NCBI RefSeq assembly: GCF_002105155.1
Contig: NW_019028981.1
Location: 1,156,501 to 1,220,500, forward strand
Direction: 5' to 3'
Source of the DNA: Lobosporangium transversale
Lineage: Eukaryota > Mortierellomycota > Mortierellomycetes > Mortierellales > Mortierellaceae
Length of the DNA: 64,000 bases
Part shown: positions 1-64,000 of the stretch, one piece after another
Layout: every line of letters begins with the position of its first letter
How positions within the stretch are numbered: position 1 is the stretch's first letter
The notes under the pieces: model-generated
The model's input: the letters and a program-made list of their open reading frames with translations, nothing else
Databases searched by the model: none
Told to the model about the DNA's origin: nothing
Made by a program: the position numbers and the translations under genes

Positions 1-338
1 GCGACATTGCAGAGAACCGTGCCATCAAGGCTGTCTTCGATGGTCATCACAACTCCATTGCTGTTTCGTCTACGAAGGGCGCTGTGGGTCATCTTCTCGG
101 TGCTGCGGGTGCTGTTGAAGCTATTTTCACTATCCTTGCTGTTAAAAACGATATCCTGCCTCCGACATTAAATCTCCATAACTTTGACGATAATGGCGAG
201 TTTACATTGAACTACGTCCCACGAAAAGCCCAAGAAAAAGTTTTGAGTGCTGCTCTGACAAACTCTTTTGGATTTGGAGGCACAAACGCGTCTCTGTGTT
301 TTGCCAAAGTCAAAGAGAGTAGTGAGCGACGTAGCTAA
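1..338 (+). CDS. CEM1: 3-oxoacyl-[acyl-carrier-protein] synthase, mitochondrial type, C-terminal part (5' truncated)
   Basis: The reading frame is open from base 3 to the TAA at 336-338, so the gene starts before the window. It shows the C-terminal half of a beta-ketoacyl synthase: the [14 protein letters not shown] motif, whose histidine is one of the two catalytic histidines of the thiolase fold, and the [12 protein letters not shown] motif that closes the active site. The active-site cysteine lies outside the window. The family elongates acyl-ACP in the mitochondrial type II fatty acid pathway that supplies octanoate for lipoate. The single-domain ending, with no further domain before the stop, fits the stand-alone mitochondrial enzyme (CEM1/OXSM) better than cytosolic FAS2. 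The gene converges on the complex I gene downstream. The assignment to KAS is firm; the compartment is inferred from family knowledge. Confidence 0.88.
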
Positions 339-578
339 TATATAGGTCTAATAAAAAAAAACACACACGCGCATTACTTCATTAGCGATGGATGTTGAAT
401 TTATGTAATTTATTCTAATAAAAAAGAGAAGGAAAATAAGGAATAGAAAGCATCAAACAGTGCAAAAAAGAAAAATAAGTAAATAAAAAGAAATCGTATT
501 CTTTTCTTTGTGCGTATAATGTCATCATCCTCATTCATGGTCATCGTTCATTCCGTCCTCCAGCAATAGGTTAACCTT
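339..578. other. Short convergent spacer (3' UTRs)
   Basis: This spacer lies between two genes that converge. It is A-rich with scattered AATAAA-like strings (for example near 417 and 480), as expected of overlapping 3' untranslated regions. No gene is visible. Confidence 0.5.
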
Positions 579-2398
579 TTAACGATCGACCTCTCCGAAC
601 ACAATATCCATGGTTCCAATCATGGTGACGACATCGGGAATGAAGTGACCCTTGGCCATAAAGTCCAATCCAGCCAAGTGGGCGAAACCAGGGGCACGAA
701 TCTTGCAGCGGTAAGGACGGTTACTTCCATCGGAAACAAGATGGACACCTAAAAAGTAATAGTTGGTATTAAAATAAATTAAAATTGAAGTTGAGAGATA
801 GCTAAATGAAAGGTAGAGCCTTAAAAGCGATATTACAACGCAAATCTACGTACCAAACTCTCCCTTGGGCGCTTCGACGACGGTGTAGGTTTCACCAGGG
901 GGAACAGAGTAGCCCTCGGAGTAGAGTTTGAAATGATGAATCAAGGCCTCCATGTTCTCCTTCATGTGAGCACGGCGAGGGGGCGAGATCTTGAGATCAT
1001 CAACACGGACGGGGCCAGGAGGCATGTCATTGATGCACTGGTGAATGATGCGGAGAGATTGACGCATCTCCTCCATACGGCATAGATAACGATCAAAGCA
1101 ATCGCCCTTGGAGCCGACAGGAACATCAAAATCAACAAGGTCGTAAGCATCATAGGGTTGAACCTTACGCAGATCCCAGTTGACACCTGATCCACGCAAC
1201 ATCACACCGGAGAACCCCCAATCAAGAGCCTCCTTCGCAGTAACACGGCCCACATCGACTGTACGTCCCTGCCAGATACGGTTTCCAGTGATCAATTCCT
1301 CAGCCTCATTCATACGGTCTCCAAATTGGTCAGCCCAGACATGAATATCTTCGAGCAATCCCTTGGGGATATCAAGAGAGACACCACCGGGGCGAATATA
1401 GGCAGCATGCATACGAGCACCTGAAACACGCTCGTAAAATTCGATCAGCTTCTCACGTTCCTCAAACATCCACAAGAAAGGGGTCAGAGCTCCGACGTCC
1501 ATGATGTGAGACATGACTGACATGCAGTGGTTCATAATACGGGTGATCTCTGCAAACATAGTACGGATATATTTGGCACGAATTGGTACTTCAATATTAA
1601 GAAGCTTCTCGACGGCTAAAGAGTATGCCTGCTCATTGACCATCATGGAACAGTAATCGAGACGATCAAACTGTCAAAAAAAAAAAAAAAAAAAAAAGTA
1701 TTCAAGCATCGTTGTGAAGTCGGTCCAGAAAGTGTACAGAATTATGTATATATTTTTCCCCCATGGTATCCCGAGCGGTTCCATTTCATTCGAAAAAGAC
1801 AATGTTGGATAAAAAAACAAAAAGCTATTGTCAGTTCACATCTAGTTTCACTATCATTTACAGATCAAATTATAAAATAAAATAAAAAAAAAAAAAAAAA
1901 AGTATTGCATTTTTGACCGGTTCTAAAAAAGAAACTTACGTAAGGAAGGGCTTGAAGATATGTCTTGTACTCGATCAACTTTTCAGTACCACGATGCAAC
2001 AATCCAACATGAGGATCGCATCGGAGGATCTCCTCTCCTTCCAACTCCAAAATCAAACGCAATACTCCGTGAGCTGCAGGATGTTGAGGTCCAAAGTTGA
2101 CAGTGAAATGACGTGAGGTAACATCGACACCGTCATCAATCTCATCCTCTGTGATGGTTGTACCCGCGCCAAGAGGAGCAGTTGCACCATATAGATCGCG
2201 GTCGAAATGACGATGGTGGTGTGAGTCACCTGCAGCGGTCTCCGTGGACATGCACTTTGCAAACTGCAACCTGCTACTGCGAGCAAGAAGAGAAGGCGAT
2301 GCCATGTTGAAATATGTCGAAGGGCGAGAAACATTAGCAGCGGTCCTGCTCAACAGTGTTGCCGAACGGCGTGATAAAAGGCGAGCAACAGAAGCCAT
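579..2398 (-). CDS. NDUFS2: NADH:ubiquinone oxidoreductase 49 kDa subunit (complex I, NDUFS2/NuoD)
   Basis: Three exons on the minus strand, 2398-1940, 1670-854 and 748-579, join in frame with GT-AG introns to give 481 aa, the normal family length. The first ~60 residues are rich in Arg and Ser with few acids, a mitochondrial presequence. The mature part has the [19 protein letters not shown] signature of the 49 kDa subunit, then [11 protein letters not shown], the [21 protein letters not shown] segment spanning the first splice junction, and the ending [18 protein letters not shown]. The subunit forms the quinone pocket with the PSST subunit in the matrix arm of complex I. The first intron carries poly-A/poly-T tracts. 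The start is the first ATG before the presequence. Confidence 0.95.
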
Positions 2399-2605
2399 GT
2401 TTGTGTCGTAAAATAATCAAATAATCCACTGATCCTGAAGTTGGGTTGGTAATTGATGTAGAAAAAAGAAAAAAAGAACACAATAACAAAATACCGCAGC
2501 AAGACAAGCTTGAGCAGATAAAAAGGATGGAGAGAGAAGAAATAAAGGAGAGGTGAGAGGTGAGAGGTGAGATGGATGTATTTTGTGCTTCGATTGATGT
2601 GAAAT

Positions 2606-2638
<33 letters not shown>

Positions 2639-2778
2639 CTCACTCCAAATCACCGAGCTCCGAGAAATGGCGACGGAAAAATAATTCGAGACAGGCTCAA
2701 ACTACGTATTAGAAATCATTATAATGCTTTTATTATGCTTTTGAATTTATGTACAGTGTGAAATGACAATGTTTTTCT
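2399..2778. other. Promoter region of the complex I gene with a long T tract
   Basis: This 380-bp spacer separates the 3' end of the C2-protein gene from the start of the complex I gene, both on the minus strand. It contains an uninterrupted run of about 31 T ending near 2639 and a purine-rich stretch (2520-2570). ORFs called here are translations of the homopolymer. No gene is supported. Confidence 0.5.
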
Positions 2779-4532
2779 TTACAGGCGACCAGGCCCATAC
2801 ATTGTTTGTTCATAACTGGGCGGTATTTGGGGCATCATTATATTGCTATTTCTAGACGGCAATCCAGGTGGACTGACCGATCGTGGCCGTGGAAATCCGC
2901 CTGGGATCTTCCCTACCGTTGGCGAAGATGATCGTGGATACATCATTCCTTGACCGGGATATGAAGAGCTCGAGGATTGACCATAGTTGACACTCTGCTT
3001 ATGACCGGCCAAAGGGTTGGCTCTGTACATGCTATAGTTGTCAGACAAAGGCCGAGATTGGGGCAGTGGAGGCGAAGGGTTCGAGGTAGCGGTTTCTGTG
3101 GAGCCGGGGGTAAAGGTATTAGAACAAGGAAAGGCGCCAGGGAATGCGCCAGGCAGTGTTGCTGTGGAGGTAGTTGTAGCAGGAGATCCGGCGGGCGATG
3201 AATGTGATGACTGTGGTGGCTGCGGTAAGGGCCGCGATGAGTTCCGAGATTGCTGCATCATCGGCTGAGGTAATGGTCGCATTTGTATTTGAGATTGCGG
3301 CGGGTACCCGCCCCCAGTGGTTATACTATTAGATGGATACAAATTGGAGGTTGCGAATGGATATACTGGTGGAAGATATCCTGTTCCATTAGGTGGTGAG
3401 ACTTGGTTATTGATGACAGGCTGCGGCTGTGGCTGTGGCTGTACAGGTGGATAGAGGTTGGTGATGCTGTTGTTCAAAGGTCGATAAGCATCATTGACGT
3501 TATTGATATTGTTGTTAATGGGCATGAACGGCGGTGGTACTTGTTGTGGTGGATATGTATTATTCTGAGGCGGATACCCTGTATTAAAGGCATTGTTGCC
3601 AAGTTGAGGTGGGTATCCATTGACGGCATTATATTGAGGCGTTGGATATACCCCATGGAGATTGACGGTTGGACGGGGTGGGTATCCGCCTCCATGGATG
3701 TTATTAACATCGCTTGCGGCGACATTCATATGAGGCGGGTACCCAGCCGGATAAGCACCTTGAGGGAAAAATGGTTGACCAGCGCTCAGGTTAGGGTGTC
3801 CAGGAAAGTCATTCATAGACATATAAGGACTCGCGCTGTATGAATTGTAGGGGTTTTGACCCACAGGGGATATACGGCCCCCTAAAGTTGGGGGTGCCCC
3901 TGCGGATGTAGAATTGACGTAAGGATAACCTCCTGCATAGGCGGTTGGCTCTGTGGCAACGGGGGGTTTGTAGACGAGTTCCGAGTCCTCCGTTGCGGTA
4001 GTTGTTACTGAAGATACTGATGTTGTTGACTCTACAGAAGGTGAGTGGTCTGAAGTTCCATGAGGAGATGGATGAATAGGGCGACGCAGCGGTGTGCCGG
4101 CGGGGATTGGTGTACTAGGGGCACGGTTCATCTTGTGGAGAGGATGTTTAGGATCCTAAAAAGAAAAAAAGTCATAGCGTACACAGATCGTCAGCCGTTT
4201 GGTAATACATCATCTAGTAAAATACTTTAATATTCCCATGCGGGAGGAAGACGGAATGGGAAACAAGAAGATCGGGAAGATTGATCATCCATGTCACAGA
4301 CAAAGCAACGACATCATGATTTCGCGTATTTTCAACCATTTTGAGAATAATCCCGCTGCGTGTGTTTCTTCATGATGCAAAAGCACTCTCCTGGGATACT
4401 TACATGAGAGTAGTAGGTCAGCTGTAGCATGAGTTCACCTGCTTCACGACCTTTATAATGCAGCTCGAACCAATCTATTAATACGTAAACAGGGGGAAAA
4501 AGGGGAAGGGACATTCAGTCAGGTCTGATGCA

Positions 4533-4563
<31 letters not shown>

Positions 4564-5399
4564 CTGTTGCAACATGGGCCATGCAGGACCAGATAAGTGT
4601 GTGCATCCAGCCAATTCTATTCAACTCGGAGTAAACCACATTCAATACCCGCAGTTGGGTAAAGACGCTGAAGCATAACTGCAGGTGTAATTTGGCATCA
4701 TTCGACTAACCCTTTTTAACACATACCATCATGTTCGCCATATTCCAGAACCTTTGCCAGATTGATAACACAGTCGCCAATGAGCTCATTCTTCTGATGA
4801 TCCTCATCTAAACATGTTACATACAGCGATGTTGCATCCTTGGCATCACTTTCATACATTGGTATTTTGATCTAGTCAAAGACAACATCAAAGAGAACAA
4901 AAAGCAAATATATTCTGTGAGTGGTCTTTTGCCGCTGACTATTACTATTTGTCCTCTTCACACCACTTTCTTCGCGATGTTGACAAACAAACAAAAGTGT
5001 TACCTGGTCATCCTTCCATCGAGGCCGCTGTCCACCCCGAACATCAGTGGTGCTTCTTCTGCATTGATTACCAAGCTTGAACAGAATGAATGGGCTTTGT
5101 TTTCCAAATCGTTCCCGGTTAGGCAGGTCACGTCCTTGTATAGGAATAATGATCAATTCGCCTAATTGTGTTTGTTGTGCACGAAAACAAAAAGAGTTGA
5201 GTTATACGGTACGAAGTATAGGTGAAAGGTGCATGATTCTTGAAAAAAATAAAAAATAAAATAAAACTAATAGGATAAATGTTCCTGAAGAAAGAAAGGA
5301 AAAAGCCATACCGATTGGAGTTTTACCCTCATCAGGGTCAACCAAAGGCTCTGGTAATGGTTTATTGACGTGGTGACGACCACCAAATAGTTTACGCAT
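2779..5399 (-). CDS. C2-domain protein with proline-rich tail (Inn1/Fic1-like ingression protein)
   Basis: Five exons (5399-5312, 5161-5004, 4871-4727, 4474-4404, 4155-2779) join in frame to 612 aa. Residues 1 to ~155 form one C2 domain: GELIIIPIQGRDLPNRE at the start, FGKQSPFILFKLG, PRWKDDQ, then the YVTCLDEDHQKNELIGD strand and DDWFELHYKGREAGELML at the end. The remaining ~455 residues are low-complexity, rich in Pro, Tyr, Gly, Asn and Ser, with many GYPP and PxxP motifs suited to SH3 binding. A single N-terminal C2 followed by a PxxP tail is the layout of fungal cytokinesis proteins Inn1/Fic1, which link the division site to SH3 proteins. That function is inferred from layout and C2 similarity only. 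The PGY-rich repeats could also mediate phase separation. Another C2 adaptor is possible. Confidence 0.75.
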
Positions 5400-6048
5400 G
5401 TGTATGGTAGATGTATTGTATGCTTTGTATTTTGATATGAAATAGGTGTGGTTGAAATAGAATGGAGGATGAAAGAGTGAAAGAGGACGAAGACAGAAAA
5501 CAAGATTATGTGGATGCTGTGCCTGTTGAAAAAGCTGTTTATTCTCGCTGTTTAAAATGGGGATAAAATCAAAAGAAGACAGAGAGAGGAATCTGTTACC
5601 TTTTTATATTTTTATACATGTTGCACCAGCTGACATTCTCCTCGCCATGACCACATACAGCATTGTTACATCTGTGTTTACAAACAAAGAAAAATAAAAT
5701 AAAAAAATGCTCCGCCTCAAACAATTTCTTGTTTTCTTGGCTCGACCGAACGGAAAAGCCCTGTGTTTATTGCTGTTCACTGAGCCCAAGTGGACTCATC
5801 AAAAGAAAGTTATAAAAATGTGATGTGCGTCATTTTTCTGAAAAAGAGTGGCTGAGAGGATTACCGCTATCATTCTTGATCACATGTTGCAACCATAGCT
5901 CTGCTTCCCCACTTCTGTTTAAATGGAGCAAAATAAAAATAGAAACTTCTCTCTCTCTTTTTTTTTAACGCTCCATGAAGGAAAGAAAGCAGGTTTATTT
6001 TACTAGAAGGCACAATTGTACAAATCAACCCTCATCTAGGACTTTTTC
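5400..6048. other. Spacer between two minus-strand genes
   Basis: This holds the upstream region of the C2-protein gene and the 3' UTR of the C1-THF synthase gene. There is a CT-rich microsatellite-like stretch at 5949-5968. No convincing coding sequence is seen; a 61-codon ORF near 5604-5789 lacks family features. Confidence 0.4.
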
Positions 6049-9000
6049 TTAGAACAGACCCACAACGTTGCCTGTTTCAAAATCAATATCAACATCGTAG
6101 AAGCATGGACGAGTAGGAAGACCAGGCATAGTTTGCATCGCTCCACAAAGTGGGTACAAGAACCCTGCTCCAACCGATGCACGGATATCGCGAATAGGTA
6201 TCTTAAATCCTACAGGTCGATTCTTCAACTTGGGGTCGTGTGATAACGACAAATGCGTCTTGGCCATACAGATGGGTAAATTACCAAAGCCCTAGATTGT
6301 TCAAGTTAAAAAAAAGCAATCGTTGATGAGTAACAAACCAGCATTGAATATCGATAGCTCCTCGCGTCTCGCGTAATATATTATTACCTGACGAGTGTAG
6401 GTTGCAATCTTCTCCTTGGCCAAGTCTGAAAGTTCAATACCATCAGCTCCATACATCTCCTTTGAGATTGTTTCGATCTTGGATGCGATATCCGACTCCA
6501 GTGAGTACAGATACTTGAAATTAATTGGTTTACTGCATGCCTGGATCACCGCCTGTCCCAGTTCCACGGCACCCAAACCGCCCTTTGCCCAGTTCTCACA
6601 CGCAACAGCATTATCTGCTCCTGCCTCCAAAGCAATCTTACGGATCAACGCCATCTCTGCATCTGTGTCGGATGTGAACTTGTTGATGGCTACCACTACT
6701 GGTACTCCAAATTTCTTGGCGTTCTCAATATGCTTCTTCAAATTATCACATCCTGATTCCAACAGTTCCAAGTTCTCACTGTTGTAAACCTCAGGTAGGG
6801 GCTTGCCAGGTGTGACCTCGGGTCCACCTCCGTGCATCTTGAGCGCCTTGACTGTTGCGACAAGGACAGCACAATCGGGAACCAATCCGCTAGTGCGGCA
6901 CTTGATATCAAAGAATTTCTCCATGCCAATATCAGCACCAAATCCAGCCTCTGTGACAACATAGCCCATCATCTCCTCATTCTCGCCAGGCTCGATACCA
7001 GCCAGTTTGAGTGCAATGCGGTCAGCGATGATGGAGGAATTGCCATGTGCAATGTTGGCGAAGGGTCCAGCATGGACAAACATCGGTGTTCCCTCCAATG
7101 TCTGCATCACATTGGGCTTAATGGCGTCCTTCATTAGCACAGTCAAAGCGCCACCAATGCCAATATCATCAGCAGTGACTGGCTCACCAGCTTTGCTGCT
7201 AGCAACCACCATCTTTCCAAGACTAATGAGAAGAGGGTTGTAAAAGAAGGTTGAATATATGGTAATATATGGTATTAAAGGCCAACACTACTAAGCACCA
7301 CGAACAAACCGAGTCTTGTTCAAACTCAAAGGCTAGAACACTTACCGTTCACGCATATCCTTAAGGTCAGTGCTGAGGGCAAGAACTGCCATAACTTCAG
7401 AAGCGACTGCAATATCGAATCCAGTCATACGTTCATGACCAGCCTCGGTGTCATTACGTCCAATCTCAATTCTACGCAAGAAGCGATCATTGGTATCCAT
7501 GACACGTTGCCAAGTAATCGTTTCAGGATCAATATCTAGACGAACGAAACGAGATACTTCTTCAGGTGTCAATTCTGCAGGATCTGTTTTATTGATGCCC
7601 AAACGCTGGAGGCGACCCAGCATCACGGCCGCAAAAACTTTCTTGCCCTTCTTAGTGGGGCAAAGGCGACTGAAAAGCGCTTTATCTGACTGGGTCTTCT
7701 CATGGAATATGCGCGCGTCGATGGCTGCAGCAAGCAAATTATTGGCAGCGGTCACCGCATGAATATCTCCTGTCAAATGTAAGTTGAACTCATCCATAGG
7801 AATCACTTGGGAGTATCCGCCTCCTGCAGCTCCACCCTTGATTCCAAATGTAGGGCCCTGCGACGGCTGACGGACACATCCAAAAGCAATCTTGTCCAAA
7901 TGAGCACCTAATGCCTGAACCAAACCAACAGTAGTCGTTGACTTGCCCTCACCCAAGGGAGTAGGTGTAATTCCTGTGACGACAACATAGCGACCATTCT
8001 TACGGTGTGATAGACGCTCCAAAATATCCAAGCTGACCTTGGCCTTGTACTCTCCATAGAGCTCAAGCTAATATGTTGGGTGCATGAATGTAAAAATAAA
8101 AATAAAATAACAGTAAGATCAGTCCTCCATTTCACAGTTGTTCCACTGACAATGCTATTAGACCTTTGCTCGTTTCTCAAGTACCTCGCAAGGCAAAATC
8201 CCCAGTTCATCGGCAATGAATTTGATAGGTTTAGGCTTCTGAGCCAAGGCAATGTCGATGTCGTTAGGGACGGGGTCCAAGAGCTGCAATGGTAGAGGGT
8301 TAATGGTGCGGTGACGACCTTCATTCAGGAAACGGACAGCTGAAAGATAGGTATTCTGCATCAACATGGCCACAGTCATGGGACCAACACCACCAGGGAC
8401 AGGGGTAATATGACCGGCGCGCTGCGATGCAGTAGCATATTCCACATCTCCAACCCAACGGATTCCAGCCTTCTTTGTAGAGTCTAGTTTTTGAGTAGGA
8501 AAAGACGTTAGTAAATTTCTTCATGAGATACTAAAAGAAAGTGAGATCTTGTTTGTCAATGTATGACAAGAGAAAGTTACGTTATATGCACTACCTTCAA
8601 CAGCATTAGTTCCGACATCAATAACCACGGCTCCTTCCTTGATCCACTCGCCCTTAATGAATCCAGCACTTCCGATGGCAACAACAAGAATATCGGCAGT
8701 CTTAACAATCTCGGGTAGATTCATGGTCTTAGAGTGGCACAATGTGACTGTGCAGTTATTCTTGGTCAACAGGCTAAACACAGGAGTTCCCTAGGTATAA
8801 TATAAATATATACCGATGCCACCAATGTTTTAATGCCGTTGCTACTTCTGCTACCATGATTTTTAATGCTTCCATGGGTATTTAAGGGCGTCTTTGGATG
8901 GCTAAGAATAATAGTAATAAAGGACAAAACTGGGCAACTTACAACAATATCACTGCGACCAACGACAACAGCTTTCTTGCCAGCCATGACCACATCAGTT

Positions 9001-9566
9001 GACTTGATGAGTTCAATGACGCCCTTGGGAGTACATGGAACAAATGCAGGCTCTGAGGCGCGCTTAGAAAGGTGGCCGATGTTGATTGCATGGAAACTAA
9101 TAATGATTTTGGAAGCGATGTATATGAAAATAAAAAAGTTACTTGCTGAGTCGACTACAATGGATCTGACTATCCAGCCAATAAAAAGAAAGAATGATAT
9201 GAACATACCCGTCAACATCCTTCTTAGGATCAATTGCCTCTGTGACGATTCTGTCATCCAAGTGATCAGGAAGAGGGAGCTGAACGAGAATTCCATGTAC
9301 TTTAGGGTCATTATTCAAGGCTTGAACTCTAGACAACAACTCGTACTGAGTGATGGTTGCAGGTAAGTGGAAAAGCTCAAAATCCATGCCAGCCTATATT
9401 TTTTCAGAAGGAATGGCATAAGTAATTAATCTTCTTATACAACCGATGGTAATAAATACTTCCGTCTGTCTTGTTTAAAGTATGTGAAACCGGTCCTGAT
9501 TTGTGTATCCTTCTTCTGCCAACTTCAGAAAAGAAAAAAAAAGAGTGGGGAACCGATGCGGAGATT

Positions 9567-9599
<33 letters not shown>

Positions 9600-10383
9600 C
9601 ATTCTGCTGGAGCGGAACAAGGCTTTGGTTATTTTTTGCTAATCGGATTTTACCTCCTTGGCCGCCTTCTTCTTCATATTGACATAGACGCTCGAATCCT
9701 CGCGTTCTCCAACTTGAATGATAGAAAGCTTTGGACTGAAACTTGGAGCTGTCTTGCGCACTTCCTCAATTTGAGACTTGATGTCGTTGCGTAGTTTTCT
9801 ATACCATTTTTAGATATTTATTTTGCACAAAGCGTGAGAAAGATGTTTTTAATGACTTTGAATCCTCCTATGAGCGCACGATACATCAATTGAAAGCGTC
9901 CAAACTCTTTCTCAGGAAAAGAGGGACTCATGCAAAAGAAACTTACTGGGCAATGGCCTTTCCGTCAATAATCTTGGCCATATTGAACGAACTGCGAGTG
10001 TTTAAAGCAAGGGTGGAGGTGTGCAAAGAATAAGGATGAAAATTAGAATGCCGGGGTAAGGAGCGAAGCGTGAGGAGGGTCTTGTAACCGAGGGGTCCTG
10101 AACGCGGTAAGGTGGAAAAGATGGGTCGAGAGAAGAGACTGAGAGTATGTGAAGAAGAAGAGGAAGGATAAGAGTGATGTAAAGAAGAGAAACGAGAAGT
10201 GGGGGACGATTTAAAGCAGTAGGTGAACAGAGAATGTGAGAGCCTTATTTGGGCAGGGACAGGCGTGACACGGCGGGAAAGATTCAATGCACTAGAGAGT
10301 GTGAGCACGAAGGATGGATGCAGACACGAATGCTGATGCGAAGAGGCATGAATGGTTCGATCGAGTGTCGACAGGACCTTCAT
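6049..10383 (-). CDS. ADE3: C1-tetrahydrofolate synthase (methylene-THF dehydrogenase / cyclohydrolase / formate-THF ligase)
   Basis: Nine exons (10383-9947, 9798-9654, 9393-9209, 9096-8943, 8790-8595, 8483-8164, 8067-7346, 7222-6388, 6291-6049) join in frame to 1078 aa from the upstream ATG, or 944 aa from the ATG at 9981, the usual family length. The N-terminal third is the dehydrogenase/cyclohydrolase ([51 protein letters not shown]). The rest is formate-THF ligase with P-loop [12 protein letters not shown] (GEGKS at 518-522 of the long form). It interconverts one-carbon units for purine, thymidylate and formyl-Met-tRNA synthesis. The extra 134 residues contain one acid (Asp8) and no Glu, many Arg, Ser and Leu, and look like a mitochondrial presequence. 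One donor (after 8164, GTCTAA) is non-consensus. The second intron has a 31-base T run. Confidence 0.95.
9569..9599. repeat. 31-base poly-T tract in an intron of the C1-THF synthase gene
   Basis: An uninterrupted T run on the plus strand lies between exons 2 and 3 of the minus-strand gene, so the transcript carries poly-A here. Similar tracts recur in introns and spacers through the window. Confidence 0.9.
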
Positions 10384-12350
10384 TCAAACAGACTAATGAG
10401 TAAGAATGGAGCGTCTATCGCTCCCACGCTCAACTTTCTAAACGACAAAAAGGGGGGACATTCGGGTAAAAATGTCGCGAGTCATAACAAGAAGTCATGA
10501 TCACGGGCAATGTGATTTTATGGGAACGTTGAACAGCTTTTTTTTGCGCCCACGAGAAGAATATCCAATCAAAGTAAAGTAATGCTTCCGCTACTCATTA
10601 TAGCGTGGGAGACTAATTGAAAAGGGAGATGATTTGTATGAGCACCACGTTAATTTCAATTTTATTGTATCCAAAACATGCCGATATAATTGGGGTTCAG
10701 CCCCTTGATCAACGGTAACAAGGCCACGCTTTGGAATAAAAAGTTGATAGATTGATAAACGGTAGATCTTCCTCTCTTTCATTCAGTATGCATCCTACAA
10801 GATGTGTTCAAGTGTCCAGTTAAACGTAGAGTTATCACCAGAAATTACTTCCTTGAAAAATTAAACTATTCTATGTTATTTTATTTTACTTTATTTTATT
10901 TCCTATCCTTTTTTTACGTGATATAAACATACACAACGTGTTCTACTCATTCTTGGTGCAACTGTAAGCAACTGTAAGCACCTGCTTACGCCTAGTCTCG
11001 CCTTTGGTTGTGAAATATAGCAGGATCGTAATAAGTAATGAGAACGAAAGAAAAATATATTCATCCCCAAACTCCTTCAATTGATTGCCAATATTACCTA
11101 TGGATTTGCTCAGCGACCATTACCCTCAATAAATATCTCCTTTGTGGATCGAGGTTCACCTGCAACTATTGGTATGACCCCTTTGCATTGTTGCAAAGGA
11201 CCATTCTCCTTTAGTTTCTTTTCAAACCCTCAAAGAGCTACCCCCATGATTCTGCCGCTGTGCACTCAGGTCTAGTCTCCTTCTTATAGCCTCCATTTTG
11301 CTGGAATGAAGCCTGTTACTTAGTAAGGACAAATAACAAGGCTAAAAATGTATGAGGGGTATAGCTAGCGCCTCTATATCCATCTACTAAAGCTCCAAGT
11401 AACCCCCCTCTTCTGCTCCGTGGAGAGTGGAAGTTTCAGCTTCCCTATTTGAGGAAAATAGAGTAATAGAGTATTGTTTATTTGGTTGTTCTTATGTTTC
11501 AGCAACCTTGATATAGCTTCAGCACTCTTTGATTACTCAAGCGCACAGGCACGTCGGTTTGGGCCCTAGGATGTTTTCTGGAAAAGGATAGGAGGATAAA
11601 GAAGAGGTAAAGCTAACTACAACGCTGTCCGACAGAGTTAAACCATGACCTACTATATACCTAAATATCCTGTTTCTCTCTAGGTCATGCCCTGTTTTTA
11701 CGTTGTCGGCCATGTTAATCTCATCGAATTTCCAGTGATGAAAATAAAGATAGATTACTTTCTCTGTTGAAAACAGGTATAAACCATGTATTACTTGGCT
11801 ATATGGCTTTGAATCCCATACTCATTCACTAGTCGATTACTATGACTACTATTCACACTGGCTTTAGCAACAAAAACATCAGTGAACGATTCCAGGAACT
11901 ATTCATGTCCAGAAAGCGATACATATTCACAATTTTTTTTATCAGATTATTAAATTGCTGCCACCGATACCTTCCATCCCTCCACGTACGAGGAAGGCAA
12001 GCCTCTGCTGGTCAAGACTGGACTTCACCATGTTTGAAAGCTTAATTCAGTCTTCTTCACGCTCCTTTCGCGAAGCGCCGGGGAATTTGCCTTAAAAATC
12101 ACGAGTCAATGTTCCCTTTTCGTCTTTGTCACTACAACCAGTTGTGAGAGAGAGAGAGAGAGTAGAGAGTAATCGAAAAGCAATAACTCTCTTTGTCCAG
12201 CGCTACGTTGCAGTTGATCCAATATCCTTTCCCCCGCGCAAAGATGATATGATATATGTCCAGTTTCCTTTCACTGTAATAGCGACGTATTAAAAGATCG
12301 GCACATCAATACAGTACGTCAATAGCATCTATGCATTCAGCCTGTAGTTA

Positions 12351-12452
12351 TGATCGCAGGTTGACTTTGGACAATGCATATGAATTAATTATAGCAACGG
12401 CCATGGTGCCAAAGCCTTATCTTCCACGCATGTGCATTCTTTGTAAATTTCC
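12351..12452 (+). repeat. Diverged dispersed repeat, copy A
   Basis: This block shares order and sequence with 16515-16602: a TGATCRCARGTTGAYTTTGG segment, then a CCATGGTGCCAAAG-like segment, then a CTTCCAYGC...GCATGTGCATT segment. The middle spacing differs. By eye the matching segments are about 80% identical. Type of element unknown. Confidence 0.5.
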
Positions 12453-13628
12453 ACATTTTTTAGTGGTGGAGTTGCGTTGCACCATCACTGGAAATAAAAG
12501 ATGTCAACTTAATTATGTATTTGATCTCGTCGTTGGACGATTCTAGCTAATAGACGCGTTTATCACAAATGCAAGAGCATGCTAGATTTTTGTCTCAATG
12601 CAAGGATGAAGTTATTTGCACGGGCCTGTACACACCTTATTTACACTGCTCCCCACGTGCAAATAAAAAAAACTATTTGTACGATGTTTTTATGGACATA
12701 TCGATATTCTTGGTGCTATAGATAAAGTCACTCATTTCAAACCCAATTGGCCTCGCTCCATCCGGAGCCGCTAGCAGGGGCCGAAGCGCAACTTATTCAA
12801 GCGGATTTTACGCTACCTGACGAATGCTAATAGTAGTTCTGTGATGAGTACAGCAGGGCATAGTATGTGACCAATCTAGACAACTATTTCTGAATTAGTG
12901 TTGCAAAAACTTGATAAAACCAGTGGAACGCAGCATAGACAAACTCAAAGTCCATTGAGTCTTCAGAAAATATGTATTTCTCAATTTGAAACCAGTCGTG
13001 GTAAATATGCGCAAGTTACATAGCAAGAAAAAAAGATTTCCTGTAGGGAAGCTCGGCTGGGTCGCGAAAAATAACAATTATCGGATATTCTGAACTCATT
13101 TTCTCAAGAGGCAGTGTATAAAGTATTGAAAATAGAGTCCATATCGTTAGTAATAGCCTAGGCGAGTGATCCCTGCTTTAAGCTCTGCTTCTCAAGGCTC
13201 TAGCACAATAATCCATACAGCCATCAAATGACATGGTTTTGCTATTTCTATGGTTATAGTAATGTATACAGGTACTGCTCCATGGATCCTGCATAGATTC
13301 TTTTAAGAGTTACTATAAATAGAAGATGACAAGTTCCATTTGTCGTTCATTCTACAGGAGCCATTCATGCTTAAAGTCAAGTTTGTCACAATATTTGGCA
13401 CAGTCTTGATTAACACTGAACGGACTGTTATATCTCATCTCCTCTTCTGCACATTGGATATAGCAACATGTAATAAGCATTTGGTGCTCGAAGGAAGAAC
13501 AACAGTTTACAATGTGCGATCCTAATACTTCCTGTCTATTGACGTTTTTATTGAGAGAAAGCCCACCAATTAAAGGCGGATTTTGTTTGAAAGACTGAAT
13601 AATAACCCCCCGCAAATAACTTCATTGT

Positions 13629-13755
13629 TTGGCAGCCCAGTTGCCACCCAAGTGTGAAGTTAAGTGGCTGTTCCAAAAAATAGGCTGCCAAATAATGGCA
13701 AAATTACCACATGTATTAAGTATGGGCTGCCAATAATATTTGGCACCTGGGTTGC
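13629..13755. repeat. Small inverted-repeat element (MITE-like)
   Basis: The 11-base string at 13629-13639 (TTGGCAGCCCA) recurs as its exact reverse complement at 13723-13733. A related direct copy (AGGCTGCCAAATAAT) sits at 13682-13696. The outer flanks TTGCCACCCA and GGCACCTGGGTTGC are also roughly complementary. This is the architecture of a short non-autonomous inverted-repeat element next to the tRNA gene. No target duplication was identified. Confidence 0.4.
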
Positions 13756-13771
13756 AAAAACAAAAAAATCG

Positions 13772-13843
13772 TAGCAAAGGGTGGTTTCGATCCACCGACC
13801 TCTGGGTTATGAGCCCAGCGCTCTTCCTCTGGGCGACTTTGCT
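13772..13843 (-). tRNA. tRNA-Met (CAU), elongator type
   Basis: The reverse complement folds as a 72-nt tRNA. The acceptor stem is AGCAAAG pairing with CTTTGCT plus discriminator A. The anticodon arm is CTGGG-CTCATAA-CCCAG with anticodon CAU. The T arm is GGTGG-ATCGAAA-CCACC. The D arm GCCCAGAGGAAGAGC carries one imperfect pair. There is no intron and no encoded CCA. The sequence lacks the initiator-tRNA AUCGA-type T-loop context combined with a GGG/CCC anticodon stem, so I call it elongator, although the T loop begins with A rather than T. An LTR-like repeat starts only a few bases upstream of its 5' end. Confidence 0.9.
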
Positions 13844-13846
13844 GTC

Positions 13847-14136
13847 TGTTATGTCCTAAATCGAGGCAACTTAAGCTCACGTCCTATAACAAGTGACGTC
13901 ATGGTAGGTAGGACCAGAGGTATACCTATAGTGGTCACCCCGTCCTGCCTGGACGTGAGCTCAGCCACCCGATCCTCCCCGCTATAATAAATAGTGGACT
14001 CTCCGTCCCTGAAGTGTTCCTTACCTTTATCTTGGTACAACACTTCAGGTATGCAACCTCATTGATCTCAGCACTAGTTACTTGTATAGTATTATATGTA
14101 TCATAAACTAATAAAGACCTTTATCTTGGTACAACA
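13847..14136 (+). mobile_element. LTR-like element inserted directly upstream of the tRNA-Met gene
   Basis: The block begins TGTTATGTCC and ends GGTACAACA, so it has the TG...CA ends and short TGTT/AACA inverted termini of a long terminal repeat. Inside are a TATA-like CTATAATAAATAG at 13980-13992 and a polyadenylation-like AATAAAG just before the end. It starts about 4 bp from the tRNA 5' end, a position used by tRNA-targeting retrotransposons such as Ty3. A 25-base sequence (CCTTTATCTTGGTACAACACTTCAG) occurs at 14024-14048 and again at 14118-14142, suggesting a nested or rearranged terminus. No internal retrotransposon coding sequence follows, so this would be a solo LTR. Boundaries are tentative. 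Confidence 0.45.
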
Positions 14137-14345
14137 CTTCAGTGTGTTCTATGTATTTGCGTCTCGTTGCGGTTTTTAAGGGCATCTCAGTATAACCCCC
14201 CGGTTCTTAAGACAGTGATTTTTTCAGTTATTTATGTTTGATTACCTTAAATACAACACCTTTATCCATAATAGCACTTATATAAGTGCTTCCATAAATG
14301 CAAGACGAGTGGACGAATTTAAAAAAAAAAAAAAATCAAGACGGA

Positions 14346-15042
14346 CGAGCTCTTGGCTTAGCCGCCTAATGGCTGAGTAGTATACTCCTCAGGGCACCCC
14401 CTGTCTAGGCCAAGGGCCGGGTTTGAGTCCTGGTTAAGGCACATAAAGTGAAGCAAACATGTGCCAGGTCAGGGATTTGCTTGAGTTTTTACACTTTCTC
14501 TCCGAGACAGCCTAGTGTTCTCCGCTAAGGCTAAGATCGTGGGTGCACTACCCTAAGTCGCCTGGCTGGCCACACGTCTTAGCTATATATTCCACCCCCC
14601 GGCCGAACCAGCGGTACATCTGGCAGCACATCCCCATCTATCCACTTGACTAGGACAGCGATGATCACAAAGTTTGAAGGAGTCCAAAGTAGAAATTTCA
14701 GACCAATCCCGCAAGATTTGGGTCCACATGCCAGTGGATTTGATCGAATAGAAAAAAATTAAAAGTCGTCCTTAGCTAGAGTCGGCACGCCAGCCTCCGC
14801 GGCTTTTCACGGGCGCAACAGGCCACATCGGAAGGATGGACTTCGAGTACCGATCACGGTGTACTTGGCAGAGAAAAACATGGATACGAATTGGCTCTTC
14901 ACAGCCATACCGTGCGAACTTTGAGAGTTTCGCTTGTTTCATAGTTGAGGGCGATATCATTACTTTAGAGCGAGATTATGAAATAAAATTCCTCACCTCT
15001 GTGGGTTCTTGTTAACACGAAAAAAAAAAAAAAAAAAAAAAA
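14346..15042 (+). mobile_element. SINE-like retroelement, copy 1
   Basis: The unit starts CGAGCTCTTGGCTTAGCCG, has an A-box-like TGGCTGAGTAG and a B-box-like GGTTTGAGTCC about 45 bases apart (near 14370 and 14419), and ends with CTGTGGGTTCTTGTTAACAC followed by a 23-base A run. RNA polymerase III internal boxes at the head and an A-rich tail define a SINE. It is followed immediately by copy 2 of the same length (697 bp) with a matching head and tail. No coding capacity is seen. Confidence 0.55.
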
Positions 15043-15739
15043 CGAGTCCTTGGCTTAGCCGTAAAGCTTCCAGATTAACAACTGAAGGCTATTGATTGAA
15101 TTCCTGGCGGGGAGCAAGTTCACTACACTAAAATTGAGGCAATATCTCGAGGAAGTCGAGCGATAGGGCCTGCTCCATGGTCTAGAGGTGATGACCCTCT
15201 CGGAATGCCGCACGGAACGACCCTGAAAGAACGGCCGAACGCTAGACGAAGCAGACATTGATCCTCACCATCTACGCTAGTTTTATAGTTCACACACACA
15301 CGATGTTGTCCCTGCTCAGAAATGCGCGATGGAGAAAGACCCTTAGTGGCTAAAAATGTCAGAGGCATCTAGAATAAAAAAAATCTATATATGCATGATA
15401 TCCTGGATAAGGGCTTTCCAAGGAAACATGGCTAGACTTATGGTGACTGTAAAGCGACCCTCTCCGGAGGACGGGTCATCAAGTATATTCATTCTGAACT
15501 AGATAATTTTTCAGTTTTATAGTACTGTTCATTTAGAGACAAATTGTTTAAAAAAAACCATATGCATGCATGACATCTTCTTTTAATGCAGATTACATGA
15601 CCCTATGATATTGTTTTTTGCTGTTGTGGATTTTAAAGAAATGGCTAAACACCATGGCCTCAATAGAGCTAACGTCTAAATAAATCCTACATGACTTTGT
15701 GGGTTCTCGTTATCAAAAAATAAAAAAATAAAAAAAATA
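15043..15739 (+). mobile_element. SINE-like retroelement, copy 2 (tandem with copy 1)
   Basis: The head CGAGTCCTTGGCTTAGCCG matches the head of the preceding unit, a B-box-like GATTGAATTCC follows near 15093, and the tail TTTGTGGGTTCTCGTTATC plus an A-rich run matches the preceding tail. The interior has diverged strongly from copy 1 and contains a second tRNA-like string (GGTCTAGAGGT near 15177). The unit begins at the end of the A run of copy 1, so the second insertion probably used that A tract. Confidence 0.5.
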
Positions 15740-15949
15740 ACATTATGGTCTCAAACCAGTCGTCGTCGGCTTCAGAGGCCTAGATTATGCCTTTGTTTAA
15801 TCAGTAATACGATACGGAAAGTAAGCTCAAAAGATAGTGCATATCATCAGTTGTTTGTAGAACACTTTATCCCTTCGTCCGTAAGAAGGACAAATTTCCC
15901 ATTACAAATGGGCTTGAAATCCAGCAATCCATGGGCATTGCCTCGGAAT

Positions 15950-15971
15950 TTTATTTCGACGTCGAAATAAA
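15950..15971. repeat. 22-bp perfect palindrome
   Basis: The sequence TTTATTTCGACGTCGAAATA plus two further bases reads identically on both strands, centred between 15960 and 15961. It lies in a gene-poor region just beyond the SINE-like pair. It could be a dimeric protein binding site or the centre of a decayed inverted-repeat element. Function unknown. Confidence 0.8.
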
Positions 15972-16514
15972 TGACCGAAAACTAAACTGTCATGGAGCTA
16001 TCCAGGCTTCTTTATTTGTGCAAATAAAAAAACTCATGAAGACTTTCGTATGACCCTAGCATCCGCTTGAGGGCCCATTGTATCGTTTATTTATTGATTG
16101 GTATAATATAGCAGTGATAATATTCGCCGCCGTAGTATTGACTTGAAAGGAGGGCAATCTGAGTTGATTCATCCTACCGCACCATGGAGCTTGACTAACT
16201 TGATCTTTTCCTGTACAACTGCGAGACTTGATTTGTCACATCATTTGCTCCCTCGTCTTCTTGCGTTCCCTTGATATACCTGGGTTGGTAAACACTGCTA
16301 ATAGAGTTTGGGTCTGTTGAAACTAGAGGGAACCACACCAACGTATCATATCCAAGGTGATACATATATCTATGTTGGAGTGAATGGTGAAATGCCTGTG
16401 TGATTCAGATGTAATGAACATTTACGGCGAGAGGATGTGAGCGATTATGAGAGCAAGAAATAAAAAGTTTGTATCCCTTTTTAAGTCCTTGGCAACAGAG
16501 CATGGGTAGCAGCT

Positions 16515-16602
16515 GTGATCACAAGTTGATTTTGGTGAGTCCGCATAACGATGGTCAAGGCTCTATCTTCCATGCACGGCATGTGCATTATTATTGTTTC
16601 CA
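16515..16602 (+). repeat. Diverged dispersed repeat, copy B
   Basis: Partner of the block at 12351-12452, in the same orientation and with the same order of matching segments, 4.2 kb away. It carries a 7-base insertion within the CTTCCATGC...GCATGTGCATT segment. No coding potential is apparent in either copy. Confidence 0.5.
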
Positions 16603-18157
16603 GACCTAGGCACCAACCATGGGAGGTATTTTTTTTTCTGGGAGTTCTTTGTGTTAAACAGCCAGACAGAAAGCTTAAAAGACATACAAGCACATCAACG
16701 GTGGAAAAAAATGTATATGAGCAAACAGTTGCTGTGCTTCTTTGTTGTCTGCACATACCTTCTTGCATCACGAGGGGGTTTTTTTTTGCAAATCTTGTTT
16801 CCTTTTTTGTTCATCAATCACTCTCAGTTGTGTGTACGAACATGCACCAGGCTATTGAATAAACAGCTGAGGCGTCTCTTTGGTTCCTATACATGTAGAA
16901 ACACATTTTGCATCGCGGCGTTTTTTTTTTTTTTTTTGTTTTCTAGGCAATTCCAAAATACAAGCGTTTTCCAATGGAGCCTCTAGAAGAAATATTTAAA
17001 CTTTATTTTGGCGGCCACTCCACAATCATAACAATCCCTAGGAAAGAAACTCAAACGCGTCGGTATAATCTCGCTTCTATTATTGTAATTTCGTATATCT
17101 TGTTGATATCTGTAATTCTATATGCATATATTTTGGCGATTGGTATCAACTATCAAATTCACACATACATACACACCAAACGACCGCCAAAAACCACCAC
17201 TCTCGCTTCTGCTCTCCCTTCATCCACAAGACGCTGTACAATATCACCATTAACAAGGCACCATCCAGTGAGAGAGGGTAGTTAGATAGCTTTTACTCCA
17301 AGCAATAAGCGCATGCAACTACATCACTCCTATCTCCGCCATTGATGCCGGAACCTGAGAGCCAACGATTATCTCTGCTTTAACGCAAAAGTACTGGAGC
17401 TGTTGGAGCAAAGAGCGACATCTGAACCCATTCTCTGATAAAAAAGAAGAAAGAAGAAAAAAAAGATTTTTTTTCTTTTGTTGTTACCTTTGACAAGGAT
17501 GTAATCACCTGTTTCAAAACTAGTTCATACACACCGAGTCAAATCTGTCAACGTATTTACTACCCCTGTTCAAAATTATAAAATTTTTTTTATTCATTAA
17601 ATTCCTCACAAAGCAAGGGCCAATGCAAAAAGAAACTGAAAAAAAATTGTATAGCAAAGGATCGACATCAACACTGTATGCTTTATACGGAAATGCTCAC
17701 TTTGGTATCTCAATGCTATCGTTTCCAATCTGCCGTTCATATGAGAGCTTGTATTTATTTGTCGATCTCTACTATTGACTTGGACAAAACCCCAATCCAA
17801 ACAAAAGGAACTGAATAAAGATTGATGTGGCCTGTGAAGCAAAGGATCGATACCAAAACTATATGAGATAATGTTAATATTCATCATCAATTTAGGATAT
17901 AAAAAGAGATCATTGTCTTCCTCCTCTCCCGCTCGTTCACTCCAAAGTCTCATCCCTTTTACCACTGCCACTTGTTCCTGTATCTTTTCACCAATCTTCT
18001 CTGCCTGAACGTTTTATTCTTTATCTATTCACTTTGGATCTTTAAACCATAAAAAACTCATCCATTTATACCTTTGTCGCTCTTTTTATTCTTTTTCATT
18101 TCTTTTCATCACCACCATTTTCCCCTTTTTTCTTTCTCTTTCGCTTAGATATCGACC
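16603..18157. other. Non-coding region upstream of the nuclease pseudogene
   Basis: ORFs here are driven by poly-T runs (for example 16919-16937) and show no family features. The last ~160 bases before 18158 are strongly pyrimidine-rich (CTTTTT/TTCTTT), resembling the leaders of native genes in this window. The decayed element may therefore have had its own promoter. Confidence 0.4.
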
Positions 18158-19256
18158 ATGGGACTGAGGTCCTTCTTCAAACTGGTTGCGGATCGTAGGG
18201 TTTTACCTTCGGAAACTGACGTGGGCACTTTCTTGGCGGCAAATCCTGACCATTCTGTTCATGTAGATCTCCTCGGTATGTTCTATTACGACATCCACCG
18301 TAGAGTCGTCCATACAAAGATGAAAAACAAATCCGCCATTGATGTAGGAAGGTCCCTGGCTCTCGAGATAAAGGGTCTTTTCAAAACAGAAAATCTGACT
18401 ATCACATTGATTGGTGACCTTGTACTGAGAAAGAAAAAGCAAGAACAGAACGACAAGCCATAAGATAAAAAAATATGGACGCTTTGGAGAACGATATGAA
18501 CACCTTCGAGAGAAACTCTCGGACCGAAGTTTGAACTCGTCCTCAAGTCATGAGGCGCATCCAGAAGGGCCTTCGAGAAGTCCACACCCTGAGCGTCCAG
18601 GACAAGAATCAGCTGGCAACAGGCCTTGCCTCTGTCTTCGATGTCTGTCTGTGTGCATATGAAGCGAACCCATGCATAGGGTGCCATAATGAGGAGAATG
18701 ATAGGACGGTGATGTCCCAAGACTTTGATTTTTTTTGCATACGAACGAGTCTGCATCCTAGTGCGACCTCTTCCACACCGTAGACGAAAGTTTGAGGTTT
18801 ACGGCGTGAACAGCGTTATTCAAGCACTAAACCTACCATCACACGAACATCTGGTGTTATTCTGTGCCATCGCGGGCAATGATTACTCAAGGAACCCCGA
18901 GACGTTGGGCTCGATTAATAATCTTCGATTAGTTCGAAAGGTTGCGTGGAACAAGAGCTACAATAAAATGCTTCAAGATTATCTTAGGGAAGCTAGTAAG
19001 ATGTTGGGAAGGAACGCAGCCTCTGAAGAAGGCCATTTCAGAGTAGCTCTCCGCGTTTTTACTTCCGGCTATCAAACGTCGGCCCAAGCGTTACCATCGA
19101 ACAATGAGTTCGATAACTTCAAGCAGCGTCTACTCAATGGAAGGGGTCTTCGCCATAGAATGGCTCAGCAAAGGTGAACGCAGCGCCGCAGAACGTAAGA
19201 AAGCTCAAGCTATAGTTTTGGCCTTGAAACCAGACGTCCCCTATACTAATCGTTAG
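18158..19256 (+). pseudogene. FEN1/XPG-like 5' nuclease part of a decayed fused nuclease gene
   Basis: The start MGLRSFFKLVADR resembles an XPG N-terminal region, followed by HVDLLGMFYYDIHRR. After a frameshift near 18415 come PCTEKEKARTERQAIR (matching the FEN FDGxPxxxKxxTxxxR element), then NEENDRTVMSQDFDFF (the VxSxDxDxL acidic motif) and FCAIAGNDYSRNPETLGSIN (matching GCDYTPGIPGIG of FEN1). These motifs appear in the correct family order. The gene is broken: in-frame TAA at 18466, TGA at 18532, a one-base shift in the T8 run at 18727-18734, another shift near 19155, and TAG at 19254. The aspartates of the acidic clusters are partly kept. Family members cut branched DNA with two metal ions. 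The activity is presumably lost here. Coding-like sequence continues into the RuvC half. Confidence 0.7.
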
Positions 19257-21473
19257 TCCCTTTCTTGGATAGTGTAGAGACGCACCATCATTCTATATAG
19301 CGGAAGGGTCACATAGAAACCAGTTCCGGCCCATCTTTTCTGACAAGGCGAGCATATTGAATGGGCGCACAGTTGATATCAGTAACTGCCGTCAGCACGA
19401 TAGGCCGGGCCTTAAGCATCCACCGCGTCGGAAAAAGACAAAAAAGAAGCAACAGAAAAAACAAAAGCGGAAGCACAAAGGCAAGAAGCCCCACAGGGTT
19501 AAAAAAGAAGGTGAACCAATTAGGAACTTGAAGGATGCTACGAAGGTTGATTACAGCTACAGTAGTAAGCACCTTATCAAGGCCTTAACAACTGAGTCCC
19601 TCAAGGCTTCCATGGGCAAGGAAAGGCAGACTGGACGCAGAAGAAAGGGATAATATTGCAAGCCAGATCCGAGGGGCAGTTGTTATCCTCAACCGACTAC
19701 GCCGCTATGCATACTGGGCGATTGCCTTGGACATTGAGAGGATCATGCGGCTACCAGGGGCAGCAAGGTCGAGGAAAAAGGCACTGGACGAGGTCTTGGA
19801 TAGCACTGACTATTCCTTCCGTCCCGCCACCCTTCTTTTAAGTGATCAAGGTGGCCCCAATTCAGCTTACGCGAGGGCAAAAAAACAAGGAAGGGCCGTA
19901 GAAACGCCCCACTATCTCCTCGCTTATGAACATTTCAAGGCCACCACTGAACTTTCTCCAATAAAGGAAATAGACATCACATTGGGGGACGTACAAGGCT
20001 TTGATCCCAAAAAGACCTCGTTTCCAAGAGCGACAGAGCTACTAATGGGCCAAGTACAGCCATCATTAAGGCAGCACTACAGGAACGCAATGGTATAACC
20101 TTGTGTAGGGTATTTTCATGCATATTCTGCAATCAAATGCTCTCTATTCAGACTCTTCTTTTTTTCTAATTTCGATGTCGAGAAAACTAACGAAGACATG
20201 GGCGATATTGAGTTTTTTTTGCGGGAGAACAAAGAAGTGGAAAATGCTTAGGCTTCCCTACGTCTCCCTGGTCACTCAAATATGTGTATCTGTCTGAGCA
20301 CGCCCTAGTTGGCATCCTCTGGGCGAACGAAGATACCAAGCAGCTGCTGGAGCGTATTCTGCCTCTCAACAATCCTTCCAAGACTGCAATGTTTGAATGT
20401 GTACAGGGAACAAAAGGGTTTTTGATACAGGCTCTCTTTTGTGACATTGGAGGTGATGGATATCGAGACAAAGTATCTCTACAGTCACAAGACAAAGAAA
20501 TAACTCAAAGGAGCGATTTCTACTAACGGTCTTGTTCTGAATCTACTTGCCTATGACACAACCCAGACGAAGAGACAGCGGCAGTCTGACGTAGATGAAG
20601 AAGACCCCAGTCAGGAATTGGGGCTTTCCCAAGGATTCCTTGACACGACGTGTTCAAAGGCAGCTGCTGAAGGCCTGACAGATGAAGGCTAAGTAAACAT
20701 AAACTGGAGGAGGAGCTCCAAACTGCTTGAAAACGTTGAGCTCACATTCAACGAACCAGGGCGATGCCCATCCGCAAGCACCACAACTATCGTCGGATGC
20801 GATCCTGGTATTGTTAATGCCCTTACGTTTTCCTCGCTGGACCCCCACAACTCTAATTTGCGGCAAACGGTAAAGGTGAGAAGCAGGTTCTTGTACCTTC
20901 CCGTCCTCCGCTTCAATCACCTACTGAACAAAAGAGGTGTGAAAAAGGAATGATTGAGGTTGCGAGCGCCATCCCTGTATTTGGAAGGGATACGTACAAT
21001 GGGTGCTTCCAAAGGATGAGCGAGGAGTCCCAGACACAGACAGAATCAAAGAAGTTGGATGTGCTTCAAGAGTTCTACGAGTCCAGATGGTACCCTATAA
21101 AGAGACACCTTGTCACACAGGTATGACTTTTTTTAAAAAAATAAGAAAATCTGGAAAGCCATAGAACCCTTGCTGATAAACGACTGTCATTTGAAACGCT
21201 TAGGTCAAAGCACGAGGACACTTCGCTGTAGGGGTGCACGAATTTAACACCAATGCCCGCTGTCCCCGATCCCTCTGTGATAGCTTTTTGGAAGCGCTGT
21301 ACCCTCGCTCTAAATATTGCCGTGCATGTGAGGTATTCTTCAGCCGTGACGCAGTAGGAGCGGAAAACATCGCAAGAATCGGTCTTGCTCAAATTGAGAG
21401 GCAAGAGAGCCCTGCAAAGTACAAACCCCCGGAAGAGTCGCCTGCTCCGGCTGCAAAGCGCGCACGACGCTAG
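19257..21473 (+). pseudogene. Fanzor/TnpB-like RuvC nuclease part of the same decayed gene
   Basis: A lysine-rich linker (19405-19500) precedes an alpha-helical stretch (RDNIASQIRGAVVILNRLRR, 19670-19730), then KGAISTNGLVLNLLAYDT (20507-20560), a segment typical of eukaryotic TnpB-like proteins. RuvC-I is TTTIVGCDPGIVNALTF with Asp at 20801. RuvC-III is FFSRDAVGAENIARI with Asp at 21348. Between them is a zinc ribbon CPRSLC...YCRAC. The final intron, 21121-21203, has GT-AG ends and joins KRHLVTQ to VKARGHFAVGVHEFNTNARC in frame. Decay: frame changes near 19630, between 20098 and 20230, near 20490 and at ~20953, and stops at 20501 and 20690. Fanzors are RNA-guided DNA endonucleases carried by eukaryotic transposons. 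No terminal repeats or guide-RNA scaffold could be defined in the 270 bases after the stop. Confidence 0.75.
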
Positions 21474-21742
21474 ACACAAGCATTTGGGTGCCGACAACCC
21501 ACAAAGAATTTGTAAGTTCTGCATATTTCCGTCTCTGTATCCTTCTACCTAATCTTTTGCCTCTGAATTCCTGGACTAACTTTAAAAACCTTACAGATCA
21601 ACAGATAGAACTGATTGGTCTTCGTTTTAATAGTGCTGTTCGATTAGGGATAATTTGTAGTTATAACACTGCATCTTTCTAATAAGAAACAAATTTTATT
21701 GATTTCCTCTGCTATTTTTACTTTCTATATCAGCAAGATGTT

Positions 21743-23380
21743 TCATGATGTAGTTTGTAGAGAAGGCATGGTTTCAAGTCTAGCGAGATCCTTGATATGG
21801 GTTACAGTCTTGCCTCTTTCCTCTAACGTTGATGATGTTGATGATGAAGCTACAGCGGTGACAACAGTAGCAGATTCAGCTCCATTTCCTGATAATGCTG
21901 TTGTTGGTGACAATAATGAGGTCGATGATAATGATAACCCCTCAGCCACATTAGCAGCAGCTTCATGAATTCTTCGGATCTTCGTTGTATGTCCAATACC
22001 GAGCTGTGGCAACCCTTTGTTCAGACCTTCAAGGAGAAGACATGCTTTACAAAGTTCATTGGAAGAAATATATCCACACCGTGTACAATTTGTCATAGTC
22101 GGCAGCTTTGTTGATTCATTAGCCTGTACCGAAGCTGAAAGCGCTTCGCCTGAATGGATAATGTCTAAGTGCAGAATAATAGTAATAATAATAAAAAGCT
22201 TGTTAGAATCTCGGAAAAAATAATAAAATTGGAAATAATAATAATAAAAAAAAAACGACGCTTACCAACGATAGCAGTACGACGGATGGCCTCCAATTCC
22301 TTCAAAAACACACGGGCATAGCCACGATAGGCATTGGGTGAGTAAATGCACTCTGTTGAGAAATAATCCAGTTTTTTAAAGTAGGCATACATGACAATCT
22401 CCTTTTCATATGTGTATTTGAATGGCTTTGAGCGTAGGATTTTAGAAGTTTCAATGCCAGAAGCATCATCAGATGTGTCATTAGTAATGATAGATGTGCA
22501 CCGTTGGAGACGCGGCAGATCACCTCGAAGAACTAACGGGTAAAATTGAATATAATTGATGCATCTACGGTTAATCTCTGAAAGTCTCATATGGAAAGTA
22601 TATATATATATATATATATAGAGGCCGAGACCATAGTGCACTTACTGTTCATCAAGACAGTCTCGGCAATATCGTCTGCATTGTGGCCAGTGACGATATG
22701 GTCCACGTTGAGCATAATGGCGCCGCGATCCAATGCTTGACGACGGAATACTCCGCAGAATGTGCAGTTGTTCTTACGCCCAATCTCTTTGACAATATCA
22801 TCCATGCTCCATCCATAGAGATCTTTATAGCTGATTATCAAAAGGGGGATCTGATACTGGTCTCTATTCCTTTTGACAGTTTCCAGTGAATCGTCTCTGT
22901 ATCCAGTAATTCCTTCGTCTATTGATAGTAGTACTAGATCCAAGCCATAGTTGTATCGATCATTCAAAAGCTTCATGACATATGCCAGGACCGTGGAGTC
23001 TATCGTATGTGAGATAATGAAATGAGTATTTTTTTTGCCTTTTTAATTTGTAGCAAGCAAAAAAATTTTCTAAATAAAAATAGGCATGAGTTATTACCTT
23101 TGCCACCACTTGCACCGATAGCTACTCTGTCACCTTTTTTGAAGAGTTTGTTGTCGACAATGGTATTATGGATTTCTGTCTCGAAAACATGGTAGAAACA
23201 TTCTTTGCAGAGTTGCTGACCTGTCTTTGGTCGTTTGAGGATAGCTCGGACAGACTGACAGAGATTGCAAGGATTCCTGAGAGGTTTAGTCCCCTTTGAT
23301 GATTTCACTCCTACTTCAGGCTGTGTCTGTGTATGTTGGTGTGCATGTACGGTTGTATCGGCAGTGTTGGTGAGATGCAT
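21743..23380 (-). CDS. NCS6: Cytoplasmic tRNA 2-thiolation protein 1 (CTU1/NCS6)
   Basis: Four exons (23380-23098, 22999-22646, 22532-22266, 22164-21743) join in frame to 441 aa. The N-terminal zinc motif CNLC...CKEC is followed by the PP-loop SGGKDST split by the first intron (Ser91 to Thr97), then [50 protein letters not shown], and the C-terminal zinc finger [16 protein letters not shown]. With CTU2/NCS2 it thiolates U34 of Lys, Glu and Gln tRNAs, using sulfur from the Urm1 relay, in the cytosol. The protein is ~80 residues longer than yeast Ncs6 because of a hydrophilic ~33-residue N-terminus before the first cysteines and a Ser/Ala/Thr-rich C-terminal extension. Intron 2 carries a TA microsatellite. 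The identity is firm; the start is the only ATG before the zinc motif. Confidence 0.95.
22599..22620. repeat. (TA)11 microsatellite in an intron of NCS6
   Basis: Eleven uninterrupted TA units lie in the intron between exons 2 and 3 of the minus-strand gene. A similar shorter TA run lies at ~28977-28995 in another intron. Confidence 0.9.
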
Positions 23381-24202
23381 TCTGGTCAGTATAGAATGGG
23401 TGGTGAGTCTTTTTTTTTTGTGTTCAAGATTGCAGATCAGTTTGCCTCGTTACTTTTTTTATCAAGAAAATTAATGGTCACATGCATTCCCATCAATTTG
23501 AAGAATCTTTTATTTATGGGCATTATATAAAGTTCGACTACTTTAATTTGGTAGAGCCATCATCTCATAGAACCCAACCATGTCCGATCGATTAATTGAT
23601 TGTCCAGGAGAATGACATGGTTGAAATACAAGGCTTTGTTGGGGAGTGAACATGTAAAGTGCACACGATTGTATGCCATGCATTCGACTGTTTGTGCTGG
23701 CTGTACCACCCATTCGAATAGATGATAACTAAATCAGTGGACAGACACATTTACTCACACACAGCTGCTCTTTATTCCAGAACAAGACAGTTGACAGACA
23801 TTCAAAATGTCTGTTGCATGTGTACAGTGGACAGTGCACAGTGCATGTGTAGCGATTGTATTTTGTGCCCATCCATTACTGAATAAAATAGAAATATTAC
23901 CATTGGTCCTGCAAAATCGTCTGTGGAGTGGTTGAGCACTCACTCTTCTCCAAGTCATTTCTCACACACCCTCAGTATTTTTTTTTCTTCTTACCATTCA
24001 TCTCCGCCACCCATCGTTTGTCCTCTTCTCAATTCCTTCTCTTCCCTCTTTCCTTTCCCTTTTGCCACAGAAAAAGCGGCATCCCGTGTCCGTGTTCATC
24101 TTTATAGGCTCCCTTCTTGGTTTACTTCCCTCGTCATCACATCTCTGTGCCAGTTACAATCTCACCCGCATTTTAATTCCCTCTCTCTATTAAACAGGCA
24201 TC
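23381..24202. other. Divergent promoter region between NCS6 and RSP5
   Basis: The region separates two genes transcribed away from each other. The 24000-24200 part is pyrimidine-rich (TCTTCCCTCTTTCC), consistent with the leader of the ubiquitin ligase gene. A repeated GTGCACAGTGCATG-like segment occurs at 23821-23846. No gene is seen. Confidence 0.5.
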
Positions 24203-28096
<3,894 letters not shown>

Positions 28097-28617
28097 TAGG
28101 AACAATTAAAAAGGCAAAGTGAAAAATGAAAATGAAAAAAAAAAAAAAAAAAAAAAAAAAGAAAAGGCCTGTTTGACTTGATGAACTCTCCGCTTGAGAG
28201 CATGGACTTCTCTTGCATCCTTACTCTTTCCCATTCATTCTTCTCGATACTCTCTCTTTTCCTCAAATATTTAATAAAATTTACTGCCATTATAATTGTG
28301 AACTTTGGGTACATGCATGTAGTATGGGATTGTTCCCACACGTGACAATTTCTGGGGAAACGACAAGTGAAACATTTTCAAGACTTCGTGTCTCTCGGAG
28401 AAGCCATAGGAGGGCAAGACAAGACGTTTGGTCGTACACGGAAATACCAAAAGCGTTCAAAAAACAAAATGGTCTGATACATTTTGTCTGTCTGCTTTTT
28501 TTACTCTTCTTCACCCGACCTTGATAACACCTCTCTATTCTTCGTTTTTCTCTTGTTCATCCATATACTTTTTCTCACGGATTTCTTGCTGCACTTTAAC
28601 GAATATTTTAAAAAGAA
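28097..28617. other. RSP5 3' region and upstream region of the small gene
   Basis: This 521-bp spacer holds an A-rich run of 24 bases (28137-28160) soon after the RSP5 stop and an AATAAA-like string near 28272. ORFs here overlap homopolymers and show no family features. Confidence 0.4.
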
Positions 28618-29308
28618 ATGAAGACTACCACGTTTGCATACTCTGGAGTTCGTGCTCGCGCCACATTCGGTTCTACTCCTTTGCGAGGTGCTAATTACAG
28701 TAATAAAGGCGGCAAGGTAATATATATATATCGACTGTAACTAGTCAATTTAATAAAAGAGAGAAAGAGAGGGAAGGTGCTATTTTTTGTTATTTTGCGG
28801 CTTTTTTTTTTTTTTTTTTTTTTAATAAAAAAAATCGTGGGCCATAACGCGCTCCTGATGAGTAATCATCAACAGCAGCAGCAACAGGGAAGCAAAACAA
28901 AACAAAAAGATCAGGGCAAGGAAGTCATGATTACAGAGACGATCATAATGCTCCAAGAGTCTCATACTTCTGTCCTATATATATATATATATATACAATT
29001 CTTTTTTTCTCCTTCATGATATTCACAAGAAAGCTTTGTTTTATCCATACAACATTTTCCCTCGCCCTCATTAGTTGGCTGACACATTGAACCAACTTTC
29101 TTTTTGCTCATTATTTATTGATCTATATTATATATTATTGTTATTATTATTATTACGTGCGTGTATGTAATTTCTATTATAGAGTATTCCTATTCCGACC
29201 AAAAACAAGACTGGGCTGGCGATTGGCATGACGGTTGTCCTTGGTGGACTCTTCTTTGCAGGCTTTCTCCCTGGTCAATGGCAAAGATACAAAGCACAGC
29301 GTGGATAG
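28618..29308 (+). CDS. Small single-pass membrane protein, probable cytochrome c oxidase subunit VIIc-like
   Basis: Two exons, 28618-28716 and 29183-29308, join in frame to 74 aa. Residues 1-30 are basic and hydroxylated without acids, a plausible mitochondrial presequence. The rest reads GGKSIPIPTKNKTGLAIGM and then a ~20-residue hydrophobic helix (VVLGGLFFAGFLPG) and a basic tail. The pattern GK-x-(I/L)-P-x4-NK-x2-LA-x2-M followed by a Gly/Phe-rich helix and a Q..K tail resembles COX7C (yeast Cox8), a nuclear-encoded inner-membrane subunit of cytochrome oxidase. The match is made by eye on a short protein and could be another small inner-membrane subunit. The 466-bp intron is the longest in the window and contains poly-T and TA tracts. 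Confidence 0.6.
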
Positions 29309-29774
29309 GGATGAAAAAACAAAAACAAAATAAAATTAAAAATCTAAAAGTCAGGTTTTGTTCCTGAATGTCTTTTAAGATTCATTCAGGAACCAAAAAA
29401 AAAAAAAAAAAAAAAATCAACAGTGGCGCAGTCTCAAGCTTTGCTAAGGTTTTTTTTTTTTTTTAATATTCATGAATGTGGATCTCAGGCTATGAGTGGG
29501 ACATCCGTAAAGAAAATTGGAGATCGTTACGGGTGTATTACCATGAAGGGAAATTGGGGAATAGCTTTGAGTGTATAGCCTAACATTACTTTGGAGTTAT
29601 CTTTGACTACATGTTCAATAATAATATTAATATATAATAATAATAACAATATAATAAAAAAAGCCTGTTCTCCCAGCGTATCAATTGAAGTAATTCATAC
29701 GATGTTCATGCGGAAAATAAACTAGGAAAAAAGGCCGTTTTACATCAATGTGCTGTGACATTTATTCACCATTG

Positions 29775-29775
<1 letters not shown>

Positions 29776-29816
<41 letters not shown>
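29776..29816. repeat. 41-base poly-T tract
   Basis: This is the longest homopolymer in the window, in the intergenic region after the COX7C-like gene. Length may be affected by sequencing. Confidence 0.85.
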
Positions 29817-31921
29817 CGCCTGTTGGGTGGGATCACAACAGAGCTATTTGATTGACCTATTCCTGGATCGGAAAGAGGAAGACGGGATTGAGGATCCTTT
29901 TTGTTTTTTGCTTATATTCCTGGCTTGCATATTTGTTTACGGTTTTCTAAGCATTCTGCTTGCCTTGTTTGGTTTACGCCCGACGCTTTCGTTTTGTTGT
30001 GTGTTTGTGTATTTATTCCCAAAAATACATTTTAAAGAGTACTATCGGATAGATACTTGATCTGCTCTGTGGCATCCAAAACAGAAAAAAATACAAAAGA
30101 GAGAGAGACACAACGCCACGAGGGATACTCCAACACTTATTTTAAAATGAACAGGCTCAAACGAGCTACTTGTTTATGAGGGAAAAGGTACTCATATTAA
30201 GATAAAAAAAAAAAAGAAAGATCTTTATAACCACAAGCCGGGGCCATAATATTTCAATGCTGGATTCCTCGACTTTCATCCATTCTATCCACTATAATGG
30301 GAAGAAGGGAAGCAGCAATATAACAATATAAGATTAATTAAATAAAATAGTAAATAAAAAGGCTCTTTGTCTAAAATCAAACTGTCATGAGTATTGCGAA
30401 CTTGCGGGATTCTTTTTTGCATGTTCTAGGTACATGTACATTTATGAATACTTTTTAAGCATAGAGGTCAATAGAGTGGGAAAAAGGGCAGATCGACTTA
30501 CAGAACAGAGCGGAGTAAAATAGGGTGGACCAGAAAAGACTAATTGATGGAGTTGATGGAGACAAGAATCAACATAGTGTTTTGTATCTGTATACTGTAT
30601 TTTGTCATCGGATATGACACGACTTACAGCATCGTGTTATACATTTTATATACTATCCTATCATCCATCATTGTCATCATCATCTTTGAATATCATCTGA
30701 CGCATGTTTGCATTGAGATCGAGACATAGACATAGACCTACAATACAAAATAGTACAGTACAATACATACAATATAGCCCAACACAATGCAATCCAATAG
30801 ACTCCTACTACTAGATCCAACCAAATGTGGAGGAGTGGTTTCTCATGATTGAATATTTATAACTACTGCTGTTGTTTGTCATGAAACGATCGTTGTCAAT
30901 TTTAGCGGACTACCGTTCTGTTCTTTTTCCTGTTTGCCCTTCTTTCCTTTTCATCTCTGTTCCTCTCTTAATACCTTCCATACATTTGCTTCCACTCCAA
31001 CACCATCCGTTTGAATTATTTCTCTCACGTTCGTTATCGCAGACATATATTCACACATTCTCTCACATTCCACAACACATTGCTCTATCATTCTCTACTT
31101 CCACTTCACCTTTCGCTTCCTCGCCCTTGTTTTTATTAATAGAGGTAAATTACTTTCAGGCACTGATCGCCATCGGTCGCTTCCTCTTAATACCTCCTAC
31201 CTACTTGCTCTTCATCCACCATCGATATCATTCAGCCGAATGAATACGGTTGCCTTCTCTAGAGAGACGGTCAATAGCCCTCCAACCATACCATAATAAG
31301 GATTACCGGGATCCAGTTAGGATGAAGTCCTATTTTAAACATTAAAGCATCAGCATTTCTCCAACACCACTACGATGTATTCAACGCGGCCTTTTTTTCA
31401 TTACGCTTTGTGTCCACTCCTGTTCTAGTAGTGATCTTCGATCCGAGACCTGCTAAAAACGTGATTGGCTGAATAATCTTTCCCCCTGTTCATCACTTAC
31501 TTCCTTTCCCTGTGATCCTCTTTTTTTCTCTAAAAAAAACGGGGGATTATTGATATCATGATAAGGGGACCGAGACTAGGCCGGTATCGTGAAGATGGAA
31601 GGTGTTTATATTTGTGCTTGGCTTCAATTTCGTCTTTTAATGCAGATAAAAGGAAATGGACATTTCTGATGGTGGCTTCTCTTTTAGGGTCCTAGATTTC
31701 CTGGCGAGCGCATGTGAAACCCCTTCTTCTATTCCCTGATCAACATGCTTTTTTGCTTGTATTTTTTTTTTTTTTTTTTTTTCAGACACCAGAAAGTATA
31801 TTTGTTAGTGTGTCACCATGTATATTTTGTTGCCAACTGACGCGTGTTACAGGAATCGCGCTAGAGTGATCGCGTACGTAACGTCACCATTAGTATTTTA
31901 CTTTTGTTTTACCTGTAAGGA

Positions 31922-31923
<2 letters not shown>

Positions 31924-31956
<33 letters not shown>
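31924..31956. repeat. 33-base poly-T tract
   Basis: An uninterrupted T run in the large intergenic region, with no neighbouring gene to assign it to. Confidence 0.85.
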
Positions 31957-31959
<3 letters not shown>

Positions 31960-33505
31960 GCATTGTATAAACGCGCTTAGTGGTATATGGCTGTAGGGGA
32001 CCATACTTCATTTTTGCTACCATTTGAGTCCCTGCGATATCATTTCAATCCTGCAGAAAGAAGTATAGTGAACGTGTGAGCAATCAGGTCTGTTTGTGTA
32101 TTTGCGCATGGAATAAAAAAGCAACAGAGGGCTCCCATCACTACTTTGCTCTTGTCAAATTATGGAAATGGGTACCATGAGAGCCATGGCGCTCAGATGG
32201 CTCGAGCGTATTATATTCTTGCAAGGAAAGTTGCTCTATTCCCTTTTATACTAGGATGGCTAGCTTAAAGGTCTAGCTTCCTTCCTTTCTCTGTATCCTT
32301 GCTCTGTGATTCTCATAAGGGAGTACATTTACGCATCTGTGCTGTGTAACTATTGGCAAAGGAAAAGGGATTGGGGCTGGGTCACAGGCTATCCTACGCG
32401 TCGCGTGTGGGTGAAAGGCCTATAGCTATAAATCAGGGCTGTTGCAATAGGATATCAAGGCTATGTTACCTATTATTTTTTTTGTCGTGCGCAGAGCAAA
32501 AGGGGGGAGCTACCAATCATTACCGAAAGATATACCTGTATTAAGTTGATAGTGATGATTAGTCAGACTATCAGATGCAGGAGTATCGAACAGTTGGCGA
32601 GGCGTTCCGTCTTTTCATCCTTGAACTCATTCGAGAAAGGGAAAAAAAAAAAGGCTCTAATCACACGTTCCTCTTTCTGTTGGGCTGAAATTGGGGCTCG
32701 GTGAATATTAGCAACTTTCTATTTTTTTTTTTTTCAAGGACCCGATCAATCAAGCCAAAGGCTCCCGTTAAGATTGTATTACAAAGAAGGCTTTTGGAGT
32801 AGAAAGTAGATCTTGACTACAGCCAACAGCACGTTGGGTCAAGAGAGTAGCGTTGGTAGGCGAAAAAGGGAAAAAAGGCCATCCATCATTCAACTCGCTT
32901 TACTTCTTTTCTCTCTGTGTCTTCACAGCCCGAGGGGTTTTTTTTTCTTCGTGTTTCGCTGTTGGATAATGCACGCAATCACAGTATCTGCTAGTACCAG
33001 TAGCGCCACCTGTCTCTTTACTACTGGTAAAGGACATACACCAAATGACCATATAATTGCTTATTACTTCTCAAAAGCCTAAAAGGCCTACAGCCTGCGG
33101 CTTGTGTACTAATGGGAGTTTTTTTTTTTTAAATATATAAGCTATGTAATTCGAGGAGAAAGAATTCAAAAAAGTATTTATGAATCTGGATACAAAAAAA
33201 AAAATTGGAGATTAATACAGGTAATGTGTTAACGTGGTAATGAAGAATTTGTAAAGTATGGTGTCTGTCAATACTTTTTTTTTGTCTTTTTCTGTAATGG
33301 TATTTGTGATGGATGACAATAGGTTGAGTGCATTGAGAATTCATTCAGGCACAGCCGCCATTGCGCACCTTTATTAATTGTGAGCTTTCTCATAAATGGG
33401 GGAGGGGGGGCTATCTTAGAGTGCTTGATATTTTTTATGGATATTCGATTCATTCCCATTGTTGGCTTTTTTGGCCTAGCATAGTGTTTTCTAGGAAGCC
33501 TCCCT

Positions 33506-33533
33506 GTTTAAGATTTGCCCTTCAATCTTAAAC
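33506..33533. repeat. Perfect hairpin, 10-bp stem and 8-base loop
   Basis: GTTTAAGATT, loop TGCCCTTC, then AATCTTAAAC. The arms are exactly complementary. In a gene-free region this could be a structured RNA element or a small inverted-repeat remnant. There is no T run directly after it to suggest a pol III end. Confidence 0.6.
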
Positions 33534-36337
33534 GGCATAGAGAGCTCAGCCTTATGCTGATCTTGTTATTGTCGGAGAAAGAGAGTACAGCCCACATGTT
33601 CTTTAGTCTTAGACATGACAAAGCAAGTGAGCTGGACAGCTGGACGCACTTAAAAAAGAAATTATATTAAAGAAACAGCCCAACTGCGAGATTAATGGAA
33701 TAAGCCCTTCCGCGGGACATTTTCTACTCCATTTGTGGTTACCTTAAGCCATAAGACACATGTTCAAGCAGATCATACACCTTCCTATACCACACATGCA
33801 TTCATACACATACACATATAGGGAGGGAGAGTAAGCAAGGAAGCGCAGCAAGGATGGAATGAATGAGAAAGAGGAGGGAGAGAAGGGTTAAATTCCAAGC
33901 TTAAATGGGTATAGAGAAGAGAGGCGGTGAGTGAGGCTGAGGTTTGTACAATTACAACCAATTTCCTGTGATTCTGAAAGCTCATTTGCTACCTCTAATT
34001 CCACTCGCTGTCTTTTTTTACTTTTTGTCCCACAATGGCAAATGCTAACGATTTGTCAGTGTCAGCGTCTTGTTTTAGACATTACGAACAAACATTTTTT
34101 TTTTTTTTTTTTTTTTAATGTATGATATCAAAAGAGAGCAGTGCGCCCTATGCTCTGTTCCTATGATCATACACACTTAATTTTTTCTTTCCATTGGCGT
34201 TGAGATATTTCTGGGGAGCAATCACACAGGTGGATTAGTGATCGGTGAATGTTGTTATTTCAGACAAAGCATGCATGAGTTAAAAAAAAAAAAAAAAATT
34301 GGCAACACGGAGCAGTGGCGATGGACAGTGCTGTAGTTGACAGGGTATATGAAACCAAAGAGAGCATGGCTCTCAATTATAACATGTAAAGCAAAGAAAT
34401 AACAGGGCCACATGCATACAACTCTTTTTTAGTTTATAATTTTATCGTTATTATTTATTATTTCTTCATTTCTGCATCTAATGAATGAATGGATGGATGG
34501 ATAGACAAAGGATATTGATCTTTGAAATTGGCTCAGACTGCATAGACATGACACACACACACATTCATTTATTTTTATGTTTATATGTCTTTCTGTCTTT
34601 ATGATACATCTATTGTGATGAGCAAAATAGACATTGGCACGATTTGATCATTCAATGCTATCTTGCTTCGCACTCTTTTACCCTCACTTGCTCCCTATAC
34701 TGACAATGCTCCGATTGAATCGATTGAAGACGCCTTTGCCCATCATTCATCATTCATCCGCTTTATTTGCATATTAGTGTTTATTTTTTATTTTATTTTA
34801 TTTTATCTTATTTTTTTTGCGTAATATAAACGGACCAAGAGGACTTCATCCCCCTCGTTTTGGATCTTCCCTCCTTTCATTTCTCCTTTTTCCCTTCCTG
34901 CTTTTTTCTCCTTCCTCTCAGCAAACTGTTGCGAAAGCAACTTTATTCAGTCATCAATAACGACCTCTCAGCTCCTTCACTGACGCAATACTGTACCTTC
35001 CAATCACGATTTGCTTCATAAATCTTATTCAATAGGGATCGGCCAGCTTAATCCAACGCGTCCTAATCATTTGACTTTATAATACGGTAGGTGATTTTTC
35101 CAAATTAACTCCTCACGTTCCCACACCACATTTTTTTTTTTTTTTTTTTTTTTTTTCCTTCTCTCTGACTCATCTCCATATCGGCACTATGGTGGCAACA
35201 AGGAAAGCAATAGTCCAAAGGTGTCTTTTGAGATGCTGATGCCTTTAAATGCCTCAGTCCTCCTTTCATGCGCGCCACAAATCATTTGTCAGAAGCAATG
35301 CCAACAAGTTTTTTCCTCTTAATTGTATTTCCACTTGCAGCGATACTGGCACGCACGTATGATAATGCTGATCCTTGTTAAGGCTAGTCCGTTTTTCTTC
35401 TTCATCCTATTCTATTCCTTCATTTGCAGCCATATACGTTTATTTATTTCAATTTCTTCCTCGTTGGCCAGCTATCCCTTAGTCGCTCTTGAATGTTTAT
35501 TTATTGTTGCCCTTAATGCTCACCATTCCGAGATTGTGAGATGGTGTTTATTGCTATTCCTCACCACTTTCAATCTAAATCAACGCCATATTATTTTATT
35601 TTCTGGTACAGAGATCCAAACGACATCGTTGTTTTCTTCCCTTTAAGTACGAATGGTAGTTTTCTTTATTGTTATTGCTTCTCATATTTGCAACATTCTA
35701 CATTGTCTTCGCTTCAAATCGACATCATTGCCTGTGATATCCTTATATTCTTTGGCTTTCCATCCACTGTTTCTCCCTTTCTCAACTTCCCACTTTAATC
35801 CTATTTGTCATCTTCTTTTCTGTCGCACCCTTCTTCCTCAGCTCTTTATTCTACTTTCCAGCCGTATGTACCCCTTCATCTCTCAAACCTATCTTCGATA
35901 CTTATTCATGAACACCATTTCCTGTTCTTTATATCATACCTAACGCCTCCATCCCGTTCTTTATGCATTTGCCAACAAAAGCGTCCTGACCATAGCATTT
36001 ACCTGCTGCGGAGAAAAATATTTCAGATCCCTACCTGAGTTCCCACAGCAAACTTTTTTCAACCAAAGGATAACATTTGCGCCATTAGCATCGTGGTATT
36101 TTATATCTCTTTGACCAAGTTCAGCAGCAGATCCCCATAAACGCTGCCCTGGCTTTTACCCTGATAAAGCAATAAAAAACAAAGCAAGGTCGAAGCACTG
36201 CAGAATATAACAAAAACAAGAGAGAGAAGACCATTCTTCTTTGCTGCATAGTCTCCTCTTTTGCAAAAGCAGTAGTAGCAAGCTGTGAGTTGATATATTT
36301 ACTTTGGAAATCCGCCATCCATACTTCTCTTGTTTTT

Positions 36338-36372
<35 letters not shown>

Positions 36373-36528
36373 GATTTTTCAACATCGGCAGCTGTAATAC
36401 GATCGTCTCACTGAGCAGAAACAAATATTAACGACAGTTACAACGGCAACAACAACAATAGAAACAGCGATCGTAGTACAGAAACCCCCAGAAAAAAATA
36501 TAAAAAAGAAATAATCGATACAAACAAC

Positions 36529-38535
36529 ATGACCTCATCGCGAGTCCCACCCTCAGATTACCAGCATGGCTTTTCAGTAATAGACTCGATCATGAGCGAT
36601 GTGGACCCATCTATCGGTCCTACTAATCCTACCTCCGCCAGTCCATCACAGTCACCACTGACAGTTTCAGCAGGTATAGGGGGGATACAGCAGCAAACGC
36701 AGCAGCAACACCCACAATTTCATATAGAAGCGATTGATGTTGCGTCAACCTTTTTCCCAAGCTATAGCTCCGGTGCAATATTGGGGGGGCAACCGAGTTT
36801 ACTGCCTGCTCCACAGCAGCAATTTCACGGCCAGCATCAGCAGCAACCACAATATCAACAACAAGAGGGGCAACAGAATTGGATGTGGAGCTCTGGCCCT
36901 GATAGCCTTTACCCCGATGGCGTAGACCCTTTTCTGCAGTCCACTAGTGGACAGTATCAGCAGCGCCAGGAGTCTTTGATCGATAATCCAGAGTTCCACC
37001 ACCAAGGAGCTTCTGATCTGCTTCCTTGGCAAGCAACTGGACTGGGCTTCCCTATCGACCCAAACTCCATGGCATTACAGCCTCCACAGCATGCATCGGC
37101 ATCAGCTTCAATGGATTCCAGCACATTACCCAGCTCACCCAACCCTGGCAATAATGAGAGGGCGCGACGCCGCTCGTTTAAGGCTAGAGGTTTGCTTTCG
37201 ACGCCAATATCACTGAGTGGTGGCGATACCAGTGCACCTTTTTCAACAGACCACCGCCGACCACGTGCTCGATCAACTACCTCATCTCCGAATATTCATA
37301 TACTCTCGGAGCCTATTCCCGCCGTCCAGGCCCCACTCTCGCAAGCCACGACGGTCCTGACGCCACCGACAATGATGGGGTGGGAACAAGGACGAGCCGC
37401 AGGAATGCATGAGGATATATATTCCCCCACATCCACAGCGACATCCACAACCACGACAAGCATGGATTATTTCAATGCTACAAATAGCTTCGAAGACTCC
37501 ATGGTACTACCAACAATATTACCACCTTCGGATTCAATAGTAGCTCAATCTTCATTGGCGAATTCAGCTAATCATTTTGGTTTCGATTTGACGACACTAC
37601 TCTCGAGTAGTATTGGAGCATTAAGGTTTCATGAGGGTCTCTCGCCTCCACTTACGACCCGTTCAGCAATTTCTTCGCCTACTCCGTCCTCTTGCTCCTT
37701 GTCTGCATCGCCCTCTCCGACATTATCGACCACTGCTGTTGCTGCTGTAGACCCAGGAGCTACCCCCATTACAGGGACTGGGGTCGTAGAAACTGTTAAT
37801 GTTTTCGGTACGCCTCATTCAGTCAAAATGAAACAGGTGCTGCTGCCTCCGTTGACTCCATGCCCTGTGTCCGGATGTTCAAAGGCTTTTTCAAAGACCT
37901 ATAATCTAAATACCCATATCAAAAACCAACATCAGCTGGATCCTCAGGATTTAAATCCCTCTATGCCTCTCTCACCCCAGCCTTCGTCTGTCTCTTCATC
38001 CCCATCGCCTCAATCAGCGTCTTTAAAGTCCTTTTCCACATCTCCTCCCCCAGCTGTCCCATATGGGCTTGCTCTTAGTCCTGGATCCAACTCAGTTAGT
38101 GGTGGAAGCACATCAGCTCAAGCCAAGACCTTTCCATGTCATCTATGTACACGGATATTTTCTCGTAAGCATGATTTACAGCGACATATTCGGGTACATA
38201 CGGGATCCAAGCCATATGTTTGCATGAGCTGTCAGAAGGCATTTGCGAGGACAGATGCGTTGTGTCGGCATTACAAAGTAGAAGAAGCATGCCGCAATGT
38301 TGTAGTGCAGCTGGAGGCCGATCAAAGCATCCGAAAATTACAACAGAGTCAGGTTCAACAGTCCTTACAGTTGGAAGTCGAAGAATTGCAAAAGGCTCAA
38401 AGGTTGAGACAGCAGATGCAACAGCAGCGGCGACAGCAACAGCAGCATCAACCTCAAGGCAAAGAACAGCAGGGGGATATGGAGCAGCTACAGCAGATGG
38501 AGCAGCAGCAATGGCAAGAGTCGCAACAAAGCTAG
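36529..38535 (+). CDS. C2H2 zinc-finger transcription factor
   Basis: A single exon of 668 aa. Residues 1-440 are Gln-, Ser-, Pro- and Thr-rich activation-domain-like sequence. Finger 1 (CPVSGCSKAFSKTYNLNTH, from Cys445) is separated by ~70 Ser/Pro-rich residues from two adjacent fingers: CHLCTRIFSRKHDLQRHIRVH and, after the canonical TGSKPY linker, CMSCQKAFARTDALCRH from ~566. The C-terminal ~80 residues are Gln-rich. Such FxRKxDLxRH and FARxDALxRH fingers occur in fungal nuclear regulators of the Ace2/Swi5 and Crz1 types. I cannot assign an orthologue. The start ATG has a good context (ACAACATGA) and follows an AC-rich leader. CAG/CAA repeats dominate both ends, so alleles may differ in length. 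Confidence 0.85.
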   Translation: MTSSRVPPSDYQHGFSVIDSIMSDVDPSIGPTNPTSASPSQSPLTVSAGIGGIQQQTQQQHPQFHIEAIDVASTFFPSYSSGAILGGQPSLLPAPQQQFHGQHQQQPQYQQQEGQQNWMWSSGPDSLYPDGVDPFLQSTSGQYQQRQESLIDNPEFHHQGASDLLPWQATGLGFPIDPNSMALQPPQHASASASMDSSTLPSSPNPGNNERARRRSFKARGLLSTPISLSGGDTSAPFSTDHRRPRARSTTSSPNIHILSEPIPAVQAPLSQATTVLTPPTMMGWEQGRAAGMHEDIYSPTSTATSTTTTSMDYFNATNSFEDSMVLPTILPPSDSIVAQSSLANSANHFGFDLTTLLSSSIGALRFHEGLSPPLTTRSAISSPTPSSCSLSASPSPTLSTTAVAAVDPGATPITGTGVVETVNVFGTPHSVKMKQVLLPPLTPCPVSGCSKAFSKTYNLNTHIKNQHQLDPQDLNPSMPLSPQPSSVSSSPSPQSASLKSFSTSPPPAVPYGLALSPGSNSVSGGSTSAQAKTFPCHLCTRIFSRKHDLQRHIRVHTGSKPYVCMSCQKAFARTDALCRHYKVEEACRNVVVQLEADQSIRKLQQSQVQQSLQLEVEELQKAQRLRQQMQQQRRQQQQHQPQGKEQQGDMEQLQQMEQQQWQESQQS

Positions 38536-38964
38536 CAGTTACAGACTACAGAAATCTTATTTCAACAGGATTACCTTCAGCAGATGAGGCAGCAACAAGA
38601 GCAAGATCTCTATAAACAGCAACAGTAACAGCCTCAACACCAACCTCAACCTTGGCCTCAAAAATATTTCAGATGAAGCACTCCAGCAGCGGTAAATAGC
38701 CGAATCCCCTTGAGATTGATTACTTTAAGAATGCAGACGCGAAGAGGGGAAGAGCAACAAGATCTTGCTTGTGCTTTTTGCTTAGATTAGATATCATTCT
38801 TTATTGTAGATAGATTTATCAATGCCTGTCGTCATTCATCATTATCATTGTTATTACCATCATCGTTTTAAATACCCTGTACAGAATTTGGTAATTTACC
38901 AAGTGCCAATTGTCCAAAATAAAGTTAAAGTAAAATAATAATAAAAAAACTCTTTATAAATTGA
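38536..38964. other. Convergent 3' spacer
   Basis: Spacer between the zinc-finger gene (+) and the DNA ligase gene (-). It continues a CAG-rich composition to ~38630, then becomes AT-rich with AATAAAG at 38919. No further gene. Confidence 0.5.
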
Positions 38965-41900
38965 TCACATTTGTCGTGGACCATCCTCATATATCATTTT
39001 GACCGTCGGGAACCGTAGACTCCAAACGAAACTATCCTCACCCTTTACAACTTGACCATTACTCATATTCTCACCATGGCTCTCACGCCTATTTTCGTTC
39101 TCCTCCTGTGGTACCCTATTCACCTTATCGCTCACTCCAACTCCATTCTCAGTTTCAGCTCCAGCCTCAGTCACTGTATGGCTGTCAGATGATAATCGTA
39201 GTGATGTTGGCGATGACGTCGAGGGCAAAGGTGTTGCTGTTGCTTGTGTCTTACTCTCTTCAAAATACTTGACTGTAATTGTTTTCCCCACAATCAAACT
39301 TGGATCCTTTCCATATCGGATTCTTTCCTCGGCTGAAAATCCAGAGCCAACTCGGACACGGTTCCCTCGATGTAGGATCACAACGTTTGTCAAGACATTA
39401 TCCAATTCCTCGAATTGACCATTCACAGCCAGGCGCATCGATCCGAGCATGGCATCTTGGACAATAAACTCGGCGTCCTGGAACTGCTTGATTTTGAGTA
39501 AATTGCGACTATTTAAAAAAAAAAGCGTCAAATGTAAGTAAAAATAAAAATAAAATAAAAGTAAAAATAAAAATAAAAACAAAAAAAAAAAAAAAAAAAA
39601 AAATTAACATACCTTCGTTTGCCCTCATAACCGACATCCTTTCGTAGGATCACTCCCTCCCATCCACGCTTCATGCCCTTGACAACCATCGCCTCCAACT
39701 GTTCAAAGTCCTTGATCCTAGTTTGTTGCAATACTCGGATCAATGGAGATGATGGCGGTAGCGATGCATTGTTCATAGCCTGAGGCCCTTCGTCAGTATT
39801 ACGCTGGTGAGGATGGGCCTTCTCCATCTCTAAAGCTTCTGTAATCCCTCTGATGCGTTCTGAAAAGGGTCTTGTCCCTATCCGTTCCTGGAACTCCTCG
39901 CCGGTCAAACAGTCAAAGAGACAATAAACAACCACATCTGATCTAGGCAGCAGCCATTTAGAGGAACTACCCTCTTCCATAGTACGTTCTAGCTCTAAAC
40001 TTTCATGAACTCTTTCCTTTTCCTTATCAACTTGTTTGTTCTGTTCCTTCCCGTCCTCTTTATTATCATCATTTTTGTCCTTGCCCTCATCATTGCCATC
40101 GAGTAGCAAGCTCTTTTGACCATCCCATCCACGTTTCGCAACGCTGACCGCCTTCAAGAAGCGTTCCTGGCCTAGCTCATCGTCAGGGCTCCCGATGTTT
40201 GCGAGATCAATACTACCACTCGTATAGTTGCTATTATCGTCGCTGTCCTCATTTCCTTGAGCAGAGCTCATGAGATTACTATTGATCTCAGTATCTGGTA
40301 TTAATGCTGGATCTGTTGAAAAGACACAAAGCTCACCATCCAAGATCAACGTTTCTGGTAATGGCTCCCTTCTCCTTATTGGATGTCCTCCTCTATCGAT
40401 GTTCATTAAGGATTTGTTCCAACCTAATGCTCGTTCAAAGAATCGCTCCCTTCTGCGTATCTCATCACCATTACTAGCATGATGTTCTGATTTCGAATCC
40501 TTTATAATGGAAGAAGAAAAAGACGAAGAAGTAGAAGAAGAAAGCAAACGGCGTAACTCCTCTCGAAGTGGTCCTAGGCTCTCAAACGCTTTTCCAGTCC
40601 GTGACAATGTTTCAATCTCACCTGTTAATCGATCGATTCGGATCAAACATCGTACACCATCCAACTTTCTAGATGCGTACCATCCATCCATCCCCACTTC
40701 TGCCTTATCGGTAAATGACACCGCTTCCTGTTTTTTTTTTGCTTTTGTCTTTTTCTTTTCCCTTTTTCCTTTTTCATTCGATCCAAGTGAAGGCGTAGAT
40801 ACTGTATCTGAATTAACCACCTTGAACAACAGTCGTGCCTGTTCAAGTCCTCCTGAAAGGCTATGTCCTAATGCTACATGAAATCCTGGGATCAGGTTCG
40901 GATATGCATCTCGAATCAAGTTCACATTGCACCCAGCTTTGAGGTTTTTATCGAGAATCCGGAATAAAAGTTTTGACCGTGATGTATTGAATAGTGCTAA
41001 TGTCCCGTTGATGTCATCGTTTCTCTGGATTTCAGTCGTAGAGCCATTCTGATCCTTGTCAGTTGTACAGAAACGTCGCATGAACAACAGGATAGTATCT
41101 AGAGCTGCATGTCCAGAAACAGCCCGTGTTGAAAGCGCATTCAACAATTCAGGGAGCGTGTCATAGACGCCACTTCCTCTTCTTAGCGATTCAGTACTAG
41201 CCCTACCGTTACTACTGCTATTACTACTACTACTGAAGCCTTGGGTGGATGGCGGTGTAAGAGCCTTTGCTTCGTTGTGTTGTTCCCGCACTTCTTTCGT
41301 TCGCGTTTTTGCATATTTAACAAGTCTAGCTGAGGAGACATTGAATTGTCGTGATGGGTCATAGATCCATGCCAAAAGTGGTGCTGGTCCTGGATACTCT
41401 TTCAGCAAGGCTCGTTTCGCAGTCGTGGAGTTTGTGAGCAGAAGCTTGTCGACCAATTCTTGTAATGCATCTAGATCCTGACCTGGTGGTGTCCTGGAAT
41501 ATCTGTAGTCCGATACTTTAGGAGCCCAGATTGGTGTTGTATTCTCTGTATCATGATTAGTAGCGATATGACCAATGTGTATGTTTTGCAATGATGGTCC
41601 TGTTATCGTTGTTAATGGTGTCAATACTTCATGGAGTTGCGTATCCTTTGTTTTAGACACATTTTGTTCTGCAACGCCAGTCGCTTTTCCTTTTGCTGCT
41701 TCTTCCCCAGTTTTTTTCTTTTTGGTGCGTGCATTCACTTTTAAAGGCTCTTGTCGCTGTCGTGGCTGCTGTTGCCGTTGTTGTTGCTTGTTGCTACTAG
41801 CTTTTTTGCTGTGACTATTCTGGCTAAGAGAAGGCTTGCATGTCGAAAACATACGATATTGATTTAATGGGCCAAATACGACGTCTTTGCCTTCACGCTG

Positions 41901-42080
41901 TAGTTGGTGTTGTATTACGGGCAAACAAGTTGCTGTGGACTGTGCTAACCTGATAGAACATTGATGCCCTTTTACTGATGTGAAATTGTGAATAAATGTT
42001 GGATGGAATGCGAAAGATCTTTGCATTCGTCGAATGGGGCAACATCTTGTTTTTGAAAATACTGTTGCCATGTGCGCCAT
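38965..42080 (-). CDS. ATP-dependent DNA ligase, probably mitochondrial
   Basis: Two exons, 42080-39613 and 39508-38965, join in frame to 1003 aa. The nucleotidyltransferase motifs are in order: motif I SRKLDGVR with the AMP-accepting Lys472, motif III LILDGELCVF (578-587), motif IV near GWEGVILRKD (806-815), and motif V RNLLKIKQF across the splice junction. An OB-fold-like segment follows (DNVLTNVVILHRGNRVRVGSG, KTITVKYFEE). The first ~65 residues have almost no acids and several Arg, typical of a mitochondrial presequence. A basic low-complexity linker (85-130) and Ser/Lys-rich insertions lengthen it beyond compact viral or bacterial-type ligases. There is no sign of the BRCT domains of ligase IV or the DNA-binding domain of ligase I. 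Role inferred: nick sealing in organelle or nuclear repair. Confidence 0.85.
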
Positions 42081-42189
42081 TTGTTTTATTATGATTTACA
42101 AAAGAAGTGAGTGTTACAAGGCGATTGTCAATGAGTCAGAAAATTGCCTAATCGGTCGCTTTCATAGCTAACATGATTTGTTATCTCAT

Positions 42190-45100
42190 CTACACAAAGT
42201 AGTCGTCCCCTTCATAAAATCTATCAATCACCTCCTCCAACACTTCACCAGCTTCCAAGATCCGGAGCCTGCGGTCCTTAATCTGCTGAACAGCCCACTC
42301 CAGATCCGAAGTTCCATTCTTGGTTCCTTTCTGCAGTCGCACACGATGTTGCCCCACTATTGCTTGAAGATCGCTAAAAGGCGTCGCAACGGCATTACAG
42401 GCGTTACCAAATCTTCGCCTTGTCGCCAGCAAAACGCGGCCTGAAGATCGTGCTCCATTGGGTTCACTCATCTCCTCAAATAGAGCCACGGATCCTGCAG
42501 TATCGTCCCAACTATAACCATGACTAGTGCTACTACTGCCGCCCAATGATGATCGCGAGCGATGGGTTTGATATGACAGACGACGGTTACGATAACTGTC
42601 CAAGCTGTGTTGGCTCATCCTGCGTTCCCTTGGTGTGGGAAGAGGTGAAGTAGCTGCGGCTTTTGACGACGAGGATGTGAGCGGTGATGGAAGGTTAGGG
42701 GAAATGCGGGTTGCTGGTGGCGATGATGGGACGATGGTCTTTTTAACAAGCCCTAGTGGTGAAGATGCTAACACTGGGATCAAAGATATTGGACTTGAGG
42801 TTGGCAAAGATGCCGTCGTCATGTTCGATGCTGTTGGTTGGGATAGTGGTGGTGATAAGAAGACTAAAGCATAATCTTTGTTCTTGACAGGTAATCGCGC
42901 TAGTGTCTCAATCAATGCAGCGCTACTATCTTTGCTATTGACCGATTTCTCGCTGCTCTCCTTACCATCCAATGATGATGAAGATGGTAACCTGACTGGC
43001 CCTTCACTATCCTGCCTTCCCTTGCGCCATGCTAATACACCACTACCTGGGCCACCATGGGAGCTTGATACTTGATGGATCGATACACCCTTATCTTGCA
43101 GTCGGACAACAACATACGTATATATTATTCGTATCACTAGCCTAAATTTCGTATCAAAACTGGAGCGTGTACCCATACCGATTGAGCCGAGCATGCCTTT
43201 TGTCGAATCCCGATCTCGACACCAAGTCTCCAAGGCTCTACAGACCTGCTTAAGCGCATTCAAGAACCGACTCTGTAAAACACTATTATAAAAAGAAGGA
43301 ATAGAGTGTCAACAAGAGTAGTATTAATGAGCAAACCAATGCAACCAACATCATGCAGATATAAAGCTATAGAATACCTGTGCACAGATTCCTTGGCCAC
43401 TAGATTAAAAAACATTCTCAGTAACAATAAACTTTGGTATGCTTTCCAAGGTTCAATCGCCTGGAGATCAATCTTGGAGATTATCTCAGCTAGTTCTTTT
43501 CCCAACCCCAAGACTTCATCGAAATCCAGACTTTTCTCACAGTCCTCAAGTCGTTGTAGGAGTCGTCCATATATGGTCAAGATGGCGCCTTGCTTCAGCC
43601 CTTGCTCTAAAAACTCATCCTCACTCAATTCCGGCGCTTCAAGTTGTGTTTTAATTTGAGTCCACGAATTTCGACCCCCTGAGAATTGCCATTGATCATT
43701 TTGTCCACTATGACTATTGCTATAGCTGTGGCTATGACGATGTAATGGTGACTTGACATGGCCAACCATCATAGGAATTGGAATAACCATCTGCTGAGTG
43801 GTAGAGGTCTCCTCCAGGCCAAACGTGGAACCCGATGCACTATGGTAGCCTCCCCTACTAAAGCCGCCATCAGAAAAAGATGAGCCTTGGCGGCCATCCC
43901 AAATGTCAAACTCGCGTTCAATTGCTTCTTCTAGAAGATATACCATGGCCGGAATAGAGTTTAATCTTTGACATATCACTCGGACAACATCGAGCTGAAT
44001 AGTGTTCACTTCCGAAATCATCCTGGCAAGCCCGCGCTGCACTACTTCAAATGAGTGGATATATGGCGATGACGACGACACTGATGCTGACGCCTTGCCA
44101 CATTGGTTCAGGATCCCGATAAGGTTTGAAAGAGGGCGATAAATGCTGGGATGCTTCGCTTCATACCTATTTCCTGCCATTCGGTCTAACACTTGGCCAA
44201 GGTGTTGAATCACTAGCGGAATGGCATCCATTCTGAAATTAACATTTTGGGAGTCTTGTGCAGAAGAAGCAAGCCTTGTTTGAAGCAATCGAAGCACATA
44301 TCCAAAATAGATAAGAACCCGCTCTTCGCTCAGATGAATCGTACTCCCTTGAACGTCTTTCAGATCTTCCTCGCCATCAAGATCGCTTTGGTCGATACTT
44401 TCGAGGCCTACCGTAATGCGCATCCAGTATAATAGCAGACCCAGTGGACTAGAAAGGTCATCCCATTTTCCGGCTCGATCCCACTGAATGTTCAGTTCTT
44501 GGACCTGATTGTTGAGTTCATCTGTCGATAATAAACTCCAATCGCCTGCTTCAAATATAACTGCCCAAAGGCGGTCCAGAAACATCTGCTTCATCTCTAT
44601 ATCACTCCCCGTCACGAGGTCTACGTTTTGTATGATTTTTAGGCCAAGTTTCAAGAATGTCGATTCCGTTTGGTGCCACTCCGCAGTACCTTTTTGTCCT
44701 TCAATTTGCAATGCCTGGGGCCGCAAGTTCGAGTCCGCCTTCTCCATAACAAGCATGACAAGATAATTCCAGAACTCGATCCGAACCTCGTCATTTTTCA
44801 ATTCTGTTGATACCCATAGAACTCTTTCCACGCTATCTTTGGACAATCTTAATCCCCTCCAGTTGATCCTATGGAAATGTTGGTGAATCAGCATGATCTG
44901 GTTAATAGATCCTTTCGCGAGTGTGCTTTGATGTATCATCTCGATCCAAAATCCAAATATCTCAGCAAGCATGGGACTAGTATCATGGTAGTACGCATGA
45001 AGAGAGCCCACCATCTTGGATATGATACCGACGAATGCGAAAAGAAGCCGACTAGCGCCGCTTTGTTGCCGCTGGAAATGCGCTTCGTCGACTGCATTCA

Positions 45101-48100
45101 CTGTAAGACATTCTAGCCATGGCTGGAATACAGATATAGTGTCGTGCCACATCTTACACTGAGTTGGGATAAGAATTCTGTCTCTAGTAGATCGGCATCC
45201 TACAGAGGTTGGGCATTCCATCTGTAAAGGCTCATTCATGTTAAAAAATCCAGCCTTTCCACGCGTCGGGTCCATCCACTTGCTCATATATCTCTCATCA
45301 CACATCACGACCGTCAAAAGCGACGCAATTGATAGTGCGTATCCATTGTATCGATCAAGCAGATTTCCACGTGCCATCTTCTCCTGACACTCATTAAAGT
45401 AGGTCGCTAAGAATTGAACAAGGCGTTCAAAGTCATAATCTGACAACCCAATATTTGTAATAGGTTTGCTGTCCTTGCAGTTTAATAACCCAGACTCATC
45501 TAGAGTATCAGCACCATCTAGTAATGCTGGAATCAACCGCGGCTCAACACCCATAATGCGGATAAAGTCTTCCAAAACCTCGGGTTCCAGGCACATGATA
45601 CCGCATGTGTCAAAAAGGATCCTCAGATAGTCGATAAAGTCTTGCTGTAAGAAATTCAAAAAAAGCGTACCCGCCAGCTCGCGATGCGACTTGATGATTG
45701 CAAGCCGATCTCGTGTACTGAGCTCCGTGGATTTTTGGATCTGATCATCATGCTTTTGGAGTTGTTGCTGTGCCACCATAGCTGTAAATGCGACTTCATA
45801 AAATGCTAGCCTGTCCTGTACAGACGGATCATCATGCTGCTGCTGTTGCTGTATGTTTTTGCTTTTATCCCGCCCACAGGCCCAGGCTTGAACATCAAAT
45901 TGCCTTAACAAAACATCTTTGGACGCTAGTCCATACTCTTTGCATGTTGCTACTTTCTGATAAAGCCTCACGAACTCGGATGGTAAGGCTGCAGGGTAAA
46001 ATGTTTTGTGCAAAATGGCAATTTTGAAATCATCCTTCTGCATCATATCCAAAATAGGTTCTGTCTGCTTAGGATCGTTTGCAACAACCTGGACTCCTAA
46101 AGTGTTGACAATGGATGTGAGGAGCATATGAGCTGGTGGATAGGTCCGAGCGTCTTCAAGGAGTTCGTTGCACAGATAATAGAAAGATTGAATTGACAAA
46201 TCTTGAAAACTGGCATCAGTAGGATTCAGGCTGATGTGCTGTAACAAAGCATCAATAACCTTGAAAATATCGAGCGCTGCAAGACAGAACGATTGTTCGA
46301 TAGCTCCTAATCGGGCTGTGCGAGCACGTTCGCGGTTTTCAACGATTGATGCCCGGATCTGTTCATTCAAGACAACCTCTTCATAACTCAATTCGAACTT
46401 TGCAGGCCGCGTGCATCGGGTATTTGGTGTAATATTACAGGCGATCTCCACCTTTGACGTCTTGAGATCATTGTGGTAGAGCGAGCCAAGTTCATTAAGA
46501 TATGACGCATCCAAGCTTTCATACGCCTTATTTGTTGCTCGATATGATTTGCAATAATTTTTGATAGTACGCACGGCTTGGATGAACAAGCTCTGGCAGG
46601 TCGCTTTGGATTCAATAACTGGAGGCTGCACTAGCATGCGAGGTATAAAAAATACGGGCCCTGGCTTTGCTTGCTTAACAAGACAGTTACTGATTTTATG
46701 TTCCTGCCAGGCATGACTGTGTTTCCGTATATCACGAGTTTGGCAGTGCTCTCTAATCCCTGACTGTTGCGAGCTTAACCGGCGAGATGTGGGTGGTGAG
46801 TTTGGAGATAGCGAAGACGGTATTTCTGAACTCTGGATAGAGGTGCCCTGATTCGGAGGCTGTCTCTCAAACAGAATATCTTTCCATAAATCTGAACTAC
46901 ATTCCAAAGGGTCTGGTAGTCTGCACGTAAAAAGGCGATTGGGCATCAGATCTTTACGAATCCTCTTCAGATCAATGTCTGCAGTTAATAGTAATGGTTC
47001 ACTAATCCAACCGTGGAGCGCGATATAGAGCTCGTGTAGAGCTGTCAATGGAGCAGCATTAATGGCATCCATGTCCTGGATCGCTTTGCGAGCCTCCATC
47101 CCAAAATAAGCGTATGTCTGCTGTAGCCTATCGCGGAGTTGGTCTACTATCTCCGGATTGGTTTCTAGAAACTTGTAACCATAAAATATGCCATGATGTT
47201 CAGCATGGCCGAAATAAAGGTAAAAGAACATTTGCCAAAACAAGGGTAAAAGAAGCGTGTCGAAGGGAAGAATAAGGAGATGCTGCGCCCATCGCCAGAT
47301 TGCAAAATTATGCAAGGTCTTCCGAGAAGTGATGCCAAGTGTTTTCACAACAGATTTGATGCTGCCATGGGCTTTTAGGTCCTCATGATGTTGACGATAA
47401 TAGCTTCCGACCTTGATCCTCATCTCCCGTTCCATACTAGTCTCAACTGATAGTACATAATACGCAAACCAGATTGAGTTTGTCTCGACCATAGCCTGTT
47501 GCGTTAGCAGGCTCGTGGCAAACGACCTGACTGACCAAGTTCCCATGAGCAAACTGGGGTCATTCGACCCTTGGGGGATGGGTAATGTTTTCAGAAATCG
47601 TTCTGGCAACATTTCCATGACTCTATCCAGTCCAGGTTGGGCCAGTTCCATTAACTCGGTCGACATACCTGGTGCTTGCCGGAATTCGATGGAAAGTAGA
47701 ATCTGCTGTTCTGTTAAAACATCTTTGGGGATTCTGTCTAAACCCGTTTCAAAGCTGAAAAGACAGATAATGTCCATAATCTGAACCCATTCCTGACGCG
47801 CCATCCAATCCTTTTGAGAAACTACAGCCGATATCCAAAGTTTAAGGACTCTGGAAGCATTGCCACTGGACTGGGTGCCGGAATGTTCTAGATGGAAATG
47901 TAGTAGGCACCAGACCCCTGAAAGCCCTTTTGGGATTTTCGGGTGTGAGAGATTGTGTAATCCGATTACACGTGCCCCCGCTGTTGCAAGCAACGGATCT
48001 TGCTTCCATGATGCCATACTCCATAATAGTCGGCTAAATGGTGCAGCATGAGCACACACGTCTGCTCCAGAATTGAGGATCGGGGGAATCAGGTTCCCCG

Positions 48101-51100
48101 CCAAGATCAGAAAGACAGTTCCAAGTCCAGCCTGAAGAATTGCCACCAAAGTAGCCCAGCCCTCCTGTAAAAAGTGTTCTGCATCACGACTAGCTTCTGT
48201 CAATAGAAAGTGGATGGTTCGGGCAAATGTTTGCTGCATTTGATAGAATTGTTGATGCTTTGTCGTCCCTGAGTCTTGTGGATATAGCCTGGAAGCCTCC
48301 ACTAGCGTTAGCACTGGGACCTTTGTTAGATTCAGTTTGCCCAGCATATTCCAACACCAGTCCATATAACCCTTCATGGCAGCCTGCTCAGAACGATGGA
48401 TTCCTGACTGCGTTGCAATGTTTGTAATGGCTTGAGGCAGATTAGGGGCGAGGGATGCCGTGGACTTTTGGTCAGACGAAGCGGCGCGCGGTGAACTTAC
48501 TGTTGAGTTTTCCTCTGCTTTGCCTTCGCTAACCTTAGTATCGACACCAATTTGAGTGCCTCCATGGTAATGTATACATATGTCGACCATTGTGAGCGCC
48601 AATTCTTTGCTGTAAACAAGTGGGACTTGTGTTCTCTCATTGCTATGAAAGGTCGAGCCGTCCAAATCTACTTGCCGAAAAAGGAAAAAAGCTATACTCT
48701 GTTAAAAATCAATGAAACCCATGGTCTAATAAAACGCGCGCCTCGAAACATGTTGTTTGATACGGGAATGTATACCTTGAGGCACCCAAGGTAAATGGCT
48801 AAAAATAAACCTCGCAAATAGGGATTGTGTGCTGCTTAAAGGCCGTGTCTCTAATAGTCGTTTAAGCGCTTTGAAATCGCCTGAAGAAATTTCCCATTCC
48901 TCTAGAGGCAAGCCTCGGAACAAATACTGGGCCATGTCATCCATTTCATTAAATTTAGTCTCGACGACCCCAAGCAGGAAGGATATCACTCTTGGGTTAG
49001 AATCGCAGATTGAGCTCAGGATTTCCCGTGCAGGCTTCCCAAGTTCTTGTCGGATGTCTAAGTCTATATATGCAGCATCAATGATAAGGAAGGCCACTAT
49101 GAAGGCAATATTCTGCTCCAATAAAGCAAGTTCCTTGTCCTGGCATGCTGCAGGAGAGCTACTATTGCTCAAAGACCTTGAGTTTGCCATGGTAGCCATA
49201 GCTGTGAGTAGGAAGACAGCCTCTCCGGGATTTGTACCAAGTGCTGTCCTCAGTTTGATTGATTCAGGGGCGATAGAGAGTAACTCTGTTGGATTAGTGA
49301 TCCATTTAGCAATGTTTTCAAGTGCAATCTCTTCGAGAAGTGTAGCTACAGAACAGCTGGACATGAATTTGTAAGGTATTGAAGGTAGAAACGCCCACAA
49401 CCCACGACCCGGTGATTCAAATAGAGCACTTGTAATATCGATAAATATATGGTCAAGCTCTGTGTTTAACGTTGTAGTGATCTCTCTAGTTTCATTGATA
49501 GCCACGCAGTTAATACAATAATATGAAGCTCTGATCAAGCCATAACTTCATGGAGTATTCGAACCTGAACGAAATTACTTACACGCTTAGCTTAATACTA
49601 GCGCTTGCCTTACTATGGTCACGCTCAGATGAAGGTCCAAGGATCAACAAGTGGTCGCCCAGGATCTGGGCCAATTGACAGAGTAATTGGGATAAACGCT
49701 TTGCAACCATAGTGAAAGCTGTCAGTCGTCGTAGCGCATGTATGATAACGTCAAACAAGTGGCGGGTTGTACTCAATAGTCGCAACGCAGCACGTTCTGA
49801 GAGCTCTCGCCGTAGGATCGAGCCGTCATTGGAGTAAATTTCCTTTTGTTCTTGTAGAAGGCGATTGAAAAATAATGGCAAGTCCATTTGGTCTAAAAGA
49901 GCCAGATAGTCGTCTTCTTCCAAATGCAATCCGAGTTCAATTAAAGGTCCTGAAAGACAGCTTTGTGGTGACTCCTTGAGTTTATGTTTACGCATTAATG
50001 AGCCAGTCAATACTAGCTCCACCTGAGTAATGTAAAAGTCCTGGTATGTCTTTGACCAGGTTATTGGTATCCCGCATTGCACAAAAGTTGCAGCCCAGTT
50101 TGATACCTGACGTGTTCGGAGTACCTGCACGGTTAAATACTCATATTCGATGATACCACCATAGTGCAAAAAGGTAGCTGCGAGAAGAGATATCCAGTGC
50201 TGAATGGATTGAAGGATTGAGTTTGTGGATGCAACAGTCGGTTCCTGCGCATTCGATGATGTCGATGAAAACAATGGTGACTCTGGGAGAGCCGCATCAG
50301 TTTTCCGTTCATCGACTTCCGCTTTAAAATCTGGCTGCCTTCGAGCAGATCTTTCAAATTGGAAGAGAATATCGAGATAGTTCCTCACTCGCTCCAAGTC
50401 TTGCTTATTAGGGGGTGTTCCTATCCAAGGTACTTTGCCTATCTCCTCCTGTCTTTGATTCCTATTCATTATCCATGAAATATTACTCAAAAAAGCCGCA
50501 AGGTGGTCTTCGATCCAAAGCCGACATGATGTTTCCTCATATTGCATTTGTACTAGACTCTTTGTTCGTTGTTTATAAAGGCGAGCGAGGGACTTTTTAA
50601 GTTTCATGGCCACCTCCGGTTCATGATGCCCATGCTGATAGCTATAGTTGTGTGAGATGATGTTTCCATCACCACATGTGGCTTTTGCGACCTCTGACTT
50701 TGTTTCAACTTTCCAGAGTCTACTTGCATATCCTTTAGCTTTTTGTTGAAGGTTAAATATTGTAAGTTTGGATTGCTGCACAGACTCATGCGCCTTCTCA
50801 TAAGACTGCATATGGCTGAAAAACGCATCTAAATCATCATCCGTCGTATCAACAGTTAAGGACTCCTCAAACTGTAGTAGCCTTTGGGATAGCCCATTCA
50901 ATTGTTCATTTTCATATTGTTGTCGTAAATGCTGGGCGGACAGATTCGCCTGAATACGAAGAGCTTCAACGTCTAGGCTGAGCTGTTGGGCACTGCTTTG
51001 CTTCTGCTCATGCGGTATATTATATGTCTGTTCCAAAACTGGATAGGATACAGAAGGTTCTGTGGGATAGAGCTGCTCAGGCTGACTATCGCCATCTGTC

Positions 51101-51399
51101 GGGCTATATATTGACGTGCACCATGTCGGCTGAGATAGCGGTGAAATGGAAGATGGAGGCGGAGGAGGAGCAGAAGGAGAGTAAGCTAAATCTGGATACG
51201 GAGCGAAGGATGTGTGTGATGGGCGTAAAGAGTGTGATGATAGTAGCAGAGGAGCAGAGGGTGGAGTAGAAGGTGGAGCAGAAGGTGGAGCAGAAGGTGG
51301 AGCAGAAGGTGGAGCGGAGGGTTCAATTGAGTAACTTCTTGCAGAGATAGGAGGCGGTGGAACGTGCGGATAAATGCTCTGCGTTTGGTGACTATCCAT
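42190..51399 (-). CDS. EPG5: EPG5-like giant autophagy tethering protein
   Basis: Four exons (51399-49583, 49545-48776, 48667-43378, 43270-42190) join in frame to 2985 aa. The N-terminal ~100 residues are Pro/Ser-rich with a SAPP repeat (51241-51318). Then come the coiled segment FNLQQKAKGYASRLWKVET, the ATCGDGNIISHNYSYQHGHH patch, and SALFESPGRGLWAFLPSIPY across exon 2. Further on is LPLFWQMFFYLYFG, all in the order I recall for EPG5 (human ~2580 aa). The last exon is Ser-rich. Most of the protein is helical without transmembrane segments. EPG5 tethers autophagosomes to lysosomes via Rab7 and Atg8; that role is inferred. The first intron is only 37 nt (or 52 nt if the alternative acceptor at 49531 is used). 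Identity rests on remembered patches, so moderate. Confidence 0.65.
51241..51318. repeat. Short tandem repeat encoding SAPP units
   Basis: A 12-base unit (GGTGGAGCAGAA on the plus strand) is repeated about six times with small changes. It encodes the SAPP/STPP repeat at the N-terminus of the EPG5-like protein. It is likely to vary in length. Confidence 0.8.
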
Positions 51400-51733
51400 C
51401 GCGTATCTCTATTTAGCTCTTTGTATATCATTTCTTTGGTCAGCAGAGAGGCATATGAGATTGGTAAATGTGAGTAATATAACGTATAATGGTACCTTTT
51501 TATCATACAGGTGTGCTGTAGAGCCTAAAGAAAGTAAGCAAGTAAACAAAAACGATGGGAAGCGAAGAAAAAGAATTGATGAGAAGCTAAGGAGGGAATG
51601 TAATGAAGTTAATTCAAGAGGTCAAAAAATCTCGACACATGGCTCTTGGCGCAGTCCTCTGTATCAGGGCACAAGACCAACCTATTAATTTCCTTTTTGT
51701 TAAAGACTCATTTAGACAATTCTCTTATTTACC
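51400..51733. promoter_or_regulatory. Divergent promoter of the EPG5-like and HDAC genes
   Basis: Only 334 bp separate the start codons of two genes transcribed in opposite directions, so they must share or abut promoters. No clear TATA box is seen near either start. Confidence 0.55.
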
Positions 51734-53367
51734 ATGTCTAGTTCCCATGCAAAAAGAATCGCATACATCTACAGCAAGGAGTATGCAGGCCTAGCCTCAT
51801 TGCTACCCTCCAATATTGACAGAGTAAATCGACTTTGACAGTGACCATAATACATTGAGTGTATTCAAATATGTTTTAATTAAACAAACAAAAGCGTGCA
51901 TTGTAACTCTCATACGAACAATATTTAGTCTATCACGGTTCATGCCTTGATTGATGCTTATGGTCTTTTAAACCATCCTGACATTACTATTGTCTCACCG
52001 CAAAAGGCTACACTTAAAGAGCTTTGTAGATATCACTCACGCGATTACATTGGTATGACTGTCTGTGAGCAGACTAGATTCCTTTTTTCTTTTTTCCCCT
52101 TTTCCTTCCGAATTAACCGCTGGCATGCTTCTGCAGAGTTTCTTCAAAAAGTAGAGGAAAACAATGCGTCAGACGAAAATGAAGATTGCATCACAGAGGA
52201 CAGTAGAATGGATCAACTAGAAGAGTATGGTTTACGATACGATTGCTCCGTGTTCGAAGGCATTGCTCAGTATGCAGAGTTAGTTGCCGGGTCAACAATC
52301 AAGGCCGCTAGACTCATCAATGACGATGCTTTTGACATTGTAGTCCATTGGGATGGCGGCAGGTAAGGGCTAGCTCGTACTTGAATAATGTAAGAAAGAA
52401 AAGACCGAGTGGTCAGTAACATTCCAACGTGCTCAAAAACGACATTTGTGAATTGTTTGTTAGACATCATGCAAAAAAGGATATGGCAGCTGGATTCTGT
52501 ATCGTGAATGATATTGTATTGGGTATCATGGAGCTCCAAAAGGTGTATGATCGTGTCATGTATATTGACCTGGATGTGCACCATGGTGATGGTACGGCAA
52601 AGACAAAAAATGATTACATTACCTGCTGAATAATACGATCAACTTGGTTGATGTCTTGATTGCTCTTTTCATATAACTGGTAAAAGGTGTTGAAAACGCA
52701 TTTCAGTTCACGGACAAGGTCCTGACTGTATCTCTGCATCATTATGCAGAAGGATTTTATCCAGGGACTGGCAGCGGCATATCCTCAAACAAGACAAAGG
52801 CCGTTGTCAATGTGCCATTAAAGTCAGGCTTGTCACAGAAAACATTATCGAAAATCTTTGACCAAGTCGTGGAGCCGCTTTCCATGCGTTATAACCCAGG
52901 CGCCATTGTATTGCAATGCGGTGTAGATGGTAACTTATCTGTTTATGCACTTTTTTTTTTGTCTGTGGATATATAAAAGGTAGAAGACTTAAAAGGTATT
53001 GCCCATTATTTTTTAAGGCATGGCAGGCGATCCTTTAGGGAAATGGAATTTAAACATTCAGAGTTATGGTGATTGTTTGAAAAAAATCATGACCTGGAAA
53101 AGACCTTTGATAATCCTTGGTGGGGGAGGATACAAGACTACATCAACTGCCAAATGCTATGCATATTTGACAAGCATTGTAATAGGCAAGCAAGATATCT
53201 CCGAAGAGATTCCAGAACATGAGTATTTTGAAGACTATGCGCCTGATTTCCAGCTGGCGATCGATCCCAGTCGACAAGTGGATGAGAACACAGACAGTAA
53301 TCTTGAAGGAGTATATAGACTTGTGGAAACACAGACAGAGACATTGCTACGGACCGAGATGCCGTAA
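51734..53367 (+). CDS. Class I histone deacetylase (HDAC8/Hos1 type)
   Basis: Six exons (51734-51823, 51929-52052, 52137-52362, 52464-52591, 52687-52929, 53018-53367) join in frame to 386 aa, close to human HDAC8 (377). Zinc and charge-relay residues are all present: HH at 148-149 ([14 protein letters not shown]), Asp184 and His186 ([11 protein letters not shown]), Asp275 (GMAGDPLG) and the transition-state Tyr309 ([10 protein letters not shown]). [11 protein letters not shown] and CRYHSRDYI match the class I N-terminus. The enzyme removes acetyl groups from lysines of histones and other proteins. There is no C-terminal extension like Rpd3/Hos2, which supports the HDAC8/Hos1 branch. An acid-rich insert ([19 protein letters not shown]) lies before the active site. 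Start: an accATGT context just before the conserved AYIYSKEY. Confidence 0.93.
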
Positions 53368-53818
53368 AAAAGTAAAGAGCTTAAGTTTAAGTTTAATAAA
53401 AATGGGATCAAATTCATCCCTGATTACGCTTCGTAATAGTAACGTCTATGCCGCGTAGGCATTTTTCTACAACGAGCCTCTCTGGTTTGCATGTGTTCCA
53501 CGAGTATATAATTTAATTGTAGGCCGTCAAGGTGGGAAATAAGAAAACAAAGACTAAGTGTAAGTGTAAGTACGTAGTGCAATAGGTAAGCGATCGGTTT
53601 CTAGAGGGCAAATCGGTCCAATATCCAAAGTAAATTGTTGCATGTGCATGTTTGCATGAAAAAATTGAGCACAGATCTCTTTTTCGGTATAAAAGGTGAT
53701 GCCCTTGGATTTTCCCAACCACCTCTTTTTCTTATCTTACTCACCTTTTCTCACTCCTCTACTGTTCTTTTTTCATTTTTTCATTTTCTATTTTCTTTAT
53801 ATATCTCTTTATAACAAA
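53368..53818 (+). other. Spacer and promoter of the SDR gene
   Basis: This 451-bp gap lies between two co-directional genes. It contains a consensus TATA box at 53688-53695 and then a long pyrimidine-rich leader. The longer ORF that begins at 53696 is leader sequence read in frame. Confidence 0.5.
53688..53695 (+). promoter_or_regulatory. TATA box of the SDR gene
   Basis: TATAAAAG lies 124 nt before the SDR start codon at 53819 and is followed by a C/T-rich leader, as in strongly transcribed fungal promoters. Confidence 0.6.
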
Positions 53819-55065
53819 ATGCTTTATTCTAACGTCGTGTTCAACTCTGCATACTGGAAATCGTTTACCCAACGACCAAAGTTCACTACACATGATATTC
53901 CTGATCTCACAGGAAAGGTCGCTATTGTTACAGGAGCCAACTGTGGTCTTGGCTACGCTACTGCAGTGGCCCTAGCTGCACATGGCGCTCGAGTCTTCTT
54001 TGCTTGTCGCTCACAGCTACGAGCACTCGAGGCGATCGAACGAGCTAAAGAGGAAATCAAGAGGAAACACCCACAACTCAACCCGAACCCCGAGTTTGAT
54101 TTCTTGAAACTCGACCTGAATGATATGAGACAGTGTCACCATGCAGCACAGCAGTTCTTGGACAGAGGTCTACCCCTTCATATCCTGATCAACAATGGAG
54201 GTATTATGACCACTCCTTTTGCCTTGAGTGCTGATGGGATCGAGCAACAATTCGCAGTCAACCACATGGGGTATGTCGGAGCACAAGAATTATGCGAGCA
54301 ATGCACCAAAACGCAAACTAGAAAATTAAATATAATTGCTTATGACTTTTTTTTTGCTGACATAAATTTTTTATTTTTCCTAGTCACTTTGTATTCACGA
54401 TGGCATTGCTGGACAGGATCAAAGAGTCGCAACCTTCACGAATTGTCATGCTCTCCTCGATCGGACACGAGTTGACCGTGAAGGGGGGCATTGATTTCGA
54501 TACTCTGAATGATAAGAATGCCTCCAACACAACAAGTCGTTATGGACGTAGCAAACTCGCCAACATACTCATTGGTAAAGCTTTGGCTCGTCGTCTAGCC
54601 AACGAAAAGGTCTATGTCAATATGCTTCATCCAGGCTTTGTCTATACAAATCTAGCCAGGAATAATAAAAAATCTTTGGGTGCGATTGCTGCAGGAGTGT
54701 ATGACTTCGCAGGTAAGGTGTGTGCCTCCACTCCGGAAATCGGTGTCCTGAATCAATTGTACTGTGCCACTAGCCCAGAGATTGAAGAACAGGATATCCG
54801 GGGCAGATACTTTGTGCCTGTTGGAAATGATTGCCGACCCAGTAAGTACATTTGATTTTTGAGTATAAAGTAAAATACCGATAAAAAGAAGAAGAAAATA
54901 TTCCGCTTACAATATTGCAATATGTTCTTTTGTGTAGGTCACTATGCGTTGGATGAGGAGTTGCAAGAGAAGTTGTGGACATTCTCTGTGAAACTTGCTA
55001 ACGAGAGAATACGAGCTCGGGGACCAGAACCAGAATCAGAAGAAGCTAAAGTGGATATGAAGTGA
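53819..55065 (+). CDS. Short-chain dehydrogenase/reductase (retinol dehydrogenase/WW-oxidoreductase-like)
   Basis: Three exons (53819-54270, 54384-54841, 54938-55065) join in frame to 345 aa. The Rossmann fold shows the cofactor motif TGANCGLG (38-45), RVFFACRS favouring NADP(H), LDLNDM, and LINNGGIM. The catalytic set is Ser176, Tyr204 and Lys208 (SRYGRSKLAN), followed by HPGFVYTNLARN. This is the classical/extended SDR pattern of retinol dehydrogenase-like enzymes that reduce or oxidise lipid-type alcohols and ketones. The substrate is unknown. There is no convincing membrane anchor; the first 20 residues are aromatic but not a strong helix. I chose the ATG at 53819 because the upstream in-frame codons (from 53696) are low-complexity leader following a TATA box. 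Confidence 0.88.
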
Positions 55066-55632
55066 TGACTAGTCGAGCTGTATACTTTTCTTTTTAACAT
55101 AAAAATATATGTTTCATAGTTTATATTTGTCACCTGTTGCATGCTTGCCTTTGGCACCAAACAGGACCGTGACAAAGGATTGTTGTTTCCCATCAGTGAA
55201 ATATAAATTTTTGCCAGATTTGCGGGCAATTTGGCTCGGACTGGTTCAGCTAATTTTCTCCTAAGCTTTCAGGTGGGAAGCATGTTGCTTGTGTTACGTG
55301 GATATTGCCCTTGCTACATTTGCTGTTCGGTGTAGCCCATTTCCTTGTCCATGCAAGGGTAGAAGAGCGAGTGGTTCACCAGGTGGTTTTTCATCGCTCC
55401 TATCATCTTCATCACTATTGTCGTTCTGAACTAAGTTGCTTATCAATATGGCTACCAAGCACATTTCATAAAAAAAATAAAAAAAAAGACAAAAAAAAAA
55501 ACTTGACATGGGTTATGGATTCCCTTTGACAGATAAGCCTGAACTTGTCTGTCCAGCTTTGTGGAGATTGAGCATAAAAGAAAAAGGAAAAGAAAAAAAA
55601 AATCGCGACTTTGGCTTTATTTTTCTTAATAT
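55066..55632. other. Convergent spacer
   Basis: Spacer between the SDR gene (+) and the histidine-rich gene (-). A-rich runs near 55468-55500 and 55575-55602. No ORF with family features. Confidence 0.4.
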
Positions 55633-56604
55633 CTACCATCCATTTCTAAGTAGATGGTTAGAAGGGGTTGGCGGGCATGTAGGAGTTAGAGTGATAGTCT
55701 CGTAGACAATGCAATCCGTATGCTTTGGGTGCTTTTTGTTGTCATTCTCGTGGTGCTTCTTGTGCTTCTTGTGGTGGTTCGTTGTTGTTGAAGCAGAGAG
55801 GCTGTCCTCGTGATGGCTATGTTGGTTATCATTTTGGTGCTGATCATGGTGTTGGCCATGGTGTTGGGCATGATGCTGGCCTTGGTGTTGGGCATGATGC
55901 TGGCCTTGGTGTTGGGCATGATGCTGGCCTTGGTGTTGGGCATGATGCTGGCCTTGGTGTTGGGCATGATGCTGGCCTTGGTGTTGGGCATGATGCTGGC
56001 CTTGGTGTTGGGCATGATGCTGGCCTTGGTGTTGGGCATGATGCTGGCCTTGCTGTTGGGCATGATGCTGGTCATGGTGCTGGTCGTCGTGCTGGCCATG
56101 GTGCCCAGCCATATGCTTGATATGGTCATGGTTGGCCTTGCTATGCTCATGGTTGGCCTTGCTATGCTCATGGTTGGCCTTGCTATGCTCATGGTTGGCC
56201 TTGCTGTGGTGATGGGAACTCGCTTTAGCGCTCTTCTCTTCATGCTCCTTCTTTTTAGATCCATTGCTCTCTTTCTTCTCCTTCTCTTCAGACCCCTTGC
56301 TCTCTTTCTTCTCTGTACCATTAGCCTCCGTGTTTTTCACATCCTCCGCAGCATTGCTGTCACTATTGGCACCTGAGTCCGAGGCATAAACCTGGAAGAG
56401 ATTGATTCTTGACTCGAGTTCTTCTGCAGAAGGAAAAATGGACTTATCCATCTGTTTGAGCCCCTCGAGCGAAACGAGTTCATCACCGGCAGCATCAACT
56501 GAAGCAGCGTTGATGGGGGCATCGTTTGCAGGGACATCTTGAGCCTGGACCTGCGAAAGGAACAGAGCAATAGCTACGCTCAAACTAATACTGAAGATAC
56601 GCAT
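55633..56604 (-). CDS. Secreted histidine-rich tandem-repeat protein
   Basis: A single exon of 323 aa. Residues 1-21 are a clear signal peptide (MRIFSISLSVAIALFLSQVQA, cleaved after AQA-like small residues). Residues ~22-90 are acidic (QDVPANDAPINAASVDAAGD, KQMDKSIFPSAEELESRI). A Lys/Glu/Ser block follows, then four SKANHEH heptads, then eight near-identical QGQHHAQH octads, and finally HH/KK-rich sequence ending in a two-Cys tail. More than a quarter of the repeat region is His, so zinc, nickel or copper binding or pH-dependent gelling is plausible (inference). No catalytic domain. I do not recognise a named family. Confidence 0.8.
   Translation of the reverse strand: MRIFSISLSVAIALFLSQVQAQDVPANDAPINAASVDAAGDELVSLEGLKQMDKSIFPSAEELESRINLFQVYASDSGANSDSNAAEDVKNTEANGTEKKESKGSEEKEKKESNGSKKKEHEEKSAKASSHHHSKANHEHSKANHEHSKANHEHSKANHDHIKHMAGHHGQHDDQHHDQHHAQQQGQHHAQHQGQHHAQHQGQHHAQHQGQHHAQHQGQHHAQHQGQHHAQHQGQHHAQHQGQHHAQHHGQHHDQHQNDNQHSHHEDSLSASTTTNHHKKHKKHHENDNKKHPKHTDCIVYETITLTPTCPPTPSNHLLRNGW
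55861..56052. repeat. Eight tandem 24-bp units within the histidine-rich gene
   Basis: The unit GTGTTGGGCATGATGCTGGC plus CTTG repeats eight times with almost no change at the DNA level, including silent positions. Recent amplification or ongoing homogenisation is therefore likely. Confidence 0.95.
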
Positions 56605-57605
56605 ATTGAAGAACTTTTTGGAATGCTAGTATTAATGTTTACAATATGTGCGTGTATGTTAATTATGCCTGTATAATAGGCTGATAAAAGTGGGGGTATA
56701 AAAGAGATATTGGATACACGGACGAAGAATCACAAACACAAAATATTAAAAAAAAAAAAAAAAAAAAAAAGAGGAGTGAAGGGAAAATACAGCGATTAAT
56801 TAAAGAAGAGTGAAGAGTAAGGGAAGAAAAAAGAACAGATTTGAGAAAGAGCCAATGTTCATTAATGTAGTTCCTGGTCATCCATATTTCTTCTTGTTGG
56901 ATGCATTAAGAGAGGAGTCTCTTCTACTCCGACATCCCGCCCATTACACCCATTCCCTATTCCAGATATCTACCAGAATTAATCTAATGCACGGCCAAAT
57001 AATAATAAAGACGGGAAAGGTTGATTTGATCGTAGGATCATTTGAAATGTTCCTACGATTGCCTCCTTCAGCCCCATTGCGATCTCCTTGGCCTGATAAC
57101 ATTCTTGTTGGCCTTGTTTACGTGTGCATGGACGTAGCACGCAACGCGTCTTTTTGTAGTTTCTAGATGGATCTCAAATCATGCTTATTTTTTTTAAATG
57201 TTTATTTAGTAGCGGCGAATGTTTAGAATATTATCATTGTAATCTTTTGCAACGCACGGAAAGGGAGAGGTAAAGAAACCATAATTTGAAGAACAAGATC
57301 TGGGATGTCTGTAATTTTTTTCAATGGTAAATGCAAAATCACTGCATGTCATGTCATCAAGTAGCTTCCTGACCGGATGCAAACTCCGTTAATATGATTC
57401 ATTGCAAGGTAATGAAGAGATTGCTGACATTTTTATTATTTTACAACCACAAATCGGTTCTTTTTTCTTTTTCTTTTTTGTCATGGAAGATCTCGCGCAT
57501 TACTAAATGCTATTGGAGGGCATGAATAGTATAATGGAAAGTATAACGCTTTATTTCATAACTGTTCATTACTCTTGATCGATTCTATTGTAGACTTGTT
57601 GGCCC
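56605..57605. other. 1-kb spacer between two secreted-protein genes
   Basis: This contains the promoter of the histidine-rich gene (a poly-A run at 56746-56770) and the 3' region of the small basic secreted-protein gene. A 118-codon plus-strand ORF at 56810-57166 has no family features and no good start context, so I do not call it. Confidence 0.4.
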
Positions 57606-58130
57606 TCAAGTGTATCGTCTCACTTTTGACTTTGATTTTAATACCCTTTCATTCTTCTTATTCGTTTTCTTGAAGTTTGCAATCTCGACGGTATGTTGTA
57701 TAGCTGGTGTGTTTACAATAGCATTGGTCTCAAAGGACACAAGGTCTGAAGCGTGGTGTTCAATCTCGGGGTGTGAAGGAGACCCCTTTTCACGCTTCTG
57801 AAGCCTAGGACTTTTTTCCATCTCTATGGGTGCTCCTGTTTTTACTGTCCCTAATCCATTCTGATGCTCCTGCTCTAGCAGACTCCGTTTTGTCTGCTTC
57901 ACGAAACTGTTTTGGAGATTGTGGTGATGACGATTATGATTAAAATGTTGTTGTTTTTGCTGTTCTTTTTGCTTGTTATACTTGTTTTTTTGGAGTTTGC
58001 GCTTTACAAGGGCCTGATTGAGTTTGACAGATTCGATCCATTCCTCAGGAGCAATAATCTCTTGAGCGAGTACCATCATCGATGCTGAGAGGATAGCGCT
58101 GAGGCCAAGGCAAAGCGTAAAAAGATGCAT
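57606..58130 (-). CDS. Small basic secreted protein, unknown function
   Basis: A single exon of 174 aa. Residues 1-22 are a signal peptide (MHLFTLCLGLSAILSASMMV then LAQ). The mature part begins EIIAPEEWIESVKLNQALVK and is Lys/Gln/His/Asn-rich, without cysteines. Dibasic KR sites occur (ALVKRKL, KQTKRSLLE, LQKREKG), suited to Kex2-type processing. The ending is strongly basic. A TATA box lies 109 bp upstream. No family recognised; peptide precursor or cell-wall protein are possible roles (inference). Confidence 0.65.
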   Translation of the reverse strand: MHLFTLCLGLSAILSASMMVLAQEIIAPEEWIESVKLNQALVKRKLQKNKYNKQKEQQKQQHFNHNRHHHNLQNSFVKQTKRSLLEQEHQNGLGTVKTGAPIEMEKSPRLQKREKGSPSHPEIEHHASDLVSFETNAIVNTPAIQHTVEIANFKKTNKKNERVLKSKSKVRRYT

Positions 58131-58238
58131 TTATGCAGCGTACAGCAAAAAGCGAAAAAGGTATTTACAGAAGAGGAAGCAATCGCTTAGAAGAAAAAGG
58201 AGAGGGGGAGGGTGGAGAATTGCGTGTTTTTATGCAGG

Positions 58239-58246
58239 CTTTTATA
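58239..58246 (-). promoter_or_regulatory. TATA box of the small basic secreted-protein gene
   Basis: On the minus strand the sequence is TATAAAAG, 109 bases upstream of the ATG at 58130, preceded by GTTG. Confidence 0.6.
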
Positions 58247-58440
58247 CAACGCTCTGCTTGTCATATAGCTTGATCACAATTTCAACGGATAATGTACATA
58301 TTTTTGTAGATGTACTATTCTACAGACATTCTCGCACACAATGAGGATCCTATACTTGAGGGAACTATGCTTGTTATACAACAGTTTGCTCCACGTGTAA
58401 TTTCTGTTATTTCGCAATGACCATTCATATTTCGGTATGC

Positions 58441-58520
58441 TGTGCTGTGCTGTGCTGTGCTTAGTCAGGATTGCAATAAAAAAAATAAAAAAAATAAAAA
58501 AAATAAAAAAAATAAAAAAA
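58441..58520. repeat. TGTGC pentamer and TAAAAAAA octamer tandem repeats
   Basis: Four TGTGC units at 58441-58460 are followed after 15 bases by about five TAAAAAAA units (58476-58520). Both are perfect or nearly so. Confidence 0.85.
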
Positions 58521-59236
58521 GGTACAAGAGTTGTCATGAAGGGGATCTCGATCCTCAGGTACTTTTGGTTTACTCCAATGATACATAATGATGTGATCAA
58601 TAGCTACAGCATTGCCCATTTCCATTTATTATATTTTTTATTGAAGCTGTAATACGCCTATGTATCTTGGAATGCACCTTTTTTTTTTTTTTTTTGCCAT
58701 GTAAAACCGACATTGAGCATCATTATTGATTATCGTCATCATCGTCGTGATTAGTTGCCGCAATTCCACATGGATATCTTTCAAACCACGGCGATCCAAC
58801 TTATTCATCAATCATTTCAGATTCCGCCTTTTTTTTTTTTTTTTTTTTTTTCAAAATATCAACCTGGATAGTCTACTTAACATTCTAATTTAACGGATGA
58901 TGTATAAACGATATAATGGAATCATTGTCCATTCTATCCTTAATTTACTGGAACCCATAATTTAATTCATTCATATTCTATTCTTCAATAAATACATTTT
59001 GGTGGACATTGGACATAAAGCCACTTGCTCTACTCCATTTGAATTGTTAGGTATATATATACAATCTTGAGCAACACAATACCAGGAAACGTCAGGGAAA
59101 AGAAAACTTCAGAACAACGAACATAGACGGATAATAAACATATATCTTTTAGTGCGTTTTTTTTATTCATTTGTCAGATTCATATTTTAAATATTCTACA
59201 ATATAAACCATCCCTTCGTATACTATATTCTTTTGT

Positions 59237-60198
59237 TTATGCAAGGACCAGCCCTGCAACCACAGCACCAACCATTGCCAAGACAGCACCTGAGCTGACA
59301 CGGTTCTCAACAGCCCCACTAGACAATCCGCTCTTGGTAACGGAAGGAGTAGCAGAAGCACCCGACTCGGTAATAGAAACGGTTGCAGTGACAGTAGTGT
59401 TAGGAGTCACCCCACTGATGGAGGGCATGGGAGCCGTGCTTCCAGCCTGGTAAGGCTGGGCATCGCCCTGGCAGACTGGAACGGAAGCAATGGAGATATT
59501 CAACTTTTGTCCCAAAGGAATCAACTTTTGAGCCACACCGACCGTCAGAGAGTTCAAATCATGTTCCAAACAATAGAATCCAGTTGAACGGTTGGTCTTT
59601 GCATAGTCATTCAATGAGGTCTCAAAAGTCTTGATGACCTGAGATTCGGTCATTGTATCGGGCATCTGCCAATCATTTGTATCAAATTCATCCCCAGTCC
59701 AATCCACAGGAATATAACCCAGTTTCTTGAGTACGAAACGAACGCGGTTGTTAATATCACCATAGGGAGGACGCATATACTTAAGTCTGAGACCGGTGGC
59801 ATCCATCACAGCCTTTTCAGTCCACTTCATCTCGGCCACGATCTGTTCATTGGTCAAGGTCGTAAGAGCGTGATGAGACCAAGTATGAGAGGCCAAATGA
59901 TGACCCTCCGCAACCTCACGTTTAACAATATCAGGGTACTGAGCCGCATTGGAGCCAATCAAGAAAAACGTCGCAGAAAGTTGTTGCTGCTTGAGGTAAT
60001 CCAACAATTCTCGGGTGTCAGGGGAAGGACCATCATCAAATGTCAAGCCCCAGGTGTTCTCACGAGGACAAGAGACAATGTCGTCAGCAGAGCACCCATC
60101 GCAAGTCCAGTAACACCTAGAAATGAAATAGAATATATAGATGTATAAAATATTAGTTGTTGGTCAAGTCGTTAAATAATGATGGTATGATAATGTGA

Positions 60199-60229
<31 letters not shown>

Positions 60230-60532
60230 GTTGGTGAAAAGAGCAAAGGATGTCGCATACTCATCAGGGATGGGGGGGTTAGGGCAAGATGGGGGAGAAC
60301 CCTTGTGGAGCTGAATCTTGGGTGCGCCACTCAAGTCGATCTCCTTGAGCCATGCTTGGACTTCAGGTGAGTCTACAGGGGGGATCTGGTTGGCAGCTGG
60401 ATATTTGATCGTGGCACCTGTGGTTGTAGCAGGTGCAGGTGCAGAAGCAGTCGTCGCCGTCTGTGTCTGAGCATGAGTGGCAGCGATGGTCATGACCAGG
60501 ACCGTGATAGAGGAACTAAGGAACTTGACCAT
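59237..60532 (-). CDS. Chitin/polysaccharide deacetylase (CE4 family), probably GPI-anchored
   Basis: Two exons, 60532-60261 and 60116-59237, join in frame to 383 aa. A signal peptide (1-~21) is followed by an Ala/Thr/Pro-rich stretch. The NodB domain runs from ~110 to ~310. Motif 1 is TFDDGP (116-121) with the catalytic base Asp118 and metal ligand Asp119. Motif 2 is SHTWSHHAL with His168 and His172. Motif 3 is RPPYG (206-210). Motif 4 is the VDWTGDEFDTNDW region. The C-terminus is Ser/Thr-rich, then a hydrophobic stretch (GAVLAMVGAVVAGLVLA), the pattern of a GPI signal. It converts chitin to chitosan at the cell wall. The intron contains a 32-base T run on the plus strand. Cys92/96/99/107 may form disulfides. 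Confidence 0.92.
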
Positions 60533-62822
60533 GGTCGTAATGGATGTATATTAGATATGAATTATGGATAATTTATGTAAAGGTGCCGGATAAATGGATT
60601 TTTATGTAAAGAGTAGATGATGATTATTTTGGCGTCAATACGATATATAGAGAATAAGAGAGGACGCCAATTTATGAATAATAAAAGGATGCAGGATGAA
60701 GAGCAGAATGAGAAAGAAAAAAAAAAGGAAAGATCATGTTTCCTTTTTATATCGTCGATGGGATAAATGTTCGTTTATATTAAAGCAAAAGAGACAATGC
60801 GTACGGTTTTAAAAATAGCGTCAATTAGCTCAGGAGTGAAGGAGTGTTGTCCGTTGATCTCGTTGGATTTACCCATCTTTGGATAGTGACACATGCCACG
60901 CGAAGCAGAGGATGGGTTATCATTGACAGCATGAAAATTGTTTTATATTCAATATCTAATTCAGGAACTTGCACAGCCCATCGTCCCCCTTCTCCTGGAA
61001 CGAAACATTGAAGGGAAACGAACTGATCCCATATTACTCATCCATACCAGCTATTCTCAAGGGCAAGTATATATGCTATACATTCACAGTAAGAAGACCT
61101 CAGAAACTACTGTTTTGATAAACGAAGAGTCGGTGAGTCGGAGCAAAAAAAAATTTGTTTATTGTTTTAGTGTGGGCGTTCATTTATTTTTAATTATTTT
61201 TCCAGCACGATGACATGAATAAAAGAGCATTTTGCTGTCCAGCTGGGCAAGTTTAACCCATTCCGGGAAAGGATACCAAAAATATTTTTTTCTTTATCTG
61301 CAAGACATCTTCATCCCATCTCTGTATCAGTACGTATATCTCTAATACAATGTCTGACCAGATAATTCGGTAACAATAGCTCATGGATGCCGATGATGAT
61401 GACAACGGAAGCACAGTTGATTCCTCATACCATGTTCACGCACATCCTGTTCTCTTTCAGTAAAAGTGTTTTTAAAAAAAGTAGAGACTAGTTTTCCGCT
61501 ATCATCCACTTACAGCCTCTTTTGACATTGCAATGTTCGATTCTTAGTTCTGTCTGAGGATCATAAACACAAAAGTAAAAACTTTTTATTTTTGATGAGG
61601 ATAATGGAGTAGGACCCAGCTTTTTTTTTTTTTTTTTTTTTTTTTTAGATCTCACACGACATTTTAATTGCTCAGGGCCATAACTACATCGGTCTCTCAA
61701 CTTTCATTTCACTCTTCAAGTTTACCCGGCAGAGGCAATGCGCCAACAATCCATCATTTGAGGGTATTGTGAGCCCATACCATACAAATCCAATATGTAG
61801 TCCGTTTACATTCCGTTCCCACCTTGCCTCTCTCAATGGGCTTTGCTTTTTGACAAGATACTGCATGCGGACTAAACCAATAAAGGTGAACTAGGCGTTG
61901 CATCCACAATCGATGCCCTTTTGATTGTAATGAGTGGCTAAGCTGACATACTGTTACTTCATCTCCACCTATACCTCTCGTTCTTCATTATTCCAATAAA
62001 GCCATACCCTTTCTATAGCATTGTGAAAGTTTACACGCGAATTCAGTGGACTATTATTACAAAAATATAAATAAAAGACCACATCAGAATGAAGAGTACA
62101 AGCCCAACGAGGAACAGTTTGATCCTTTAATAAATATATTTGTATTTGTATATAATCGTAAAAAAAAAATCAAAACGACACGCGGGGGATTTTTTAATGC
62201 ATGAACGTGTAATTGTACTGGAATCCCTGTCCTGCCCTGGATTCTCATGTCTTTATTACTACATCTCTCTGCCACAAGTCCGACAGCTGACTGCACCTCC
62301 ATCTTCGAGACGTCCGATCGGCCGGCAAAACATTTTCGTTCTATTTATGACGATTTCAACCACCTCAATAACTATTTCACAGCCGAGGAAGGATCATCAG
62401 TTAATCAGGTACAAAAGATACAACAACCTGTCAACCAAAGTGACCTGCAGGTGGCAGATTTGTATTTTCTCACCCTTGTCACGCATAGCGGAAAAAAAGG
62501 GTCAGGACATTCCTTGCTCAAAAAAGAAATGAGAAAACCCATCATTCCATCGAGTTCTTACCGAGATGACGGAGCATCAGTACCAACAACTCTGAAAGAA
62601 CGGCATCATTGAAAAAGTCTACGTCAGAGTTGCTTCCACTTTTGCAAACAATGCCAGCTCATCTTGCTATGTGAGCTTGCAAGACATTCGAGACGTTGTT
62701 TCCAGATGCACAACCTTCCTATTCCGTTTCTTATAGACTCTAATGGCAACAGGACAAATTCTTGATTAAGACACGCGCTTTATCAATTGCAGCTGTGTGC
62801 AGGAAAGAATTTAATTGTTGCT
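60533..62822. other. 2.3-kb gene-poor region
   Basis: This contains the promoter of the deacetylase gene, a T26 run at 61621-61646 and AT-rich DNA. A plus-strand frame at 62247-62612 (121 codons) is open but I find no recognisable domain or codon pattern; it ends 200 bp before the leucine-rich-repeat fragment and might be related debris. Confidence 0.4.
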
Positions 62823-63367
62823 TATTGAGTCACTCAAGACTAACACGACTTTGATAAGTTAAACTTGGGTGGCAGCTCACTTGGGGAGGGAGGAACTTCA
62901 GCAGTGTCAGAGGCATTCAAAACTAACATAACTTTAACAACTTTGAACTTGGGTTACAACTCAGTTGGGGTGAAGGAGCTGTGGCTCTGTCAGAGGCACT
63001 TAAGATTAATACTACTTTGACGACTTTGACCTTGGGGAGTAACTCAATTCTAAAAGAAGGAGTTGTGGTGCTGTCGGAGGCACTCAAGGTTAACACAGCG
63101 TTGGTCACTTTGAATTTGGGCTAGAGCTCAATTGGAGATGAGGAAGCTGTGGCACTCTCAGAGGCACTCAAGATTAACACTGCTTTGGCCACTTTGAACT
63201 TGAATTACAATTTAATGTGGAGAGAGGGAGCCATTGCATTATTAGAAGCACTGAAAGCTAATACCGCTTTAATTGCTTTAAGCATGGAGGGGAACTCAAT
63301 TGGGGATGTAGGTCCGACATCATCGGATGTACTCGAGACTAACACGGCTTTGGCCTTTTATAAATAA
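62823..63367 (+). pseudogene. Leucine-rich-repeat (ribonuclease-inhibitor-like) fragment, broken
   Basis: About six 84-bp (28-aa) units repeat the pattern SEALKxNTALxTLNLxxNxI(G)xEGAVAL, the RI/NLRC3-like LRR consensus. The units lie in changing frames: a shift near 62855, another near 62968, and an in-frame TAG at 63121-63126 within LNLG-stop-SSIGDEEAVAL. The last open part (63149-63367) ends in a stop after ALAFYK. There is no start region or N-terminal effector domain within the window. Such LRR arrays act in protein binding, but this copy appears dead or is only an edge of a larger decayed gene. Confidence 0.7.
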
Positions 63368-63439
63368 GGATGCCTCAAGCGATAACCAAGGAACCTTGGT
63401 ATTGTTAAAGAGGTTGAGTATGGACTGAGCGGTTTTGAA

Positions 63440-63471
<32 letters not shown>

Positions 63472-64000
63472 CTTATTACTTGATGGACTTGGTCAAAGAA
63501 ATAGCGTAGGAGTATTTTAGAGAAAGAGTCCGATTAAATAAAGAGCTGGCTTGCAGTAACCAAGGGCCCATACTGGCGTTGCTTTTTGATTCTTCGATAT
63601 CGGCTCTTCCTCTCCTTGCAAGGCAATTCTCGTATACCAGTGTTGTTGAAAGCATATTTCCTTTTAACACTATAGTATACCATTTTAATTCGATGAGTGA
63701 CTTGGGCCAAGCTACTCCCAAGTGATCACGAAACGCGACAGAAATCAGTCAATTGAAAGCAGTGATCTCGAACAACCCCATCTCTAATAAGAAACGGGGT
63801 GTCCGAATCTTTCAACCAACCAACCGCCCTCATCCCTGTTGTTGAGACAGCTGTGGTTTGCAACCCGAACCAAGAGATAAATAGTTTGGCAAGTGGTCAA
63901 GGCAATATAACTTCAAGAGTCGGGTGCCATAGATATGCCCTAGATGTGGCTGTGATAATTTGTCTGAATAATCTCGACTATGGGGCCTTTGAAAAGAACA
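63368..64000. other. Right-end region without a recognisable gene
   Basis: This contains a T30 run at 63442-63471. The remaining sequence has no ORF over 82 codons with family features on either strand. Confidence 0.4.

Follow-up and report, generated by a model that had tools for sequence, protein, structure and literature searches.

A dead transposon copy in Lobosporangium transversale from a family that probably encodes a fused Rad2/XPG-family nuclease and Fanzor1 protein

Fanzor proteins, which are related to the CRISPR enzymes and occur in eukaryotes, cut DNA under RNA guidance beside a short motif. For SpuFz1 the motif is CATA and the cut leaves 5′ overhangs, while other Fanzors leave blunt or 3′ ends, according to the part of PMC10432273 available to us. 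The Fanzor1 group is marked by DPG at RuvC-I and by an alternative Glu that stands six residues ahead of the zinc ribbon and replaces the canonical RuvC-II Glu (PMC10711439, in the available part), and some Mariner-type Fanzor1 elements have been reported without a transposase (PMC3627910, likewise). Fanzors and TnpBs have been studied as single guided nucleases, with the path from break to element retention left to host repair. No earlier description of a nuclease–Fanzor fusion was found among open PMC papers searched by title and start of abstract, and the available parts of PMC3627910, PMC10711439, PMC10432273 and PMC11423790 do not mention one; the phrase "Fanzor flap endonuclease", in the corresponding part of PMC11071296, is used there in passing to label Fanzor homologues from viruses. 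Here we describe a locus that is likely best explained overall as a dead transposon copy whose gene encoded a fused Rad2/XPG–linker–Fanzor1 protein, which would have joined a guided cut to 5′ processing.

The window, a stretch of 64,000 nucleotides from L. transversale (contig NW_019028981.1, positions 1,156,501 to 1,220,500), carries two sets of nuclease motifs head to tail on its + strand. The original prediction had listed them, and all were found in the correct order: MGLRSFF at the start (18158), PCTEKEKARTER, SQDFDFF and GNDYSRNPETLGS on the nuclease side, then VGCDPGIVNALTF, CPRSLC/YCRAC and RDAVGAENI on the Fanzor side, with a stop that ends at 21473. The interval 18158..21473 holds as part of an element and falls short as its full extent, because the repeat reaches about 15868–21607 (Table 1). 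This copy has diverged in its 5′ part (about 80% identity), where the end was set by the TATCCC motif. A coding-like stretch, GERSAAERKKAQAIVLALKP, that had been read as continuing past the nuclease part in a shifted frame proved on alignment to other copies to be mostly intron 1 in another frame.

Table 1. Features of the window element, in window coordinates.
Feature	Coordinates	Strand	Basis
Whole repeat element, family A copy, TA at each end	15868..21607	+	Boundaries common to L065, L066, L067 and the window
Exon 1, Rad2/XPG-family (EXO1/FEN1-like) nuclease domain, broken	18158..19194	+	Frames, motifs, comparison with L066, relatives' profile matches to FEN1/Rad2/EXO1
Intron 1, nuclease exon to Fanzor exon, GTAAGA ... 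TACTAATC ... TGTAG	19195..19277	+	19-copy alignment (window = L001), 30-copy patterns
Exon 2, conserved FYIAEGSHRNQFRPIF block, Lys-rich linker and start of Fanzor half; one frameshift	19278..20092	+	
Intron 2	20093..20170	+	Comparison with C2 and family B (junction 2 in L063, C2)
Exon 3, Fanzor middle part and RuvC-I; several indels and stops	20171..21120	+	
Intron 3	21121..21203	+	Donor CACACAG/GTATG, acceptor CTTAG/GTCAAAG, also in C2/L065, L066, L067
Exon 4, alternative Glu (HEF), zinc ribbon (TNB) and RuvC-III Asp; frame open to stop	21204..21473	+	
3′ non-coding end, expected place of Fanzor guide RNA	21474..21607	+	Element boundary comparison

The window copy is a dead element copy, and its earlier description as a relic is borne out by comparison with L066, to which it is 92% identical in aligned columns. 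Relative to L066 it has one-base indels near 18402, 18728, 19613, 20239 and 20933 as well as in-frame stops; in addition, 12 bases are missing near 20456, 11 near 20501 and 149 at 21094/21095, where exon 3 covers RuvC-II. The Asp codon of DPG remains at 20801, exon 4 is 86.7% identical to that of L066, and the copy is 5 nt short in the intron 2 region. Its broken pieces are weak in Pfam: of the ten, the final (exon 4) piece alone has a match to a relevant family at E under 0.01, reaching E 3.6e-4 and 21.1 bits against PF07282, below the cut-off of 26.3. Across 22 family-A copies, shared variants in exon 1 fall 27/23/31 by codon position; without a third-position excess, these copies seem to have drifted neutrally after insertion.

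The element is repeated across the genome (42.7 Mb in 127 contigs), where at E ≤ 0.001 the window's nuclease piece had 86 matches and its linker/Fanzor piece 102. These matches form 70 nuclease and 70 linker clusters, and 58 of the 70 nuclease clusters are followed by a linker cluster on the same strand, at a spacing of 404–567 bp in 52 of the 58 pairs. Twelve clusters of each kind are unpaired. Comparison by eye places a same-strand zinc-ribbon match 1.3–2.9 kb downstream of five of the unpaired nuclease clusters (two on C13 and one each on C44, C59 and C69). Among the unpaired linker clusters, one on C46 lies near a family-B nuclease match. PF07282 itself matches in 69 places. Chance occurrence of the motifs was considered and is ruled out by the repeated genome matches together with the profile matches of relatives to FEN-1, Rad2 and Fanzor.

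These copies belong to distinct families. Family A, to which the window belongs, shows mostly 82–86% protein identity in the longer matches; L072 is a fragment of it. The nuclease part of family B is 26–28% identical to the window's piece and about 30–33% identical to better family-A copies. Fifteen copies carry the family-B nuclease exon, at 97–100% identity, and 14 of them have the full 341-aa frame open. Of the four family-B loci fetched (L061–L064), three (L062, L063, L064) have both ends and are 97–99% identical in long aligned pieces, 93–96% in some shorter pieces; about 560 bp are missing from the interior of L062, and the 5′ end is missing from L061. Family B also carries, upstream and reversed, about 550 bp of the family A RuvC part at 83% identity. 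A third, distant and decayed version, family C, is represented by L070, whose zinc ribbon has a C-x2-C pair. In a small search with the fused-protein profile, L070 matched in order over the nuclease (E 1.5e-15), the middle (weakly, 3e-4) and RuvC, and its nuclease piece found no match in the PDB by phmmer. For the related loci L068, L069 and L071, the same small search returned no nuclease match below E 0.1. With the parts of L070 in order but no convincing nuclease in these three, the two parts may have been paired before families A and B diverged, or some copies may have lost the pairing.

The join between the two halves is marked by a predicted intron that has canonical signals in families A and B. 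In family B the nuclease frame ends in ...CAACCCAG/GTAAGC, so that the TAA stop sits within the donor; intron 1 is 83 nt long, ends in CCTAATTAG/ATTC, and its removal would stay in frame into FYIPKRAKPNRYRPVF and the Lys-rich linker. In family A the corresponding pattern is AGAAC/GTAAGA ... TACTAATC ... TGTAG/A, and the predicted splice again keeps the frame. Pattern matching over 30 copies of family A, that of the window among them, finds the donor GTAAG in 27, the branch-like TACTAATC in 29 and the acceptor in 28. A conserved block, FY[IV]...N[QR][FY]RP[IV]F, lies directly 3′ of the acceptor; it was found in 31 of the 35 rows scanned (the window counted twice) and not in the other 4, and none of the 31 has an in-frame Met upstream of it, which makes the block an unlikely start of a separate gene. 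Introns 2 and 3 were placed by the same comparison of copies. One copy, L008, has a single 512-aa frame over both halves and was considered as a spliced, intronless copy; it is actually the product of a 153-nt deletion that removes this intron region and exon bases too, and so is no evidence of splicing.

One-piece relatives are annotated in other fungi. Three protein searches, each scoring the 7995–8000 candidates with the most shared words, found ten proteins: three from Benniella sp. (P0002, P0004 and P0008; 1160, 643 and 1008 aa), one from Podila verticillata (P0003, 1260 aa), one from Mortierella antarctica (P0005, 1136 aa, partial), four from M. alpina (P0006, P0007, P0009 and P0010; 1186, 1502, 1121 and 773 aa) and one from L. 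transversale (P0001, 675 aa), which begins at the end of the nuclease exon. Lineage records place L. transversale and M. antarctica in the Mortierellaceae, and we take Benniella, Podila and M. alpina to belong there as well. Both the nuclease and Fanzor regions are present in eight of the ten; in P0010 the central part of the nuclease region is missing. P0002, P0005, P0008 and P0010 end before the zinc ribbon, and the ends of P0004 and P0001 are altered or shortened. The complete catalytic set, comprising seven nuclease ligands, RuvC-I Asp, alternative Glu, four zinc Cys and RuvC-III Asp, is found in P0003, P0006, P0007 and P0009. The post-acceptor block is kept in most annotated relatives and altered in P0002. 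A plasmid search with P0009 in protein mode gave no match, and none of the 171 viral-contig stretches that matched one of two RuvC-side patterns encodes a relative.

Judged from sequence and fold comparisons, the two halves are almost certainly a Rad2-family nuclease and a Fanzor. Profiles of the relatives recovered both domains, matching the solved structures of FEN-1 (E 3e-8) and Rad2 (E 3e-6) and, as the Fanzor-like assignment had anticipated, Spizellomyces Fanzor (E 8e-4). Seven acidic metal ligands are conserved in order, equivalent to D34, D86, E158, E160 (Asp here), D179, D181 and D233, in a numbering and with roles that we take to be those of FEN1. All seven are present in P0002–P0007, P0009 and L063; several are missing from the P0008 and P0010 models. 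The AlphaFold2 model of one fused protein contains a Rad2-family fold, matching EXO1/FEN1 and then Fanzor, with 13–21% identity in the structural alignments to EXO1, FEN1 and XPG. The assignment to FEN1/XPG thus stands for the Rad2/XPG family and not for FEN1 specifically; EXO1 and FEN1 are tied as nearest folds, and Rad2/XPG family is the safer name. The Pfam XPG models score below their curated cut-offs (XPG_I_2, 18.3 vs 24.2 bits in P0009; XPG_I, 13.9 vs 24.9 in L063), and XPG_I_2 matches at E ≤ 0.1 in two of the ten proteins; such a cut-off is a sensitivity threshold, not a defining property.

The Fanzor half has the features of Fanzor1. Residues 445–1120 of the model match the fold of SpuFz and PpFz; its pTM of 0.49 allows no conclusion on how the domains are placed relative to each other. 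The RuvC-I Asp is present in 12 of 12 rows, within DPG in the window (VGCDPG) and DSG in P0004 and P0010. The alternative Glu of HEYxTSAKC (NEFWTSAKC in P0003) is found in all nine rows that cover it, and the canonical RuvC-II Glu is missing, as judged from the GLGSF motif. The C4 zinc ribbon PF07282 scores 31.2 bits in P0009 (cut-off 26.3) and 30.9 bits in the spliced Fanzor part of L063, with matches at E ≤ 0.1 in six of the ten proteins. In families A and B, and in the annotated relatives that cover the ribbon, the first zinc pair has the spacing C-x4-C instead of C-x2-C.

The ends of the elements would fit a Tc1/mariner-type transposon. Family B, 6440 bp long in L063, has in L062, L063 and L064 a TA at both ends, then a CAGT or TAGT start, with about 16 imperfect inverted bases. 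Family A starts with TATCCC and ends with CAGATA, ends with little in common beyond TATC. TA-flanked ends occur in unrelated flanks in three family-B and three family-A copies, which fits a TA target duplication; a search with the joined flanks of two family-B insertions found no empty site. About 85 bases of the family B 5′ end also occur elsewhere in the genome, and two of three such places fetched (L073 and L074) are short units of about 200 bp, with inverted ends and no gene, which suggests that such ends can move without the protein in cis. Transposases were sought with the DDE_3 profile and by visual reading of the element's frames on the strand that carries the gene. Among about 150 listed of the 154 genome matches to DDE_3, none lies in L061–L067 or the window element; one (C58:144422) lies inside a family-B copy that was not fetched and is possibly a nested insertion. 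The fused nuclease–Fanzor gene is the only gene recognised in the element.

Two readings of the join were weighed. The element could hold two neighbouring genes, for a nuclease and a Fanzor, wrongly joined by gene callers; the raw nuclease frame does stop and the next begins anew, the annotation of P0001 leaves out most of the nuclease part, and 12 of the 70 clusters of each kind have no partner. However, that stop lies inside the GTAAG donor, the frame is kept in two families whose nuclease parts are about 27–33% identical, and the conserved block follows the acceptor without a Met before it in 31 of 31 rows. The two frames are just about 80 nt apart, and zinc-ribbon matches lie downstream of 5 of the 12 unpaired nuclease clusters. 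Intact homologues, moreover, are annotated in four other species as single proteins of 1008–1502 aa, not as separate genes. We therefore reject the two-gene reading, which the intron, frame and homologue evidence makes highly improbable. The original proposal of one ancestral protein agrees with all of these lines and with the AlphaFold2 model, and the nuclease and Fanzor are very probably parts of one fused protein.

What the fused nuclease would do is a less secure matter. The Fanzor half may use a guide RNA from the element's right end and cut the element-free TA site on a sister chromatid, on a homologue or at the donor site after excision. The tethered 5′ nuclease would then remove 5′ flaps or resect the 5′ ends of the guided break, which would push repair towards homologous copying and so restore or spread the element; movement itself would be due to a Tc1/mariner-like transposase acting in trans. 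We put this mechanism forward tentatively, as plausible yet short of probable. Its resection step we infer by analogy with EXO1 and FEN1 only, and a 5′ overhang here is not given, since other Fanzors leave blunt or 3′ ends. Folds of the right ends of two elements (z +1.46 in L066 and −1.30 in the other) are not clearly beyond shuffles, single folds being a weak test. Alternatively, the nuclease half might serve the transposon's own movement and, in the manner of host FEN1, trim flaps on excised ends or on the gapped site of insertion, with the Fanzor acting separately. The Rad2-family fold and ligands and the TA-flanked ends would suit such a role, and the observations do not tell it from action at the guided break; we nevertheless consider it rather unlikely, as gene-free short units share the 5′ end of family B. 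A more doubtful reading, drawing on the presence of XPG and Rad2 among the matched sequences and structures, is that the Rad2 domain works as XPG does, with RNA:DNA hybrids or the strand displaced in the Fanzor R-loop as its substrate, and so widens the cut or processes the guide RNA. Loss of parts of the domain in some copies, and of several ligands from the P0008 and P0010 models, could instead mean that the domain is not catalytic and binds DNA just to tether the Fanzor there; with all seven ligands intact in P0002–P0007, P0009 and L063, and the full frame open in 14 of 15 family-B copies, this is very unlikely.

If guided cutting with tethered 5′ processing is correct, the protein would be a natural counterpart of engineered CRISPR nuclease–exonuclease fusions. 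It might, in an equally tentative formulation, be a single-protein "cut and resect" machine, a guided Fanzor with an EXO1-like nuclease, kept by the transposons as a built-in gene drive because it would steer repair of the break into copying of the element. A nuclease of the 5′ end-processing type on the Fanzor chain would make the question of how a break leads to retention directly testable, and the fused protein could serve as a natural model for building RNA-guided nucleases with a bias on repair. For Fanzor evolution, it very probably represents a domain fusion retained in several genera of early-diverging fungi (Mortierellaceae).

The comparison with described systems places the protein close to Fanzor1 and apart from it in its N-terminal half. 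In common with SpuFz1 and PpFz1, as presented in the available parts of PMC3627910, PMC10432273 and PMC10711439, it has DPG, the alternative Glu, the PF07282 zinc ribbon and the RuvC-III Asp; unlike them, on the same partial sources, it has about 340 extra N-terminal Rad2-family residues, a Lys-rich linker and a C-x4-C pair. EXO1, FEN1 and XPG differ in that the nuclease here is joined to a Fanzor and borne by a transposon. The TA-flanked carrier, in which a transposase was not found with DDE_3, resembles some Mariner-type Fanzor1 elements in the available part of PMC3627910. That part also describes the mariner element PGv-1, where a second nuclease likewise accompanies a Fanzor; in PGv-1 it is a separate GIY-YIG protein beside a transposase, whereas here it is a Rad2-family domain in the same protein. 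PpFz1, in the part of PMC11423790 available, is similarly a fungal Fanzor with an added domain, the FRI, a cyclophilin-binding insertion in RuvC, in place of which the present protein has a fused nuclease.

Upstream of its gene, family B, one of the repeat families of the nuclease-Fanzor element in this genome, carries a reversed piece of about 550 bp from the RuvC exon of family A, at 83% identity. Because family B holds this piece, one Fanzor element seems, judging from the sequence, to have picked up, or been struck by, another. A further family-B copy, on the opposite strand, encloses a match to a DDE_3 transposase, possibly a nested mariner.

In the family-A copy L008, a 153-nt deletion spans intron 1 and the exon edges, giving a single 512-aa frame through both halves, and in P0007, one of the annotated M. 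alpina relatives, an N-terminal extension of about 180 residues precedes the nuclease domain. Nuclease and Fanzor parts also occur together in a third lineage, distant from the other two, whose zinc ribbon in locus L070 is of the C-x2-C type; a convincing nuclease part was not found in three other loci (L068, L069 and L071).

Directly downstream of the window element lie frames resembling an NCS6/CTU1-like tRNA 2-thiolation protein. In the genome search with the window's nuclease piece, some matches on contig C48 score exactly the same as matches on C50, a hint that a region has been duplicated or that copies of it were left unmerged in the assembly.

Coordinates of the features discussed
Feature	Position	Strand or orientation	Basis
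Family-A RuvC piece in family B	L063 (reverse complement) 1754-2336 vs window 20887-20281	reversed	sequence comparison
Family-B copy with enclosed match	G000:C58:142916-147364	opposite to DDE_3 match	
DDE_3 match	C58:144422	+	
L008 region with the deletion and the single frame	L008 1890-2457		
Third-lineage loci	L070 1728-4929; C13:672256, C44:170334, C59:207647		
tRNA 2-thiolation protein-like frames	window 22165-23449	-	
Paired matches	C48:508245 + C50:29371; C48:481371 + C50:56442		genome search

About 85 bases of the 5′ end of family B also occur in short elements (about 200 bp) at loci L073 and L074 and at further places in the genome. Locus L075 is less clear as a short inverted-end element than L073 and L074, both of which have inverted ends with TA and are MITE-like.
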